Part shown: piece after piece, positions 1-64,000 of the stretch | How positions within the stretch are numbered: the first letter of the stretch is position 1 | How the letters are laid out: the number at the start of each line of letters is the position of its first letter | Assembly: GCF_000607165.1 (NCBI RefSeq) | Contig: NZ_JFZG01000024.1 | Span: forward strand, 1-64,000 | Reading direction: 5' to 3' | Origin: Ralstonia pickettii | GTDB taxonomy: Bacteria; Pseudomonadota; Gammaproteobacteria; Burkholderiales; Burkholderiaceae | DNA: 64,000 nucleotides | Translations under genes and position numbers: made by a program | Notes under the pieces: model-generated | Told to the model about the DNA's origin: nothing | Seen by the model: only the letters and a program-made list of their open reading frames with translations | The model's database searches: none

Positions 1-28
1 GATGATTCTCCAGCAGGACTGCTTTCAT
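1..28 (-). CDS. 5' end of a truncated gene, product unknown
   Basis: The first 28 bases, read on the minus strand, hold an ATG followed by eight in-frame codons (MKAVLLENH) that run off the left edge. A good ribosome binding site (GAGGAAACC) lies just upstream of the ATG, which supports a real start. MKAVLLE is a common opening of zinc-dependent alcohol dehydrogenases and quinone oxidoreductases, but nine residues are too few to assign a family. Confidence 0.45.
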
Positions 29-614
29 GGTTTCCTCGTTTTCTTGTGAAGCGATTCCGGTCAGGCGCGCGCAGGCCAGCCGCTGCGGGCGAGCACGCAT
101 GTGACCGTCGAAACCCCGGGACCGTCCGAGAGAAGCGCCCTGCCACCGGCGATGTGCCGGATCTGGAGAAGCGAATTGCGAATGCCGTGGAAACCGTGGT
201 GCCGTGGGGACCAATCCGGTTCCGGATTCGCTTATTGGAAGAACATGTTCTGCATGTGGCGGAAATGCCTTGCACATGCAGAGTGACCGCACGACATAGA
301 GCAAGCATCGGGCCACCTACGTGCAGCGCAACATCTGCTTACACTTGCGGCACAAATGCGGTCATGAGGAAGGCGGTGAAAACCCACTGTGGCAAAGGAT
401 CGCTGGGCGGTGGCATCGATTGGTGCGACGCCGCAAATCCACTCCATTTCTGTAACGATTCAGTTACGAATTCGCGGCGTGTGACGGCAGGCCCGGTCAT
501 GCCGTCGGTTGTCCACTGAACGTTTTTACAACCTGTTTTAAAACTTACCGAGCGAGCGCGGCAGGCGCCACATTAGCGGCAGGCCGGCAGCGGATAGATG
601 ACCGATGCGCCCCT
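29..614. other. Intergenic region without a credible gene
   Basis: No open frame here looks coding. The stretch separates the truncated left-edge gene from a small membrane protein gene. At 483-506 there is a hairpin with perfect 7-bp arms (GACGGCA/TGCCGTC). It is followed by a second inverted repeat (GGTTGT at 507-512, ACAACC at 528-533) and a T-run at 523-527, so the right end may hold a terminator or leader structure. The rest probably carries the promoter of the left-edge gene, but I see no clear -35/-10 pair. Confidence 0.4.
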
Positions 615-860
615 TCAGGGCTTATGGCGCATGGCAAAGAGGAACAGGCTGTCGATGGCGCCCACCATGAAGATGATGCCCGCCGCCATATGCAGCATCC
701 AGGCACCGTCGGCAAACGGCAGTTGGATCGACGTGTGCGGAATGGCCGCCACCGCGCCGGCCGCCACCGACATACGCAGCACCGGCACCCACCACGTGCG
801 CTTGGCGGGCGGCAGATCGTCGCGATGGCGCGGCGCGGGGTCGGGTGTCGAAGAAGACAT
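615..860 (-). CDS. Small membrane protein, hypothetical
   Basis: An 81-residue protein with a charged, proline-rich N-terminus (about residues 1-25) and two hydrophobic stretches (about 27-45 and 54-74) that look like transmembrane helices, ending in a short basic tail (MRHKP). I do not recognise the family. Neither possible ATG (860 or 887) has a clear ribosome binding site; 860 is chosen because it directly precedes the polar N-terminus. The hydrophobicity pattern makes this the most protein-like frame in the region, but it could be longer by nine residues. Confidence 0.5.
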   Translation of the reverse strand: MSSSTPDPAPRHRDDLPPAKRTWWVPVLRMSVAAGAVAAIPHTSIQLPFADGAWMLHMAAGIIFMVGAIDSLFLFAMRHKP

Positions 861-936
861 GCGGCAGGGACGAGATGTGATGGCCATGCTGCATTGTTGA
901 ACACAACCGATCGAAGCGAAACAGAAAACAGCGCTA

Positions 937-955
937 GGGAAGACTCGCACTTCCC
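937..955 (-). terminator. Probable terminator of kbl-tdh
   Basis: A hairpin (GGGAAG, 7-nt loop, CTTCCC) lies 15 bases beyond the tdh stop codon. On the minus strand it is followed by a T-containing stretch (GCGCTGTTTTC). The U-tract is weak, so this is a moderate call. Confidence 0.4.
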
Positions 956-969
956 CTAATTAAAGCTGC

Positions 970-1953
970 CTAGGCCGGATGCGTAGCCAAGTGCGCGAGG
1001 TTCTGCAGCATGTCGGTCGTCATCTCCGCCACACCGTATTCGGGCTTCCAGCCCCAATCGCGCCGGGCGACCGAATCGTCGATGGAATTCGGCCAACTGG
1101 CCGCAATCGCCTGGCGGAAATCCGGCGCGTACGCCACCTCGAACGACGGACGATGCCGGCGGATCTCGGCCGCCAGCTGCTCCGGTGTAAAGCTCACGCC
1201 TGCCAGGTTGTAGCTGCCGCGCTCGGTGATGCGCTCGGCCGGTGCCTCCATCAACTCGATGGTGGCGCGCACGGCATCTGGCATATACATCATGGGGAGC
1301 GCCTCGTCGTGATCAAGGAAGCACGTATAGCGCTCACCCTTCACGGCCGAATGGAAGATGTCGATGGCGTAGTCGGTCGTGCCGCCGCCCGGTGCGGTCT
1401 TGTACGAGATCAGGCCCGGATAACGCAGGCTGCGCACATCCACGCCGTAATGCTCGAAATACCAGCGGCACCAGCCCTCGCCCGCCAGCTTGGAAATGCC
1501 GTAGACGGTCTTGGGCTCCATGATCGTGCTCTGCGGCGTGTTGTCCGCAGGTGTGGTGGGCCCGAACGCGGCAATCGAGCTGGGCCAGAAGATGCGCTCA
1601 AGCTGATGATTGCGCGCGGCCTCCAGCACGTTCAGCAGGCCATTCATGTTGAGCGCCCAGCCCCACGTGGGCGATTGCTCTGCCGCGGCCGACAGCGCCG
1701 CCGCCAGGTGATAGATCTGGGTAATGCCGTGGCGCTCGATGATCTCGCGCAACTGGCCGCGATCGGTCACATCCAGTGTTTCGTGGCGGATCTGCGGGTG
1801 GCGGCCCCGGGGCACCATGTCGCTGGTCACGACGTTGCCAGTGCCGTAGCGTTCGGCCAGCGCGGCGGCCAGCTCCGTCCCCAATTGCCCGTTGGCGCCG
1901 ATGATGAGAATGCGCGGCGCCGTTCCAAAATTCGCGCTGGTACCGGTGCTCAT
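970..1953 (-). CDS. tdh: L-threonine 3-dehydrogenase, SDR type
   Basis: A 327-residue extended short-chain dehydrogenase/epimerase-family protein. The Rossmann motif GANGQLG is at residues 19-25 and the catalytic pair Y151/K155 sits in VYGISK. It is expected to oxidise L-threonine to 2-amino-3-ketobutyrate with NAD+. It differs from the zinc-dependent E. coli Tdh and belongs to the SDR-type threonine dehydrogenases known from Cupriavidus. Its start overlaps the kbl stop by one base (TGATG), so the two genes are translationally coupled and their products act consecutively. This pairing is the main reason to call it threonine dehydrogenase and not a sugar-nucleotide epimerase. Confidence 0.88.
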   Translation of the reverse strand: MSTGTSANFGTAPRILIIGANGQLGTELAAALAERYGTGNVVTSDMVPRGRHPQIRHETLDVTDRGQLREIIERHGITQIYHLAAALSAAAEQSPTWGWALNMNGLLNVLEAARNHQLERIFWPSSIAAFGPTTPADNTPQSTIMEPKTVYGISKLAGEGWCRWYFEHYGVDVRSLRYPGLISYKTAPGGGTTDYAIDIFHSAVKGERYTCFLDHDEALPMMYMPDAVRATIELMEAPAERITERGSYNLAGVSFTPEQLAAEIRRHRPSFEVAYAPDFRQAIAASWPNSIDDSVARRDWGWKPEYGVAEMTTDMLQNLAHLATHPA

Positions 1954-3170
1954 CAGATGATCCCCAGTTCCTTGCCTGCGGTTTCAAACGCCTTGAGCGC
2001 CGCATCGAGTTGCGCGCGCTCGTGCACGGCGCTGATCTGCACGCGGATGCGCGCCTGCCCCTTGGGCACCACCGGGTAGAAAAAGCCGACCACGTACACA
2101 CCCAACTCCAGCAGGCGCTTGGAGAGAGCCTGCGCCTTCTGGGCGTCGTACACCATGATCGGCACGATGGGATGGTCGCCCGGCTTGATATCGAAGCCCA
2201 GCTCGACGATCTTGCGGCGGAAATACAGCGCGCTGTCTTCAAGCTTGTCGCGCAGCGCGGTGTCGGCTTCCAGCAGATCGAGCACCTTGATGGTGGCCCC
2301 AACAATGGACGGCGCCACCGTGTTCGAGAACAGATACGGCCGCGAGCGCTGGCGCAGCAGTGCCACCACCTCCTTGCGCGCACTCGTAAAGCCGCCCGAC
2401 GCACCGCCCAGGCCCTTGCCCAGCGTGCCGGTGATGATGTCGATCTTGCCGAACACGCCGCGGTGTTCGTGCGAGCCGCGCCCGCGCTTGCCGAGAAAGC
2501 CCGTGGCATGGCATTCGTCAATGCCCAGCAGCGCACCGAACTCGTCGCAAATGGCGCGGATTTCATCCAGCCGCGCGATGGTGCCGTCCATCGAGAACAC
2601 GCCGTCGGTAAACACAAGCTTGAAGCGCGCGCCCGCCGCATCGGCCGCCTTCAGTTGCGCGCGCAGATCATCCAGATCGTTGTGCTTGTAGCGATAGCGC
2701 TGCGCCTTGCACAGGCGGATGCCATCGATGATGGACGCGTGGTTCAGCTCGTCGCTGATGACGGCGTCTTCCGCGCCCAGCAGCGTTTCGAACAAGCCAC
2801 CGTTGGCATCGAACGCCGAACCGTAGAGGATGGTGTCTTCCGTGCCAAGAAACTTCGCCAGCCGCGCTTCCAGCGTCTTGTGCAGGTCTTGCGTGCCGCA
2901 AATGAAGCGCACCGAACTGAGGCCGAAACCGTGCGTGTCGAGCGCTTCGTGCGCAGCCTTGAGCACCTCCGGGTGCGACGACAAGCCCAGGTAGTTGTTG
3001 GCGCAGAGGTTGATGACCTCCTTGCCGTCAGCCGTGCGGATCACAGCGCCCTGCGGCGAGGTGATGATGCGCTCGGTCTTGTAGAGACCGGCTTCCTCGA
3101 TCGCCTCCAGTTCGCGGCGGATGTGCGCGTAGAAGGCGTCGGTGGAAGCATTGGCTTGCGTTGTCCCCAT
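1953..3170 (-). CDS. kbl: 2-amino-3-ketobutyrate coenzyme A ligase
   Basis: A 405-residue PLP-dependent enzyme of the alpha-oxoamine synthase family (E. coli Kbl is 398). It cleaves 2-amino-3-ketobutyrate with CoA to glycine and acetyl-CoA. Diagnostic segments are CANNYLGL near residue 50, [11 protein letters not shown] in the middle and the PLP-lysine motif TLGKGLGG near residue 250. The frame stays open far upstream, but the ATG at 3170 has a strong site (AGGAG) and begins the conserved N-terminus; the upstream extension reads antisense through the divergent regulator and is rejected. It is the first gene of the kbl-tdh operon. Confidence 0.95.
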
Positions 3171-3196
3171 GGTGCTGCTCCTGTAGACTGCGTTGA

Positions 3197-3234
3197 TCGA
3201 TAAATCGAACATGTTCGATATATCGAATAATTCG
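3197..3234. promoter_or_regulatory. Operator ladder in the kbl/XRE-cupin divergent promoter
   Basis: Four TCGA blocks start at 3197, 3205, 3215 and 3223. They make two perfect overlapping palindromes, TCGAACATGTTCGA at 3205-3218 and TCGATATATCGA at 3215-3226, flanked by near-palindromes TCGATAAATCGA and CGAATAATTCG. The block lies in the 87-bp space between the divergent starts of kbl and the XRE-cupin regulator, the expected place for that regulator's binding sites. The assignment to that protein is inference. Confidence 0.7.
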
Positions 3235-3257
3235 TTCAATTTACAAGATACCAACCG

Positions 3258-3854
3258 ATGGCACAAGCCCCCGCCACCGATGTCCTTGCCGACGGCCCGC
3301 CCGCCGTTGGTGCCAAGCTGCAAGCGCTGCGCCAGGCGCGCAAGCTGTCGCTCGATGAACTGTCGCGGCGCGCAGGCGTGTCCAAATCCATGCTCTCGCA
3401 GGTCGAGCGCAATCTGGCCAACCCGACCGTCGCGGTGCTGTGGCGCCTGGCCAGCGCGCTTGGCGTAGGGCTGGCAGATTTTCTGTCGCCCGAAGGCGCG
3501 GCCGATGCGGCGCCCGCGGTGACGGTCATCCCCGCTCACTCCATCCCAGTCATCAAAAGCCCGGATGGCAAGTGCGAATTGAAGATTCTTGGCCCTGTGG
3601 ACCTGGCGGCGCGCTTTGAATGGTATGAACTGGCGATCCAGCCCGGCGGCGTGCTCGCGTCAGAGCCGCACGAGCTGGGCTCGAAGGAGCACATCTCCGT
3701 GCTCAGCGGCACGGTGACCGTGCAATCCGGCCCGAGTGAGAAGAAGGTGCGGCACGGGGAATCGGCGCGCTACCCGGGGGATGTGCAGCACGCCATCTCA
3801 AACGCCGGCAAGACGGTGGCGACGGCGTTGCTGGTGGTGGAATACGCGCAGTAG
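3258..3854 (+). CDS. XRE family regulator with C-terminal cupin domain
   Basis: A 198-residue protein. An XRE-type helix-turn-helix spans about residues 18-72 ([19 protein letters not shown], then SMLSQVERN), and a small cupin/RmlC-like fold follows at about 110-195, expected to sense a small molecule. This is the architecture of the SutR/PuuR-like regulators. It is divergent from kbl-tdh with an operator ladder between, so it probably controls threonine catabolism and its own expression. The effector cannot be deduced; threonine, glycine or a related amino acid are plausible. Confidence 0.85.
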
Positions 3855-3874
3855 CCGCTGCAGCTTGATGCTGC

Positions 3875-5230
3875 CTAGGCTGCCTGCAGTTGAGGCGCCC
3901 GCCACACGCGCGGCAGCAGCACCCCGAGCATCAGCCCGCGCAACGCCATAAACCCCAGCATCGACAACCACAGCCCGTGGTTGCCCCACAGCGGCTGCAG
4001 CGTGACCGACAAGCCCCAGAACGCGGCAGCCGCCACGGCCATCGTCACCAGCAGTTCACGTGTGCGCGTCGCGCCGATGAACACCCCGTCAAACTGGAAG
4101 CCCCATACCGACACGATCGGCAGCAGTGCCGCCCACACCAGATAGTGGCGCGCGGCTTCGCGCACGGCGGCCTGATCGGTCAGCACGCCAATAATGCCGG
4201 CGCCCGCCAGCGCGTATGCGGCGGCAAAAAGCCCTGCGCCCAGCACCGACCAGAACGTCGACACGCGAATCGCCATGCGCAGCGCGGCGCGGTCCCGCGC
4301 GCCCATGGCGGCGCCCACCAGCGCTTCTGCGGCGTGCGCAAAGCCGTCCAGCCCGTAGGCCATGAAGGTCAGGAAGTTGAGCAGCAGCGCGTTGGCCGCC
4401 AGCACCACGTCGCCCTGCTTGGCACCCGCGTGGGCGAACCAGCCGAAGGCGGCCAGGAGGCACAGCGTGCGCAGGAAGATGTCGGTGTTCAGGCCCATCA
4501 GGCGGCGCCAGGCGTCGCGAGCGAGCAATTCGGCGCGCGTGAGCGCCGGCAAACCCATCGGCCGTTGCAGCCAGAGCAGCAGCATGCCGAGCCCAAACCC
4601 GGCAATGTCAGCCAGCGCCGTTGCCGCGCCAATACCGCCCACGCCCATGCCAGCCCCCAGCACCAGGGTCAGCACTGCCACCATGTTCACGGTGTTGATG
4701 AACACCTGCAGCAGCAAAGCACGCCGCACCTGCTGGCGCCCGAGCAGCGTGCCGAGCACCACGTAGTTGGCCAGCGCAAACGGCGCCGACCAGATGCGCG
4801 TGTGGCAATACACCTCGGCCATGCGGGTGACGGATTCGCTCGCACCAAGCAGCGCCAGCGTGATGCGGATCGCCGGCACCTGCAGCACCAGCAATGCCGC
4901 TCCAATGGCGAATGCCAGCAGCAGCGCGCGCACCACGCTGGCCCGCAACGCTTGCGTGTCGCCCGCGCCGTGCGCCTGCGACACCAGCCCCGTGGTGCCC
5001 ATGCGCAGGAAGCCAAACCCCCAGAACACGAAGTTGAAGAAGACCCCGCCCAGCGCCACGCCGCCAATGTATTCCGGCCCCGGCAGATGCCCGGCCACGG
5101 CGGTATCCACCGCCGAGAGGATCGGCTGCGTCAGGTTGGCCAGCACGATGGGAAACGCCAGCGTCAGCACGCGCCTGTGCCACTGCGCAGGTGACGCAGG
5201 TGCAACCGAAGTGGCGAAAGAGGACTCCAT
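3875..5230 (-). CDS. MATE family efflux transporter (DinF-like)
   Basis: About 451 residues with some 12 hydrophobic segments, the size and pattern of multidrug and toxin extrusion proteins. The N-terminal segment LAFPIVLANLTQPILSAVDT and the following AGHLPG are typical of the DinF branch. It should export cationic or organic compounds from the cytoplasm using a Na+ or H+ gradient; the substrate is unknown. The ATG at 5230 is preferred to a TTG 42 bases upstream because family proteins begin near there, although no strong ribosome binding site is visible. It converges with the XRE-cupin gene, 20 bases apart. Confidence 0.88.
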   Translation of the reverse strand: MESSFATSVAPASPAQWHRRVLTLAFPIVLANLTQPILSAVDTAVAGHLPGPEYIGGVALGGVFFNFVFWGFGFLRMGTTGLVSQAHGAGDTQALRASVVRALLLAFAIGAALLVLQVPAIRITLALLGASESVTRMAEVYCHTRIWSAPFALANYVVLGTLLGRQQVRRALLLQVFINTVNMVAVLTLVLGAGMGVGGIGAATALADIAGFGLGMLLLWLQRPMGLPALTRAELLARDAWRRLMGLNTDIFLRTLCLLAAFGWFAHAGAKQGDVVLAANALLLNFLTFMAYGLDGFAHAAEALVGAAMGARDRAALRMAIRVSTFWSVLGAGLFAAAYALAGAGIIGVLTDQAAVREAARHYLVWAALLPIVSVWGFQFDGVFIGATRTRELLVTMAVAAAAFWGLSVTLQPLWGNHGLWLSMLGFMALRGLMLGVLLPRVWRAPQLQAA

Positions 5231-5591
5231 GCGGAGAAAAAACTGCGAGGAACGATGAAAAAGGCGGTGCAACCGCTCACGATTTCGCTATCATTGCGCC
5301 CCATTGCGGGCTCCGGAATCGGGCGGCAAGTGCGGCACCCCGCACAACGTCGCCGATGACTATACGCGAATCCCCCCGGAAGGCAGACACCGTGTTTTGC
5401 CTTTCATCGCGGCCGGACGGGTGCGGTTGATGCTACGCATCATCCGGCACACGCATGTCCCAGGCTGGTGACACCCACCACATGGGACGGCGGGCGGCGC
5501 CCAAACAGCGTCGCCTCGGTAGAACTAAGCGGACTGGTAAGCAACCGCGATGCCCTGTCGAACTTCCGACTCGCCGGGGCGGAGACTCCTC
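5231..5591. promoter_or_regulatory. Divergent intergenic region with a structured leader
   Basis: This 361-bp stretch separates the MATE gene from the APC permease. Its right half could fold into three consecutive stem-loops on the plus strand. The first, 5457-5488, has outer arms GTCCCA/TGGGAC, inner arms TGGTG/CACCA and a 5-nt loop. The second, 5493-5515, has GGCGGCGC/GCGTCGCC with one G-U pair. The third, 5529-5548, has GCGG/CCGC plus an inner GGT/ACC. A small inverted repeat (GATGC-TAC-GCATC) sits at 5429-5441. I do not recognise a known riboswitch. Confidence 0.4.
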
Positions 5592-7238
5592 TTGGAAAAA
5601 AACGTACAACGCAATCTGGGCGCCTGGGCATTGATGCTGACCGGGCTGGGCTCGATCATCGGTTCCGGCTGGCTGTTCGGCGCCGGCCACGCTGCAAAGG
5701 TGGCGGGCCCCGCTGCCATCTTCACCTGGATCATCGGCGCAGTCGTCATCCTGGCCATTGCCCTGACGTATTCCGAACTGGGCGCGATGTTCCCGGAATC
5801 GGGCGGCATGGTGCGCTATGCGCGCTACTCGCATGGCTCACTGGTGGGCTTCGTGGCGGCATGGGCCAACTGGATCGCCATCGTCACCGTCATCCCCATC
5901 GAGGCCGAGGCCTCCATCCAGTACATGAGCAGTTGGCCGTGGCCCTGGGCGCAGTCGCTGTTCCAGCACGGTGAGCTCACGCCGCCGGGGCTTGTGTTGT
6001 CGGCGGTGCTCGTCGTCGTGTACTTCCTGCTGAACTACTGGGGTGTGAAGGTGTTTGCCAAGGCGAACAACGCCATCACGATCTTCAAGTTCATCATTCC
6101 GGCCGCAACTGCGGTGGCCCTGGTTGCAGCAGGGTTCCACCCGGGCAACTTTGGCACGGCCACGGGTGCGAACGTGGCAGGACAGGGCTTTGCCCCGTAC
6201 GGCTGGTCTGCGGTGCTGACCGCCATTGCCACCAGCGGCATCGTGTTTGCATTCAACGGTTTCCAGAGCCCGATCAACCTTGCGGGCGAGGCACGCAACC
6301 CGGGCCGCAACGTGCCCATCGCGGTGATCGGTTCGATCCTGCTGGCCGCGGTGATCTACGTGGCGCTGCAAGTGGCCTTCCTGGGCGCGGTGCCGCCTGA
6401 GTCGCTCGTCAATGGCTGGCACGGCATTGATTACCACTCGCCGTTCGCCCAACTGGCGATTGCGCTGAACCTGAACTGGCTGGCCGTCGTGCTGTACGTC
6501 GACGCCTTCGTCAGCCCGTCGGGCACCGGCAGCACGTACATGGCCACCACCACACGCATGATCTACGCGATGGAGCGCAACAACACCATGCCGGCCATCT
6601 TCGGCCGCGTGCACCCGCTGTTTGGCGTGTCGCGTCCGGCCATGTGGTTCAACCTGGCGGTGTCGTTCATCTTCCTGTTCTTCTTCCGTGGCTGGGGCGC
6701 GCTGGCTGCCGTCATCTCGGTGGCAACGGTCATCTCTTACCTGACGGGCCCGATCAGCGTGATGTCGCTGCGCCGCACGTCGCCGCAACTGCATCGCCCG
6801 CTGCGTCTGCCGGGGCTGTCGCTCGTCGCGCCGTTCGCGTTTGTGTGCGCATCGCTCATCCTGTACTGGGCCAAGTGGCCGCTGACGGGCGAGATCATCG
6901 TGCTGATGCTGGTGGCGCTGCCCGTGTACTTCTATTACCAGGCCAAGGCCGGCTGGCCCGACTTCAAGACGGAACTCAAGGGCGCGTGGTGGATGATCGC
7001 TTACCTGCCGACCATCGCCGCGCTGTCGTACTGCGGCAGCACGGAGTTCGGCGGCCACGGCTACATCCCCTACGGTTGGGACATGGGCATCGTGGCAGTG
7101 CTCTCACTGTTCTTCTACCACTGGGGCGTGGCCAGCGGCTGGCACACGCGCTATCTGGATGAAGTCGAACACGTACATGACGACGTGCAAGCGCACGACA
7201 CCAAGCGTGCGCCGCGCGCCGTGCCGCAACGCGCCTGA
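5592..7238 (+). CDS. APC superfamily amino acid permease
   Basis: A 548-residue inner-membrane transporter with about 12 helices. The hallmark GSIIGSGWLFGAGHAA in helix 1 is the unwound substrate-binding glycine motif of amino acid-polyamine-organocation permeases, and FNGFQSPINLAGEARNPGR matches the helix 6-7 region. A TTG start at 5592 is chosen because GGAG lies 7 bases upstream and the product begins MEKNVQRNLG, the usual N-terminus. An ATG at 5550 lacks a site and would place the leader hairpins in coding sequence. Substrate unknown. The C-terminal tail is His/Asp-rich (about residues 525-548). Confidence 0.88.
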   Translation: MEKNVQRNLGAWALMLTGLGSIIGSGWLFGAGHAAKVAGPAAIFTWIIGAVVILAIALTYSELGAMFPESGGMVRYARYSHGSLVGFVAAWANWIAIVTVIPIEAEASIQYMSSWPWPWAQSLFQHGELTPPGLVLSAVLVVVYFLLNYWGVKVFAKANNAITIFKFIIPAATAVALVAAGFHPGNFGTATGANVAGQGFAPYGWSAVLTAIATSGIVFAFNGFQSPINLAGEARNPGRNVPIAVIGSILLAAVIYVALQVAFLGAVPPESLVNGWHGIDYHSPFAQLAIALNLNWLAVVLYVDAFVSPSGTGSTYMATTTRMIYAMERNNTMPAIFGRVHPLFGVSRPAMWFNLAVSFIFLFFFRGWGALAAVISVATVISYLTGPISVMSLRRTSPQLHRPLRLPGLSLVAPFAFVCASLILYWAKWPLTGEIIVLMLVALPVYFYYQAKAGWPDFKTELKGAWWMIAYLPTIAALSYCGSTEFGGHGYIPYGWDMGIVAVLSLFFYHWGVASGWHTRYLDEVEHVHDDVQAHDTKRAPRAVPQRA

Positions 7239-7256
7239 CACCGCTGTTGCTCGCAA

Positions 7257-7297
7257 GAAAAAACGCCCGACCGGTTCTGCCGGCGGGCGTTTTTTTC
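7257..7297 (+). terminator. Rho-independent terminator after the APC permease
   Basis: A strong hairpin (ACGCCCG/CGGGCGT) with an A-run on the left and a T7 run on the right, so it can act in both directions. It lies 19 bases beyond the permease stop and about 44 bases before the 3' end of the convergent LysR gene. Confidence 0.9.
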
Positions 7298-7340
7298 GTT
7301 GCAGCAGTGACGCCTTAGCGAGAGCCCCGGCTGCGAAAGC

Positions 7341-8255
7341 TCAGATCGCGTCTTTATCCGAACCGGCTTTGATGAAATCGATGAACGCCCGCAGCGGAGC
7401 CGGCACGAGCCGCCGCCCCGGATAGTAGAGATACGGCCCGGGAAACGGCCGCCACCAATCTTCGAGCACGGGTTCAAGCGCCCCGCTCGCAAGATGCGGG
7501 CGCAGCCAGTCTTCGTACAGATGCACGACGCCGACGCCGGCAACAGCGGCGTCCACGACAAGATCCGTCGCGCCGCCAATACGGACGAGCAGCGGGCCCG
7601 ACGGGTCCACGTTGACCACTTCACCGTCACGCTCGAATTCCCACGGCGGCATGGCGCCGCTCGCAAACCGCCCGCGCATGCAGGCGTGGTCCAACAGGTC
7701 GCGCGGATGAGTGGGGCGGCCGCGTCGATCGAGATAGCCGGGTGCCGCCGCCGTCGCGAACCGCTGCGTTCGCGGCCCGATCGGAACGGCGATCATGTCC
7801 TGTTCGAGCCGCTCGTCATAACGGATGCCCGCGTCGCAGCCGGCGGCAAGAATGTCGACGAAGCTCTCTTCCGCCACGACCTCCAGCCGGATCTCGGGAT
7901 AGGCCTCAAGAAAGCCCGGGATGATGGCAGGCAGCACGAGCCGCGCGGCGCTCATCGGCACATTGAGCTTCAGGGTGCCTGCCGGTCTTTCGCGGAAATT
8001 GTTGACGACGTCCAGCGCGGCTTCCACCTCGCTCAAGGCCGGCCGCAGACGGGTAAGCAGGCGCTGCCCCGCTTCGGTTGGCGAGACGCTGCGCGTCGTG
8101 CGGTTCAGCAGGCGCACACCAAGCTGCGTCTCAAGCCGACGCACCGCCTCGCTCAGCCCCGATGCGCTCGCGCCCATCAGCCTTGCGCCCTCGCGAAAGC
8201 CCTTGGCTTGCGCCACCGCCACGAAGGCATTCAGATCACCCAGATCGACTTGCAT
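7341..8255 (-). CDS. LysR family transcriptional regulator
   Basis: A 304-residue protein with an N-terminal winged helix-turn-helix (about residues 5-65; GASASGLSEAVRRLETQLG is the recognition segment) and a substrate-binding effector domain from about 90 to the end. The segment LLNRTTRSVSPTEAGQRLL is typical of the large AaeR/DmlR-like branch. It is divergent from pdxI, and the 102-bp space between them holds an inverted repeat, so pdxI is the likely target. Effector unknown. Confidence 0.9.
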   Translation of the reverse strand: MQVDLGDLNAFVAVAQAKGFREGARLMGASASGLSEAVRRLETQLGVRLLNRTTRSVSPTEAGQRLLTRLRPALSEVEAALDVVNNFRERPAGTLKLNVPMSAARLVLPAIIPGFLEAYPEIRLEVVAEESFVDILAAGCDAGIRYDERLEQDMIAVPIGPRTQRFATAAAPGYLDRRGRPTHPRDLLDHACMRGRFASGAMPPWEFERDGEVVNVDPSGPLLVRIGGATDLVVDAAVAGVGVVHLYEDWLRPHLASGALEPVLEDWWRPFPGPYLYYPGRRLVPAPLRAFIDFIKAGSDKDAI

Positions 8256-8267
8256 TGTTCACTTTTT

Positions 8268-8282
8268 CGCACAGCCCGTGCG
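8268..8282. promoter_or_regulatory. Candidate LysR operator between lysR and pdxI
   Basis: A perfect inverted repeat, CGCAC-AGCCC-GTGCG, lies 13 bases upstream of the LysR start and 76 bases upstream of the pdxI start, a usual position for a LysR recognition site. The link to the adjacent regulator is inference. Confidence 0.45.
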
Positions 8283-8357
8283 GATTATGTCCTCTTATCG
8301 AGCAGGGCGCTTACGCCTAATCTGCCGTCACCTCGTTTTTCACACAGGAGTGTGACC

Positions 8358-9242
8358 ATGTCCCCCATCGTTCAGTCCGGTACGTTTTCCATCGGCAGCC
8401 ATCGCGTGCATCGTCTCGGCTACGGCGCCATGCAGCTCGCCGGCCCCGGCGTCTTCGGCCCGCCCAAGGACCGCGACGCGGCGCTTGCGGTGTTGCGTGA
8501 AGCCGTTGCCTCGGGCGTCAATCACATCGACACCAGCGACTTCTACGGCCCGCACATCACGAATCAACTGATCCGCGAAGCCTTGCATCCCTATCGCGAC
8601 GATCTGCTCATCGTCACCAAGATCGGCGCCAGGCGCGACGCCCACGGCGCGTGGCTGCCGGCATTCTCAGCGCAGGCGCTGACCGAAGCCGTGCGCGACA
8701 ACCTGCGCAACCTCGGTCTGGATGCTCTGGACGTGGTGAACTTGCGGATCATGTTCGACACGCATGGCCCCGCCGAAGGATCGATCGAAGCGCCGCTCAC
8801 GGCCCTGGCCGAACTGCAACGGCAGGGGCTCGTGCGGCACATCGGGCTGAGCAACGTCACGGCCAACCAGATCGCAGAAGGGCGGCGAATCTGCGACATC
8901 GTCTGCGTGCAGAACCACTACAACCTCGCGCACCGAAACGACGACGGCCTGATCGACGCACTGGCCGCCGACGGCATCGCGTATGTCCCGTACTTTCCGC
9001 TAGGCGGGTTCAACCCGCTGCAATCGTCCACGCTCAACGATGTGGCGACGCGGCTCGGCGCGACTCCCATGCAGACGGCCCTCGCATGGCTGCTGCACCG
9101 GTCACCGAACATTCTGGTGATCCCGGGCACCTCGTCGGTCGCCCACCTGCGCGAGAACCTCGCTGCGGCAGCGATTGCGTTGCCGGAAGAGGCGATGCGC
9201 GAACTCGACGCCGTTGCACTTTCCACGGACGAGGCCGCCTGA
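8358..9242 (+). CDS. pdxI: NADPH-dependent pyridoxal reductase (PdxI-like aldo/keto reductase)
   Basis: A 294-residue aldo/keto reductase closely resembling E. coli PdxI (formerly YdbC) along its whole length, e.g. NRLGYGAMQLAGPGVFGPP-type N-terminus, HIDTSDFYGPH, TKIGARR and SNILVIPGTSS-like C-terminal segment. Expected reaction: pyridoxal to pyridoxine, part of vitamin B6 salvage. Catalytic D58, Y63 and K88 are present. The usual active-site His is replaced in the LDVVNLR segment, where Arg stands, as also recalled for the E. coli protein. AGGAG is 7 bases before the ATG. Divergent from a LysR gene that probably regulates it. Confidence 0.85.
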   Translation: MSPIVQSGTFSIGSHRVHRLGYGAMQLAGPGVFGPPKDRDAALAVLREAVASGVNHIDTSDFYGPHITNQLIREALHPYRDDLLIVTKIGARRDAHGAWLPAFSAQALTEAVRDNLRNLGLDALDVVNLRIMFDTHGPAEGSIEAPLTALAELQRQGLVRHIGLSNVTANQIAEGRRICDIVCVQNHYNLAHRNDDGLIDALAADGIAYVPYFPLGGFNPLQSSTLNDVATRLGATPMQTALAWLLHRSPNILVIPGTSSVAHLRENLAAAAIALPEEAMRELDAVALSTDEAA

Positions 9243-9317
9243 TTTTGTGCAAACGCTTGGCGGGCCCACCGAGTCATCATCGAAACGCGATGGAACCCGC
9301 CGTCTGTAGCGCCGCCG

Positions 9318-10346
9318 CTATGCCGCCTTCATCAGCCCTTCCATCGCCTCGCGCACATAGGCGATCAGATCCGGACCCATCCACGGGCTGGCGGAAAGCT
9401 CCGGCTCCCGCTCCATTGCAAGGCGCACCTTGGCCTGCGTTTGCGGATCATCCCCGGCATATGAGCGGAACAGCTCGATCCAATGCCGCGCAAGCTCCTG
9501 CATGGCCGGCGCATGCGGTGGCGTGCCCTTGGCCAGATGCTGCCGCACCTCGGCAATCAACGTCGGCCACTCGTTAGCGCGCTTGCCAAAGTTTGCGCGC
9601 ATGAACTCCAGCTCTTGCGCCGACAGATACTTCGCATAGATCGCCAGCTTGGTTTCGTTCGCCGCCTCCATGATGAAGTCGAGCATTTCCAGGCTGATGC
9701 CGGTGCGCTGCTGCAACGCCGGCTCGTTGATGTGCATCGTGTGCAGCTTCGCCGTGAGAACCGGGTCCAGTGCCGCGTCCTGCGCGAGCAGTGCCATCCA
9801 TTGCTTTGCAAGGGCCTGTGCGTCGCTGCTGCGTGAGGGCACCTGGCGCGTCATCGCATCCTGCACGGTCGATACCAATGCCGCCCACCGTTCATGACGG
9901 GCCGTATCGGCGTCCATGCGTTCGGCGCGGGCACGCTCTTCCTGCGAAAGATAGTTGTCGTACATGGTCATCCATTCCAAGGTTGTGAGCCACTCGGTCA
10001 ATTCGGGCTCCTCCTTGCGCACGAGCTGGCCGTGCAGCCGCGACAGCCGATCGCGCAGCACGCTGGTTTGCGTGATCTGCTGATCGAGCATCGCAATCTG
10101 CCGTTCCACGATCGTGGTCAGGGGAATGTCCGGATTGGCCAGGAAAGCCCCGACATCGGCCAGCGACATGCCGAAGCGCCGCAAGGCCTGGATCTGGTGC
10201 AGACGGGCGACGTCAGCCTTGTCGTACAGCCGGTAGCCGCTGTCGGAGCGGGCCGAAGGCGTGAGCAGGCCGATGGTGTCGTAGTGATGCAGCATGCGCA
10301 CCGAGAGGCCGCAGCGTTTGGCGAGATCGCCCACTTTCAACAACAT
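9318..10346 (-). CDS. MerR family regulator with TipAS-like effector domain
   Basis: A 342-residue protein. Residues 1-70 form a MerR DNA-binding domain (VGDLAKRCGLSVRMLHHYDTIGLL and SGYRLYDKADVARLHQI), followed by a dimerisation coiled coil to about 120. The long C-terminal part contains two related helical blocks (about 140-240 and 260-342) of the TipAS antibiotic-recognition type, e.g. ALAKQWMALLAQ and ELARHWIELFRS. Such proteins bind drugs or other hydrophobic ligands and remodel promoters with long spacers. Its own promoter has exactly that form (see 10375-10405). No drug pump is adjacent, so the wider target is unknown. Confidence 0.9.
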   Translation of the reverse strand: MLLKVGDLAKRCGLSVRMLHHYDTIGLLTPSARSDSGYRLYDKADVARLHQIQALRRFGMSLADVGAFLANPDIPLTTIVERQIAMLDQQITQTSVLRDRLSRLHGQLVRKEEPELTEWLTTLEWMTMYDNYLSQEERARAERMDADTARHERWAALVSTVQDAMTRQVPSRSSDAQALAKQWMALLAQDAALDPVLTAKLHTMHINEPALQQRTGISLEMLDFIMEAANETKLAIYAKYLSAQELEFMRANFGKRANEWPTLIAEVRQHLAKGTPPHAPAMQELARHWIELFRSYAGDDPQTQAKVRLAMEREPELSASPWMGPDLIAYVREAMEGLMKAA

Positions 10347-10374
10347 CGTGGCTCCTGTCTTCTGGCTTGGATGT

Positions 10375-10405
10375 AGGCTAGGACCTCACACAGTGTGAGG
10401 GTCAA
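10375..10405 (-). promoter_or_regulatory. MerR-type promoter and operator of the TipA-like gene
   Basis: On the minus strand, TTGACC (-35) and TAGCCT (-10) are separated by a 19-base spacer that contains a perfect inverted repeat CCTCACAC-A-GTGTGAGG (10384-10400). A 19-bp spacer with a central palindrome is the signature of promoters activated by MerR proteins through DNA untwisting. The -10 lies about 29 bases upstream of the regulator's ATG, so the gene is almost certainly autoregulated. Confidence 0.85.
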
Positions 10406-10573
10406 GCGCGGCGTGAATGGGATCGAAATGGACAGCGCCCGATGAAGACGCAGGCGTATCGAGCATACTGAACCACGCCCCTCTGTGGTGGGGACAATGT
10501 CCCGCGAACCCGCGCCGCTGCGTGCGTCACAAAAAATTCATTCAACTCTGTGTTCAGCGGGTCGTTTAGCGGA

Positions 10574-12391
10574 ATGTCCGATCTTGCGTCTACCGCCAAC
10601 GTCATGACTTTCTCACCGCTTCCCCTGCCTGCGGGCATTGCGCCCGAGATGCTGCGCACGGTGTTCCAACCGATCTTCCGCTTGTCGACCACCGAGGTGC
10701 TCGGCTACGAAGCCCTGCTGCGCGGGCCGGTGGGTTCGGCCATGGAGTCGCCCGCAGCGCTGTTTGCCGCAGCGTCGGACACAGCCGGCACGATTGCCCT
10801 GGAGACCACCGCTGCGCGTTTGGCCATCGCCAATTTCTCGGCGATGCGGTTGCCGGGCAAGCTGTTCCTGAACTTCAGCGCGCAGGGCGTACGCCAGTTA
10901 CTGGAAGACCATGCCCGCCTGCTGCATGCCATTGCCGACCACGACCTGCACCCCTCGCGCATCGTCATCGAACTGACCGAGCAAACGCCGATCGATGATC
11001 TGGCCAGCTTTGCCGAGGCACTGTCGGTGGCACGCGACTTTGGCCTGCAATGCGCGCTTGACGATTTCGGCACCGGCAATGCCAACCTGAACCTGCTGAT
11101 CGAACTGACGCCAGACTTCATCAAGCTCGACAAATATTTCCTGCGTGACATTGCCAAGCACCCGGCCAAGCTGGACATGGCACGCACGCTGCAACAGACA
11201 CTCAAGGGCAGCGCCACCAGCATCATTGCCGAAGGGCTGGAGACCGAAGACGAACTGGGCGTGGTGCGCGATCTGGGCATCCGCTTTGGGCAAGGTTTCT
11301 TCCTCGCACGCCCACAGGACAAGCCCGCGAGCGACATGTCGAGCCACGCGGCGCGCGTGCTGCAGTCTTCGCAGATTGCGGTGTTTCCTCAGGCTGTGCG
11401 CGTGGGCTGGCGCGCCATCACGGCCAGCAAGCTGCTGCGCGTGGCACCCACCGTGCCCCTGCGCAGCAGCAACGACGACGTACTGCACCTGTTCAACCGC
11501 CACCCCGATCTGCACGCCGTGGCGCTGCTCGATGAAGACGAGCGGCCGCTCGCGCTCGTCGCGCGCCGAGCCTTTATCGACCGCTATGCGATGCCATATC
11601 ACCGCGAGCTGTACGGCAAAAAGCCGGCGTTGGCGTTTGCCAACCGGCAGCCGGTGCTGGTGGAAAAATCCGCTTCGCTCGAAGACATGTCCGCGCTGCT
11701 GATGAGCGAAGACCAACGCTACCTGACCGACGGTTTCATCATCACCGAGCATGGCCGCTACCTGGGCCTGGGCACCGGTGAAGAGCTGGTGCGCACCGTG
11801 ACGGAAATCCGCATCGAGGCCGCACGCTACGCCAACCCGCTCACATTCCTGCCGGGCAACATTCCGTTGAATCTGCACATTGAACGTTTGCTGGAGGCGC
11901 GCGCAGAGTTCTATGCCTGCTATGTCGACCTCAACCACTTCAAGCCCTTCAACGACCAATACGGCTACTGGCAAGGCGACGAGATGCTGAAGATGGCCGC
12001 CGCCGTGCTGGCCACTGCCTGCGAGCCCACGCGCGACTTTCTCGGCCACGTGGGCGGCGACGATTTCCTGATCCTGTTTCAGAGCGCCGACTGGCAGGCG
12101 CGCATCACGCAGGCCATGGCGGCGTTCAACGCCAACGCGCTCGCCATGTATACGCCGGCAGACCGCTCTGCGGGCGGCATCCACGCCGAAGACCGCAAAG
12201 GGCTGCCAGCCTTCTTCCGCTTTGTGACGATGGCGGTGGGCGCGCTGCACGTGTACCCCGGTGCCGCGCGCAGCAGCGACGACATCGGCACTGCCGCCGC
12301 ACTCGCCAAGCGGCGTGCCAAGCAAAGTGACGATGGGTTCTACCTTGAAGCCATGCAGCCTTCCGCCGCGGCAATGCGCGCAATGGCCTAG
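10574..12391 (+). CDS. EAL-CBS-GGDEF domain protein (cyclic di-GMP turnover)
   Basis: A 605-residue cytoplasmic protein. The N-terminal EAL phosphodiesterase domain (about 25-260) keeps the catalytic signatures: EALLRG at 46, LNFSA, ELTEQ, DDFGTGNAN, KLDKYF and AEGLE. A middle region (about 275-415) resembles a CBS pair. The C-terminal GGDEF-like domain carries VGGDDF in place of GGDEF, and no RxxD inhibitory site is evident, so cyclase activity is uncertain. The protein probably hydrolyses cyclic di-GMP, with the C-terminal domain possibly sensing GTP. The ATG at 10574 is used; the next, at 10604, is equally possible. It converges on an orphan luxR gene. Confidence 0.87.
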   Translation: MSDLASTANVMTFSPLPLPAGIAPEMLRTVFQPIFRLSTTEVLGYEALLRGPVGSAMESPAALFAAASDTAGTIALETTAARLAIANFSAMRLPGKLFLNFSAQGVRQLLEDHARLLHAIADHDLHPSRIVIELTEQTPIDDLASFAEALSVARDFGLQCALDDFGTGNANLNLLIELTPDFIKLDKYFLRDIAKHPAKLDMARTLQQTLKGSATSIIAEGLETEDELGVVRDLGIRFGQGFFLARPQDKPASDMSSHAARVLQSSQIAVFPQAVRVGWRAITASKLLRVAPTVPLRSSNDDVLHLFNRHPDLHAVALLDEDERPLALVARRAFIDRYAMPYHRELYGKKPALAFANRQPVLVEKSASLEDMSALLMSEDQRYLTDGFIITEHGRYLGLGTGEELVRTVTEIRIEAARYANPLTFLPGNIPLNLHIERLLEARAEFYACYVDLNHFKPFNDQYGYWQGDEMLKMAAAVLATACEPTRDFLGHVGGDDFLILFQSADWQARITQAMAAFNANALAMYTPADRSAGGIHAEDRKGLPAFFRFVTMAVGALHVYPGAARSSDDIGTAAALAKRRAKQSDDGFYLEAMQPSAAAMRAMA

Positions 12392-12397
12392 ACAACG

Positions 12398-13147
12398 CTA
12401 CAGCGCCGGAATCAGCCCGAGCAGCGCGGCCTTCACCACGGCATGCGTCTTGTTGGCAGCATTGAGCTTGGTGATGGCGTTGCGGATGTGAAAGTTCACG
12501 TTGCGCTCGGTCATCTCCAGGATGGCCGCGACTTCGGCCGCCGTCTTGCCTTCGGCCGTCCAGTGCAGTGTCCGGCGTTCAACCTCTTTCAGGCGCGTGG
12601 CGGCATCGGGCAAGACCTTTTCTGCCATCAGCGTGCTGATGCTGTCGTGCGCGCGCTGGCTCAGCCAGATCATTTCGGGCTCGCGGGCGGCCAGTTCATC
12701 TTCGGTGATAGGCGTGGCGCTGCGGACCAGGCTGAAGGTGCCGAAGATGCCGGTGTGATCCCGAATGGTGTGCGACCACCCGTGGTTGAGCCCGTGCCGG
12801 CGCGCGTCCATCCAGAACGGTGCGTCTGCCGTGGCGATGCCGGACCACAGCATTGGCTTGACGCAGCGCTGCCCAAATTGCAGCACCGGGTCGATGGCCA
12901 AGTAGCCGCGCACCCGGTAGTGCTCGCGCCAGTGCTCCGGGTAGGTACTCCAGCAGATGGTGTTGAAGCGCGTGATCGGAATGGCTGCACGCAGGGCGTA
13001 GGCGCAATAGTCGAAACCCAGTAGAGCCACCGCCTGTTGCAGGCAACGGATGACCGCATCGGCATCGCGCAGGGCGTTCAACTCGCGCAGCAATTCCGCA
13101 CGCCAGGATGTTGCGCAGCCGTGCGGCAATTGGTTGTGAACGCCCAT
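12398..13147 (-). CDS. LuxR family regulator with acyl-homoserine-lactone-binding domain (LuxR solo)
   Basis: A 249-residue protein. The autoinducer-binding domain (about 20-165) keeps the conserved W and Y of EHWREHYRVRGY, the D-P pair (AIDPV) and W of PMLW that contact acyl-homoserine lactones in LuxR and TraR. The C-terminal LuxR helix-turn-helix (about 185-249) has LHWTAEGKTAAEVAAIL and TERNVNFHIRNAITKLNA. No luxI-type synthase is in the window, so this is an orphan receptor that may respond to signals made elsewhere in the genome or by neighbours. It resembles SolR of Ralstonia in length and layout. Confidence 0.88.
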   Translation of the reverse strand: MGVHNQLPHGCATSWRAELLRELNALRDADAVIRCLQQAVALLGFDYCAYALRAAIPITRFNTICWSTYPEHWREHYRVRGYLAIDPVLQFGQRCVKPMLWSGIATADAPFWMDARRHGLNHGWSHTIRDHTGIFGTFSLVRSATPITEDELAAREPEMIWLSQRAHDSISTLMAEKVLPDAATRLKEVERRTLHWTAEGKTAAEVAAILEMTERNVNFHIRNAITKLNAANKTHAVVKAALLGLIPAL

Positions 13148-14089
13148 CCCATTAGCCCCCAGAACACACGCTAAATCGCCATGCCCGCGCCCATTCCCGC
13201 CAACTGGCTTTCCTCATTTCAAAACGGGCGGAAAGCGTGATCAGCCTTGCGTTTTGCTGAGGGCAATCGTTGGCGTGCTGGAACTATACATAATCCAAAA
13301 CGAATTGCGCGCCAGGCATAGCCTATGCAATTAGTAGGTTTTCTCGAATATTTGAATAGTGCAATACAGTGATAAATGAATGGATAGTCAAACGGCTTTG
13401 CGCAAAAACACGCCCATTATTTAAATCGGATCTTTATGCGCGAGATGTCCGCAATCGCCATTGCAATCTGTCTACCTGATCGGCCCTTCTTACAAAGTCC
13501 GGGGAGGCGGAATTCGTATCGTCCGTTTCCACCATTGCTCGCGGTTCCTGCCTAGGTGCGTCTCCGTACGCATCGTCGCGTTGCGGTGCCGAAAACGCCG
13601 CAAAGCGTGCGCCGGCGCCACATTGCAGTGGTGCGAAAGCGCGACACCCAGCAAGGACCACACCGCCGCCCCGCGACGAAACGCCGCAGTAAAAATAACA
13701 ATATCGACGTTGCACGTGCAGATTGACCGACGTTCGGAAAAATTGACGTGTCAGATTTACACGCGCGTGTGGCGATTCGCTACCACGGCAGCGAATTAGG
13801 GCAAGAAGGGCTTTCTTATTGGGGTTTCACAGTGTCAGCGAAACCCTTACAGTCTGGTCCGCGACTCGCCCTCTCGATGTAGTCGAGACCCCGACAAGAA
13901 ACACGACGGTACGAAGCAACAGGGTTTTTGGCGCGTCTTCATCCTCGTCACTCCCCCGGTTTGTGGCGCTTTTTCAAATCCGGATTTCCCGGAATTGGCG
14001 GAGCTTTGCCCAAATTCAAAAAAGTGACGCGGACTTAATGCGGCGGTTGTCCCGCCCCACTGACCCATTTGCATAGGAAGTCCCGTTTC
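13148..14089. other. Long AT-richer intergenic region
   Basis: About 940 bases with no credible gene; the short open frames have no coding character or ribosome binding sites. The part at about 13250-13440 is clearly richer in A/T than the surrounding genes (for example AACTATACATAATCC, TTTTCTCGAATATTTGAA, CCCATTATTTAAATC). It could bind H-NS-like silencers or hold promoters of the flanking luxR and propeller genes. I see no repeat, tRNA or insertion sequence end. Confidence 0.5.
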
Positions 14090-15508
14090 ATGCGCTCCAC
14101 TCTGATTTCTCTTGGCCTTGTCGCCACCGCCGCCCTCGGTCTGTTCTCTGCCGGTGCCCAGGCCAACTGCGTTGCCAATCCGCCCACGCAATCCAACACG
14201 ACCTTTCCTGCCAGCCTGACCGGCAAGCTCGCGTATCACAGCTACGTCAGCTACGGCGACGGCACCAGTCAGCTCTTCATCTATGATTTTTCGGCACGCA
14301 CGCTGCAGCAGGTGTCGAAGGCGGCCTGGGGCATCCAGGACCCGATGAATGCGGTGTTCAGCCCCGACGGCAAGTGGATCGCCTTCATGGGCATCACCAA
14401 CAACGCGTGGAACGTGTTCTTCTGGCAGGTCGGTTCGACCAGCATGCCGATCAACCTGACCAACAGCACCGGCCAGACGCGCAATGAAGACCCGAAGTTC
14501 AGCGCCGACGGCAAATCGCTGTTCTTCAAGCAGAACGGCGATGTCATGCAGGCCGCGCTGTCGTACACCAGCTCGGGCCCCGTATTCACTTCCACTGTGA
14601 ATCTGACGCGCACGGCACCGACGCTGGAAAACTCGATGCCGTTTGCGACGCCGGACGGCACGGCCGTCTACTACACCACGGGCACAGGTTCGGGCATGGG
14701 CCTGTACAAACAGACCGTGGGCAGCACCACCAAGGTGGCGTTCGACACGCCGGCGGGCCTGGCGACGTACTACCCGATCGTGCGCGCCGACGGCACCGTC
14801 TTCTATGCCCGCTGGCACGACGCTACCAGCCAGGCCGACCAGATCTACACCAAGGTCAACCCGAGCGACACGCCCAACCAGCTCACACTCAACGACTGCA
14901 ACAGCAACAACTCCGACCCGTCGCCCGTGAACGGCACGAACTACGTGTTCTTCTCGTCGACGAGCGCGGGCGGCTACCAGCTCTACCTGGGCGATGCGAG
15001 CAACGGCCAGCGCTGGAGCCTGTCGCAGTTTGGTGTGAACTCGGACACGACCAAGGCGAAGCTCGGCTCGAACTACTACCCGGGCACGCCGACGGCCGCC
15101 GCACAGGCTGTCACACTGCTCTCGCAGGGCAAGCCGGCCAGCGCGTCCACCAGCTACAGCGCAAGCTTCGGCCCCGCCTACGCGTTTGACGGCAACACCA
15201 CCAGCACGCGCTGGGATTCAGTGGAAGGCGTTGCGGGCGCGCAATGGTTGATGGTGGATCTGGGCTCGACCCGCACCATCACCGGCGTCGACCTGTACTG
15301 GGACGCCGGCGCCAAGGTGTACTACATCCAAACCTCGAATGACGGCGTGACCTGGACGAACATCTACTCGACGTCGAGCGGTGCTTCGTGGGGCCACACA
15401 GCGCTGGCCAACCTCAAGGGCAGCGGCCGCTATGTGCGCATGTACGGCACGCAGCGCGCCACGCAATGGGGTTACTCGCTGGACGAGATGCAGGTGTGGG
15501 GCTACTAA
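14090..15508 (+). CDS. Exported beta-propeller protein with F5/8 type C (discoidin) domain
   Basis: A 472-residue secreted protein. A signal peptide (about 1-25, ending GAQA) is followed by TolB-like PD40 repeats (FSPDGKWIAFM, FSADGKSLFF, FATPDGTAVYY) forming a propeller, about 50-330. A C-terminal discoidin/F5-8C domain (about 345-472) shows AYAFDGNTTSTRWDS, QWLMVDLGSTRTITGVDLYW and GRYVRMYGTQRATQWGYSL. Such domains usually bind sugars or surfaces, so a role in polysaccharide binding at or outside the cell is likely. The ATG at 14090 has AGGAAG 9 bases upstream. It stands alone beside an AT-rich gap. Confidence 0.82.
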   Translation: MRSTLISLGLVATAALGLFSAGAQANCVANPPTQSNTTFPASLTGKLAYHSYVSYGDGTSQLFIYDFSARTLQQVSKAAWGIQDPMNAVFSPDGKWIAFMGITNNAWNVFFWQVGSTSMPINLTNSTGQTRNEDPKFSADGKSLFFKQNGDVMQAALSYTSSGPVFTSTVNLTRTAPTLENSMPFATPDGTAVYYTTGTGSGMGLYKQTVGSTTKVAFDTPAGLATYYPIVRADGTVFYARWHDATSQADQIYTKVNPSDTPNQLTLNDCNSNNSDPSPVNGTNYVFFSSTSAGGYQLYLGDASNGQRWSLSQFGVNSDTTKAKLGSNYYPGTPTAAAQAVTLLSQGKPASASTSYSASFGPAYAFDGNTTSTRWDSVEGVAGAQWLMVDLGSTRTITGVDLYWDAGAKVYYIQTSNDGVTWTNIYSTSSGASWGHTALANLKGSGRYVRMYGTQRATQWGYSLDEMQVWGY

Positions 15509-15532
15509 GCAGCAGCACCGGCATCATCTGAC

Positions 15533-15576
15533 ATGACAAACGCCCCGGTGGCTTCGGCCCCCGGGGCGTTTGTCAT
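15533..15576 (+). terminator. Long-stem hairpin terminator
   Basis: A perfect 16-bp stem (ATGACAAACGCCCCGG with its complement) around a 12-nt loop, 24 bases after the propeller gene. No long T-run follows beyond TTTGT, but the stem is strong enough to end transcription from the left. Confidence 0.75.
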
Positions 15577-15689
15577 TGGTGCGATGGGCGCGCCGCATTG
15601 GGGCCTACCCCTAAATTGTCAAAAGCTGAACATTCAGCCTGTGCAGGGCTCGGCACGATGGCGTCTCCGCTCCACGCCAGAGGATCACG

Positions 15690-17354
15690 ATGCCCTCCCG
15701 TACACCCCCGAACACCCCTGCGCACGGCATGAGCCGGCGCGATTTTCTGACGCTCGGCACCGCCGCTGCCAGCCTTGGCGCACTGGGCGTGAGCCTGCCG
15801 GAAGGCGCGCAAGCCGCCGCGCATGCCGCCGACGCCAACTGGCATGCCGGCCAGCTCACGCATCTGATTCCGGCGGCGAGCCACGACCGCTTTCTCATCA
15901 AGGCATCGTTCCAGGCACCGCTTGCGCGTGCGCCGTGGCTGATGGTCAACGGCAAGCGCGTCGCCGGGGAGCAGACCGATGCCGCCGGCCGCTTCTGGCG
16001 CTTCGATGCGCGGGGCCTGCAGCCCGCGACGCAATACACGCTGCGCATTGTCGATGCGGCCGGCAAGCCGCTGGCCGACGCATGGCCGCTGCGGACTTTT
16101 CCCGCACCCGATGCCACCCCCGCGCGCCTGCGTATCCTGGCCTACACCTGCGCCGGCGGTTATGACGGCCCGCCGGTGGCGGGCAAGACCGCGTGGCTGG
16201 ACATGAGCGCCCGCCGTCGCCTGCTCGCGCGCGGCATGTCGTTCGCGCCCGACACCGTCATCGCCAATGGCGACCACATCTACTGGGATCTGCAGACCTC
16301 GCAGAACAAGCCGTTCGCACGCCAGGTGCGCGAACTGATGTGGGCAAAATTTGGCGGCGCGCTCGACACATCGGTGCCAATGTCGCACCCGAAGAACGAA
16401 GCCATCTTCACGCGCGTGTGCGATTACCAGATCAGCGGCCTGTACGGCACCACGCTGCGCTCCACGCCGGCGTATTTCCTGACCGACGACCACGACACCT
16501 TCGAGAACGACGAGTTCGACGACAAGGTCGCCACACTGCCGCCGGAGCCGTACGGTCTGGTGGGCGCTGAGCTTACGCAACATCGCTACTACCCCGAGTT
16601 CCTGCCTGACGCGAACCGCCCCGTGTGGCTGCCCGGCGGTGACAAGGCCGGCATGCCCACCGACACCAACAGCGCCTTCGGCACGCTGCGCTACGGCGCG
16701 CTGCTCGAAGCCGTGCTGTACGACTGCCGGCGCTTTCTCGACAACAAGGGCATCCACGCACGCGTGGTGCCGCAATGGGTGGAGGACTGGCTCGTAGCCC
16801 GCACGCGCGCCGAAGACACCGCGCATTTCTTCCATGTGCCGTCGCTACCGTTTGCGTATTCGTCGGGCAAGCTGGGCGATTGGTATCCGGACCTGCTCGA
16901 CAGGAAGACCGGCCGCCTCGTCGCCAACCAGCTCAAGCCCGGTTGGCAGGCCGGTTGGCACTCGCAGCACCAGCGCCTGGTGGCAGCGCTTGCCGAGCAG
17001 AAACAACGTGCGGCCGTGATCGTGCAGGGCGACTTCCATGCATCGGCGGCCGGGTCCATGTCGCGCTCGGGCGATCTGACATTCGCGCATCCGGTGCATA
17101 CGGTCATGACCGGCACGCTCGGCACCGGCGACCTCGCCTTCCCTTCGGCATTCCGCAGCATCGAAACCACACCCGCACTGTCCGTCGCCATGCAGGAGGC
17201 GCTGCGCCCGACGGAGAAAAATGGCTTTACCATCATCGACGTGACGCCCGAGAAGATGACTTTCTCGCTGTTCATGTGGCGCCCGCCCGAACCAGTGGAA
17301 GCCATCGATACACTGCAGCCGGCGCTGGTGTACGAGGTACCGCGGCTGGCGTGA
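15690..17354 (+). CDS. PhoD-like alkaline phosphatase/phosphodiesterase, Tat-exported
   Basis: A 554-residue metallophosphoesterase of the PhoD family. A twin-arginine signal SRRDFLTL at residues 15-22 and a hydrophobic stretch to about 43 indicate folded export to the periplasm. An N-terminal fibronectin-like domain (about 55-140) precedes the catalytic domain, with NGDHIYWD, TDDHDTFEND, YDCRRF and the late QGDFHAS supplying metal and phosphate ligands. It probably releases phosphate from esters or diesters. The ATG at 15690 gives a long n-region; 15729 would start directly at the Tat motif. The PanE-like gene follows after 27 bases in the same direction. Confidence 0.85.
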   Translation: MPSRTPPNTPAHGMSRRDFLTLGTAAASLGALGVSLPEGAQAAAHAADANWHAGQLTHLIPAASHDRFLIKASFQAPLARAPWLMVNGKRVAGEQTDAAGRFWRFDARGLQPATQYTLRIVDAAGKPLADAWPLRTFPAPDATPARLRILAYTCAGGYDGPPVAGKTAWLDMSARRRLLARGMSFAPDTVIANGDHIYWDLQTSQNKPFARQVRELMWAKFGGALDTSVPMSHPKNEAIFTRVCDYQISGLYGTTLRSTPAYFLTDDHDTFENDEFDDKVATLPPEPYGLVGAELTQHRYYPEFLPDANRPVWLPGGDKAGMPTDTNSAFGTLRYGALLEAVLYDCRRFLDNKGIHARVVPQWVEDWLVARTRAEDTAHFFHVPSLPFAYSSGKLGDWYPDLLDRKTGRLVANQLKPGWQAGWHSQHQRLVAALAEQKQRAAVIVQGDFHASAAGSMSRSGDLTFAHPVHTVMTGTLGTGDLAFPSAFRSIETTPALSVAMQEALRPTEKNGFTIIDVTPEKMTFSLFMWRPPEPVEAIDTLQPALVYEVPRLA

Positions 17355-17381
17355 CAAGTCAGCGCAACAACAGGGAGACGC

Positions 17382-18395
17382 ATGGCGCAAATCTGCATCG
17401 TGGGGGCCGGCTCGATCGGCTGCTATCTGGGTGGCCGTCTGCTGGCAGCCGGTGCCGATGTTTCGCTGGTCGGCCGCGCGCGCATCGGCAACGCACTGCG
17501 TGAGCACGGCCTCACCTTGACGGACTACCGCAACGGCCGCTGGCAGGTACCGGCGGCTGAGGTGCGCTACGCGACCGATCCCGGCGCGGCCGCCGATGCC
17601 GATCTCGTGCTCGTCACGGTCAAATCTGCAGCCACGCAGTCCGTGGCCGATGAGCTGAAGCCCCTGCTGCGCGCGGGCGCCATCGTCATCAGCTTCCAGA
17701 ACGGTCTTGGCAACGCCGACGTGCTGCGGGCCACCCTGCCGCAGCAGACCGTGCTGGCTGGCATGGTGCCCTTCAATGTGATGCAGCCTGGCCCCGGCGC
17801 CTTCCACCAAGGCACGGGCGGTGAGCTGGAAGTGGCAGCGTCACCCTTGCTGCAGCCGTTTCTCGGTGATTTCCTCCGCGCGGGTCTGGCGCTCACGGAA
17901 CGGACCGACATGACAGCCGTGCAGTGGGCCAAGCTGCTGCTCAACCTGAACAACGCCATCAACGCACTGGCCAACCGGCCACTGAAAGAAGAGCTGTCGC
18001 AGCGTGCATATCGGCGCTGCCTCGCGCTGGCGCAAATGGAGGCGCTGCGGCTGCTGTCGCGCGCGGGCATCCAGCCCGCCAAGCTGACGCCCATACCGCC
18101 CGCCTGGATTCCACGCCTGCTCGCCACACCCGATGCGGTGTTTGCGCGGCTGGGCGGCAAGATGCTCGCCATTGATCCGCTCGCGCGTTCGTCCATGTCC
18201 GACGACCTTGCCGCCGGACGCACGACCGAAGTCGACTGGATCAACGGCGAAGTTGTGCGCCTGGCGGAGCGCCTGGGGCAACGCGCCCCCGTGAACGCGC
18301 AGCTGTGTGCGATGGTGCATGCCGCCGAATCTGCTGCCACGCGCCCAAGCTGGTCAGGCAGTGATCTGCTGGCGGCCTTGCGGGCTGCGGGTTAG
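17382..18395 (+). CDS. panE: 2-dehydropantoate 2-reductase family protein (PanE/ApbA)
   Basis: A 337-residue NADPH-dependent reductase with the Rossmann motif GAGSIGCYLGG at residues 8-18, TVKSAATQ near 75, ISFQNGLGN near 107 and AVQWAKLLLNLNNAINAL near 185, the last holding the catalytic Lys. The expected reaction is ketopantoate to pantoate in coenzyme A synthesis. The family has many paralogues acting on other 2-oxo acids, so the substrate is not certain. Its last four bases overlap the 3' end of the convergent Crp-type gene. Confidence 0.8.
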   Translation: MAQICIVGAGSIGCYLGGRLLAAGADVSLVGRARIGNALREHGLTLTDYRNGRWQVPAAEVRYATDPGAAADADLVLVTVKSAATQSVADELKPLLRAGAIVISFQNGLGNADVLRATLPQQTVLAGMVPFNVMQPGPGAFHQGTGGELEVAASPLLQPFLGDFLRAGLALTERTDMTAVQWAKLLLNLNNAINALANRPLKEELSQRAYRRCLALAQMEALRLLSRAGIQPAKLTPIPPAWIPRLLATPDAVFARLGGKMLAIDPLARSSMSDDLAAGRTTEVDWINGEVVRLAERLGQRAPVNAQLCAMVHAAESAATRPSWSGSDLLAALRAAG

Positions 18396-19084
18396 TCGGC
18401 GCCGGCCTCGCTCGCGTCCAGCAACAACGTCATGTCCTGAATCTCGATGTGGCCATAGCGCAGGCGGATCGCGCCGAGTTTGACCAGCGCCTGCAGCTCC
18501 TTGCTGAGCGTCTGCCGGCTGATGCCCAACATCATCGCCAGCGCGTCTTGCGAGGTGGAGATGCTCGCGCGGCCTTCTGCCGATTGCGACACATCGCCGT
18601 GCGCCAGTGAAGCAATACGCCGCGCCACACGTGCCCGCGTACCGTGCAGCGCCGCACTCGCCAGTGAGCCATACGCCAGGCGCAAGCGCGTCGCCACCAG
18701 CCGCGCAATCGCTCCGGCAAATGCGGCATCGCGCATCAGTGCTTCAAAGCGCGCCACGCTCACCCCCAGCACGTCCGAATCTTCCAGCGCGATTGCACAA
18801 TGGCCGCGCGGTTGTTGATCAAGCGTCGACACCCCGCCAAACCAGTTGCCAGGTTCCACCAACGTGAGGATGGCCTCATCTCCGTCAGCGTTGAAGATGG
18901 AAAGTTTGAGCGCGCCACTGGCCACGCCAAAGAAGGCATGCGAACCGGCGTCCATCGGATCGCCCTGGCGAAAGAGAAATGCGCCGGCTGCGATGTGCAG
19001 GGGCACCGCAGCTTCGAGCAGCGCATCGGCCACGTGCGGTGGCAGGCTCTGGAACCATGGGTTGGTGGTAAATGCGTGCGTCAC
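18392..19084 (-). CDS. Crp/Fnr family transcriptional regulator
   Basis: About 230 residues: an N-terminal cyclic-nucleotide-binding-like beta roll (about 5-125, with FRQGDPMDAGSHAFFGVASGALKLS) and a C-terminal winged helix (about 150-220, with SQDALAMMLGISRQTLSKELQALVKLGAIRL). No N-terminal cysteine cluster of Fnr type is present, so it does not look like an oxygen sensor. A GTG at 19084 is proposed; an ATG at 19126 would overlap the upstream oxygenase gene by 25 bases. Ligand and targets unknown. Confidence 0.85.
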   Translation of the reverse strand: MTHAFTTNPWFQSLPPHVADALLEAAVPLHIAAGAFLFRQGDPMDAGSHAFFGVASGALKLSIFNADGDEAILTLVEPGNWFGGVSTLDQQPRGHCAIALEDSDVLGVSVARFEALMRDAAFAGAIARLVATRLRLAYGSLASAALHGTRARVARRIASLAHGDVSQSAEGRASISTSQDALAMMLGISRQTLSKELQALVKLGAIRLRYGHIEIQDMTLLLDASEAGAD

Positions 19085-19101
19085 GATTCTGTTCCCACCC
19101 C

Positions 19102-19473
19102 TCAAGCCCGCCGCCCTAGCACCCATCCGACCGACAGCACATACCGGCTACCACCCACCACGCGCGTCACGCTGTGCTCGCACGCATCGGGGCGGAACAG
19201 CTTGATGCGCCGCGTCTGGAAGATCGGGCTGGCACAGACGAACTCGCCGCCCGCCCTCGGTGACTTCAGCACGATGTTCAGCCGATAGTGCCGACCGTTC
19301 GTTACGGGGTCGGTATGCGGCGGAATTTCTGAACCGTCCGGATAGCGGATCAGGTAGCTATCAAACGGGATGGGCCACAGCGCGGTGGCCAGCAGCATCT
19401 TGTCGTAGCCGGTGCCCTGGCGGCCGCGCTGCCAGCGGAAGGCTGTGCTGAAGAATGCGCGCAAGGAAGACAT
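19102..19473 (-). CDS. Small 2-oxoglutarate/Fe(II)-dependent oxygenase
   Basis: A compact 123-residue protein with all the metal and cosubstrate residues of prolyl-4-hydroxylase-like dioxygenases: H53 and D55 in PPHTDP, H100 in CEHSV and R110 in GGSRYVLSVGW. It should hydroxylate an unidentified substrate using 2-oxoglutarate and O2. The ATG at 19473 is chosen because an upstream ATG at 19569 would overlap the DUF2164 gene and add unrelated residues. No strong ribosome binding site is visible. Confidence 0.72.
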   Translation of the reverse strand: MSSLRAFFSTAFRWQRGRQGTGYDKMLLATALWPIPFDSYLIRYPDGSEIPPHTDPVTNGRHYRLNIVLKSPRAGGEFVCASPIFQTRRIKLFRPDACEHSVTRVVGGSRYVLSVGWVLGRRA

Positions 19474-19517
19474 GGAAGCGGAGCAGCCCGATGGAATCCG
19501 GGCATGGTAGCCGGGAA

Positions 19518-19781
19518 CTATCGGCGCTTGTCGAATTTCTTCCAGTACCCGAACGGCTCCTGATGGCACTCGTAGTCCAGCTCGGCCACACGCGTGTGCA
19601 GGCGTTCCTGCGCCTCCTGCACGGCAAGGTTGTAGACCACCGGGCCGATCTCTTCCAGAAAGAAACTCAGCAGCGCACCGGCCTGAATGTTGCCGATGCG
19701 CTCTTCCATGTGCTCGGTGAAGTAACGCTGGATGGATTGCACGGCCTCTTCGCGGACGTCGCGGTCAAGTTCGATGGGCAT
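19518..19781 (-). CDS. DUF2164 family protein
   Basis: An 87-residue protein matching the DUF2164 family: it starts MPIELDRDVREEAVQSIQRYF, continues with a helical middle (GALLSFFLEEIGPVVYNLAVQ) and ends in the conserved ELDYECHQEPFGYWKK. Function unknown; soluble and mostly helical. It lies between the 2OG oxygenase gene and treA in the same direction, 33 bases from treA. Confidence 0.85.
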   Translation of the reverse strand: MPIELDRDVREEAVQSIQRYFTEHMEERIGNIQAGALLSFFLEEIGPVVYNLAVQEAQERLHTRVAELDYECHQEPFGYWKKFDKRR

Positions 19782-19814
19782 GCGAGGGGCTCAGTGGCGG
19801 ATGGAACCGCCAGC

Positions 19815-21428
19815 TTACTGCCCGCGGCCATACGCATCCAGCAGCTTGAGCGTGACACCGTTGGTCCAGCCGAAGCCGTCCTGCAACGGGTATTCCCCTC
19901 CGCCACCGCCCGTGCCCGTTCCATCCACGATGTATTTCTCGACGAGCTTCTGCTGGCTGGCGTAGAGCTGCTCGACGCTGCCGAGAAAACGCTCGCCGAT
20001 TGCCTGCGCGAGTGGCTGCCAGCCGTATCGCTGCGCACCGCGCAGCGCGATCCATTGCAGCGGCGCCCAGCCGTTGGGCGCATCCCACTGCTGGCCTGTC
20101 TTGAAGGTGGTGGTGGACAGCCCGCCCACCTGCAGCAGCGCCTGCTGCGTCCACTGCAACGTCTTCCACGCGCGGTCTGGCCGTGCGGCGCCCACAAACA
20201 GCGGATACGTCATCGCAGCAGACTTGTTATCGCGAATGCGGCCGAGCTGCCAGTCGTAGTCTGCATAGTAGCCGGCGGGGTGCCACAGGTAGCGCTCGAT
20301 GGCGACGGAACGTTTTCCGGCGCGCACGGAATACTCGACCGTGCATGCAAAATCGCGCGCCGCTGTGCAGCCGCGCGCGATGGTCTTCTCCAGTTGGAAC
20401 ATCAGGCTGTTCAAATCCACCGGCACGATCGACGTGGTGCGAATGGTGCCCAGCGTGGCGTTGTCGCCGAACCAGCGCGAGCTGAAATCCCAGCCGCTTT
20501 CGGCCGCTGCGCGCAGGTCGCGCCAGACTTCGTTGGCGGGGCGTGCGGGTGTTTGCTGCGCGGTGGTCATGTCTTGCAGATAGGACTCGGGGCGCGGGGT
20601 GTCCTGGTCGTCCCAGTAACGGTTGAGGACAACGCCGTCGCGCATGACGACGACGTTGTTGCTCGCCTGCCCGACGGGCGTGGTGGTGGCGCCGCGCATC
20701 CAGTACGCATACTCCTTGCGCAGTTGCGGCAGGTAGCGCTTGAGCGCCGCGTCGCCCTCCTGCTGAGCGGCCAGCTCGACCATCAACGCAAAGAACGGCG
20801 GCTGCGAGCGGCTGAGGTAATACGTGCGATTTCCGTTGGGAATGTGGCCGAACTGATCAATGGCATAGGCGAAATTGTCTAGCATGTTATCGACCAGGTC
20901 TTCGCGGCCAGCCTCCTGCAGACCCAGCATGGTGAAGTAGGTATCCCAGTAATAGCCCTCGCGAAAACGGCCGCCGGGCACGACGTACGGCTTGGGCAGA
21001 GGAATGAGCGAGCTGTTGTCAGGCGCGGTGGTCGTCGTGCGCGTGAGCGCCGGCCAGAGCCAGTCGATGTGTGCGCGCAAGGTCTGCCCTGCAGGCGGTG
21101 TCACGGGCGTATCCACCGGTGACGTGAAGTACTGATCGACAAACGCCTTGAGCGAGAAACCCGGCACGTTCTTCTGTGCCTGGTAGGCCTGCAGGATGAC
21201 GGCCGGTGCGGCTTTGGGCACCGCATCGACAAACGTCTTCTGGTCCGGATACACCTGCGCGGTCTGCACGGCCACGAACAAGTCGCCGTAGAGCTTGTCG
21301 GGCGACGGCGGCAGCGCGGCACCCACGCCCACATCGGCCAATGCGGACGACGCCGCCAAACCGAACGCCAGCCATGCAGCAACATTGGCCGCGCGGTGCC
21401 GGATCAAAAAGTGAGCCTGTCGATGCAT
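19815..21428 (-). CDS. treA: Periplasmic trehalase (GH37)
   Basis: A 537-residue glycoside hydrolase family 37 enzyme that splits trehalose into two glucose molecules in the periplasm. Both family signatures are present: [15 protein letters not shown] near residue 155 and [10 protein letters not shown] near 450, plus a glycine-rich [20 protein letters not shown] end. A signal peptide (about 1-32, ending SALA) indicates export. Two ATGs lie close together; 21428 is chosen because AGGAG is 6 bases upstream of it. The glucose could feed the glk/zwf/edd pathway encoded about 16 kb away. Confidence 0.95.
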
Positions 21429-21634
21429 CGTCATCTCCTGCCTGGTGGACGGAAAGCCAGTCCAGAAAAGGAGACGCGGACAGCGTTGTCAAATCGACAG
21501 GTTTTGCGCAAAACAGCACCATGCCGAAGCGCCAGAAACGGCGCCATATCGGGCGCTGCGGGCAAGCAACTTGCTGATGCGCGGCGATGCTTGGCCCGCC
21601 CGTCGGGCCCGTCGGTCCTACGCTGGAACCTGCT

Positions 21635-22195
<561 letters not shown>

Positions 22196-22263
22196 GGCGG
22201 GCTCCCGTTGAAATTTAGGAGCGAGATGTTACGCCGCACGAATTGCCATTGCCTTGCGCGGCG

Positions 22264-23436
22264 CTACGCCACTGTAACGACGTTGCCAGCATCGGCAGCG
22301 CAGATCCGGTTGCGCCCCTGATGCTTGGCGTCGTACAGCGCGCGGTCTGCGCGTGCGCTCAGCCGGTCGAACGATTCGCCGGGTTGCCACGCCGCCACGC
22401 CACCGCTGATGCTGTAGCGGCACGGCTGCGCACCAGCCATGACAACTTGCGCGGCGGCAGCTTTGCGCAAGCGGTCTGCGAGATGCATGGCGTTGCCGCT
22501 GTCAGTGTCAGGCAGCAGCAGCGCAAACTCTTCGCCACCGATGCGCCCGAGCACGTCGGTCGGCCGCAGTTGCACATGCGCCATCTGCACGAACGCGCGC
22601 AGCACCGCATCGCCGGCAGCATGACCGAGGCTGTCGTTGATGCGCTTGAAGTGATCCAGATCGAGAATCAGCAATGCGAGCGGCTTGGCGTGTCGCTGCA
22701 CACGGCCGACATGGCGGCGCGCCAGCGCCTCAAAGCCCTGGCGCGACAGCGCACCGGTCAGGAAATCGCGGTTGGCCGCATCGCGCGCGTCGGCCAGCAG
22801 CGCGTCATGCACCATCAGCATGGCCGACATCGACAGGATGGGCATGATCGCCGCCGCCACCACGAGCAGCAGCACGCTGCCGGCGCTGGCAAACATGCTC
22901 GGGCTGGAAGCCGCGCCCAGCGTCAGGAAATAGACACCGCGTACGAGCTGACAGGCGCCGAACACGAGCGCAATGATGGCCGTGACCCGATACGGATAGG
23001 TCGGTCGACCGGCGGGCGAATGGCGCACCAGCATCCACGCCAGTGCCGTGCAGAATGCGGCGGAAAACAGCGTGGTCGAAAACACCCGCATGGGGATACT
23101 GTCGACGGCGTAGCGCCAATAGATGACTGCCACCCCCACCGCCGCCACGCCCGCCAGCAGGACCGGCCACTGCGGCCGGCGGCCGAGAAACCGCGCACAG
23201 CCCGCGTAGTAGGCAGCGCCACCCAGCGCCAACAAGACATTGGCCACAACCACCGAGAGGCTGTCAGGAATCTTCCCGCGCAGCAGGATCAATGGCAACG
23301 CCAGCACCACAGCCAGATTGGCACCAAACCATTCGGCAATGCCGGCCTTGCCGGCGCGCAGCAACGAACCCAGCAGCCCCAGGAGCACAAAGCTCATCAG
23401 CGCCGACGTGGCAATGGCGACGCCTGGATCCAGCAT
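22264..23436 (-). CDS. Membrane-bound diguanylate cyclase (GGDEF)
   Basis: A 390-residue protein with six or seven hydrophobic helices (about 1-215) followed by a complete GGDEF domain. The active site is IGGEEFALL, and five residues upstream is RPTD, the RxxD inhibitory site, so it should make cyclic di-GMP from two GTP and be product-inhibited. The metal-binding segment LDLDHFKRINDSLGH is intact. The ATG at 23436 has GGAG 5 bases upstream. The membrane part is of the small MASE-like type; its signal is unknown. Confidence 0.9.
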   Translation of the reverse strand: MLDPGVAIATSALMSFVLLGLLGSLLRAGKAGIAEWFGANLAVVLALPLILLRGKIPDSLSVVVANVLLALGGAAYYAGCARFLGRRPQWPVLLAGVAAVGVAVIYWRYAVDSIPMRVFSTTLFSAAFCTALAWMLVRHSPAGRPTYPYRVTAIIALVFGACQLVRGVYFLTLGAASSPSMFASAGSVLLLVVAAAIMPILSMSAMLMVHDALLADARDAANRDFLTGALSRQGFEALARRHVGRVQRHAKPLALLILDLDHFKRINDSLGHAAGDAVLRAFVQMAHVQLRPTDVLGRIGGEEFALLLPDTDSGNAMHLADRLRKAAAAQVVMAGAQPCRYSISGGVAAWQPGESFDRLSARADRALYDAKHQGRNRICAADAGNVVTVA

Positions 23437-23601
23437 GAGCACTCCCGCAAGTCTTCTGTGGCGGGGATTCTACGAAAAGCGGCGCATTGCGGACATCACC
23501 GGGTGGTGGGGCACAACCTGGGCCGAAAGCCGCAAATCAACGCAGCCGGTGGCTTCCATCGTGTGATGACAACCCTTGCATGAAGGAGCCGTCGCGCAAG
23601 G

Positions 23602-23928
23602 TCAGGCCTTCGGCCCGAGATCGTCTACCGCATGTCCGCCGGCGGGCTGCAACGCAGCTTCGGCGGCGTCCACCTGTGCGGGCTCGGCGTCGATGGTCAG
23701 CAGAAAGCGCCCGCCGATCACGACATTCTGGAATTTGCGCTCGTAGGTCTCGGCGTTTTCGCCGCCGGGCTCGTAGTCGCCGCAGAGGAAGTTGCCGCAC
23801 AAGGCACCTGCCTCGTCGCCCTGGTGCGACAGCGCGACGCGCTCCAGCGTGAGGCCGGTGTTGAGCACGGCTTGGCGGGCTGCCTCAGCAGCAGCATGGT
23901 CTGTGAAGATGCGGACGATGGTTGGCAT
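23602..23928 (-). CDS. Hypothetical protein, 108 residues
   Basis: A small soluble protein beginning MPTIVRIFTDHAAAEAARQAV with an alternating beta/alpha pattern and the segment GALCGNFLCGDYEPGGENAETYERKFQNVV. The opening loosely recalls GS17M/YflT-type stress proteins, in which a beta strand plus an Ala-rich helix bind small ligands; I would not assign a function. The ATG at 23928 is well supported by GAGGAG 7 bases upstream, whereas the longer frame from 23967 is not. Confidence 0.75.
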   Translation of the reverse strand: MPTIVRIFTDHAAAEAARQAVLNTGLTLERVALSHQGDEAGALCGNFLCGDYEPGGENAETYERKFQNVVIGGRFLLTIDAEPAQVDAAEAALQPAGGHAVDDLGPKA

Positions 23929-24000
23929 GGGGTTCTCCTCGTCGTGGTGAACCCAAAGTTGACGCATCGGCCGTGCCCAGCGGCACGCCGGGCGGGTGGC

Positions 24001-24351
24001 TCAGAACAGCGCCATCTGCCGCATCCCAAACCCGATCGCCTCTTCCACCCGCATGCGCGCGTGCGTGAGCGACCCCTCGATGCCCGAGAGCGTGCCGGCC
24101 AGCCAGCGGTAAAGCAGCGGCGCCTGACCGCGCGGACTCAGGTGGATTTCACCGAGCTTCTTGCCGCGCTTGTCACGGTAGTAGTGGGAGCGGTAGCCGC
24201 GTTCCCAATGCGTGATCGGGCCGCGCCATCGGCGCAAGCGGCGGGGTTTGGTGGGGGACGTTTCGGCTGGTGATGCCGACGCTGGTTCCTCCCAGCCGAA
24301 AGCGGGTTTGGCAAACAGCGGCAAACCTTCCAGATCGGGGTAGAAATCCAT
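24001..24351 (-). CDS. Hypothetical basic protein, 116 residues
   Basis: Starts MDFYPDLEGLPLFAKPAFGWE, has an Arg/Pro-rich middle (KPRRLRRWRGPITHWERGYRSHYYRDKRGKKLG) and ends with a helical segment GIEGSLTHARMRVEEAIGFGMRQMALF. The WERGYRSHYY pattern suggests a conserved domain, but I do not recognise the family. Start chosen at the ATG 24351; the frame remains open upstream without coding character. It is divergent from the exported chorismate mutase gene. Confidence 0.65.
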   Translation of the reverse strand: MDFYPDLEGLPLFAKPAFGWEEPASASPAETSPTKPRRLRRWRGPITHWERGYRSHYYRDKRGKKLGEIHLSPRGQAPLLYRWLAGTLSGIEGSLTHARMRVEEAIGFGMRQMALF

Positions 24352-24559
24352 CGTCGTATGCTCAGCTAGCCGCGCCGCCGCAGGCTTTGCAGACAAACAC
24401 GGCGCGCAGCCCGCATGATACCTGGGTTTATGGCAGACAGCACGTGCAAACGGCCTAACGGCGGGCATCGGAACAACGTTGCGCACGTCGTCCGATCAGC
24501 GCTTCGGTATGATGGCCGTTCCCAGTTTCATGACACGCGGCAATCGACCGGTACCTAGC

Positions 24560-25138
24560 ATGAAGAACGCCCTTAACACGTTGATGACACCCCGAATCGC
24601 CTGCACCCTGTTGTTGGCGGCAAGCTTCGCCACCCAGGCCCACGCCCAGGAAGGCGCATTCGCGCCGCTACTCCGCCATCTGGCCGATCGGCTGGTCACC
24701 GCTGACCAGGTTGCGCTGAGCAAATGGGACAGCGGCCAGTCGGTCTACGACCCGGCGCGCGAGGACAAGGTCATCGCCAATGCCTCGGCGCAGGCGCCCG
24801 CCTACGGCTTGGCGGCGGCAGACGTGAGCAACGTCTTCACAGACCAGATCGAGGCGAACAAGGAGGTGCAATACGCCCTGCTGAACGACTGGCGCCGGGC
24901 CGGGGCTGCGCCCACCGCGCAACGGCAGAGCCTGCCGGATGTGATCCGCCCCAAGCTGGACGGGCTACAGAAATCCATCCTGCAAGCACTGCGCGACGCT
25001 GCCCCCGCACGCGGCCAGGCGGATTGCCCGGTGCAGGTAGCAAACGACATCGGCCGTGTCGTGCATGAGAAATCGCTCGACACCCTGCATCGGATTGCAC
25101 TGGACCGTGCAACGGCAAGGCTCTGCAGCCCCCGCTGA
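24560..25138 (+). CDS. Exported chorismate mutase (AroQ gamma class)
   Basis: About 192 residues: a signal peptide (about 1-30, ending HAHA-like ATQAHAQ) and a helical chorismate mutase domain. The segments LADRLVTADQVALSKWDSG, EDKVI and FTDQIEANKEVQYAL contain the Arg, Lys, Asp and Glu/Gln residues that line the AroQ active site. It converts chorismate to prephenate, but in the periplasm or outside the cell, where no biosynthetic role is known. The disulphide-type C-terminal half carries two Cys (ADCPVQ, ARLCSPR). The ATG at 24560 is the best fit to a signal peptide; an ATG at 24584 is possible. Confidence 0.85.
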   Translation: MKNALNTLMTPRIACTLLLAASFATQAHAQEGAFAPLLRHLADRLVTADQVALSKWDSGQSVYDPAREDKVIANASAQAPAYGLAAADVSNVFTDQIEANKEVQYALLNDWRRAGAAPTAQRQSLPDVIRPKLDGLQKSILQALRDAAPARGQADCPVQVANDIGRVVHEKSLDTLHRIALDRATARLCSPR

Positions 25139-25145
25139 TCCCATG

Positions 25146-25179
25146 AAAAAACGGCGCGGTCCTGAAAGGGCACGCGCCG
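25146..25179 (-). terminator. Rho-independent terminator of the pectin operon
   Basis: On the minus strand a 7-bp stem (CGGCGCG/CGCGCCG) with a 14-nt loop is followed directly by six T residues, 27 bases past the pectinesterase stop codon. It also sits just after the convergent chorismate mutase gene. Confidence 0.85.
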
Positions 25180-25206
25180 CAGCATCCGTCACGCTTGTTA
25201 GGGAAA

Positions 25207-27366
25207 TCAGGGCGTGGGCGTCCAGCTCGCGCCGTTGCCATCCTTGAAGCTGGCGAACACCTTGGCGGTGGTGTTGAGCCCGCTCAAATCAATGGCGCTG
25301 GTGGCATATTGGGTATCGCGACCCGACATGCTCAACGCATTGCCGGCCGCGTCCATGCTCAGCCATTCGCGCCACCCTGCGGTGGCGGTTGGTGTTCCGG
25401 GGTACGGTGCCATGGCGCCGTTGGTGTTCGGATCTTCCCAGCCGCCGCTTGCGATGTGTGTGCCCATCTTCGTGCTGATGTACGCAGCTGTGTCGCAATA
25501 CAGTTGAGCATTGCCGAAACTGCCGGTGCCCGTGTATTGCTGGGTGCAGTAGCTGTTCGCGGCCTGGGTGGCACCGGTCAGGGATCGTGCGAGATAGGTG
25601 GTCCCCGCAGGCACCGTGGCATCCGCGGTCAACGCGCTGTTGAGCACCACGAAGCCCGGGTAACCCGTGGCCGCACGGGCCTGGATGATGGCGTTGGCGC
25701 TATAGCTGCCGCCCGAGCCTGCAATCGGGTCAAACGTCGTATGCAGCTCGCTCTGCTCGAACAGTGCCGCATAGGGGGAGCCCCAGATGAAATCGACGTT
25801 TCCCGCAATGTAGGACTTGTAGTACCAGACCCAGCCCTTGGTCTGGATCGTATCCTGCGCGCTCAGGAAGTTCATGAAACTTGCCACCATGCGGCTGGCG
25901 GTCAGGGTTGAGGTGTTGTAGTAAAGCGCCTCGGCCTGGTTGTTGAAGTTCGACTGTCTGACGTGCGAGTTCTGCAACGTGAAGTTGGTGAGCTTGAGCA
26001 GGTCGGAGCCCTCCACCAGAAGGACAGATCTTCCGCCTCCCAGGGCGCGCCGGGTGCCGCTGCCTTCCGTCGTGAGCGTTGTGGCCGGTGCTGTCTTGCT
26101 GCCGCCGGTGCCCGGGTTGTAAGACTCCGAGTTGTCCTGGTAGACGATGGTGCCAGCCTGGCTCTGGCCCGAGATCGTCAGGTTATTCACGTTGCGCAGG
26201 AACAGCTGCTCGTTGTAGCTGCCATCCTGGATCGTGATCGTCTTGCTGGCAGACGCGTTCGCGCTGCTGTTGCGCATGATCCAGTCGAGCGCACCCTGTA
26301 CGGTGCGGAAGTCCGCCGTGCCGGTGCTGGCGACGGTCACGGCCGTCTGGGATGCCGGGGCGGCCTTGGTCGTGAAGGTCCACGCCGTAGGCGAGGTGAT
26401 GCCCGCAAAGGGCGTGCCGTTCATCTTGCCGGCCAATACACCGTTGTCGACGGTGACGTAGTACTTGGTGCCGTTGCTGAGCATGTTGTCATGCAGGCGG
26501 ATGGTGGCCGTATTGCCGGAAATCGTGACCGGCGTGTAGTACACATACCGCCACTGGGTCAGCCCGGTGTTGTTGCCCAGCGTGTCGATCTCGGTGTTGG
26601 CGGCCGGCATGTAGGTCTGCGTTTCGCCGCCGGCGGTGACCGGCGCTCCGCTGATATCGATCTGGTCGACCTGCACGCCCGTCGTGGCATTGAAGACCTT
26701 GACCAAGCCGGTTGCGCCCAAGGTGGGTGTGGCGTCAAAGCTGAGTTGCAGCCGTGTGTCGACATAGGCGGCGGTTTCTCCATTGGCGGGAACCAACCCG
26801 ACCGCGTTCGTCGAGCCTGACGACGAACCACCGGAAGACCCCGATCCGCTGGAAGCCGCCGCGACAGTCACTGACGTACTGCAACTGCCCTGAGCCGTGC
26901 AGCCCGACACCCCTTCGCCGGACGTCGAGACAGAACTGGTGAGGCTACCGGCGACTGTGGCCGTAGCCGTCAGGGTGACGGTCGCGGCGGCTCCGGCTGC
27001 GAGCCCCGCAGGAATCGTGCACGTGAGCGTGCTGACCGCCGGGCCGCATGTTGCACCCTGCGCGTTCACCGCGATACCGCCGACGTTGCCGGGCACGGTG
27101 GCCACCAGCGAAATGGTATCCCCGGTAGCGCCGCTTCCATTGTTCACGGCGGTGATCGTCCAGATCACACGATCGCCAACGGCGGCGCTCGTCTGGCTGG
27201 CGGTCTCGGACACATTCACAGAAGCGAGGTTGGCCGTTGCAGCCGAGCCGCCGCTTCCGCCGGTGGTGCTGCTGGCAGTGTCGGTGCCACTATCTCCGCC
27301 GCAGCCCGCCAACAGCAGTGCTGGCAGGGCTGCAACCACAACTGCGTGCTGGAACATTCTTGTCAT
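25207..27366 (-). CDS. Lipoprotein pectinesterase (CE8) with N-terminal Ig-like domains
   Basis: A 719-residue predicted lipoprotein (lipobox LLLAGC near residue 20) that demethylates pectin. After a Ser/Gly-rich linker come a DUF11-like repeat domain (about 50-175), a second linker and an Ig-like Big_5-type domain (about 190-350). The C-terminal CE8 domain (about 360-719) has DGSYNEQLFL, the catalytic QAEAL, AQDTIQ and GNVDFIWG motifs. Family enzymes are usually 330-430 residues, so the N-terminal half is extra. The ATG at 27366 follows GAGGAGACAACA. It is the second gene of an operon with the polygalacturonase, 46 bases apart. Confidence 0.9.
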   Translation of the reverse strand: MTRMFQHAVVVAALPALLLAGCGGDSGTDTASSTTGGSGGSAATANLASVNVSETASQTSAAVGDRVIWTITAVNNGSGATGDTISLVATVPGNVGGIAVNAQGATCGPAVSTLTCTIPAGLAAGAAATVTLTATATVAGSLTSSVSTSGEGVSGCTAQGSCSTSVTVAAASSGSGSSGGSSSGSTNAVGLVPANGETAAYVDTRLQLSFDATPTLGATGLVKVFNATTGVQVDQIDISGAPVTAGGETQTYMPAANTEIDTLGNNTGLTQWRYVYYTPVTISGNTATIRLHDNMLSNGTKYYVTVDNGVLAGKMNGTPFAGITSPTAWTFTTKAAPASQTAVTVASTGTADFRTVQGALDWIMRNSSANASASKTITIQDGSYNEQLFLRNVNNLTISGQSQAGTIVYQDNSESYNPGTGGSKTAPATTLTTEGSGTRRALGGGRSVLLVEGSDLLKLTNFTLQNSHVRQSNFNNQAEALYYNTSTLTASRMVASFMNFLSAQDTIQTKGWVWYYKSYIAGNVDFIWGSPYAALFEQSELHTTFDPIAGSGGSYSANAIIQARAATGYPGFVVLNSALTADATVPAGTTYLARSLTGATQAANSYCTQQYTGTGSFGNAQLYCDTAAYISTKMGTHIASGGWEDPNTNGAMAPYPGTPTATAGWREWLSMDAAGNALSMSGRDTQYATSAIDLSGLNTTAKVFASFKDGNGASWTPTP

Positions 27367-27412
27367 TGTTGTCTCCTCTTCTTCTTTTGGTATGAGCGTG
27401 ACGCAGTTGCGC

Positions 27413-29194
27413 TCAGTGAATCGACATCGGCGCATTCACTGCGGGGAAGTCCACGAACGCGCTCGTGCAGTCATAGGGCGCCGGCGTTGCCGTCCGGTTA
27501 TCGAAGATATGGACGTGGTTGATGTCCTGGCCCGCGAGCAGCAGGCTGGCAAACGACACCGGCCCCGAACCCATCGTCAACTCCGCATAGGACGGCACGG
27601 GATTCGTCAGCTTGGTCGTTGCCCAACCCGGCAGAGAATCAAAGACCACGTTGTCGAAGACGACGTTGTAGAGATAGTTGAACTGGCTCTGCGACTGGTA
27701 GCCGCGCAGCAACAAGGCCGCGTTGGCGCCGTCATAGACGGAGCCGGCCACATCCAGGTAGCGGAAATTGCGCACCGTGATGTCGTGAAGGTTCGGGTAG
27801 AGCGCCTTGGCCGAGCCCGAAGCGTCGCCGTAGTACGGGTCCATCACGATCGGCTGTTGCAGACGCCGTGCGCACACACCGTCAACCGTCACATTCTTGA
27901 CTTCACCGCCACGGCTATCGTCGGTCTTGATGCGAAAGCCGCTGGTGGCGCCCATGTCGAAGCCGTCGATGGTCAGGTCGCGGATCGTGATGCCGTTCAT
28001 GCCGCTGTCGGTTTCGCTGCCGAGCGACATGCCATGCGTGAAATAGAAGCGGTTGTGCAGGATCTGCACGTTGGAAACGGGGCCCGTGGTGCTGGCGTGC
28101 GACTTGATGGCGATGCCGTCGTCGCCATTGCTGATGTGGTTGAACGCAATGAGCACGTTCTGCGATTGGCCCGGGTCGATACCGTCTGTGTTTTTGACGG
28201 TGGCAGGCGTAAAGCAGGTGCTGGGCGTGGTGGTATTGGGCGAACCTGAGACGACCGGCATCGTGTTGGCTGCGCATTGGTAGCCTGCCACGGAGTATTC
28301 GAGCGAGGGCGTCAGGATCTTGGTGCCCCAGGCGGTCACGCCGCTGACGCCGCTCGTGACAACGTGGAACTTCGGCGCGTTCTGCAACGTAATCCGATAG
28401 AGGCTGAAGTTGCTGCCGCCATTCACCTGGATCAGGCGCGGGTTGTTCTGGCTGGCGTTGCTCATGGTTTTGGTCAGCGCGCCGACATCCCACCACGTGA
28501 GCTTGTTGGCATACAGGCCGGAGGTGAGCACCTCGCCGCCGCGGCCGTCGATCACGCCGTCGCCGACCACACCGTTGCCATTGGGCGTCGTGGTGATGAG
28601 CGCGTTGCAGCCGTTGTCGCTGCTGGCGGTTTCGCCGCAATTGTTCTTGCCGCTGATCTGGTAGTCAGACGGCTTACGCGAGGCGAACAGCGTCACCCCC
28701 GCGTCGACCCACAGCGTGACGGACCCCGTCAAGACGATCGGGCCACTGAGGAATGCGTTTTGGCCTTGGCTTCCCTTGACGAGCTTCACTGCCTGCCCGG
28801 CAGGACAACCGTTGATGGCCGCCTGAATGTTGGCGGTGTCGGGCTCAGAGTTGGCCGGCGGCGCATCCACCGACGCGTCGAGCAGCCCCTTGCTGTTCTT
28901 GGTCAAGCTCGCGCTCAAGGTCGCACACACCGTAGTGGGTAGCGACGGCTCCTTGCCCTGCACGGCTGGATCAGAAAGCGCCGTGGCCGGCCAGAGCGCA
29001 GTGGAAGTTGTCGTAGATGTACCGGTGCCGACTCCAGGGCCGGTTCCAGGGCTGGTCGCGACACCACCACCGCTGCTGGCGATGTCGCTGCTGCTGCCAT
29101 CACCGCCCCCGCAGCCGGTCAACGCAAGGCTGACAGATAGGCAGATCAGGCCGATGCGGGCACGCGCTGTCCGCATCGCTCTTGAATGGGTCAT
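27413..29194 (-). CDS. Lipoprotein polygalacturonase (GH28)
   Basis: A 593-residue predicted lipoprotein (signal to LALTGC near residue 27, then a Ser/Gly/Thr-rich linker to about 65) with a right-handed parallel beta-helix GH28 domain. The four family motifs are recognisable: KNTDGIDPG, NGDDGIAIKSH, FTHGMSLGSE and GFRIKTDD, giving the catalytic Asp residues and the Arg-Lys pair. It hydrolyses de-esterified homogalacturonan. It is the promoter-proximal gene of the pair, so the hydrolase and the esterase that prepares its substrate are co-expressed. Surface anchoring, as opposed to release, is suggested by the lipoboxes. Confidence 0.92.
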   Translation of the reverse strand: MTHSRAMRTARARIGLICLSVSLALTGCGGGDGSSSDIASSGGGVATSPGTGPGVGTGTSTTTSTALWPATALSDPAVQGKEPSLPTTVCATLSASLTKNSKGLLDASVDAPPANSEPDTANIQAAINGCPAGQAVKLVKGSQGQNAFLSGPIVLTGSVTLWVDAGVTLFASRKPSDYQISGKNNCGETASSDNGCNALITTTPNGNGVVGDGVIDGRGGEVLTSGLYANKLTWWDVGALTKTMSNASQNNPRLIQVNGGSNFSLYRITLQNAPKFHVVTSGVSGVTAWGTKILTPSLEYSVAGYQCAANTMPVVSGSPNTTTPSTCFTPATVKNTDGIDPGQSQNVLIAFNHISNGDDGIAIKSHASTTGPVSNVQILHNRFYFTHGMSLGSETDSGMNGITIRDLTIDGFDMGATSGFRIKTDDSRGGEVKNVTVDGVCARRLQQPIVMDPYYGDASGSAKALYPNLHDITVRNFRYLDVAGSVYDGANAALLLRGYQSQSQFNYLYNVVFDNVVFDSLPGWATTKLTNPVPSYAELTMGSGPVSFASLLLAGQDINHVHIFDNRTATPAPYDCTSAFVDFPAVNAPMSIH

Positions 29195-29500
29195 CGTGTT
29201 GTTCTCCTCGTTTTCTTCGTATGGGTGTGAATTCAGCGCGCGTGCTACCCGCTCGCAGGCGGAGCAGCACGCGTTTGGCGGAGGCGGGCGCGCGTGGGAA
29301 TACGAGCGCCGAATGGGCGGATCAGCACGCGCCGGTATTGCGCCGCAACGTGCGTCGTGAACGCGCGAAAAGCGTATGGGCGCGAGTTGGCGCCCACCGC
29401 CGGTGGCGGGGGTGTTCCATGCGTCTCCTCTCTGATTTTTGTATTGGCCACTACCGGAGAACTGCGTCCTTGCGAGCAGGCAGGTCCCCGGTCAGCCAGT

Positions 29501-29538
29501 TTCTGATATATCAAAATCTATTAATTGATATATTAGAA
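29501..29538. promoter_or_regulatory. AT-rich inverted repeat, candidate operator of the pectin operon
   Basis: TTCTGATATATCAA (29501-29514) and TTGATATATTAGAA (29525-29538) form an inverted repeat with 14-bp arms and one mismatch, separated by 10 bases. The core TGATATATCA is itself a perfect palindrome, and the two cores are centred 22 bases apart, about two helical turns. It lies about 300 bases upstream of the polygalacturonase start in otherwise GC-rich DNA. The cognate regulator is not in the window. Confidence 0.55.
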
Positions 29539-29587
29539 GTCAAGGCAGGGTTTTCCCGGCAGAGCCGTAAGGCCAGCAAGACGGGAA

Positions 29588-29617
29588 CAAAAAAAAGCCG
29601 GCCCCAGGGGACCGGCT
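29588..29617 (-). terminator. Rho-independent terminator of the Deg protease gene
   Basis: On the minus strand a GC-rich stem (AGCCGG/CCGGCT extended by CCCC/GGGG) is followed by eight T residues, about 31 bases beyond the protease stop codon. Confidence 0.88.
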
Positions 29618-29647
29618 ATGCGAGGAGAGGCAGCGCCGAGATTTACG

Positions 29648-31129
29648 TCAACCCAGATCCACAGGCACGAAGATCTTCGTATCGTCACGCTGTACGAGCA
29701 GGGCGACATGCTTGCCGGCGCGATCCACCAGCGTGCGCAACTCCTGCACCGACGACACCGGTGTGCCGTTCAGCGACAGGATCACGTCGCCGGGTTGGAT
29801 GCCAACCTTGGCCGCCGGGCCGGTCACGTCCATCACCACCAGGCCGCCAGGCAGGCCGTTCTGGCGCTTCTCTTCCGGCTGCAGCGGTCGCACCGCCAGA
29901 CCCAGGCGGCCTTGGTCCGGCGCGGCCTTTTCACTGGATGCCACCTTGGCATCCTTGGCGGCACCGACGGTCACAGTCAGTGTGGTCGGCTTGCCCTGGC
30001 GGATGATCTGCAGCGGCACGGTGGAGCCCGGCTTGATGTCGGCCACCTGCTCGGGCAGATCGCCCGACCGGTCGATCCGTGCACCGCCAATCTGCAGGAT
30101 CACGTCGCCAGGTTGCAGGCCGGCCTTGGCTGCGGGGCCGCCGTCTTCCACCGAGTTGACCAATGCGCCTTCGGGCTTGGGCAGCTTGAAGGAATCGGCC
30201 AGCGACTGGTCGACCTCCTGCACCGCAATGCCCAGGCGGCCGCGCGTGACCTTGCCCGTCGACACAAGCTGCTGCTCCACCTTCATCGCCACATCAATCG
30301 GCACGGCAAACGACAAGCCCTGGTAGCCACCGGTCTGGCTGTAGATCTGCGAATTGATACCGATCACCTCGCCGCGCTGGTTGAACAGCGGGCCGCCCGA
30401 GTTGCCGGGGTTCACGGCCACATCGGTCTGGATGAACGGCACATAGGTATCGTCCGGCAGCGAGCGCGACTTGGCGCTCACGATGCCCGCCGTGACGGTG
30501 TTCTCGAAACCGTACGGCGAACCGATGGCCAGCACGGGCTCACCCACCTTGGTATTGGCTGGGCTGCCAATCTGCACGATCGGCAGGTTCTTGGCGGAGA
30601 TGCGCAGCACTGCCACGTCGGATTGCTTGTCGACGCCGAGCACCTTGGCCTTGAACTCGCGGCGGTCCGTCAGCTTGACGTTGACCTCCTGCGCGCCATC
30701 CACCACGTGGGCGTTGGTCAGGATCAGGCCATCGGCCGAGACGATGAAGCCGGAGCCCAGACCGCGCACGATCTGGTCGCCGCGCTGCTGCGGCATCTGC
30801 GGCATGAACCGCTTGAAGAATTCGGAGAACGGATCATCCGGGCTCATGCCGGGCGGCAAGCCCTGCATGCTGGTGCGCTGCGCGTGCGCGGTGGTGCTGA
30901 TGTTGACCACCGCCGGGCCGTAGCGATCGACGATGCCTGAGAAGTCCATTGGCGCCGCCACAGCCACCGGAGCTGCACCGGGAGCAGGCGCGGTCGTTGC
31001 CGTCGCAGTGGCCACGGGCGCCGCCACCGCACGCGAAATCATGTCTTTCTGCAGATAGGCATAGCCGCCTGCAACGGCGACCACTGCGGCCAGGCCAGCC
31101 GCACTGCGTGCCAGGGTTTGACGCGTCAT
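29648..31129 (-). CDS. Periplasmic serine protease of the Deg/HtrA (DegQ/MucD) family
   Basis: A 493-residue envelope quality-control protease and chaperone. An N-terminal signal or anchor helix (about 8-25) precedes a trypsin-like domain with the full triad H141 (TNAHVV), D171 (QSDVAVL) and S244 (GNSGGPL), then two PDZ domains (about 275-370 and 395-485, each with a GDVIL core). It should degrade misfolded periplasmic proteins. It lies 147 bases downstream of a sensor kinase gene in the same direction; a PmrA-type box in that gap suggests control by the adjacent two-component system. Confidence 0.95.
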   Translation of the reverse strand: MTRQTLARSAAGLAAVVAVAGGYAYLQKDMISRAVAAPVATATATTAPAPGAAPVAVAAPMDFSGIVDRYGPAVVNISTTAHAQRTSMQGLPPGMSPDDPFSEFFKRFMPQMPQQRGDQIVRGLGSGFIVSADGLILTNAHVVDGAQEVNVKLTDRREFKAKVLGVDKQSDVAVLRISAKNLPIVQIGSPANTKVGEPVLAIGSPYGFENTVTAGIVSAKSRSLPDDTYVPFIQTDVAVNPGNSGGPLFNQRGEVIGINSQIYSQTGGYQGLSFAVPIDVAMKVEQQLVSTGKVTRGRLGIAVQEVDQSLADSFKLPKPEGALVNSVEDGGPAAKAGLQPGDVILQIGGARIDRSGDLPEQVADIKPGSTVPLQIIRQGKPTTLTVTVGAAKDAKVASSEKAAPDQGRLGLAVRPLQPEEKRQNGLPGGLVVMDVTGPAAKVGIQPGDVILSLNGTPVSSVQELRTLVDRAGKHVALLVQRDDTKIFVPVDLG

Positions 31130-31217
31130 TGTCGTGTCCTCTCTTGCTTAGCACGAGGGTCACGGCCTGCGGAGTCGCCTGTCGTGCCCATCGGTTGAAG
31201 GCATCGTAGGCGGGCAG

Positions 31218-31234
31218 ACTTAAACGAGACTTAA
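31218..31234 (-). promoter_or_regulatory. PmrA/QseB-type response regulator box
   Basis: On the minus strand the sequence is TTTAAG-TCTCG-TTTAAG, a direct repeat with 11-bp period that matches the published PmrA-box form YTTAAK-N5-YTTAAK exactly. It is 89-105 bases upstream of the Deg protease start and just after the sensor kinase gene. The OmpR-type regulator encoded at 32597-33331 is the obvious candidate to bind it. Confidence 0.65.
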
Positions 31235-31276
31235 AGGTGCAAGGCGCACGCGCACATCACACGAAACAAAATGTTT

Positions 31277-32593
31277 CTACGCATTGGCCTTGAATGGAAA
31301 GCGCAACACCACGCGCAAGCCGCCCCCCTCGCGCGCTTCCAGCGCCAGGGTTGCGTCGTGCGCCTGGGCGATCTCGCGCACGATGGCGAGGCCGAGGCCG
31401 CTACCGCCCGTGGGTGCCTGAGCAGGCCGATAAAAGCGATCGAGCACGCGTTCGCGTTCCTCCGCAGGGATGCCAGGGCCGTTGTCTTCCACCACCAGCT
31501 GCGCGCCACCGTCGGGCGTGTGTTCGGTTGATACATCGACGCGCGCACCGCGCGGGCAGTAGTTCAGCGCGTTGTCGACAAGGTTGACCAGCAGCACGCG
31601 CAGCGCATCAGCATTGCCGATGACCGATGCCGGCTGCGACTCCACCGCGACCCCCAAATCAATGCCCTTGTGCACTGCCGCCGGTGACAACTCGGCAACC
31701 ACGTCGGCCGCCACGGCGTCCAGCGCAACGGATGCGCGTTGCGTATCGGCCGCGCCCGGCTCCTGCCGTGCAAGCGTCAGCAACTGGCCAACGAGGCGGA
31801 TCATGCGTTCGACACCGCGATGCAGATCGGCATGCGCGGCGCGGCGTTCGTCTTCGTTCTCAGCGCGGTCGGCCACCTGCAACTGCAGCTTGAGGGCGGC
31901 CAGCGGCGTACGCAGCGCGTGTGCGGCATCGGCAACGAACGCGCGCTGGTGCGCAAGTGCGGTGCCGAGCCGCGCAAGCAGATCGTTCAATGCTTGTGTC
32001 AGCGGGCGGATCTCGTCAGGCAAACCCTGCGTGGGCAACGGCGACAGCGCTGCCGCATCGCGCGCCTGCACCTGCTTGGCCACCGAGCCCAGCGGCGCCA
32101 GCCCACGCCCGACCGCCAGCCACACGATCCATCCCAGCAGCGGCAGCAGGATTAGCAACGGTGCGACCGTACGCAGCGCCATGCGCGCCGCCACCTCGTG
32201 CCGCGCGCTATATGGCTGCGCGATCTGCACCACGGCGGGCCCGAACGCGACGCTGTAGATGCGCCACGGCCCCTCCGGCGTATTCGCGTCGGAAAAACCG
32301 AGCTCCGCCTGGTCCGGCAGATCGGGCCGCGCGTGCGAGAGATACAGGCTGCGGCCAGTGCCGTCCCAGATGCGGATCACGACGTCATCGTCACGCGCAA
32401 TGCCGGCGAGCGCCGGCGGCGGCGGGTCGATCCACTGGCTCGGCAGCGCAGCGGCCACCTGCTGCATCTGGTAGTCGAACAGCGCGTTGGCTTCCTGGCG
32501 CGCCTGCGCGTAGATCAGACCGGTGGCGATGACGATGCCCGCCAGCAGGCCGCCGGCCAGCCACCACAGCAGGGTTTTACGGATCGATTGCAT
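31277..32593 (-). CDS. Sensor histidine kinase (QseC/PmrB/TctE-like)
   Basis: A 438-residue membrane kinase. Two transmembrane helices (about 8-28 and 142-164) flank a periplasmic sensor of roughly 110 residues, followed by a HAMP-like linker, the dimerisation domain with phospho-acceptor H225 in ADAAHALRTPLAAL and an ATPase domain with NLVDNALNY, VEDNGPGIP and GGSGLGLAIV. It autophosphorylates and passes phosphate to the OmpR-type regulator encoded 3 bases upstream. The sensor segment resembles the DUF2354/TctE-N style of QseC-like kinases; the stimulus is unknown. Confidence 0.92.
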   Translation of the reverse strand: MQSIRKTLLWWLAGGLLAGIVIATGLIYAQARQEANALFDYQMQQVAAALPSQWIDPPPPALAGIARDDDVVIRIWDGTGRSLYLSHARPDLPDQAELGFSDANTPEGPWRIYSVAFGPAVVQIAQPYSARHEVAARMALRTVAPLLILLPLLGWIVWLAVGRGLAPLGSVAKQVQARDAAALSPLPTQGLPDEIRPLTQALNDLLARLGTALAHQRAFVADAAHALRTPLAALKLQLQVADRAENEDERRAAHADLHRGVERMIRLVGQLLTLARQEPGAADTQRASVALDAVAADVVAELSPAAVHKGIDLGVAVESQPASVIGNADALRVLLVNLVDNALNYCPRGARVDVSTEHTPDGGAQLVVEDNGPGIPAEERERVLDRFYRPAQAPTGGSGLGLAIVREIAQAHDATLALEAREGGGLRVVLRFPFKANA

Positions 32594-32596
32594 GGC

Positions 32597-33331
32597 TTAT
32601 TGGTGCGCGTCGCCAGCGGCAGGTTCCGCAGGCGACGTCGACGCCTCACGCGGAATCACATACCCCACGCCGCGGATGTTCTGGATGAAATGGCTACCAA
32701 GCTTCTTGCGCAACGCGTGAATGTAGACCTCGACCGTGTTGCTGCCCACCTCTTCATCCCAGCCGTAGAGGTTGTCTTGCAACTGGGCGATCGACCACAC
32801 CTTGCCCGGCCGCGCAAGCAGCGCATGCAGCACCGCAAACTCGCGGCCCGACAGTTTGACCGGCACACCCGCGCGCAGCACCTCGCGGGTGACGGGGTTG
32901 AGCAGCACCTCGCCGTGGCGCATGAGCGGATCGGCGCGGCCGCCTTGTCTGCGCAGCAGCGCGTGCATGCGTGCCGCCAGCTCCTGGAGGTCGAAGGGCT
33001 TGACGAGGTAATCGTCTGCGCCGGCATTGAGACCGGCCACGCGGTCGGCCACCGCATCGCGCGCGGTCAGGATCAGGATGGGGATGGCGATGCCGCGCTG
33101 GCGCAGTTCGCGCACCACATCCAGCCCGTCGCGCTTGGGCAGGCCGAGGTCGAGCAGCATGAGGTCGAACATGGTGGCGCCGGACTCTGCGCCGGCGGCG
33201 CCAGGCGCCGTGATGGCGTGCACGGCTGCCTCGCCGTCACGCACCCAATCGATGGCGAAACCGTCGTGGCGCAAACCCTTGCGCACGCTGTCGCCGATCA
33301 TGTCGTCGTCTTCTACGAGCAGTACGCGCAT
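32597..33331 (-). CDS. OmpR family response regulator (QseB/PmrA-like)
   Basis: A 244-residue regulator. The receiver domain (1-125) has the acidic pocket EDDD at 7-10, phosphoacceptor D61 in LMLLDLGLP and K of VKPFD; the winged-helix DNA-binding domain (about 140-230) has LSGREFAVLHALLARPG and VEVYIHALRKKLG. A loop with APGAAGAESG at about 42-51 is a little longer than usual. It is the first gene of the regulator-kinase operon; the Deg protease downstream carries a matching PmrA-type box. Confidence 0.93.
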   Translation of the reverse strand: MRVLLVEDDDMIGDSVRKGLRHDGFAIDWVRDGEAAVHAITAPGAAGAESGATMFDLMLLDLGLPKRDGLDVVRELRQRGIAIPILILTARDAVADRVAGLNAGADDYLVKPFDLQELAARMHALLRRQGGRADPLMRHGEVLLNPVTREVLRAGVPVKLSGREFAVLHALLARPGKVWSIAQLQDNLYGWDEEVGSNTVEVYIHALRKKLGSHFIQNIRGVGYVIPREASTSPAEPAAGDAHQ

Positions 33332-33377
33332 GGCGAATCAAAAATTAGCCGGGGAGGGCTCATTGTAGAACTGCCGC

Positions 33378-33411
33378 GCGGGCGGCCCGCACTTTGTGCA
33401 GAGCCGCCCGC
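33378..33411 (-). terminator. Hairpin after the sedolisin gene
   Basis: Perfect 9-bp arms (GCGGGCGGC/GCCGCCCGC) lie between the response regulator start and the sedolisin stop... on the minus strand this is 15 bases beyond the end of the sedolisin gene, so it probably terminates that transcript. No U-tract follows, hence the modest confidence. Confidence 0.4.
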
Positions 33412-33426
33412 AGTTTCACCCCCCCA

Positions 33427-35151
33427 TCAGAACCCGCCCGATTTGATCAGTTGATTCAACGCGCCGATGTTCAGGCTGCCCCAACCCGTCGGGTAATCCC
33501 AGCCTTGCGCGGCGCTGTAACCGTAGCCCTGGTAGCCGTTGTTGCCCGAGACCACGTCATACCGCAGCAGCGAAGCGTTGGCCGGAATGGCGCTGTACAG
33601 GCGCGCCGCCGGAAAGCCCAGGTTGCCGTTGGCCGCCAGCAACCGTGCCCAGAAGCCGACAAAGATGGGCGATGCCAGGCTCGTGCCGCCAATCTGCTGC
33701 AACTGCCCGTAGTTGTAGATGTAGGCGCCGGTGCTCTGTGCTGCGTCGAACGACACATCGGGCAATAGGCGCGCATTGCCGCCCTGCCAACTTGGCGCCG
33801 GCAGGATCTGGCTGATGCCGCCGCCGGTGGCCCACAGCTTGCCGTTGCCGTCCAGGCCTTCGTTCCACACGGTCTCGCTAGCGAAGCTGGAACCGCTCGT
33901 ATAGAGCGTGGTGCCGCCAATGGCGAGCACGTGCGGTGACGATGCCGGCCACGACACGCTGTAGTTGCCGCCGTCCGGATAGCCGCGATTGTTGCACTCG
34001 TAGACGCCCTCGTCGCCCGAAGACACGGAGAACGTCTGCCCCTGCGCGGCGGCTGTGGTGAAGATGGCCTCTTCGGCGTCGAGCGTGCCGTCGGCGCTGG
34101 CATCGTTCTCGCACCAGCCGAGCGACACGTTGATGATCTTGGCGGTGTTGTCGGTCACTGCCTTGTTGAAAGCCTTGGTCAAGCCCGTGTTGCCCGGCGC
34201 GTTCAGGTCGGCCATGTAGAAGGCCAGCTTGCCGACCGCGCCACCAGCCGCACCTACGATGGACTGGCTGTCGAGGTTCCACTCGCCCTGGCCTTCCTGA
34301 TCATCGGTGTAGTTGCCGCTGCTGCCGTTGGTCTTGATCGTGGTGGTGGACACCGCGGCGTAGCCGTTGTTGCTCGTGAACGTACGCAGGTCACGCAGCG
34401 TTTGCGATACGCCGCCGATGGTGATGACGCCCACGGTCGTGCCCGCCGCCGTCGGAACGCCGGTCGCACCGTACAGCGCTGGGAATTCCTTCGGGTAATG
34501 GCCCGTGGCTGTGCCCGCAGCCAGTGTACGCGCTTCCGCCACATCCCCCACACGCAGCAGCGGACGCGCGCGCGCCACGTTCTGCAGGCCCAGCACCGAG
34601 CCAACGATGCCGCCCAGCGCGCGCGGCACCTGGGCCTTGCTGCTGTTCGCAAACCCGCTGCGGCCGGCAAGCTGGTAATGCACCAGCGGCGTGTTGAACG
34701 CCGCCTTGACCGTGCCGGCCGTACCGCGCGCCGACACCAACAGCCGGTTGGGCGCAACGTCGATATCGATAAAGCCGTTCTGCCGCAGATAGCGCACCAC
34801 GGCATCCACCTGTGCCTGCGTGGGCGCGTGGTTGGCCAGGAACTGCTCGCTGGTCAGGTACTTGCGGTAGTGTGAGCTGCGCGGGTCGTTGACGCCGTGC
34901 GCGAGCGCCTTAAGGCTGGCCTCATTGCGCAGCTTGAGACTGATCAGTACATCAGTGGTCTGGCCGGGCGCGACCTCGTTGGCGGCGCCGCGCGTCATGA
35001 GTTGCGGGCCGGTGACGAAGGCCTTGGTGTGGGTGTCGACCCAGTCGGTGGCGGCATGCAGCGGCCCGGCCGCGAGCACCAGCGGCCATGCACAAGCCAG
35101 TTGACGGCACAAAGTAGAAAGTTGCTGCGTGGGGAGAGCAGTACGGAGCAT
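33427..35151 (-). CDS. Secreted serine-carboxyl peptidase, S53 sedolisin family
   Basis: A 574-residue exported protease. A signal peptide (about 1-33, ending GPLHAA) is followed by an activation prodomain (about 40-200, with SSHYRKYLTSEQF) and a subtilisin-fold catalytic domain. The S53 signature residues are visible: Glu and Asp in GEWNLDSQSI and the catalytic Ser in GGTSLASPIF near the C-terminus. Sedolisins work at acidic pH, which suits plant apoplast or acidified medium. The ATG at 35151 has AAGGA 7 bases upstream; upstream in-frame residues are not protein-like. Confidence 0.9.
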   Translation of the reverse strand: MLRTALPTQQLSTLCRQLACAWPLVLAAGPLHAATDWVDTHTKAFVTGPQLMTRGAANEVAPGQTTDVLISLKLRNEASLKALAHGVNDPRSSHYRKYLTSEQFLANHAPTQAQVDAVVRYLRQNGFIDIDVAPNRLLVSARGTAGTVKAAFNTPLVHYQLAGRSGFANSSKAQVPRALGGIVGSVLGLQNVARARPLLRVGDVAEARTLAAGTATGHYPKEFPALYGATGVPTAAGTTVGVITIGGVSQTLRDLRTFTSNNGYAAVSTTTIKTNGSSGNYTDDQEGQGEWNLDSQSIVGAAGGAVGKLAFYMADLNAPGNTGLTKAFNKAVTDNTAKIINVSLGWCENDASADGTLDAEEAIFTTAAAQGQTFSVSSGDEGVYECNNRGYPDGGNYSVSWPASSPHVLAIGGTTLYTSGSSFASETVWNEGLDGNGKLWATGGGISQILPAPSWQGGNARLLPDVSFDAAQSTGAYIYNYGQLQQIGGTSLASPIFVGFWARLLAANGNLGFPAARLYSAIPANASLLRYDVVSGNNGYQGYGYSAAQGWDYPTGWGSLNIGALNQLIKSGGF

Positions 35152-35366
35152 CGGATGTCCTTTTGAGGAGTACGACGTTGCAGGACCACGCCGCTTGTGA
35201 CGACGTGGGCGTCGTTCACCGTATCCAACGCGTTGCCCTCGCAACAGTGCGAAAACAGTCAGTTGCATCCGGAGCGCGCTGCATCTAGCAACCCCTCGCC
35301 GGGCGGTTGCGCAAGGCAGCGCTTGCCTTTATCGTGATGCGATCCGCGATTCGAACCCGCGCCCAG

Positions 35367-36200
35367 ATGAGCGCCCAGCAAACCACTTCCCCCGCCACCC
35401 CTGATTCACCGACCGACCTGCGCGAGCGCATTCGCACGGCGCGCCCGTCGCTCTCGCCGGCCGAACGCCAGGTGGCGGACTGGGTGTTGCGCCAGCCCGG
35501 CACAGTGCTCAGCCTGCCGGTGGCGGCCATCGCGCGTGAGGCCGGTGTCAGCCAGCCGACCGTGATCCGCTTCTGCCGCTCGATGGGCTGCCATGGCCTG
35601 TCGGATTTCAAGCTGCGGCTGGCGCAAGGCAACGTGGCCCGCGATACCGCGCCGGCGCGCATCGCGTCCCCCTCGGGCATGCGCGTCCTGCAGAACGCCA
35701 TCGATTCGCTCACCACGCTGCAGGACCGCTTCGACCCGGGCACGCTCGATGCAGCGGTGGCGCTGGTCGACAACGCCCACCGCATCGATCTTTACGGCTT
35801 CGGCAGCTCGGGCGTGGTGGCGCTCGATACACAGACGAAATTCTTCCGCTACGGCATTCCTGCGAATGCGTATAGCGATCCGTATCTCGTGTCGATGTCG
35901 CTGAACGTGCTGCAGGCAGGCGACGTGGTGATCGCCATTTCCAAATCGGGTGCGCTGCCCGAACTGCAGACAGCGGTGGAGCGTGTGCGCGAACTGGGCG
36001 TGCGCGTGATTGCCGTGACAGCGCCCGGCAGCCCGCTCGCAGCACTCGCCGATGTCGTGCTGCCCGCTGGCGTTGACGATACCGTGGCCGACCGTTCGAT
36101 GGTCGCGCGCATCTTGCACCTGGCGCTGCTCGATGCGCTGGTGCTGGAAGTGGCGCTGCGCAAGGGCAGCGCACTCCATCACGCCGATCAACCTGAGTAA
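35367..36200 (+). CDS. hexR: HexR, RpiR-family repressor of glucose catabolism
   Basis: About 277 residues. An N-terminal RpiR helix-turn-helix (about 15-95; VAAIAREAGVSQPTVIRFCRS) and a C-terminal SIS sugar-phosphate domain (about 125-265; LYGFGSSGVVALDTQTKFFRYG and AISKSGALPEL). HexR is released from DNA by 2-keto-3-deoxy-6-phosphogluconate. Two boxes matching its consensus lie between zwf and edd in this window, which strongly supports the name. It converges with glk, 13 bases apart. The ATG at 35367 is chosen; alternatives upstream (35337) lack ribosome binding sites too. Confidence 0.9.
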   Translation: MSAQQTTSPATPDSPTDLRERIRTARPSLSPAERQVADWVLRQPGTVLSLPVAAIAREAGVSQPTVIRFCRSMGCHGLSDFKLRLAQGNVARDTAPARIASPSGMRVLQNAIDSLTTLQDRFDPGTLDAAVALVDNAHRIDLYGFGSSGVVALDTQTKFFRYGIPANAYSDPYLVSMSLNVLQAGDVVIAISKSGALPELQTAVERVRELGVRVIAVTAPGSPLAALADVVLPAGVDDTVADRSMVARILHLALLDALVLEVALRKGSALHHADQPE

Positions 36201-36213
36201 CGCGAAAGCTGCG

Positions 36214-37281
36214 TCAGTGTCCCTGGGCCACCGCGTGGTCCATGGCAGCGCAAAGGCCGATCAGCCCCGGGTACGGAGAATGAATCACATACACCGGCAT
36301 CGACGCCACATAGGTCGAGAAGCGGCCCTTGTCTTCAAAGCGGCGCCGGAACGGTGAGTTGGCAAACGCCGGCCCCAGACGCGGGACGATGCCCCCGCCG
36401 ATGTACACGCCGCCGCGCGCACCCAGCGTGACCGCCAGGTTGGCCGCGATGGTGCCGAGAAACGCGCAGAACGTATCGACGGCATAGCGGCAGCGCGCAT
36501 GGTCGCCGGCGGCGTCTTCCATCTCGCCAAGTGCGATGGCGGTGATGTCGGCCGCGCGGCGCAGGGTGGGGCCTTGCTGCCAGAGGTCGAAGCACGCACC
36601 CAGCGCCTCGTAGATCAGCTCCAGGCCCATGCCGGAGATCAGCCGCTCGGCCGACACATGGCCGAAGCGCTCGCGCGCGAAGCGCCAGATGACGGCTTCC
36701 TCGTCGTTCATCGGCGGGAAGGCGACATGGCCGCCCTCGCCGGCCACGGCGATGTAGCGGCCCTCCTGCGTCGGCAGCAGCGATGCAACGCCCAGGCCCG
36801 TGCCGGCACCGAGCAGCGCCCGCGGTGCATCGGCCAGGCTGGCACCGCCGCCCACCTGTTCCAGCTCATCTGCGGGCAGATAGGGCAATGCGTGCGCCAG
36901 CGCGGCAAAGTCATTGAGCACGACAAAGGTGTCGAAGCCCAGCGACTGGCGCATTGCCTCGATCGAGAACGCCCAATCGCGGTTGGTCATGCGAATCTGG
37001 TCGCCCAGCACCGGATTGGCGATGCCGATGGCCGCATGGCGCACGCCAGCGGTTGCGATTTCCGGCGGCAACGATGCCAGGTACGCGCGCATGGCCGCTT
37101 CGAGCGAAGGGTAGTCATCGCCGGCCAGCACACCGATGTGGGCCAGGCGCATCGGCGCCATCTCCAGCGCAAAGCGCACGTTGGTGCCGCCAACGTCGGC
37201 CACCAGCCGCGGGTAGGCCAGCATATCGGCCAATTGGTCGGCCCCAGTGCCCGCGTTCACCTCATGTAGTCCAATAGACAT
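36214..37281 (-). CDS. glk: Glucokinase
   Basis: A 355-residue ROK-independent, E. coli Glk-type glucokinase, somewhat longer than the 321-residue E. coli enzyme. The phosphate-binding loop LVADVGGTNVRFAL is near residue 27, the catalytic region VLNDFAALAHALPYL near 125, LLGAGTGLGVA near 160 and AGEGGHVAFPP near 185. It phosphorylates glucose to glucose 6-phosphate. Its start overlaps the end of pgl by 20 bases, so zwf, pgl and glk form one tightly coupled operon read leftward. Confidence 0.95.
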   Translation of the reverse strand: MSIGLHEVNAGTGADQLADMLAYPRLVADVGGTNVRFALEMAPMRLAHIGVLAGDDYPSLEAAMRAYLASLPPEIATAGVRHAAIGIANPVLGDQIRMTNRDWAFSIEAMRQSLGFDTFVVLNDFAALAHALPYLPADELEQVGGGASLADAPRALLGAGTGLGVASLLPTQEGRYIAVAGEGGHVAFPPMNDEEAVIWRFARERFGHVSAERLISGMGLELIYEALGACFDLWQQGPTLRRAADITAIALGEMEDAAGDHARCRYAVDTFCAFLGTIAANLAVTLGARGGVYIGGGIVPRLGPAFANSPFRRRFEDKGRFSTYVASMPVYVIHSPYPGLIGLCAAMDHAVAQGH

Positions 37282-37965
37282 CGAGCGGTACCTCCCGCTG
37301 ATGAATGACGTAGCTCACCGGCAGCGCACGCTGTGCCGCGCCTCGCGCGGCATCGTCGAACACACCGCGCTTGACCGGCCCGGAGATCGAAAGGAACAAC
37401 CGCCGCGCCGCACACAGCGCAGACAGATTCAGGCTGATACGCCGATGCGGCGCTGTGCCCGGACGCACCGGCAGATAGGCCGGCGCCTGCGTGCGATCGA
37501 GGCCCTCGTTCAATTCGGGCGCGTCGGGAAACAACGATGCGGTATGCCCGTCGTCGCCCATGCCGAGAATCACTACGTCGGGTTGCTGAAACGGATCATT
37601 GGCAGTCGCCACGCATGCATCCACGTCAACCGATTCACCATGCACGTGCGGTGGCAACACCAGCGGAAAAAAGCGCGCCGCAGCCGCGGCATCCTGCAAC
37701 AGGTGCTCGCGGACGAGGCGCGCGTTGCTGTCGGCGTGCTCGGGCGGCACGGCACGCTCGTCGACCAGCGTGATCGACACATCAGCCCAGCGCAGCGGCA
37801 ACACGCGCAGCGCGGAAAACAGCGCGATGGGCGAACGCCCGCCCGACACGGCAAGGCACACGCTGCCCTGCTCGGCAATCACATGCGTGAGCGTGCTCGC
37901 AATGGACTGGGCCAACGCCTGGACCTGCGCGGTGGCGTCCGGAACTGCGTGCCAGCGCATCGCCA

Positions 37966-37966
<1 letters not shown>
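37262..37966 (-). CDS. pgl: 6-phosphogluconolactonase
   Basis: A 234-residue DevB/NagB-type lactonase: LAVSGGRSP near residue 40, ITLVDERAVPPEHADSN near 70 and VILGMGDDGHTASLFPD near 133. It hydrolyses 6-phosphogluconolactone to 6-phosphogluconate, the step between Zwf and Edd. Its ATG shares a base with the zwf stop codon (TAATG) and its end overlaps glk. Confidence 0.95.
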
Positions 37967-39435
<1,469 letters not shown>

Positions 39436-39512
39436 CGTCATCTCCTGTGTGTGAGCCATCGATTAGGCTAGCCTAGCTGACTAGCAAGACAACACGCGTT
39501 TTAAGCTCATTT

Positions 39513-39527
39513 TGTAGTATTACTACA
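39513..39527. promoter_or_regulatory. HexR operator of the zwf operon
   Basis: TGTAGTATTACTACA matches the published HexR consensus TGTARTWWWAYTACA at all positions and is a palindrome around a central base. It is 78 bases upstream of the zwf ATG. Confidence 0.85.
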
Positions 39528-39700
39528 TCACGAGCAAGACGTTCGTGAAACTGCCCGGGCAAGCGTTTCCGGCGAGACTTTTGCCACAGGGCACGGGCTC
39601 TGGCGCGTCTTCTGGCACGCAATTCGCGTGCTCGACCGTGTTATCGGCGCTGCGTCGGATGCGATACCTGTGGAAAACCCTGCACCACATCCGGCGCATT

Positions 39701-39715
39701 TGTAGGAAAATTACA
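39701..39715. promoter_or_regulatory. HexR operator of edd
   Basis: TGTAGGAAAATTACA matches the HexR consensus with one mismatch (G for T at position 6). It ends 41 bases before the edd ATG, a position from which a repressor could block the edd promoter. Confidence 0.75.
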
Positions 39716-39756
39716 GCATTCCGTCCTGCCCGGACCTACCCCCCAGGAGAACCCGC

Positions 39757-41586
<1,830 letters not shown>

Positions 41587-41601
41587 GCTGAAGGCAAACT
41601 G

Positions 41602-41631
41602 ACCGGCCCAGAGGTCGATACCGGGGCCGGT
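41602..41631 (+). terminator. Hairpin between edd and yceH
   Basis: Stem ACCGGCCC/GGGCCGGT with a 14-nt loop, 16 bases after the edd stop, followed by TGCTTCT. It lies between convergent genes and may serve both. No long U-tract. Confidence 0.5.
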
Positions 41632-41636
41632 TGCTT

Positions 41637-42335
41637 CTACAGCATCGACTTGTCGATCGAGATACCCAGCTCACCCGCCATCTGTTCGACGAGCGCCTGA
41701 AGCCTGGCCACCTTGTCGGCCAACTGCTTCTGCTCCGCCTTCAGCGCTTCAAACTCAGACGGTGCGATGGACTCGTCAACGCCGTCGCCCTGACGGATGT
41801 CGGCTTGCGCAACTTCACCGCAGAGCAGGTGCATCCAACGGCTTTCACGCTCCCCCGGCATACGTTGCAGTTTGACGACATAGGGTGGATCGTTCTCGGC
41901 CAGTTCATCCAGAAACGCTTCAACGGATGAAATATCGGCAAAGGCGTGGAACCGCGCGGCGTTCAGTCGCAGCTCGGCTGCGGTCTGCGGACCGCGCAGC
42001 AGCAGCACGGTAAGCAACGCGATGGATTGGCTCGGCACACCGAGCACGCGGTTCATGTTGTGCTCGAACCGCGGCACGCGGCTGCTGCTGCCCTCCATGA
42101 TCAGGCTCATCGATTTCAGCCCGTCGATGGCCGTGAGGATCTCGGCTTCGGTGACGGACATGACCGGCGCACGCGCGGTTTTCTGATTGCAGCCGGCCGC
42201 CAGCGCATTGAGCGTCAGCGGATAAGTGTCGGGTACCGTGTGCTGCTTTTCGACCAGAACGCCGAGCACGCGTCCTTCAAGTGCGGTGAGGGTACGGATG
42301 GCACGACGCTGCACAGCGTCGGGATTGATATTCAT
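41637..42335 (-). CDS. yceH: YceH family (DUF480) protein
   Basis: A 232-residue protein of the DUF480/YceH family, two tandem winged-helix domains. Characteristic segments are LTALEGRVLGVLVEKQHTVPD near residue 15, YPLTLNALAAGCNQKTAR near 38, and LLTVLLLRGPQTAAELR near 105, with ESRWMHLLCG near 165. A C-terminal extension (about 185-232) is predicted coiled coil (ALKAEQKQLADKVARLQALVEQ). The molecular role is not established. Confidence 0.92.
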   Translation of the reverse strand: MNINPDAVQRRAIRTLTALEGRVLGVLVEKQHTVPDTYPLTLNALAAGCNQKTARAPVMSVTEAEILTAIDGLKSMSLIMEGSSSRVPRFEHNMNRVLGVPSQSIALLTVLLLRGPQTAAELRLNAARFHAFADISSVEAFLDELAENDPPYVVKLQRMPGERESRWMHLLCGEVAQADIRQGDGVDESIAPSEFEALKAEQKQLADKVARLQALVEQMAGELGISIDKSML

Positions 42336-42436
42336 GATGGGGCGGCGACGGATACGCTGGTTGGGGCAAATCGAATCCCAACATCATATCCGGCACCCGC
42401 AGGCAGGAGGCCCTGCCTGCGCAACGACAGCGAAAC

Positions 42437-42892
42437 TCAGCCCTTGGCCGGGCCGCGCACCAGCAACACAGGCGTGGTCGCCTGGCGGATGAACTTCTCG
42501 GCCACGCTGCCCAGCATCGCATGCGCCAGCCCACGGCGGCCGTGCGTGCCGATCACGACCACATCGGCGCCACTGCGCACCGCTTCGCCCTGCAGAGCGG
42601 CGGCCACATCCTCACCCACGTTCTGCGTTTCCACCAGCACCGTTTCCTGCTGCAAACCGGCAGAGGTGAGCGTTGCGGCGGTGTCGGCCAGCAGCGCGGT
42701 GCCGGCCTGGATGAACGACTTGCGCAGCTCGGTCGGGTCGTAATAGCCAACGTCGAACAACATGGCGGGGCTGTCGACGATATAGACGGCACGGACGGTG
42801 CTTTGGAATGCCTTGGCCAGGCGCACGGCCTCGGCCAGGGCCAGCTTGCTGGTTTCGCTGCCATCAATGGCGACCAGGATCTTCTTGTACAT
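42437..42892 (-). CDS. Universal stress protein, UspA family
   Basis: A 151-residue single Usp domain with KKILVAIDGSE at the N-terminus and the ATP-binding motif GTHGRRGLAHAMLGSVAEKFI near residues 115-135, the G-2x-G-9x-G-S form of nucleotide-binding members. It is expected to bind ATP and act in stress survival; the partner is unknown. It is read alone, leftward. Confidence 0.93.
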   Translation of the reverse strand: MYKKILVAIDGSETSKLALAEAVRLAKAFQSTVRAVYIVDSPAMLFDVGYYDPTELRKSFIQAGTALLADTAATLTSAGLQQETVLVETQNVGEDVAAALQGEAVRSGADVVVIGTHGRRGLAHAMLGSVAEKFIRQATTPVLLVRGPAKG

Positions 42893-43038
42893 GGTTCAAG
42901 CCTCGCAGGGGAGTGGTTGTCGGAATACTGTGCTGACTGTGCTGGGGCAGCGTTTTGGCCACCCACACGCTATTCTGTGACATCGAACGCCCTTTTGCGT
43001 TGCGCCAAATCAGATGGCCGCGACCATGCGACGCAACA

Positions 43039-43497
43039 ATGCACCGTCATCCGCCCGCTCCTACGCCCGAGTTGATTGCTGCTTACCGCAGCGCGCGGTA
43101 TCGCGTCAGCGCACCGCAAGGCGACGTGCTGCTGCGCGTCGATGCCATCAACCCATGTGTGGCGGCATTGCTCGCGCAAGCCGATTCACCGTGGGCCGTC
43201 TTCGTGACGGCGCATCAGCCTTTCTCCCGCGCGGTGTCTGCCGATGAAAACGCTGCGCGGCAGGCCGAGCTGCTGGCCTGGGCCATCGCGCGCGGCATGC
43301 CCTGGCTCTCTGGCGAAGGCGGCCCGCCGGAAGATGCCCCGGCGAACACGTGGTCGCCCGAGCCGAGCCTGCTCCTGTTCATCGAAGACCCGGCCATCGC
43401 CGACACCCTGATGCTCACGTTCGAGCAGAACGCCGTAGTGCTGTGCGATGCGCACGGATTTTGTACCTTGCGTTGGCACCCGTATCTGCCAGACTGA
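43039..43497 (+). CDS. DUF3293 family protein
   Basis: A 152-residue soluble protein. The pattern TPELIAAYRSARYRV, WAVFVTAHQPFSR, NAARQAELLAWA, EPSLLLFIED and the C-terminal AVVLCDAHGFCTLRW fits DUF3293. Function unknown. The start at 43039 (MHRHPPAPTPEL) is the ATG nearest the conserved part; the frame is open upstream. Confidence 0.75.
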   Translation: MHRHPPAPTPELIAAYRSARYRVSAPQGDVLLRVDAINPCVAALLAQADSPWAVFVTAHQPFSRAVSADENAARQAELLAWAIARGMPWLSGEGGPPEDAPANTWSPEPSLLLFIEDPAIADTLMLTFEQNAVVLCDAHGFCTLRWHPYLPD

Positions 43498-43594
43498 TTT
43501 TGCACAAGGCACTTGGCGCACAGCGCTTTGCAGCACCGTAAGTGGCGCTTCCGATTCCTAAGTGCTTGCGTAGATACATCAGCAGGAGGTTCGT

Positions 43595-44107
43595 ATGGAA
43601 CTGCACATGCAATCGCATCATTGGGAGCGCCGCATGCCCGACTGGCTCGCCGCCAGCGTGGCCGGCCTCGTGGGCGGCGCACTGGTCATCGTGCTCGAAT
43701 TCTTCTGGTCGACCATGGTGCTCAATGAAAGCCCATGGCGCCCGACCCACAAGATCGCCGCTATGGTCATGGGCCGGGGCGCACTGGAAGAGATGTCGTT
43801 GTTCAGCTACAGCATCGTGGCGACGGCTCTCGTGCTGCACTTCGTGCTGGGCGCCAGCATGGGGATGATCCTTGGCGCCATCATCGCGCCGTTCCACTTC
43901 GATTCGAGTCCGGGCATGCTCGCGGCCGTCGGCGTGGCCTTCGGGATCGTGGCGTACGTGGTGAACTTCTACGGCATGACGGCCGTGTTTCCGTGGTTTG
44001 TGTCGGAGCGCGGCTCGGGGCCGCTACTGGCGAACCTGCTGTTTGGGGTGGCGGCGGCCATCACCTACGGCATGCTGGAACGGCGCGTGCGGGAACCAAT
44101 GCACTGA
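43595..44107 (+). CDS. Four-helix inner-membrane protein, hypothetical
   Basis: A 170-residue protein with four hydrophobic segments (about 17-40, 70-96, 106-126 and 138-160), short polar ends and no recognised catalytic motif. An excellent ribosome binding site (AGGAGG) lies just before the ATG. It stands between the DUF3293 gene and the oxidase operon and ends in a strong terminator, so it forms its own transcript or ends one. Function not recognised. Confidence 0.75.
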   Translation: MELHMQSHHWERRMPDWLAASVAGLVGGALVIVLEFFWSTMVLNESPWRPTHKIAAMVMGRGALEEMSLFSYSIVATALVLHFVLGASMGMILGAIIAPFHFDSSPGMLAAVGVAFGIVAYVVNFYGMTAVFPWFVSERGSGPLLANLLFGVAAAITYGMLERRVREPMH

Positions 44108-44157
44108 CACGACCCTTTTTCCTGCGGCGCCGCAAGCTGAGCGGCGCTATCAGGAGG

Positions 44158-44196
44158 CGGCCGCCTCTGGCAACACATGCCGGAGGCGGCCGTTTT
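44158..44196 (+). terminator. Rho-independent terminator
   Basis: A perfect 10-bp stem (CGGCCGCCTC/GAGGCGGCCG) with a 15-nt loop followed by TTTT, 50 bases after the four-helix membrane protein gene and well before coxB. Confidence 0.85.
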
Positions 44197-44338
44197 GCAT
44201 TGCGGCGCAGCACGCAGATGCCGCATTGGCGCGATCCGTACGCGGGGTGCGCCTCGTCCTTACGTTGCCTTGCACGATCCGAGTGCGCGACCTAGCCTGT
44301 CTTTAGCGTGTTGAGGAAGTCCCTCGCCGGAGGTGCCC

Positions 44339-45496
44339 ATGGCCCTTGCGATTGCGCTCGTGCTGATCGTCGTGCTGGCGGTGGGGTTTCACTTTGCCAG
44401 CCCGTGGTGGATCACCCCGATCGCCTCCAACTGGGTGCGCATGGACGACACGCTGACGATCACCATCGTCATCACCGGCGTGCTGTTTGTCGCCATCAAC
44501 CTCTTCGTCGTCGCGGCGCTCCTGCGCTATCGCCATCGCGATGGCCAACCCAACCAACGCGCCGCCTACGAGCCGCACAACACACGACTGGAATGGTGGC
44601 TGATCGGCGTCACCAGCGTGGGTGTGGCCGCGCTGCTCGCGCCCGGCCTGTTCGTCTATGCCGATTACGTACGCCCACCAGCGAACGCCCTGCAGATGGA
44701 AGTGCTCGGCCAGCAGTGGCAATGGCGCTTCCGCTTTGCCGGCCCCGGCGGCAAGCTCGGCACGACCGACGTGCGCTACATCAGCAACAACAACCCGTTC
44801 GGCATGAACCCGGCTGACCCGAACGGACGCGACAACTACCTGATCGAAACGCCCGAGCTGCACCTGCCGATCAACCGCCCGATCCAGGTGCTGGCGCGCT
44901 CGCGCGATGTGCTGCACGACTTTTATGTGCCGCCGTTCCGCGCACGCATGAACATGGTGCCGGGCATGGTCACCACGTTCTGGTTCACGCCCACCAAGGC
45001 CGGCCGCTACGACATCCTGTGCGCGCAGCTCTGCGGTATCGGGCACTCCAACATGCGCGGTGTGGTGGTCGTGGAAGACGAGGCATCGTTTGCACGCTGG
45101 CTCGCACAGCAGACCACCTTTGAGCAGAGCCAGAAGGCGAAGGTGCAGGCCGCGTCCGGCGCTGCGGGCGGCGGTGCACAGGCATTGGCCGAGCAAGGCC
45201 ACACGCTCGCCCAGGCCAAGGGCTGCGTCGCCTGCCACTCGGTGAATGGCAGCCCCGGCGTCGGCCCGACATGGAAGGGCTTGTACGGCTCCACACAGAC
45301 CATGGCCGACGGCTCGACCGCAGTGGCCGATGAAGCCTATCTGCGCGCCTTCATCCGCGATCCGAAAGCGCGTGTGGTCAAAGGCTTCGCGCCCATCATG
45401 CCGAACTTCGACCTGAGCGAGCAGGAACTCGCAGCGCTGGTGGCGTACATCAAGGCGCAAGGTGGCGACGCAGCGGCGACCGCTGCAAAACCGTAG
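44339..45496 (+). CDS. coxB: Cytochrome c oxidase subunit II fused to a cytochrome c domain
   Basis: A 385-residue subunit II. Two N-terminal transmembrane helices (about 3-22 and 40-65, with a third hydrophobic stretch near 88-108) are followed by a periplasmic CuA domain with HDFYVPPF and CAQLCGIGHSNM providing His, two Cys, His and Met. A C-terminal class I cytochrome c domain (about 285-375) has the haem site CVACH and axial Met in APIMPNF. The fusion is typical of caa3-type oxidases that take electrons from soluble cytochrome c. GGAGG precedes the ATG. First gene of a five-gene operon. Confidence 0.95.
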   Translation: MALAIALVLIVVLAVGFHFASPWWITPIASNWVRMDDTLTITIVITGVLFVAINLFVVAALLRYRHRDGQPNQRAAYEPHNTRLEWWLIGVTSVGVAALLAPGLFVYADYVRPPANALQMEVLGQQWQWRFRFAGPGGKLGTTDVRYISNNNPFGMNPADPNGRDNYLIETPELHLPINRPIQVLARSRDVLHDFYVPPFRARMNMVPGMVTTFWFTPTKAGRYDILCAQLCGIGHSNMRGVVVVEDEASFARWLAQQTTFEQSQKAKVQAASGAAGGGAQALAEQGHTLAQAKGCVACHSVNGSPGVGPTWKGLYGSTQTMADGSTAVADEAYLRAFIRDPKARVVKGFAPIMPNFDLSEQELAALVAYIKAQGGDAAATAAKP

Positions 45497-45508
45497 CGAG
45501 GAGAAACC

Positions 45509-47290
45509 ATGTCCTACGCACAGACCGACCCCCACGGCCAGGGCCACGCACCGCAAAGCTTCTGGACACGCTACGTCTGGAGCCAGGACCACAAGGTCAT
45601 CGCGGTGCAGTATTCGCTCACGGCCATCGCCATCGGGCTGGTGGGGCTCGTGCTGTCGAACCTGATGCGGCTGCAGCTGGGCTTTCCGGGCAAGTTCGCC
45701 TTTATCGACGCCAACCACTACTACCAGTTCGTCACCATGCACGGAATGATCATGGTGATCTACCTGCTCACGGCGCTGTTCCTCGGTGGCTTCGGCAACT
45801 ACCTGATCCCGCTGATGCTGGGCGCGCGCGACATGGTGTTTCCGTTTCTGAACATGCTCAGCTACTGGGTGTATCTGCTGGCCGTGCTGGTGCTGGTGGC
45901 GAGCTTTTTCGTACCGGGCGGGCCCACCGGTGCGGGCTGGACCCTGTATCCGCCGCAGGCGATCCTGCCCGGCACGCCGGGCACCGAATGGGGCATCGTG
46001 CTGATGCTGGTGTCGCTTGGGATCTTTATCGTGGCGGCAACGATGGGCGGCCTGAACTACGTGACCACCACGCTGCAGGCGCGCACGCGCGGTATGACGC
46101 TCATGCGCATGCCGCTCACGGTGTGGGGCATCTTCATCGCGACCATCCTGGCGTTGCTGGCGTTTCCGGCGCTGTTCGTGTCGGCCATCATGATGTTGCT
46201 CGACAAGACGCTGGGCACCAGCTTCTTCGTGCCGGCGGTGGTATCGATGGGGCAGCAGCTCAAGCACAGCGGCGGCAGCCCGCTGCTGTTCCAGCACCTG
46301 TTCTGGTTCTTCGGGCACCCCGAGGTGTACATCGTGGCGCTGCCCGCCTTCGGCATCGTGTCGGACCTCATCAGCACGCACGCGCGCAAGAACATCTTCG
46401 GCTACAAGATGATGGTATGGGCCATCGTCATCATCGGAGCCTTGAGCTTCGTCGTCTGGGCGCATCACATGTTCGTGTCAGGCATGAACCCGTACTTCGG
46501 GTTCTTCTTTGCCACCACCACGCTCATCATCGCCATCCCGACCGCGCTCAAGGTCTACAACTGGGTGCTCACGCTGTGGCGTGGCGACATCCACCTGACC
46601 GTGCCCATGCTGTTTGCCATCGGCTTCATCAGCACGTTCCTGATTGGCGGGTTGACGGGGCTGTTCCTGGGCAACGTGAGCGTGGACATTCCGCTGTCCA
46701 ACACGTACTTCGTGGTGGCGCACTTCCACATGGTGATGGGCGTGTCGCCGATCCTGGTCGTGTTCGGCGGGCTCTACCACTGGTATCCCAAGGTAACGGG
46801 CCGCATGCTGAACGACACGCTGGGCCGCGCGCATTTCTGGATCACCTTCATCGGCACGTACCTGATCTACTTCCCGATGCACTACCTGGGTGTGCTGGGC
46901 ATGCCACGGCGGTACTACGCGTATGAGGGCTACAGCTTCATCCCGCCCTCGGCGCAGACGCTGAATACGTTCATCACCGTCATCGCCATCATCGTGGGCG
47001 TGGCGCAGTTGCTGTTCCTCTTCAACCTGGCATGGAGCCTCGTGCGCGGCAGGAAGGCCGAGGCCAACCCGTGGCGGGCAACGACGCTCGAATGGCAGAC
47101 GCCGCAGACTCCGCCCGTGCACGGCAATTGGGGGCCCGCGCTGCCGGTGGTCTACCGCTGGGCATACGAGTACAGCCCGCCCGACCGTGTGGATGACTTC
47201 GTGCCCCAGAACGAACCGCCCACCGGTGCACCCGACCTGGGAACGGAATCCGGAACCGACATCCTTCACGCCGGCGGGGTGCGCACATGA
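45509..47290 (+). CDS. coxA: Cytochrome c oxidase subunit I
   Basis: A 593-residue haem-copper oxidase core with 12 helices. Seen are the haem a ligand in TMHGMIMV, the proton D-channel segment NYLIPLMLGARDMVFPFLN, the HPEVY motif (CuB His, D-channel Glu and cross-linked Tyr), the CuB pair WAHHMF, the K-channel Lys in IPTALKVYNW and the haem ligands in VVAHFHMVMG. These mark it as an A1-type proton-pumping oxidase. It ends in a four-base overlap (ATGA) with the next gene. Confidence 0.97.
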   Translation: MSYAQTDPHGQGHAPQSFWTRYVWSQDHKVIAVQYSLTAIAIGLVGLVLSNLMRLQLGFPGKFAFIDANHYYQFVTMHGMIMVIYLLTALFLGGFGNYLIPLMLGARDMVFPFLNMLSYWVYLLAVLVLVASFFVPGGPTGAGWTLYPPQAILPGTPGTEWGIVLMLVSLGIFIVAATMGGLNYVTTTLQARTRGMTLMRMPLTVWGIFIATILALLAFPALFVSAIMMLLDKTLGTSFFVPAVVSMGQQLKHSGGSPLLFQHLFWFFGHPEVYIVALPAFGIVSDLISTHARKNIFGYKMMVWAIVIIGALSFVVWAHHMFVSGMNPYFGFFFATTTLIIAIPTALKVYNWVLTLWRGDIHLTVPMLFAIGFISTFLIGGLTGLFLGNVSVDIPLSNTYFVVAHFHMVMGVSPILVVFGGLYHWYPKVTGRMLNDTLGRAHFWITFIGTYLIYFPMHYLGVLGMPRRYYAYEGYSFIPPSAQTLNTFITVIAIIVGVAQLLFLFNLAWSLVRGRKAEANPWRATTLEWQTPQTPPVHGNWGPALPVVYRWAYEYSPPDRVDDFVPQNEPPTGAPDLGTESGTDILHAGGVRT

Positions 47291-47895
47291 CGACCCTGCC
47301 CCGCCACTTTGTTCCCGATGCTTCGCCTGTATTGCCACCCGCGGGGCGCATTGGCCTGCGCGTCTTCATGGCCGTGGTGACGGCGCTGTTCTCGCTGCTG
47401 ATCCTGGCCTATGCCATGCGCATGCGCGAGCCGGATTGGATGCCCGTTCCGCACCCCGTGCTGCTGTGGTGGAACACCGGCGTGCTGGCGCTGGCGAGCA
47501 TGGCCATGGAACTGGCACGGCGCGCGCAGGCACGCCGCACGATCTGGCTGCTGGCGGGTGGCGTGCTTGCCGCGCTGTTCGTCTTCGGCCAATGGGCAGC
47601 GTGGCAGCAACTGTCCGCCACCGGGCAAGGCGTGGCAGTCAACCCATCCAACAGTTTTCTGTATGTGTTCACCGGCCTGCATGCAGCGCATGTCATCGGT
47701 GGCCTTGTCGTCTGGGCGGTGACGGTCGCGCGGCTGCGCAAGAACGCTGATCGCACCCAACGTGCCGTTGCCCTCTGCGCGACGTACTGGCACTTCCTGC
47801 TGGCCGTGTGGCTCGTGCTGCTGGCCGCAATGTGGTGGATCACGCCCGCATTCGTCAGCGCCATCTGCGGGCCGTTGTACGGAGCCACGCCATGA
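47287..47895 (+). CDS. Cytochrome c oxidase subunit III-like protein (first of two)
   Basis: A 202-residue membrane protein with five hydrophobic helices. NPSNSFLYVFTGLHAAHVIGG and YWHFLLAVWLVLLAAMWW match the helices of the subunit III/CyoC family. It is shorter than the classical seven-helix subunit III and is followed immediately by a second family member. It overlaps coxA and the next gene by ATGA at each end, so all are translated together. Its role in the complex is not known; it may stabilise the core or support the proton-uptake side. Confidence 0.85.
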   Translation: MTTLPRHFVPDASPVLPPAGRIGLRVFMAVVTALFSLLILAYAMRMREPDWMPVPHPVLLWWNTGVLALASMAMELARRAQARRTIWLLAGGVLAALFVFGQWAAWQQLSATGQGVAVNPSNSFLYVFTGLHAAHVIGGLVVWAVTVARLRKNADRTQRAVALCATYWHFLLAVWLVLLAAMWWITPAFVSAICGPLYGATP

Positions 47896-48584
47896 GCAAC
47901 CCCACGCTTCCTACCGACTCGGCCAACGCCTTGCCCGAGGGCTGGCCCGGCATCGTCAACGACTGGTCGGGCGACCGCGAAACCTTCAAGGTGCCGTGGG
48001 GCAAGGCCATGATGTGGATCTTCCTGCTGTCGGACACCTTCGTCTTCAGCAGTTTCCTGATCGGCTACATGACGGTGCGCATGTCGACCACGGTGCCGTG
48101 GCCCGACACGGCCGAAGTGTTCGGCATGAAGATCGGCGGCGTGGAGGTGCCGTTGCTGCTGATCGCCATCATGACCTTCGTGCTCATCAGCAGTAGCGGC
48201 ACCATGGCCATGGCCGTCAACTTCGGTTATCGGCGCAATGCAAAGCGTGCCGCCGCACTCATGCTGGCCACGGCATTGCTGGGGGTCTGCTTCGTCAGTT
48301 TGCAGGCGTTCGAGTGGACCAAGCTGATCGTGCTCGAAGGCGTGCGCCCCTGGGGCAACCCCCTGGGTGCAGCGCAGTTTGGCGCGTGCTTCTTCATGAT
48401 CACCGGGTTCCACGGCTTTCACGTGACCTGCGGCGTGATCTACCTGCTGCTGGTCGCACGCAAGATCCGACAACCGGGCTTTGCCGAGCACGGCAACTTC
48501 CAGATCGTGGAGATCGCGGGCCTGTACTGGCACTTCGTCGATCTCGTCTGGGTGTTCATCTTCGCGTTGTTCTACCTGTGGTGA
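47892..48584 (+). CDS. coxC: Cytochrome c oxidase subunit III
   Basis: A 230-residue CyoC/CoxC-type subunit III with five helices. It has WGKAMMWIFLLSDTFVFSSFLIGY, FMITGFHGFHVTCGVIYL and the terminal YWHFVDLVWVFIFALFYLW with the conserved acidic residue in helix 3 region (SLQAFEW). It starts in a four-base overlap with the preceding gene, with GGAG 7 bases upstream. It is the second subunit III homologue of the operon and the closer match to canonical members. Confidence 0.9.
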   Translation: MSNPTLPTDSANALPEGWPGIVNDWSGDRETFKVPWGKAMMWIFLLSDTFVFSSFLIGYMTVRMSTTVPWPDTAEVFGMKIGGVEVPLLLIAIMTFVLISSSGTMAMAVNFGYRRNAKRAAALMLATALLGVCFVSLQAFEWTKLIVLEGVRPWGNPLGAAQFGACFFMITGFHGFHVTCGVIYLLLVARKIRQPGFAEHGNFQIVEIAGLYWHFVDLVWVFIFALFYLW

Positions 48585-48591
48585 GGCAGCC

Positions 48592-48939
48592 ATGAACCAC
48601 ACCGACCCATCCTCCACGCCAGCAGTGCCCGACACCCACGGCCAGCAGCACAGCATCAGCGTCTACCTGAAAATCTGGGGCCTGCTGTTCGTGCTCAGCA
48701 CGCTGTCGTACCTGGTCGATTACTTTCGCGTGGAAGGCCTCACACGCTGGGTGCTGATCGTCGTTCTGATGATCGCCAAGGCGGGGCTGATCGTCTCTGT
48801 GTTCATGCACATGATGTGGGAGCGGCTGGCACTGGTGTACGCCATTCTCATGCCGCCGCTCGCGTTGCTGGTGCTGATGGTTCTGATGGCGGCGGAGGCG
48901 CATCACACGTTCGGGATGCGCATGTTGTTCTTCCACTGA
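48592..48939 (+). CDS. coxD: Cytochrome c oxidase subunit IV
   Basis: A 115-residue small subunit with three transmembrane helices (about 28-43, 54-73 and 82-101) and a His-containing N-terminus, fitting the prokaryotic COX4/CyoD family. Typical is the segment MIAKAGLIVSVFMHMMWE. It begins 7 bases after coxC. Last gene of the oxidase operon; it assists CuB assembly or stability in related enzymes. Confidence 0.88.
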   Translation: MNHTDPSSTPAVPDTHGQQHSISVYLKIWGLLFVLSTLSYLVDYFRVEGLTRWVLIVVLMIAKAGLIVSVFMHMMWERLALVYAILMPPLALLVLMVLMAAEAHHTFGMRMLFFH

Positions 48940-49102
48940 GCTGCCTCTCGGCTGTCGCTTGACTTGCCGGCCCAGGCCGGCCCCACCTACCTTTTCCGTC
49001 CAGTATCAATCTGGTGAATGTCGCGCATTCACCAGCCGACTGGCGTGCCTCCTCGGTGCCCGCTACCTTCAGCGCACACCTACAAAAAACTGAGGAGACA
49101 CC

Positions 49103-50458
49103 ATGCTGCCCCACCCTACAACCATCGACGTGCGAGCGTGGCTCGACGGCCAACGCTTTTCCGCGTTCCAATGGCGCGTCGTTGCGCTGTGCTTCTTCAT
49201 CGTCGCCATTGACGGCTTCGACACCGCCTGCGTCGGCTTCATCGCGCCGGCGCTCGTGCAGGACTGGCACGTCACCCCCGGCGTGTTGGGCACCGTGTTC
49301 AGTGCCGGCCTGGCGGGGCTGATGGTTGGGGCGCTTGCCTTTGGCCCACTGGCCGACCGCATCGGGCGCAAACGCACGCTGCTGCTCACGGTGGCGGCGT
49401 TTGGCGTTGCCACCGTGGCATCGGCGTTTGCGCCGAACGTCAGCGCGCTGATCGCGTTGCGGTTCCTGACGGGCCTTGGCCTGGGCGGCGCCATGCCCAA
49501 CGCCATCGCCCTCACGTCCGAATACTGCCCGGAGCGCCGACGGTCCTTCCTCACCACGGTCATGTTCTGCGGCTTTACATTGGGCTCGGGCTTTGGCGGC
49601 ATCGTCGCGGCGCAACTGGTGCCCGATTTCGGCTGGCGCAGCGTGCTGCTGTTTGGCGGCGTCGTGCCACTGGTGCTGGTGCCATTGATGGCCTTTGCGC
49701 TGCCGGAATCGGTGCGCTACTTGGTGTCCAGTGGTGCAGACAACACCACGGTCGGCAAGCTGCTCAACCGCATTGCGCCATTGGCCGTCACGCCCGACAC
49801 GCGCTTCGCGCTGCATGAAGCCAAGGCGCCGGGGTCGCCGGTGCGGCAGCTCTTCCTGCCGGCTTTCCGCACGGGCACGCTGCTGCTGTGGACGGTGTTC
49901 TTTATGAGCCTGCTGATCGTCTATCTGCTGACGAACTGGCTGCCGACGCTCGTTCACGCGGGTGGCGTGTCGCTCGCGCTGGCGTCGCGCATTGCGGTGA
50001 TGTACCAGGTGGGCGGCACCATTGGCGCGCTCATCATCGGACGGTTGATGGATCGGTACCCCGCGACGATCGTGCTGTGCGGCACCTACGGCCTGGGTGC
50101 CATATTCCTCGCCCTGACAGGCGTGACGCAAGGCACGATGCTCGCCTTTGCCGTCACGGGTGTGGGCTTCTGCATCAGCGGCTCGCAAATCGGCGCGAAC
50201 GCATTCGCGGCCCAGTTCTACCCCACCGCCAACCGTGTGACAGGGATCAGTTGGGCACTGGGCGTAGGCCGTCTCGGTTCGGTGTGCGGTGCACTGGTGG
50301 GCGGCGTATTGCTGACGGCAAACATCGGGTTCCAGCTGCTGTTCCTGATCGTGGCGGTGCCGGCAGCAATTGCGGCGGTGGCCATCTTCCTATGCGGCAG
50401 CCAGGCAAAACGTACCGGCGCCGGGCAGGCATTGCCCATTGCCCCGGAAGGCACGTAA
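49103..50458 (+). CDS. Aromatic acid:H+ symporter of the MFS (AAHS family)
   Basis: A 451-residue, 12-helix transporter. Helix 1 has IVAIDGFDTACVGFIAPAL, the DGFD-type motif of the AAHS family (PcaK, BenK, GenK), and the helix 2-3 loop carries GPLADRIGRKRTLL. AAHS proteins import benzoate, hydroxybenzoates, gentisate or salicylate with protons. Its position next to the salicylate/gentisate operon makes salicylate or gentisate the likely substrate. It is convergent with nagR and separated from it by the 21-bp repeat array. Confidence 0.88.
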   Translation: MLPHPTTIDVRAWLDGQRFSAFQWRVVALCFFIVAIDGFDTACVGFIAPALVQDWHVTPGVLGTVFSAGLAGLMVGALAFGPLADRIGRKRTLLLTVAAFGVATVASAFAPNVSALIALRFLTGLGLGGAMPNAIALTSEYCPERRRSFLTTVMFCGFTLGSGFGGIVAAQLVPDFGWRSVLLFGGVVPLVLVPLMAFALPESVRYLVSSGADNTTVGKLLNRIAPLAVTPDTRFALHEAKAPGSPVRQLFLPAFRTGTLLLWTVFFMSLLIVYLLTNWLPTLVHAGGVSLALASRIAVMYQVGGTIGALIIGRLMDRYPATIVLCGTYGLGAIFLALTGVTQGTMLAFAVTGVGFCISGSQIGANAFAAQFYPTANRVTGISWALGVGRLGSVCGALVGGVLLTANIGFQLLFLIVAVPAAIAAVAIFLCGSQAKRTGAGQALPIAPEGT

Positions 50459-50468
50459 GCATTCGGCC

Positions 50469-50911
50469 TGTTGCGGGCGGATTACGGACCTCAAACAGTG
50501 GAGTGTCACTGTTTGAGGTCGAAAATTTCGACCTCAGAGCGCGGCGTTCGACAGTCCGAGAGCCGAACGCCAGCCCCAACCCGCCGAGCGCGACGGTCCG
50601 AGGGCGGATTGCGAGCCTCGGATCACGGAAGGGTCGAATGTTTCAGGGCGGAGCACGAGCCTCCAACAGTCGCGTTCGAGCCTTCGAGGCTGAAACGTCA
50701 GCCTCCGAACGCGGCAGCCGAGTGTTCGAGAGTGAGACACGCCACCCAGACGGTGGAGCTTGTCCATCAGAGCGCCATCGTCGAGCGATCGAGCCTGACG
50801 CTCGACCCTCGGAAGTTGGAGCATCAGTGTTCGAGCCTCAGTCCTGACGATCCCCAGTTGGAATTCGAATGTTCGACGGTGGAGCGATGCTCCAGAACTC
50901 GCAGGCAACGA
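50469..50911. repeat. Array of about 21 degenerate 21-bp tandem repeats
   Basis: Between the symporter and nagR, the sequence falls into contiguous 21-base units. From 50532 the units start at 50532, 50553, 50574, 50595 and 50616, then (after a 2-base insertion) every 21 bases from 50639 to 50891. Two further units, less regular, precede them, and perhaps one more begins at 50469. Units vary but share the form YSTYCRARNGYGGANNNTCGAG; two good examples are TGTTCGACGGTGGAGCGATG and CCTCCGAACGCGGCAGCCGA. Because 21 is a multiple of 3, several frames stay open with a seven-residue period. Confidence 0.85.
50487..50535 (+). other. Two overlapping hairpins at the start of the repeat array
   Basis: Hairpin A has perfect 14-bp arms, GACCTCAAACAGTG (50487-50500) and CACTGTTTGAGGTC (50507-50520), with a 6-nt loop. 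Hairpin B has perfect 10-bp arms, GAGGTCGAAA (50515-50524) and TTTCGACCTC (50526-50535), around one base. They share 50515-50520, so only one can form fully at a time. A lies 29 bases beyond the symporter stop and probably serves as its terminator; there is no clear U-tract. Confidence 0.75.
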
Positions 50912-50934
50912 GGCGGCACACCCTTGTGTCCTGC

Positions 50935-51837
50935 CTAGATAGCAAACATCTCGAACAGCAACTGCCGCAGCCATTGGTTGGCCGGCTCGCGGTGATTGCG
51001 CCCATGCCACAGCACATTGATGGTGATATCCGGAATCTTGGCCGGGCAAGGCGCCGTGGCAAGGTCAAACGGTTTGAGCGTGCGCGTGGCATAGGCCTCA
51101 GGCACCACCGCAATCATGTCTGTCGACTGCAGGATGTGCCCCAGCGCCACGAAGTGCGGCACACGCAGGCTCACCCGCCGCGACATCCCTGCCCGCAGGA
51201 TGGTTGAATCCACCATGCCGTGGCCCGTTCCCTCGGCCACGATCGACACGTGCTCGGCTTCCAGGAAGCTCTTCATCGTCATGCCGTTCTTGGCGAGCGG
51301 ATGGCCCTTTCTGAAGAGGCACACATAGCGCTGCTTGAACAGCCTGCGCTGGAAGAACCCCGCCTTCAGGTCCGGCAGAAAACCAATGGCGAGATCCACA
51401 CGGCCGGCCTCCATCTCATCGCGCAGCGTGTCGGCATGGTTGCGCACCGTGCTGATGGTGACCCCGGGTGCGTCCTTCTCCAGGCGGCGCATCAGACTAG
51501 GCAGGAAGTAGATCTCGCCGATGTCCGTCATCGCAATGGTGAAGGCGCGTGTGCTCGTCTTGGGGTCGAACTTGGTCGTGGCATTGAGCGAGTTGTAGAT
51601 CGCCCCGAGCGCGTAGGCGATGGGCTCCGCAAGTGTCTCGGCAAAGGGCGTCGGCACCATACCTTTGGATGTGCGGATGAACAGCTCATCTCCAAACAAC
51701 TTGCGCATGCGGTTCAGCGCATTGCTGATGGCGGGTTGCGAGATGCCCAGTGTTTCCGCCACGGCCGAGACACGACGCTGCCGAAGCAACTCATTGAAGA
51801 CGACCAACAGGTTGAGGTCGATGTCCTGCAGTTCCAC
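50935..51837 (-). CDS. nagR: NagR, LysR-type salicylate-responsive activator
   Basis: A 300-residue LysR protein closely resembling NahR/NagR/DntR: it starts MELQDIDLNLLVVFNELL, has SQPAISNALNRMRKLF, IRTSKGMVPTPFAE, AMTDIGEIYFLP and GFFQRRLFKQRYVCLFRKGHP. These regulators activate aromatic degradation genes when bound to salicylate. It is divergent from nagAaGHAbIKL with a palindromic operator in the 130-bp gap, so it almost certainly controls that operon. Its 3' end abuts the 21-bp repeat array. Confidence 0.92.
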   Translation of the reverse strand: MELQDIDLNLLVVFNELLRQRRVSAVAETLGISQPAISNALNRMRKLFGDELFIRTSKGMVPTPFAETLAEPIAYALGAIYNSLNATTKFDPKTSTRAFTIAMTDIGEIYFLPSLMRRLEKDAPGVTISTVRNHADTLRDEMEAGRVDLAIGFLPDLKAGFFQRRLFKQRYVCLFRKGHPLAKNGMTMKSFLEAEHVSIVAEGTGHGMVDSTILRAGMSRRVSLRVPHFVALGHILQSTDMIAVVPEAYATRTLKPFDLATAPCPAKIPDITINVLWHGRNHREPANQWLRQLLFEMFAI

Positions 51838-51862
51838 CGCGTGTCTCCTCGTGTTCTCGCAT

Positions 51863-51879
51863 TATCACTGCGAGTGATA
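51863..51879. promoter_or_regulatory. NagR operator in the nagR/nagAa divergent promoter
   Basis: A perfect inverted repeat TATCACT-GCG-AGTGATA, 26 bases upstream of the nagR ATG and 88 bases upstream of the nagAa ATG. Location and dyad symmetry fit a LysR recognition site serving both autoregulation and activation of the nag operon. Confidence 0.65.
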
Positions 51880-51967
51880 TGAGACATCAGGTTGCTTCTA
51901 TTTATGTATGTCGTCAAGCGGGCCATGATGCTTCCACACAGAAAAACGACTAGCCCGGAGACACGGC

Positions 51968-52954
51968 ATGGACGTCACCGTCACCCCACTGCAGCGCATC
52001 GTCAGCGCGCGCTCGGGCGATAACCTGCTCGAAGTCCTTCGCACCAACGAAGTCCCTATCTCGTATAGCTGCATGGCGGGCCGCTGCGGCACGTGCCGCT
52101 GCCGGGTCGTATCCGGCAATGTGGCCGTCACGGGTGGTGCCGACATGAACAGCCCCTCGGCCTCGGGCCAGATCGTGCTGGCCTGCCAGACCACGCTGGT
52201 AGAAGACTGCGCAATCGAACTGCCGGAAGTGGACGAAGTGGTCGTGCACGCCGCCCGGATCGTCAAGTCGAAGGTCGCGTCCATCGAGAATATGACCCAC
52301 GACATCAAGCGCATCCGGCTGGATCTCGCCAAGCCGCTCGATTACTCGCCCGGCCAGTACGCCACGCTGCAGTTCACGCCCAAGCATGTGCGGCCGTACT
52401 CGATGGCCGTGGCCAACGAAGGGAGCACGCTTGAGTTCCATGTGCGTGTGGTGCCGGATGGCCGTGTCACTTCGTACATTGCCAGCGAACTCAAGGTGGG
52501 CGATGACGTGCGCGTGAGTGGCCCGCTGGGCACGGCGTATCTGCGCCGCCGGAATGCAGACCCGATCCTTTGCGTTGCGGGCGGCACCGGCCTCGCGCCC
52601 ATTCTCTCCATCCTGCGCGGCATGGCCGATGCGCGCATGACCAACCCGGTACACGTGTACTTCGGCGTGCGCTCACCCATCGACGTGTACGGCACCCATT
52701 GGCTGGATGCGCTGCGCGAGCGCCTGCCGAACCTGCACACGCACGTCGTCATCACGACATCCAACACAGACCACCGCTACCGCTCGGGCGTCGTGACCGA
52801 CGCAGTGGCGAGCGACTGGCAGAGCCTCACGGGCTGGCGCGCCTACCTGGCCGGCGCGCCCGTCATGGTGGACGCCGCGAGCCTGCTGTTGCGCCAGCGC
52901 GGCGTGCTGCCCGAACACATCTACGCGGATGCCTTCTACGCCGTTGGCGTCTGA
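51968..52954 (+). CDS. nagAa: Salicylate 5-hydroxylase ferredoxin reductase
   Basis: A 328-residue reductase with an N-terminal plant-type [2Fe-2S] domain (CMAGRCGTCRC at about 36-46 and the fourth Cys in LACQTTL near 78), an FAD-binding domain (RPYSMAVAN near 145) and an NAD-binding domain (CVAGGTGLAPILSILRGM near 205). It passes electrons from NADH to the NagAb ferredoxin. First gene of the operon, 130 bp from nagR. In Ralstonia sp. U2 the same reductase also serves naphthalene dioxygenase, but no such oxygenase is present here. Confidence 0.93.
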   Translation: MDVTVTPLQRIVSARSGDNLLEVLRTNEVPISYSCMAGRCGTCRCRVVSGNVAVTGGADMNSPSASGQIVLACQTTLVEDCAIELPEVDEVVVHAARIVKSKVASIENMTHDIKRIRLDLAKPLDYSPGQYATLQFTPKHVRPYSMAVANEGSTLEFHVRVVPDGRVTSYIASELKVGDDVRVSGPLGTAYLRRRNADPILCVAGGTGLAPILSILRGMADARMTNPVHVYFGVRSPIDVYGTHWLDALRERLPNLHTHVVITTSNTDHRYRSGVVTDAVASDWQSLTGWRAYLAGAPVMVDAASLLLRQRGVLPEHIYADAFYAVGV

Positions 52955-52988
52955 AGCCGCACGCCCATTACAAGCCTCGGAGACACCC

Positions 52989-54245
52989 ATGAAAGAGTCG
53001 ACCCTCACGTTTTCCAGACCCGCCTGGAAAGACGATGGCTCCAGCCGGATTCCATTCCGCGCCTACACCGACGACGAGATCCACCAGCGCGAGCTGGAAC
53101 GCCTGTTCTACAACGGGCACTGGTGCTACGTCGGCCTGGAAGCGGAGATACCCAACGCGGGCGATTTCAAGCGCACGGTGGTGGGCGAACGTTCGGTGAT
53201 CGTCACACGCACGCAGGACAGCTCGATTGCCGTGGTGGAGAACGTCTGCGCGCACCGCGGCGTGCGCTTCTGCCGCGAGAGATCCGGCAACCGCAAAGAC
53301 TTCACCTGCCCCTACCACCAGTGGAACTACGACCTGAAAGGCAACCTGATCGGCGTGCCCTTTCGGCGGGGCGTGAAGTCCGAAGGCAAGGTGCAGGGCG
53401 GCATGCCTGCCGATTTCGATCCGAAGGAACACGGCCTCACGCAACTCAACGTGGCCGTGCGCAACGGGGTCATCTTTGCCTCGTTCGACCACGACCTGCC
53501 GTCTTTGGAAGACTTTCTCGGGCCGACCATCCTTGGCTATTTCGACCGCGTGTTCGACGGTCGCAAGCTGAAGATCCTTGGCTACAACAAGCAGCGCATT
53601 CCGGGCAACTGGAAGCTGATGCAGGAGAACATCAAAGACCCGTATCACCCGGGGCTTCTGCACACGTGGTTCGTCACGTTCGGGCTCTGGCGGGCGGACA
53701 ACAAATCCGAGCTGAAGATGGATGCGCTGCATCGCCACGCCGCGATGATTTCCACGCGCGGCACCGGCGGGAAAGGCGCCGTCACCAGCGGCGTCACCAG
53801 CTTCAAAGAGAAGATGACGCTGCACGACGACCGCTTTCTCGATGTTGCGCAGGAACCCTGGTGGGGCGGCCCGACGGCCGTGATGATGACCGTCTTCCCG
53901 AGCGTGATCATCCAGCAGCAGGTCAATTCCGTGTCGACACGACACATCCAGCCCAACGGCCACGGCTCATTCGATTTCGTCTGGACCCACTTCGGCTTTG
54001 AAGACGACACCGAAGAGATGACGCAGCGCCGCCTGCGCCAGGCCAACCTGTTCGGGCCCGCCGGCTTTGTCTCGGCAGATGACGGCGAGGTCATCGAGTT
54101 CTCGCAGGAAGGCTTTGAGCAGAAGCCGGGCCACCGCACCGTGGCCGAACTCGGCGGCCGCGAAGTGGGCGACACCGACCACATGGTCACGGAAACGCTT
54201 ATCCGCGGCATGTACGAATACTGGCGCAAGGTGATGGAGATCTGA
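52989..54245 (+). CDS. nagG: Salicylate 5-hydroxylase, oxygenase large subunit
   Basis: A 418-residue Rieske oxygenase alpha subunit. The Rieske cluster ligands are in CAHRGVRFC and CPYHQWNY (about residues 88-113), and the mononuclear iron site includes [13 protein letters not shown] near 215. With NagH it hydroxylates salicylate at C5 to give gentisate. The ATG at 52989 follows GGAG by 7 bases; an upstream in-frame ATG would overlap the end of nagAa. Confidence 0.94.
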
Positions 54246-54246
54246 C

Positions 54247-54738
54247 ATGGCTGACGTGACTGACACGCTCGATTTCTCGACCTACCAGCAACTGCTGGCC
54301 CTCTATACCCGTTACGCCGCCGCCGTGGACAACGCGGCGTGGGATCAATGGACCGACCTCTTCGTCGACGACTGCACTTACAAGGTCCAGCCGCGCGAAA
54401 ACTACGAACGCGGCTTTCCGCTCGCCACGCTGTCGTTCGAAAGCAAGGGCATGTTGAAGGACCGCATCTACGGCATCACAGAGACGATCTTCCACGACCC
54501 GTACTACCAGCGCCATGTGGTTGGCCTGCCCGAGGTCACGCATGTGGAAGGCGACCGCATTGAAGCGCAGGCCAACTACGCCGTGTTCCGCACCAAGCCC
54601 GATGCGTTGTCGACGGTGTTCAACGTCGGCCGCTACATCGACATCATCGTCCGCACCGAAGCGGGATTGAAGCTGAAGTCGCGCACCTGCGTGTTCGACA
54701 GCGAAATGATCCCGAACTCGATCATCTATCCGATCTGA
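54247..54738 (+). CDS. nagH: Salicylate 5-hydroxylase, oxygenase small subunit
   Basis: A 163-residue Rieske dioxygenase beta subunit (NTF2-like fold), with [37 protein letters not shown] at the N-terminus, typical of the family. It starts two bases after the nagG stop codon. It has no cofactor and shapes the hexameric oxygenase. Confidence 0.93.
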
Positions 54739-54747
54739 GGTCTGCCC

Positions 54748-55071
54748 ATGAGCAATACATCAACCACCACCTGGCTCAAGCTCATCAGCGTTGACGACCT
54801 GCCGGACGACGACGTGATTGCCGTCAGTGCCGGCGACGCGGAGATCGCGGTGTACCGCGTTGCCGGTGAAGTCTTCGCCACCGACAACGTCTGCACGCAC
54901 GGCCACGCGCGCCTGTGCGACGGTTTTCTCGACGGCTACGAGATCGAATGCCCGCTGCACCAGGGCAAGTTCGACGTGCGCTCGGGCAAGGCGATGTGCG
55001 AACCGCTCACGACCGACGTGCGCACGTTCCCGATCAAGATCGAAGACGGCCACGTCTTTGTCGAGCTGTAA
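54748..55071 (+). CDS. nagAb: Rieske-type ferredoxin of salicylate 5-hydroxylase
   Basis: A 107-residue Rieske ferredoxin with the two ligand pairs [11 protein letters not shown] near residue 49 and CPLHQGKFD near 69. It carries single electrons from NagAa to NagG. Same operon, 9 bases after nagH. Confidence 0.95.
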
Positions 55072-55081
55072 GGGGATGGCC

Positions 55082-56128
55082 ATGACATCAACCACGCTGC
55101 AGACCGAGCGCGGCGCGTACTACGCGCAACTCGATGGCAAGCAACTGGCGCCGCTGTGGGAATCGCTGCATTCGCTGGTGCCGCGCGAGCCCAAGCCGCG
55201 CATCGTGCCCGCCATCTGGAAGTACAACGAGGTGCGCCCGCTGGTCATGCAGGCCGGCGCCGTCATCAGCGCCGAAGAGGCCGTGCGCCGCGTTCTGATC
55301 CTGGAGAACCCGGGGCTGCCGGGCAAGGCCAGCGTGACGTCCACGCTGTACGCGGGGCTGCAATTGATCCTGCCGGGTGAGATCGCGCCGAGCCACCGGC
55401 ATACGCAATCGGCGCTGCGCTTCATTGTCGAAGGCCGTGGCGCGTGGACGGCCGTCAACGGCGAACGCACCACGATGCACCCCGGCGATTTCATCATCAC
55501 GCCTTCGTGGACGTGGCACGACCACGGCTGCCCGACGCTTGAGGATGGTGGCGAACCCGTCGTCTGGCTGGACGGCCTCGACATTCCACTGGTGCAGCAG
55601 TTCGACTGCGGCTTTGCCGAGAACTACCCCGAAGCCCAGCAACCCGTGATGCGCCCGGAAGGTGACAGCTACGCGCGCTTCGGCCACAACATGGTGCCGG
55701 TGCGCCATCGCGTGACCGACCCCACGTCGCCGATCTTCAGCTACCCGTATGCGCGCTCGCTCGAAGCGCTCGACACGCTCTACCGCCACGGCGAACTGGA
55801 CCCCTGGGACGGCGTGAAGCTGCGCTACGTGAATCCCACCACCGGCGGCTGGCCGATGCCGACCATCGCCACCTTCATGCAGTTCCTGCCCAAGGGCTTT
55901 GCGGGCAAGACCTACCGCAGCACCGACGCCACCGTCTACAGCGTGGTGGAAGGCCGCGGCACGGCACGCATTGGCGACGAGCAATTCGAGTTCGAGCCGC
56001 GCGACGTGTTTGTCGCGCCGTCGTGGGCGCCGGTGCAGCTCAACGCATCGGAGGACGCGGTGCTGTTCAGCTATTCCGACCGGCCCGTGCTGTCTGCACT
56101 GAATCTGCTGCGCGAAGCGCGTACCTGA
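55082..56128 (+). CDS. nagI: Gentisate 1,2-dioxygenase
   Basis: A 348-residue bicupin enzyme that opens the gentisate ring to maleylpyruvate using Fe(II) and O2. The first cupin has the iron-binding [15 protein letters not shown] (about residue 105) and WTWHDHG; the second cupin begins near 270 ([17 protein letters not shown]). Of two close ATGs, 55082 is chosen since AAGGGG lies 6 bases upstream. It follows nagAb after 10 bases. Confidence 0.95.
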
Positions 56129-56229
56129 CAAGAACCCACTCCATTGCTCTTGCGGCGTGCCAGACGGCACCGCCGCCGGGCCGATTCACGCCTGACCCCT
56201 GCGCTTTGACCGACCACACTGAGCCCACC

Positions 56230-56928
56230 ATGACCTACGTCTTCACGCCCCCTGCCCTCACCGCCGCGCCCGTTGCAGGCAGCCGCGACCAATTTGCCGT
56301 CCGCCGCGTCTATTGCGTCGGCCGCAACTACGCCGCCCACGCCCGCGAGATGGGCTACGACCCTGACCGCGAACCGCCGTTCTTCTTCTGCAAGCCCACC
56401 GACGCCATCGTGCCGGTGGCGGATGGTCAAACGCTTGAACTGCCGTATCCCTCGCAAACGCAGAACTACCACTATGAAGCCGAGCTGGTGGCCGTGATCG
56501 GCAAACCCGGCGCCGACATCTCCGTGGACACCGCGCTCGACCATGTGTGGGGCTACGCCGTCGGGCTCGACATGACCCGCCGCGACCTGCAGATGAAGAT
56601 GCGTGAGATGGGCCGCCCGTGGGAAATCGGCAAGGCATTCGATGTGTCCGCACCGATGGGCCCCATCCATCCGGTCAGCAAGATCGGCCACCCGCAGCAA
56701 GCCGGCATCTGGCTGACCGTCAATGGCGAGACCAAACAGCGCAGCGATGTATCGCACCTGATCTGGTCTGTGGCGGAAACGGTGGCGTACCTGTCGCAGT
56801 TCTTCCGCCTGGAGCCGGGTGACGTGATCTTTACCGGCACGCCGGAAGGTGTCGGGGCCGTGAAGCCCGGCGACCGCATCGTCATGGGCGTGGATGGCCT
56901 GGGCGAGCTGAAAGCCTGCATCGTCTGA
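56230..56928 (+). CDS. nagK: Fumarylpyruvate hydrolase
   Basis: A 232-residue fumarylacetoacetase-family hydrolase: VYCVGRNYAAHAREMG near residue 27, FFFCKPTDAIVP near 51, the metal-binding NYHYEAELVAVIG near 78 and the late GDVIFTGTPEGVGAVKPGD. It splits fumarylpyruvate to fumarate and pyruvate, the final step of the pathway. The 101-base gap after nagI is the largest within the operon; the ATG at 56230 begins the conserved MTYVF start. Confidence 0.94.
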   Translation: MTYVFTPPALTAAPVAGSRDQFAVRRVYCVGRNYAAHAREMGYDPDREPPFFFCKPTDAIVPVADGQTLELPYPSQTQNYHYEAELVAVIGKPGADISVDTALDHVWGYAVGLDMTRRDLQMKMREMGRPWEIGKAFDVSAPMGPIHPVSKIGHPQQAGIWLTVNGETKQRSDVSHLIWSVAETVAYLSQFFRLEPGDVIFTGTPEGVGAVKPGDRIVMGVDGLGELKACIV

Positions 56929-56939
56929 GCAGGCGCGCC

Positions 56940-57581
56940 ATGCAGCTCTACAGCTTCTTCAATAGCTCGACGTCGTATCGGGTGCGCATTGCGCTGGCGC
57001 TCAAAGGGCTGCCTTACGAGACGCTGCCGGTGAACATCCGCACCGGCGAGCATCGCGCGGCAGGCTATGTGGAGCACATCAACCCGTCGGCGGGCGTACC
57101 GGCGCTCATCGACGGCGAGATGCAATTGAGCCAGTCGCTCGCGATCATCGATTACCTCGATGCGCGCCACCCCGAGCCACGGCTCATTCCGCTCGAACCG
57201 TTGCAGCGGGCGCGCGTGCTGGAACTGGCCAACGCCATCGCTTGCGACATCCACCCGATCAACAACCTGCGCGTGCTGCGCTATCTGCAAGACGTGCTGA
57301 AGGTCACGCCCGAGCAGAAAGACGCGTGGTATCGCCACTGGATCGACGAAGGCATGGCGACCGTCGAGCGCCTGCTCGCGCGGTACGGCACCGGCCCATG
57401 GTGCTTTGGCGATGCGCCGACGCTGGCCGACGTGGCGCTGGTGCCGCAGGTTGCCAACGCGCTGCGCATGGGGTGTTCGCTGGAGCGGTACGAGCACGCG
57501 ATGACGATCTACCAACACGCCAGTGCGCATCCGGCCTTCAAGGCTGCCGCGCCGGCACAACAACCAGATTTCGCCGCCTGA
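56940..57581 (+). CDS. nagL: Maleylpyruvate isomerase (glutathione-dependent, zeta-class GST)
   Basis: A 213-residue zeta-class glutathione transferase: FNSSTSYRVRIALALKGL at the N-terminus with the catalytic Ser-Ser-x-Ser-type loop, NPSAGVPALIDGE near 48, LSQSLAIIDYLD near 63 and the helical C-domain with CDIHPINNLRVL. It isomerises maleylpyruvate to fumarylpyruvate. Eleven bases after nagK. Confidence 0.94.
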   Translation: MQLYSFFNSSTSYRVRIALALKGLPYETLPVNIRTGEHRAAGYVEHINPSAGVPALIDGEMQLSQSLAIIDYLDARHPEPRLIPLEPLQRARVLELANAIACDIHPINNLRVLRYLQDVLKVTPEQKDAWYRHWIDEGMATVERLLARYGTGPWCFGDAPTLADVALVPQVANALRMGCSLERYEHAMTIYQHASAHPAFKAAAPAQQPDFAA

Positions 57582-57627
57582 TGCACGTCACGCATCGCTG
57601 AAAAACAATCACAACGGAGGAGACCTC

Positions 57628-58731
57628 ATGAACCTGCGCCACCTGGCGTTTCCCTTGCTGCTGGCAGCGCCCGCGCTTGCCGCCGCACAATCAGCAGCCC
57701 AGTCCGTGACGCTGTACGGCGTCATCGATACGGGCGTCGAATACGTCAACCGCATCGGCTCGGCCGGCAATAGCGTCGTGCGCATGCCCAACCTGAGCGG
57801 CACCGTACCCTCGCGCTGGGGCCTGCGCGGCACCGAAGACCTGGGCGGCGGCGCCAAGGCGCTGTTCACCTTGGAATCGGGCTTCGCGCCCGACAGCGGC
57901 ACGAGCAACCAGGGCGGCCGCCTGTTCGGTCGGCAGGCGTGGGTGGGCCTGTCCAACAACTGGGGGCAGATCAGCCTCGGCCGTCAGTACACGATGCTGT
58001 TCTGGGCCACGCTCGATACCGACCTGCTCGGCCCCAACGCGTACGGTTCCAGCTCGCTCGACACCTACCTGCCCAACGCCCGCGCCGACAACGCCATTGC
58101 CTACAAGGGCAAGTTCGGCGGGCTCACGGTCGGTGCGACCTACAGCTTTGGCCGCGATGCCGTCAACGCCGGGCCCAGCCCGTCCGGCACCAACTGCGCA
58201 GGCGAAAACCCTGCCGACACGCGAGCCTGTCACGAGTGGTCTGCGCTGCTGATGTACGAGACCGGCAAGTGGGGCGTTTCCGCCGCGTACGATTCCCAGC
58301 GCGGCGGGCCCGGCGCGTTTGCCGGGTTGACGTCAAGCTCACTCAAGGATGAGCGCATGGCGTTGGGCGGCTATGCGCTGTTCGACCGCGCGAAGATCGG
58401 CCTGGGCTGGATCGGCCGCCGCAATGGCGCATCGGCCACGCCGCGCAGCGACCTCTTCTATGCGGGCGCCGCGTACGACCTGACACCGGCACTCACGCTC
58501 ACGGGCGAGGTCTTCCACCTGCGGTTCCACAACAGCGCCAACAAGGCATGGCTGGGGGCGGTGCGCGCCAGCTACGCGTTCAGCAAGCGCTCGTCGGTGT
58601 ATGCCACGGTCGGCTATATCGACAACCGCGGCAGCCTGGCGCTGTCTGTAGACAGTGCCGCCACGGGCGCCGCACCCGCCGCCGGCGGAAACCAGCTCGG
58701 CACGATGGTCGGCATCCGGCACGTGTTCTGA
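57628..58731 (+). CDS. Outer-membrane porin, Burkholderia type
   Basis: A 367-residue general porin. A signal peptide (about 1-21, ending LAAAQ) is followed by SVTLYGVIDTGVEYVNR, the standard first strand, then SRWGLRGTEDLGGGAKALFTLESGF, and it ends LGTMVGIRHVF with the C-terminal Phe needed for barrel assembly. GGAGGAG precedes the ATG. It lies 46 bases after nagL in the same direction and is followed by a strong terminator, so it is probably the last gene of the nag operon and admits aromatic acids. Confidence 0.93.
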   Translation: MNLRHLAFPLLLAAPALAAAQSAAQSVTLYGVIDTGVEYVNRIGSAGNSVVRMPNLSGTVPSRWGLRGTEDLGGGAKALFTLESGFAPDSGTSNQGGRLFGRQAWVGLSNNWGQISLGRQYTMLFWATLDTDLLGPNAYGSSSLDTYLPNARADNAIAYKGKFGGLTVGATYSFGRDAVNAGPSPSGTNCAGENPADTRACHEWSALLMYETGKWGVSAAYDSQRGGPGAFAGLTSSSLKDERMALGGYALFDRAKIGLGWIGRRNGASATPRSDLFYAGAAYDLTPALTLTGEVFHLRFHNSANKAWLGAVRASYAFSKRSSVYATVGYIDNRGSLALSVDSAATGAAPAAGGNQLGTMVGIRHVF

Positions 58732-58743
58732 CCGGCCATGAAA

Positions 58744-58777
58744 AAGGCCCGCCACTCTGTGCGAGTGAGCGGGCCTT
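58744..58777. terminator. Bidirectional terminator between the porin and the PLP enzyme
   Basis: Stem AAGGCCCGC/GCGGGCCTT with an inner stem CACTC/GAGTG. On the minus strand it is followed by TTTTT, giving a good terminator for the PLP enzyme gene; on the plus strand it is followed by CAAATTT and ends the porin transcript. Confidence 0.85.
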
Positions 58778-58805
58778 CAAATTTCAAAGCCAGAACGGTG
58801 CCAGC

Positions 58806-60041
58806 TCAGCCGACGGCCGTAGCATCCAGCGCCTGCGTGAAATCCGCCAACAGATCGGCCTCATCTTCAATGCCGACCGACACGCGGACCAGCGAATCGG
58901 CAATGCCCATGGATGCGCGGCGCTCCGCGCCCATTTCCCAGTAGATGGTCGGCGCGACCGGAATCACCAGCGTGCGTGTGTCGCCCAGGTGCGTGGCGCG
59001 CACGGCGTAGCGCAGGTGGTCGAGCATGTCGACGTAGTCTGCGCCGTCCACCAGTTCGAAGCTCAGCAGGCCGCCGTAGTGGCGGAACAGCTCGGTGGCG
59101 CGTGCGTGTTCGGGGTGTTCCGGCAGGCCGGGGTAGTACACGCGTGCCACCTTCGGGTGCGCGGCCAGCGTGCGGGCCAGCGCCAGGGCGTTGCTGCAGG
59201 TGCGGTCAATGCGCAGCGCCATTGTTTCGGCCCCCACGGCAATGCGGTGCGCGGCATCGGCAATCAACGTCGCGCCCTGGTCACGCAGGCCCTTCTTGCG
59301 AATCTGCTGGATGCCCTGCATTTCCGGCTTGGCCTTGCGGTACGCCGGGTAGATGTTCGGATACGCCGTCCAGTCGAACAGGCCGGTATCGACCACCGCA
59401 CCGCCCAGCGCGTTGCCGTGCCCGCCGATGTACTTGGACAGCGAATGCACCACCAGGCTCGCCTGCGCGTCGCGCGCGCGGAACAGCCACGGCGAGGTCA
59501 TCGTGCCGTCGACCACGTAGATCAGGCCGCGTGCCTTGCACACGTCGCCAATGCCCTTCAGATCCGCCACCTGGGTGCGCGGGTTGGCAATGGTTTCCAC
59601 GAAGACGAGGCGCGTATTCGGCTGCACAGCGTCGGCCACGGCCTGGGCAGACGTGGCATCGACGAACGTCACCTCCACGCCCAGGTTGCGCAGCGTCTCG
59701 AACACGCTGTTGGTGTTGCCGAACAGGAAGGCGCTGGAGACCACGTGGTCGCCCGCGCGCAGCATGGTCGAAAACACCGCCATGATGGCCGCCATGCCGG
59801 TGGCAAAGCACGCAGTGGCCACGCCGGCTTCCATCATCGTGATCTTGGCTTCCAGTGCGGCGGTGGTCGGGTTGCCCTGGCGCGCGTAGGTGTAGCCGGG
59901 CTTGCCCTGGAACACGTCGATCAGCTCGCGTGTATCGGCATAGCCGTACGTGGTTGACGTGTGCAGGGGCTTGTGGACGGCGTAGTGCTCGACGCCGGCT
60001 TCACGGTCGGCGTGCAGGAGGGCGGTGGTCAGTCCGGTCAT
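58806..60041 (-). CDS. Cys/Met metabolism PLP-dependent enzyme (cystathionine gamma-synthase family)
   Basis: A 411-residue enzyme of the MetB/MetZ/MetY family. Family markers are YTYARQGNPTTAALE near residue 51, ATGMAAIMAVFSTMLRAGDHVV near 75, and the PLP-lysine segment HSLSKYIGGHGNALGG near 200. Members join acylated homoserine with cysteine or sulphide; the sequence alone does not tell which. The ATG at 60041 begins the conserved MTGLTTALLHADREAG-type start. It is read alone, leftward, with a terminator at its end. Confidence 0.87.
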   Translation of the reverse strand: MTGLTTALLHADREAGVEHYAVHKPLHTSTTYGYADTRELIDVFQGKPGYTYARQGNPTTAALEAKITMMEAGVATACFATGMAAIMAVFSTMLRAGDHVVSSAFLFGNTNSVFETLRNLGVEVTFVDATSAQAVADAVQPNTRLVFVETIANPRTQVADLKGIGDVCKARGLIYVVDGTMTSPWLFRARDAQASLVVHSLSKYIGGHGNALGGAVVDTGLFDWTAYPNIYPAYRKAKPEMQGIQQIRKKGLRDQGATLIADAAHRIAVGAETMALRIDRTCSNALALARTLAAHPKVARVYYPGLPEHPEHARATELFRHYGGLLSFELVDGADYVDMLDHLRYAVRATHLGDTRTLVIPVAPTIYWEMGAERRASMGIADSLVRVSVGIEDEADLLADFTQALDATAVG

Positions 60042-60431
60042 GGCGGGGCGGCAGAAAGGCGGGGTAGGACAGGAAACAGCAGGAAAGTCCTGCATTATCG
60101 CGCGATTCCGGGACCACCTGGGCAGCGGAACCCGTGCGGGCGTGGAACGTGGCTTGCGTCGCGCCTCGCGTTGCAGGACTGAGCGGATTCCACGCCTGGT
60201 GACGAGTCCGTCTTCTGCACCGTCCCAGTTCGGGCCGCGCCTTCATGCAAGCCGGCAGACGGGCGGGCTGGTCTGCGATGTGGAGCGCGGCACTACGGGC
60301 ACGTCTTCCAGAGGAATGTCGCCAATGCCGTGGAATACGACAGCTTTCATGATTGACCCCTAGTTGGTCAACAGGGCACCGCGCCGGTTGCGCGGTTTCG
60401 CCCAAGACACGCAACCCCAGTGCCTGCCGTT
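60042..60431. other. Intergenic region with an alcohol dehydrogenase remnant
   Basis: About 390 bases between the PLP enzyme and the Nramp-like gene. The right part contains the start of a lost zinc alcohol dehydrogenase gene (60243-60350, listed separately). At 60079-60093 there is a small perfect inverted repeat GCAGGA-AAG-TCCTGC upstream of the PLP enzyme. I looked for a methionine-type riboswitch in front of the PLP enzyme and see none that I recognise. Confidence 0.5.
60243..60350 (-). pseudogene. Truncated 5' end of a zinc-dependent alcohol dehydrogenase gene
   Basis: On the minus strand an ATG with a good ribosome binding site (AGGGG, 7 bases upstream) opens MKAVVFHGIGDIPLEDVP, a close match to the N-terminus of many zinc-dependent alcohol dehydrogenases. 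After about 19 residues the similarity stops; the frame runs on as unrelated RSTSQTSPPVCRLA and ends at a TGA. The remaining 350 or so residues expected for the family are absent, so a deletion joined this start to other DNA. Confidence 0.7.
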
Positions 60432-61703
60432 TTACGAACCGCGCACAGCCAGCACGAAGAACAGGAGCGTACTGGCGCACATGCTCAGCGTCGCCAGCCA
60501 CGCCGTGCCATGCAGCAGGCGGGAGCTGCGGAACGGCCCCATCACAGCCTTGCGGCGCGACATCAACTGCAGCATCACCATGACAGGCGTGGCCGCCACA
60601 CCATTGAGCACAGCCGCCCAGTACAGCAACTTGAACGGTTCGATAGGCAGAAACACCATCACCGTGGCCACCGCCATCACGAGCGCCAGGAACAGGTAGA
60701 ACTTGGGCGCGCGGTGCACCTTCGCCTCCAGGCTGCTGTGCCACTGGAAGGCCTCGGCAGCGGCATAGGCGGCGGAGCCCGCCAGCACCGGCACCGCCAG
60801 CAGCCCCGTGCCGATCACGCCCACGGCAAACAATGTCTGCGCAAAGCGCCCAGCCACGGGCTTGAGCGCTTCAGCGGCCTGTGCGCAGGTCTCGATTTGC
60901 GTGAGGCCGTGCGTGTGCAGTGCGTAAGCGGCCGTCAACATGATGCAGAAGGCGATCAGCGCCGACACCACCATCCCGACCGTGGTGTCGATGCGGATGC
61001 GTGCGAGCTGATCCTTCGCCTGCCACGGCGCTTTCTTGAGCGGCGCTTCGTCTTCGGCCAGCCGTGTTTCCTCGACCTCGCCCGCAGCCTGCCAGACAAA
61101 CAGATAGGGGCTGATGGTGGTGCCAAACACCGCCACCAGCGTCATTGCATAGTCTTTCGACCAATGCAGCCGGGGCACCACGGTGTCGTGCAGCGCGTGC
61201 ACCCAGTCCACCTTCACGACAAATGCCGTCGCCACATATGCCAGCAGCGACAGCGCCGTCCACTGCAGATAGCGCGCATAGCGGCGGTACGGCATCCACA
61301 CTTGCAGCACGAGCGTGAAGACGGCAAACAGGCATGCATACCACGCTGTCGCCCCCCCCAGAAGCAGGCGCACGCTGTCGCCCATGGCCGCAATGTCGGC
61401 ACCCACGTTGATGATGTTGGCAAGCGTCACCAGCGCCACAAATGCATAGGCAAGCCATGGCGACTGATGCCGTCGGATGTTGGCGACCACGCCCTGCCCG
61501 GACACGCGCCCCAAGCGGGCGCTGACGAGCTGGATGGAAATCATCAGGGGCAGCGTCAGCAACAGCGTCCACAGCATGCCGGTACCCATCTGCGCGCCGG
61601 CTTGCGCATAGGTGGCGATCCCGCTCGGATCGTCATCTGCGGCGCCGGTGATCAGGCCGGGCCCCAGCCGGCGGTACCACGGGGCGTCGTCTGCGGCAGG
61701 CAC
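60432..61703 (-). CDS. Nramp-family transporter with atypical metal-site motifs
   Basis: About 423 residues with 11-12 helices, clearly Nramp-related (GPGLITGAADDDPSGIATYAQ at the N-terminus). Helix 1 has DPSG where metal-transporting Nramps have DPGN, and helix 6 reads GTTISPYLFVWQAAGEVEE, lacking the MPH motif whose Met binds Mn/Fe. Substrate is therefore uncertain; Mg2+ or other ions are possible. No ATG fits: a GTG at 61703, 8 bases past the stop of the small upstream gene, is proposed, implying translational coupling. The frame is open further upstream but overlaps that gene. Confidence 0.82.
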   Translation of the reverse strand: MPAADDAPWYRRLGPGLITGAADDDPSGIATYAQAGAQMGTGMLWTLLLTLPLMISIQLVSARLGRVSGQGVVANIRRHQSPWLAYAFVALVTLANIINVGADIAAMGDSVRLLLGGATAWYACLFAVFTLVLQVWMPYRRYARYLQWTALSLLAYVATAFVVKVDWVHALHDTVVPRLHWSKDYAMTLVAVFGTTISPYLFVWQAAGEVEETRLAEDEAPLKKAPWQAKDQLARIRIDTTVGMVVSALIAFCIMLTAAYALHTHGLTQIETCAQAAEALKPVAGRFAQTLFAVGVIGTGLLAVPVLAGSAAYAAAEAFQWHSSLEAKVHRAPKFYLFLALVMAVATVMVFLPIEPFKLLYWAAVLNGVAATPVMVMLQLMSRRKAVMGPFRSSRLLHGTAWLATLSMCASTLLFFVLAVRGS

Positions 61704-61710
61704 GTTGCGC

Positions 61711-61977
61711 TCAGCTGCGGTTATCTGTGGGTGAAGCGCCGGGGGTCTGGTCGCCGGGGTCGTGCAGCTTGTCGCGGGTGATGCCAGGCGGCACCTCGCC
61801 CTGGCGCATGCGGCGCCGCGTGTCGTGCGGGCTCTGCTGCTTGGGTGCCGTGCTGCCGGTGCGGCCCACTTCCGCATTGGCCGGCCGGTCGCCCGGCTTG
61901 CGGTGCGATTCGGCCTGTTCCCAATCAGCCTTGCGTTGTTCGGCGTCTCGGTTTTCCTTCTGTTGCTTGTTTCGCAT
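61711..61977 (-). CDS. Small hydrophilic protein, hypothetical
   Basis: An 88-residue protein starting MRNKQQKENRDAEQRKADWE, very rich in charged residues, Gln, Pro and Gly (e.g. KLHDPGDQTPGASPTDNRS at the end), with no hydrophobic core; it is probably intrinsically disordered. GGAG lies 6 bases before the ATG. It sits directly upstream of the Nramp-like gene and the two are probably cotranscribed. Family not recognised. Confidence 0.7.
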   Translation of the reverse strand: MRNKQQKENRDAEQRKADWEQAESHRKPGDRPANAEVGRTGSTAPKQQSPHDTRRRMRQGEVPPGITRDKLHDPGDQTPGASPTDNRS

Positions 61978-62006
61978 GGCTGGCTCCGATGTGCGTGTGT
62001 GCAAAA

Positions 62007-62498
62007 TCAGCGACGCTTGCGGATCAGGCTGACCTGTCCGTTGCGCTCCAGGATGGCGGCCTCCACATCGTCGAGCGTGCGCGAGCCTAAGGTCTGGCGC
62101 ACGCTCTCTTGCAAGTCGCCCATGGTGATGAGCGCCGCATCCATCTGCCCTTGATCGAAGCGCCCTTCGCGATAGACCTCGCGTTCGCGCCCCGCGATGA
62201 GCCGGTCCAGCTTCGGCAGCCGCACGCATGCCCACCCCAGCAGGCGATGCACGGCCACCAGCGCGAGCGACGCCGACACCGTGGCCACAAACGGCGAGGC
62301 CCCGACAATCGCTCGGCTCAGCGTCGCGCCCAGCAACACGGCGACAACGAAGTCGAACGGCGCCCGCTGGCCGAACGAGCGCCGGCCCGACAGGCGCACC
62401 AGCGCCAGCCCGATGGCGAACACGACCACCGCGCGCAATGCGGTTTGCAGCGGGTTGAGATCCTTGCCTTCGCCAAACAGGAACAGCAGCGTGTCCAT
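62007..62498 (-). CDS. DUF421 (YetF/YcaP-like) membrane protein
   Basis: A 163-residue protein with three N-terminal helices (about 18-35, 47-65 and 70-90) and a cytoplasmic C-terminal domain beginning near 95. RLSGRRSFGQRAPFDFVVAVLLGATLSRAIVG is the DUF421 signature, and the tail LDDVEAAILERNGQVSLIRKR is typical. Function is not established; homologues are linked with spore germination and envelope stress. GGGAGG precedes the ATG at 62498. Confidence 0.88.
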   Translation of the reverse strand: MDTLLFLFGEGKDLNPLQTALRAVVVFAIGLALVRLSGRRSFGQRAPFDFVVAVLLGATLSRAIVGASPFVATVSASLALVAVHRLLGWACVRLPKLDRLIAGREREVYREGRFDQGQMDAALITMGDLQESVRQTLGSRTLDDVEAAILERNGQVSLIRKRR

Positions 62499-62655
62499 GG
62501 CGCCTCCCGTGGTCGATGTGGAGTCTGTTCCACCAGCAGAGCAAGCGGCGTGCCGCACGGCATGCGCCCGAGAGTGCATCTCACGCCGCGTTCGGGCGCA
62601 ATGGCATGCCGCGTGCTGAAAGCCAGTGTATCCACACTTTCATAGCGAGCCCGCC

Positions 62656-63516
62656 ATGCCCGACCAGCCACAGCAGCAACCGCCACAGCACCAGGACCGT
62701 CAGCCCGGCACCGAGGGCAACATGACGCCACGCCCGCGCGCGGAGATGGAGAATTACGTCGGCAGCGGCAAGCTGACAGACAAGGTCGCCATCGTCACCG
62801 GCGGCGACAGCGGCATCGGACGCGCCGTCTCCATCGGCTTCGCCAAGGAAGGCGCGGACGTGCTGATCGCCTACCTGGATGAACACGACGACGCCAACCA
62901 GACCTGCCGCCTCGTACGCGCCACGGGCCGCCGCTGCGAAGCCATTGCCGGCGACCTGGGCGACGAAGCGCATGCCCGCGCAGTGGTTACGCAGGCGGTG
63001 GCCATGTTCGGCAAGATCGATCTCGTGGTCAGCAATGCGGCAGAGCAGCATCCACAGCAAAGCCTGGCCGACATTGATGCGGCGCAGCTGGAGCGCACGT
63101 TCCGCACCAATGTCTTTGCGATGTTCTATTTGATACGCGCGGCGCTACCGCACTTGCATGAAGGCGCGCGCATCATCGCGACCACGTCGGTCACGGCGTT
63201 TCGCGGCAGCGGGCACCTGGTGGACTACGCCGCCACCAAAGGCGCGATCGTGGCGTTCACCCGCTCACTGGCGCAGCAGTTGGCGGACAAGGGCATCCTG
63301 GTGAACGCCGTGGCGCCGGGGCCGATCTGGACGCCGTTGATCCCGTCCACCTTCGATGCTGAGCACGTCGCCAAGTTTGGCAGCAAGGAGCCATTGGGCC
63401 GGGCCGGCCAGCCGGATGAAGTGGCCCCCTGCTACATATTTCTTGCGTCTGCCGATGCGAGTTACATGACGGGGCAGACGCTGCATCCGAATGGGGGGGA
63501 GATCGTCAATGGGTGA
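62656..63516 (+). CDS. SDR family oxidoreductase (YghA-like)
   Basis: A 286-residue classical short-chain dehydrogenase with a 40-residue Gln/Pro-rich N-terminal extension (MPDQPQQQPPQHQDRQPGTE), as in YghA and general stress protein 39. The NAD(P) motif TGGDSGIGRAVSIGFAKEGA is near residue 49, SNAAEQHP near 130, and catalytic Tyr/Lys are in VDYAATKGAIVAF near 195. Substrate unknown. It diverges from the DUF421 gene. Confidence 0.9.
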   Translation: MPDQPQQQPPQHQDRQPGTEGNMTPRPRAEMENYVGSGKLTDKVAIVTGGDSGIGRAVSIGFAKEGADVLIAYLDEHDDANQTCRLVRATGRRCEAIAGDLGDEAHARAVVTQAVAMFGKIDLVVSNAAEQHPQQSLADIDAAQLERTFRTNVFAMFYLIRAALPHLHEGARIIATTSVTAFRGSGHLVDYAATKGAIVAFTRSLAQQLADKGILVNAVAPGPIWTPLIPSTFDAEHVAKFGSKEPLGRAGQPDEVAPCYIFLASADASYMTGQTLHPNGGEIVNG

Positions 63517-63548
63517 CGGGGTGGCGATGCTCCCCCCCTTCCACATCA

Positions 63549-64000
63549 TCAAAACGCCGTCCGCATCCCCACCATCGCACCGAGCTGGTTCACGCCCTTG
63601 GCGGGCGTGGTGCCGCCACCTCCGGCGCTGACGGAATACTGCGCGTTGGCGCTGTTCCAGAGATAGCCAGTCTGCGCATACAGCGCCGTGCGCTTGGACA
63701 GTGCATAGACGCCGCGCAGCACGGCCATCGTTGCGCTGCGGCTCTGGTCGGCATTGACGATACGGAGCAGGCCGGCATCGAGCGTGAGCGCACCCGTGAG
63801 CGGATAGCTGCCGTTGACGAAGTACAGGTTGGAGCGGACATCCCCAGCAACGGCTTGCAGGTGGCGGCCGATCCAGCCGACGCCAAGCTTGGCGTTGCCG
63901 AGCTTCACATAACCGTTGGCGACGATGCGGCGGTCCTTGTCGCCCGCATCGGTGAACGCGATGGGCGCGCTGCCGTTGAAGAACGATGCAGTAGCCCCGG
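63549..64000 (-). CDS. Outer-membrane porin, C-terminal part (partial)
   Basis: The frame reads through the right edge without a stop, so the N-terminal part is missing. The 150 residues present run from FFNGSAPIAFTDAGDKDRR through KLGNAKLGVGWIGRHL and end LGAMVGMRTAF with the C-terminal Phe of Burkholderia-type porins. It resembles the porin at 57628-58731 at the end (KGVNQLGAMVG against GGNQLGTMVG), so the two are paralogues. Confidence 0.9.
   Translation of the reverse strand, partial: GATASFFNGSAPIAFTDAGDKDRRIVANGYVKLGNAKLGVGWIGRHLQAVAGDVRSNLYFVNGSYPLTGALTLDAGLLRIVNADQSRSATMAVLRGVYALSKRTALYAQTGYLWNSANAQYSVSAGGGGTTPAKGVNQLGAMVGMRTAF

Follow-up and report, generated by a model that had tools for sequence, protein, structure and literature searches.

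A heptamer-based repeat array of Ralstonia pickettii belongs to a dispersed family and may be a platform for a cooperatively binding protein

A stretch of 64,000 nucleotides of Ralstonia pickettii (contig NZ_JFZG01000024.1; referred to as the window) carries between two convergent genes a periodic array, which is one copy of a repeat family dispersed in Ralstonia and some of its relatives. The basic unit of the array is a heptamer and not a unit of 21 bases, three heptamers making up 21 bp or two helical turns, and the purine/pyrimidine (R/Y) rhythm of this heptamer is the one feature common to all arrays tested. Our tentative reading, to which we give somewhat less than an even chance, is that the array is a double-stranded DNA platform, often at gene ends, for a cooperatively binding protein. 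Searches of the open-access literature on Ralstonia repeats returned no earlier description of the family. The array, its parts and its neighbors in the window are as follows.

50459..50886, strand-symmetric: heptamer-based array of about 20 half-units of 21 bp, or about 10 units of 42 bp.
50487..50520: inverted repeat of two perfect 14-bp arms around a 6-base loop, spanning two adjacent half-units; read from the sequence and recovered in the + strand centroid fold.
50515..50535: palindromic core GAGGTCGAAAATTTCGACCTC, AT-centered and carrying a phase insertion of 2 bases; exact match, with 0 expected in 100 shuffles, to a core pattern GAGGTCGAAAATTTCGACCTC that was written from the window copy and related copies.
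49103..50458, + strand: aromatic acid/H+ symport type MFS transporter (Pfam MFS_1), whose stop codon abuts the array; below the cut-offs of the NCBIfam TIGR00895 and PcaK models.
50935..51837, - strand: convergent LysR-type regulator (Pfam HTH_1, LysR_substrate), called nagR in the first-pass annotation, a name that is putative.
48625..48939, + strand: cytochrome oxidase subunit IV gene (Pfam COX4_pro), a homologue of which directly adjoins the array in five relatives.
58806..60041, - strand: cystathionine gamma-synthase family gene (NCBIfam NF004609), the orthologue of which is the other direct neighbor of the array in five relatives; displaced from the array by catabolic genes in the window.

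The strongest signal in the window array was R/Y power at a period of 7 bp (26.9; 24-27 across runs), which did not exceed 6.6 in windows starting outside 50000-51000. A cyclic 21-state profile, trained on arrays that included the window array itself, scored 215 over 50459-50886 and 24 over the runner-up stretch of the window. Identity at a lag of 21 bases was 0.373 as compared with 0.261 in 300 dinucleotide shuffles (z 5.3), and at a lag of 42 bases it was 0.409 (z 7.3, same shuffles). Since other 440-base stretches of the window reach up to 0.38 at lag 21, this value alone is not distinctive, and the case is decided by lag 42, the profile score and R/Y power at period 7. The first-pass annotation had described a degenerate 21-bp tandem array between convergent genes and had stated that the lack of an autocorrelation peak at 21 bases would refute it. 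The periodic array is borne out by its profile score and lag 42, but its basic period is shorter than 21 bases, and the autocorrelation peak, while above shuffles, does not single out the region. Of this array Tandem Repeats Finder picked up no more than 28 bases, with a period of 14. Nor do the units fill the whole gap, as had been stated; the array ends at approximately 50886, followed by 48 array-free bp and then the stop codon of the regulator (50935). The alignment path of a 42-state model placed 2-base insertions near 50616-50638, where one had been noted previously, and at the AT-rich core at approximately 50524, and indicated the absence of one 21-base half-unit near 50757-50777.

With respect to repeat architecture, same-phase identity across 41 arrays was 0.54 at distances of two, four and six half-units versus 0.45-0.46 at one, three and five, a difference which shrinks beyond six half-units. 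As even distances exceed odd ones, the full repeat is 42 bp in length, and it is composed of two 21-mers which are roughly reverse complements of each other. When models of different length were scored on 37 arrays, 42 states gave 9529, 63 states 9114 and 21 states 8367. Fourier analysis of 29 arrays gave a higher mean power for purine/pyrimidine at 7.05 bp (29.1) than for G+C at 10.55 bp (7.6), and in the window array alone the latter was only the third peak (4.5). Fitting seven states returned a near-palindromic heptamer of approximately CTYSRAG, with the R/Y rhythm YYYRRRN. Period-7 R/Y power was 15.9-57.0 in 15 arrays, 13.9-57.0 in a partly overlapping set of 22 arrays, and 12.2-62.5 in 11 arrays from 13 further loci, two of these 11 being the same array and two of the 13 loci lacking an array; it was at most 9.4 in 1910 non-array windows taken from the loci analyzed. 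On this common rhythm different loci have amplified different higher-order units of 21 or 42 bp (L278, L285, L326 and L270).

A search of relatives with a model of the repeat, proposed in the first-pass annotation, produced matches in all 16 genomes of the genus at E 0.001 when an 84-column sequence-only model was used. Matches to the window array itself by blastn were found in 11/16 of these genomes, and the core pattern with up to 2 mismatches in 12/16. The genomes with the fewest model matches (G004 and G009-G012) each still hold a profile-scored array. Within the R. pickettii genome itself the model identified 13 places at E 0.01, of which 11, the window array included, were confirmed as arrays by the profile; the remaining two (C9:72536 and C3:240455) were weak, fell below a profile score of 40 and were left out of the count. 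In a family-wide sample 22/249 genomes had model matches, 16 in the genus and 6 among the 233 outside it. All six non-genus genomes (G028, G048, G064, G228, G105 and G054), which represent four further genera, contained profile-scored arrays, so that the earlier suggestion of a family peculiar to the genus holds as to the family but not as to the genus limit. For G054 and G105 the places found by blastn were array-free and the arrays lay at the places matched by the model (L294, score 58, and L293, score 119, respectively). An order-wide sample yielded a match in only 1/399 genomes, namely that of R. pickettii itself; the large samples were searched with stricter filters, through which weak matches are lost. 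The core palindrome was also located at 104 loci in public genomes, and profile arrays were present at seven of these, all from Ralstonia or Burkholderiaceae bacterium 26. The other 97 loci, many of them from gut bacteria, have the palindrome without an array, and many of these are presumably terminator hairpins. A phage or plasmid element was considered and rejected: the window array was unmatched among 50,697 phage records, and the array with its flanks was unmatched among 72,556 plasmid records.

To describe genomic placement, genes flanking the arrays were called with a home-made and crude gene finder. Arrays lay between convergent genes at 26 of 57 loci, between codirectional genes at 28 and between divergent genes at 3, after two loci with one uncalled flank had been left out, and background adjacent gene pairs (n=269) were convergent in 50 cases, codirectional in 176 and divergent in 43. 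These locus counts are redundant and include orthologues, the 59 loci falling into 24 clusters, one of which was joined by sequence shared next to C4 RNA copies rather than by proven orthology. Several arrays abut stop codons. Among the neighbors of the arrays of the R. pickettii genome are hybrid histidine kinase, MFS, TetR, phospholipase C, urease and Clp-type genes, with no function apparent that is common to them. At one locus (L278, 3667-4018) an array with an R/Y power of 57 lies between genes for an ANTAR response regulator and an NMT1-like transporter component, a position in which one might look for an antiterminator leader. At another (L273, 3100-3830 and 3823-4277) a short simple repeat and then an array follow ureC, and the frame downstream of the array is one which we take to be ureE-like; this locus also shares other repeat-like sequence with the Clp-gene locus L272.

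The same locus was then compared between strains, as had also been proposed. In five relatives (G003, G005, G006, G014 and G015) an orthologous array occupies a gap of 391-517 bp between the COX IV and cystathionine gamma-synthase family genes, while in four others (G002, G007, G008 and G009) the same two facing stop codons are 18-21 bp apart and the array is absent. In G004 and G010-G013 the cystathionine gamma-synthase family gene has other neighbors. In G000 and G001 a transporter is found on one side of the array and a regulator with gentisate-type catabolic genes on the other. In the window both of the old array neighbors stand further out, and there too a stop codon adjoins the array. 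Genes for the transporter, regulator, a dioxygenase and gentisate 1,2-dioxygenase are located on both sides of the array within 49103-58731, and this catabolic island seems to have assembled around it. The lengths of the junction gap differ by approximate multiples of 21. Large gains and losses of units have occurred mostly in 21-bp steps: of 42 indels of at least 14 bases, counted pairwise and hence not independent, 40 deviated by no more than 2 bases from a multiple of 21, as did 12/14 distinct combinations of locus and length. Shorter indels were observed too, 36 of 1-3 bases and 12 of 4-8 bases.

Substitutions were examined in 11 pairs of orthologous arrays (612 substitutions in 3861 sites), using profiles built from other loci and phases assigned with the common model. 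Newly introduced bases had a mean log-odds of -0.05 against the profile versus -1.18 expected from matched trinucleotide context (z 16.4). The array had been suggested to be decaying; because its substitutions follow the repeat profile, it is not simply so. The substitutions also keep the R/Y class. In Y and R columns transitions accounted for 106/127 changes as compared with 918/2146 at four-fold sites of nearby genes (P 8e-20), and in the heptamer core phases transversions were halved (45/1141 vs 237/2853, P 5e-7) with no reduction in transitions. The R/Y heptamer rhythm seems to be kept by selection, although conversion between copies could also carry in allowed bases. Orthologous arrays were 0.72-1.0 alike and arrays of different loci 0.57-0.74 (mean 0.655 over 36 pairs, one of which, the window array and L181, is actually orthologous). 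Relative to four-fold sites most pairs of set2 and of the cytochrome oxidase junction were better kept and those of set5 worse.

On the favored reading, contiguous near-palindromic heptamers of approximately CTYSRAG, three to each 21 bp and arranged as two roughly inverted 21-mers per 42-bp repeat, would be occupied cooperatively by a dimeric DNA-binding protein, with one dimer per successive heptamer. A long nucleoprotein tract would thus form at a gene end, where it would probably separate neighboring and often convergent transcription units or supercoiling domains, an insulating or topological role. A protein-binding array was among the suggestions of the first-pass annotation, and it is retained here as the best reading, with the binding itself something that we infer. 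In its favor we count the R/Y power, the substitution bias, the indels at multiples of 21, the 10.55-bp G+C periodicity and the convergent excess, with the caveat that 21-base indel steps are what any exchange between similar units yields. Several results count against it. In S columns C-to-G changes (32/60 vs 876/2146 at four-fold sites) were not clearly higher (P 0.06). Column information was correlated with substitution rate (Spearman -0.35, P 0.025), but rotated controls gave -0.41 and +0.50. Overall the arrays diverge at close to the four-fold rate (0.89 for the window array and 0.89 for L173), and slightly more than half of the loci lie outside convergent gaps. In addition, 11/44 strands fold better than column-simulated arrays (z < -2), a result not expected if the arrays acted purely as DNA. 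No binding protein came to light.

A broader form of this proposal, which we regard as possible but doubtful, is a chromosomal heptad code: some 25-85 R/Y-patterned palindromic heptamers at gene ends would be read by a dedicated cooperative protein to form insulating or nucleoid-organizing filaments in Ralstonia and some other Burkholderiaceae, the sequence drifting while the R/Y rhythm and the two-turn phase stay. If this were true, the family would be kept by selection on purine/pyrimidine class and not on sequence, an unusual recognition code, and would have been missed by an ordinary tandem-repeat finder, different loci being approximately 65% alike. It would also point to a new nucleoid or insulator protein in Ralstonia and its relatives, and R/Y power at 7 bp would provide a simple spectral test for such elements elsewhere.

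The alternative with most to be said for it, though we consider it rather unlikely, is a bidirectional 3' end acting at the RNA level, in which both transcripts enter the array and fold into many interchangeable hairpins, where they stop or resist decay; palindromic heptamers would allow any unit to pair with any other. In the window gap the fold z is -5.4 for one strand and -4.3 for the other, and over 22 arrays the mean z against dinucleotide shuffles was -3.9 and -3.6. The 11 strands which fold better than column-simulated arrays (from L174, L177, L179, L181, L184, L187, L190 and L200) are in keeping with this, as are the absence of a T-tailed intrinsic terminator in 50300-51100, the preference for convergent gaps and for positions abutting stop codons, and the keeping of transitions with avoidance of transversions, which also fits G-U pairing. 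However, 7/44 strands have z > -1.5 against shuffles, including both strands of L270 and L274, and the R/Y rhythm is kept there. Against column-simulated arrays the medians were -0.5 and -0.9 and the mean z -0.4 and -0.1, and 4/44 strands fold much worse (z > +2, up to 8.5). Dyad complementarity was barely above column expectation (0.53 vs 0.51 at 4-20 bases, z 3.6), and the position of slightly more than half of the loci outside convergent gaps weighs on an RNA-level end as well. There may be an extra folding constraint on some arrays and not on others. Specific RNA hairpins were rejected, as little local covariation was observed beyond the columns, with RNA structure as such staying a rival. 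No Rfam structured RNA scored above its gathering threshold in the window, two matches over the array being far below it. The array of L272 (3877-4267) has a strong GC skew (0.54), and its minus strand hardly folds although the heptamer rhythm is strong.

We think it improbable that the array is a DNA-topology site of the BIME-2 kind, where phased G+C would let DNA gyrase wrap and cut and so relieve positive supercoils between convergent genes. The published gyrase motif of E. coli has flanks in which G+C varies with a period of 10.75 bp, and gyrase cuts are enriched at BIME-2 elements (PMC6379681); the 10.55-bp G+C peak and the convergent bias of the arrays would suit such a site, but R/Y at 7 bp dominates (29.1 vs 7.6), with the G+C peak ranking only third in the window array (4.5). 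Equally improbable to us is a selfish or neutral satellite, a heptamer/42-mer repeat which spread by unequal exchange, was tolerated between stop codons and had its consensus kept by conversion. This would account for divergence close to that of four-fold sites, for different 21- and 42-bp units having been amplified at individual loci and for presence and absence at one junction. Conversion does not dominate between loci, given that orthologous arrays resemble each other more closely than those from different loci do, and the conservation of R/Y class also speaks against a satellite. The decaying coding minisatellite encoding a heptad peptide, put forward in the first-pass annotation, is scarcely credible. 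It had drawn on 21 bp being seven codons and on open frames; one frame is open across the 428 bases of the array, and one across its close relative L173, but the orthologues L184 and L200 have none. At least one stop-free frame occurs in 39/57 arrays, that of the window included, which is expected because the unit itself holds few stops, and 18/57 have no open frame. The basic period is 7, substitution rates by phase modulo 3 were nearly equal (0.147, 0.184 and 0.145), and 2-base insertions lie within the array.

Copies of C4 antisense RNA (RF01695) are present 101-255 bp beside six arrays, reading away from the array behind a common TATAAT-type sequence, and at L271 a copy is 1.2 kb from the array. 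The copies are located as follows.

L269: 4289-4378.
L188: 4124-4215.
L177: 3287-3376.
L178: 3244-3333.
L187: 3526-3616 and 3107-3195.
L192: 4173-4262 and 4441-4529.
L271: 2561-2649.

In all, 7 of 13 array loci searched, which were partly chosen for C4, contained copies. There are 12 C4 matches in the R. pickettii genome, where 3/11 arrays lie within 1.3 kb of one, and 2-20 in each of the 16 genus genomes. None was found in the window or in 6/13 of the searched loci, so the element does not always include C4. A short ORF of 57 residues, unmatched in Pfam, recurs after C4 copies at the following positions.

L269: 4423-4791.
L177: 2874-3242.
L188: 4117-4626.
L187: 2692-3060.

Among known systems BIME/REP elements come closest to the array in location and omega/parS heptads in design, but it lacks at least one of the defining features examined for each. 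BIME/REP are dispersed extragenic palindromic units which alternate in orientation, are clustered and often lie 3' of genes or between convergent genes (PMC3733652). The present arrays are likewise extragenic and favor convergent gaps (26/57, with 3/57 divergent). In contrast, REP are palindromes of 20-40 bp with a GTAG or CGTC foot (feet as defined in PMC3733652), whereas the 42-state profile has no such fixed foot and the arrays are a contiguous heptamer rhythm rather than separate REP units; the main text of that paper makes no mention of Ralstonia, Burkholderia or Cupriavidus. A divergent RAYT-like gene with a weak Y1_Tnp match is present in 16/16 genus genomes (e.g., L321, 2527-3252), scoring below the NCBIfam cut-off in the R. 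pickettii genome, and a second, strong one is found in G002. REP with RAYT was rejected as an identity for the family, no array above a score of 22 being detected in 6-kb stretches around the RAYT-like gene in the 3/16 genomes examined. The units are contiguous and periodic with no unique spacers, which confirms the earlier view that this is not a CRISPR.

The parS site of plasmid pSM19035, to which the RHH protein omega binds, consists of 7-bp repeats that are contiguous and vary in orientation (PMC9499535). Contiguous 7-bp units are thus common to both systems, but that site has 7-10 non-palindromic WATCACW copies at promoters (PMC9499535) and the window array about 60 varied near-palindromic heptamers of approximately CTYSRAG. 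No partition (parA/RHH parB) family was identified among the 20 nearest proteins of the ten other arrays in the R. pickettii genome, 7/20 being without a Pfam match. The STRR heptanucleotide repeats of cyanobacteria are 7-base tandem units between genes, in which one fixed heptamer is repeated. The TAACTGA repeats of Beggiatoaceae are likewise reported to be 7-base tandem units between genes (PMC4679880). Both differ from the present family in that a single fixed heptamer recurs, whereas here only the R/Y pattern does so, together with a higher order of 21 and 42 bp.
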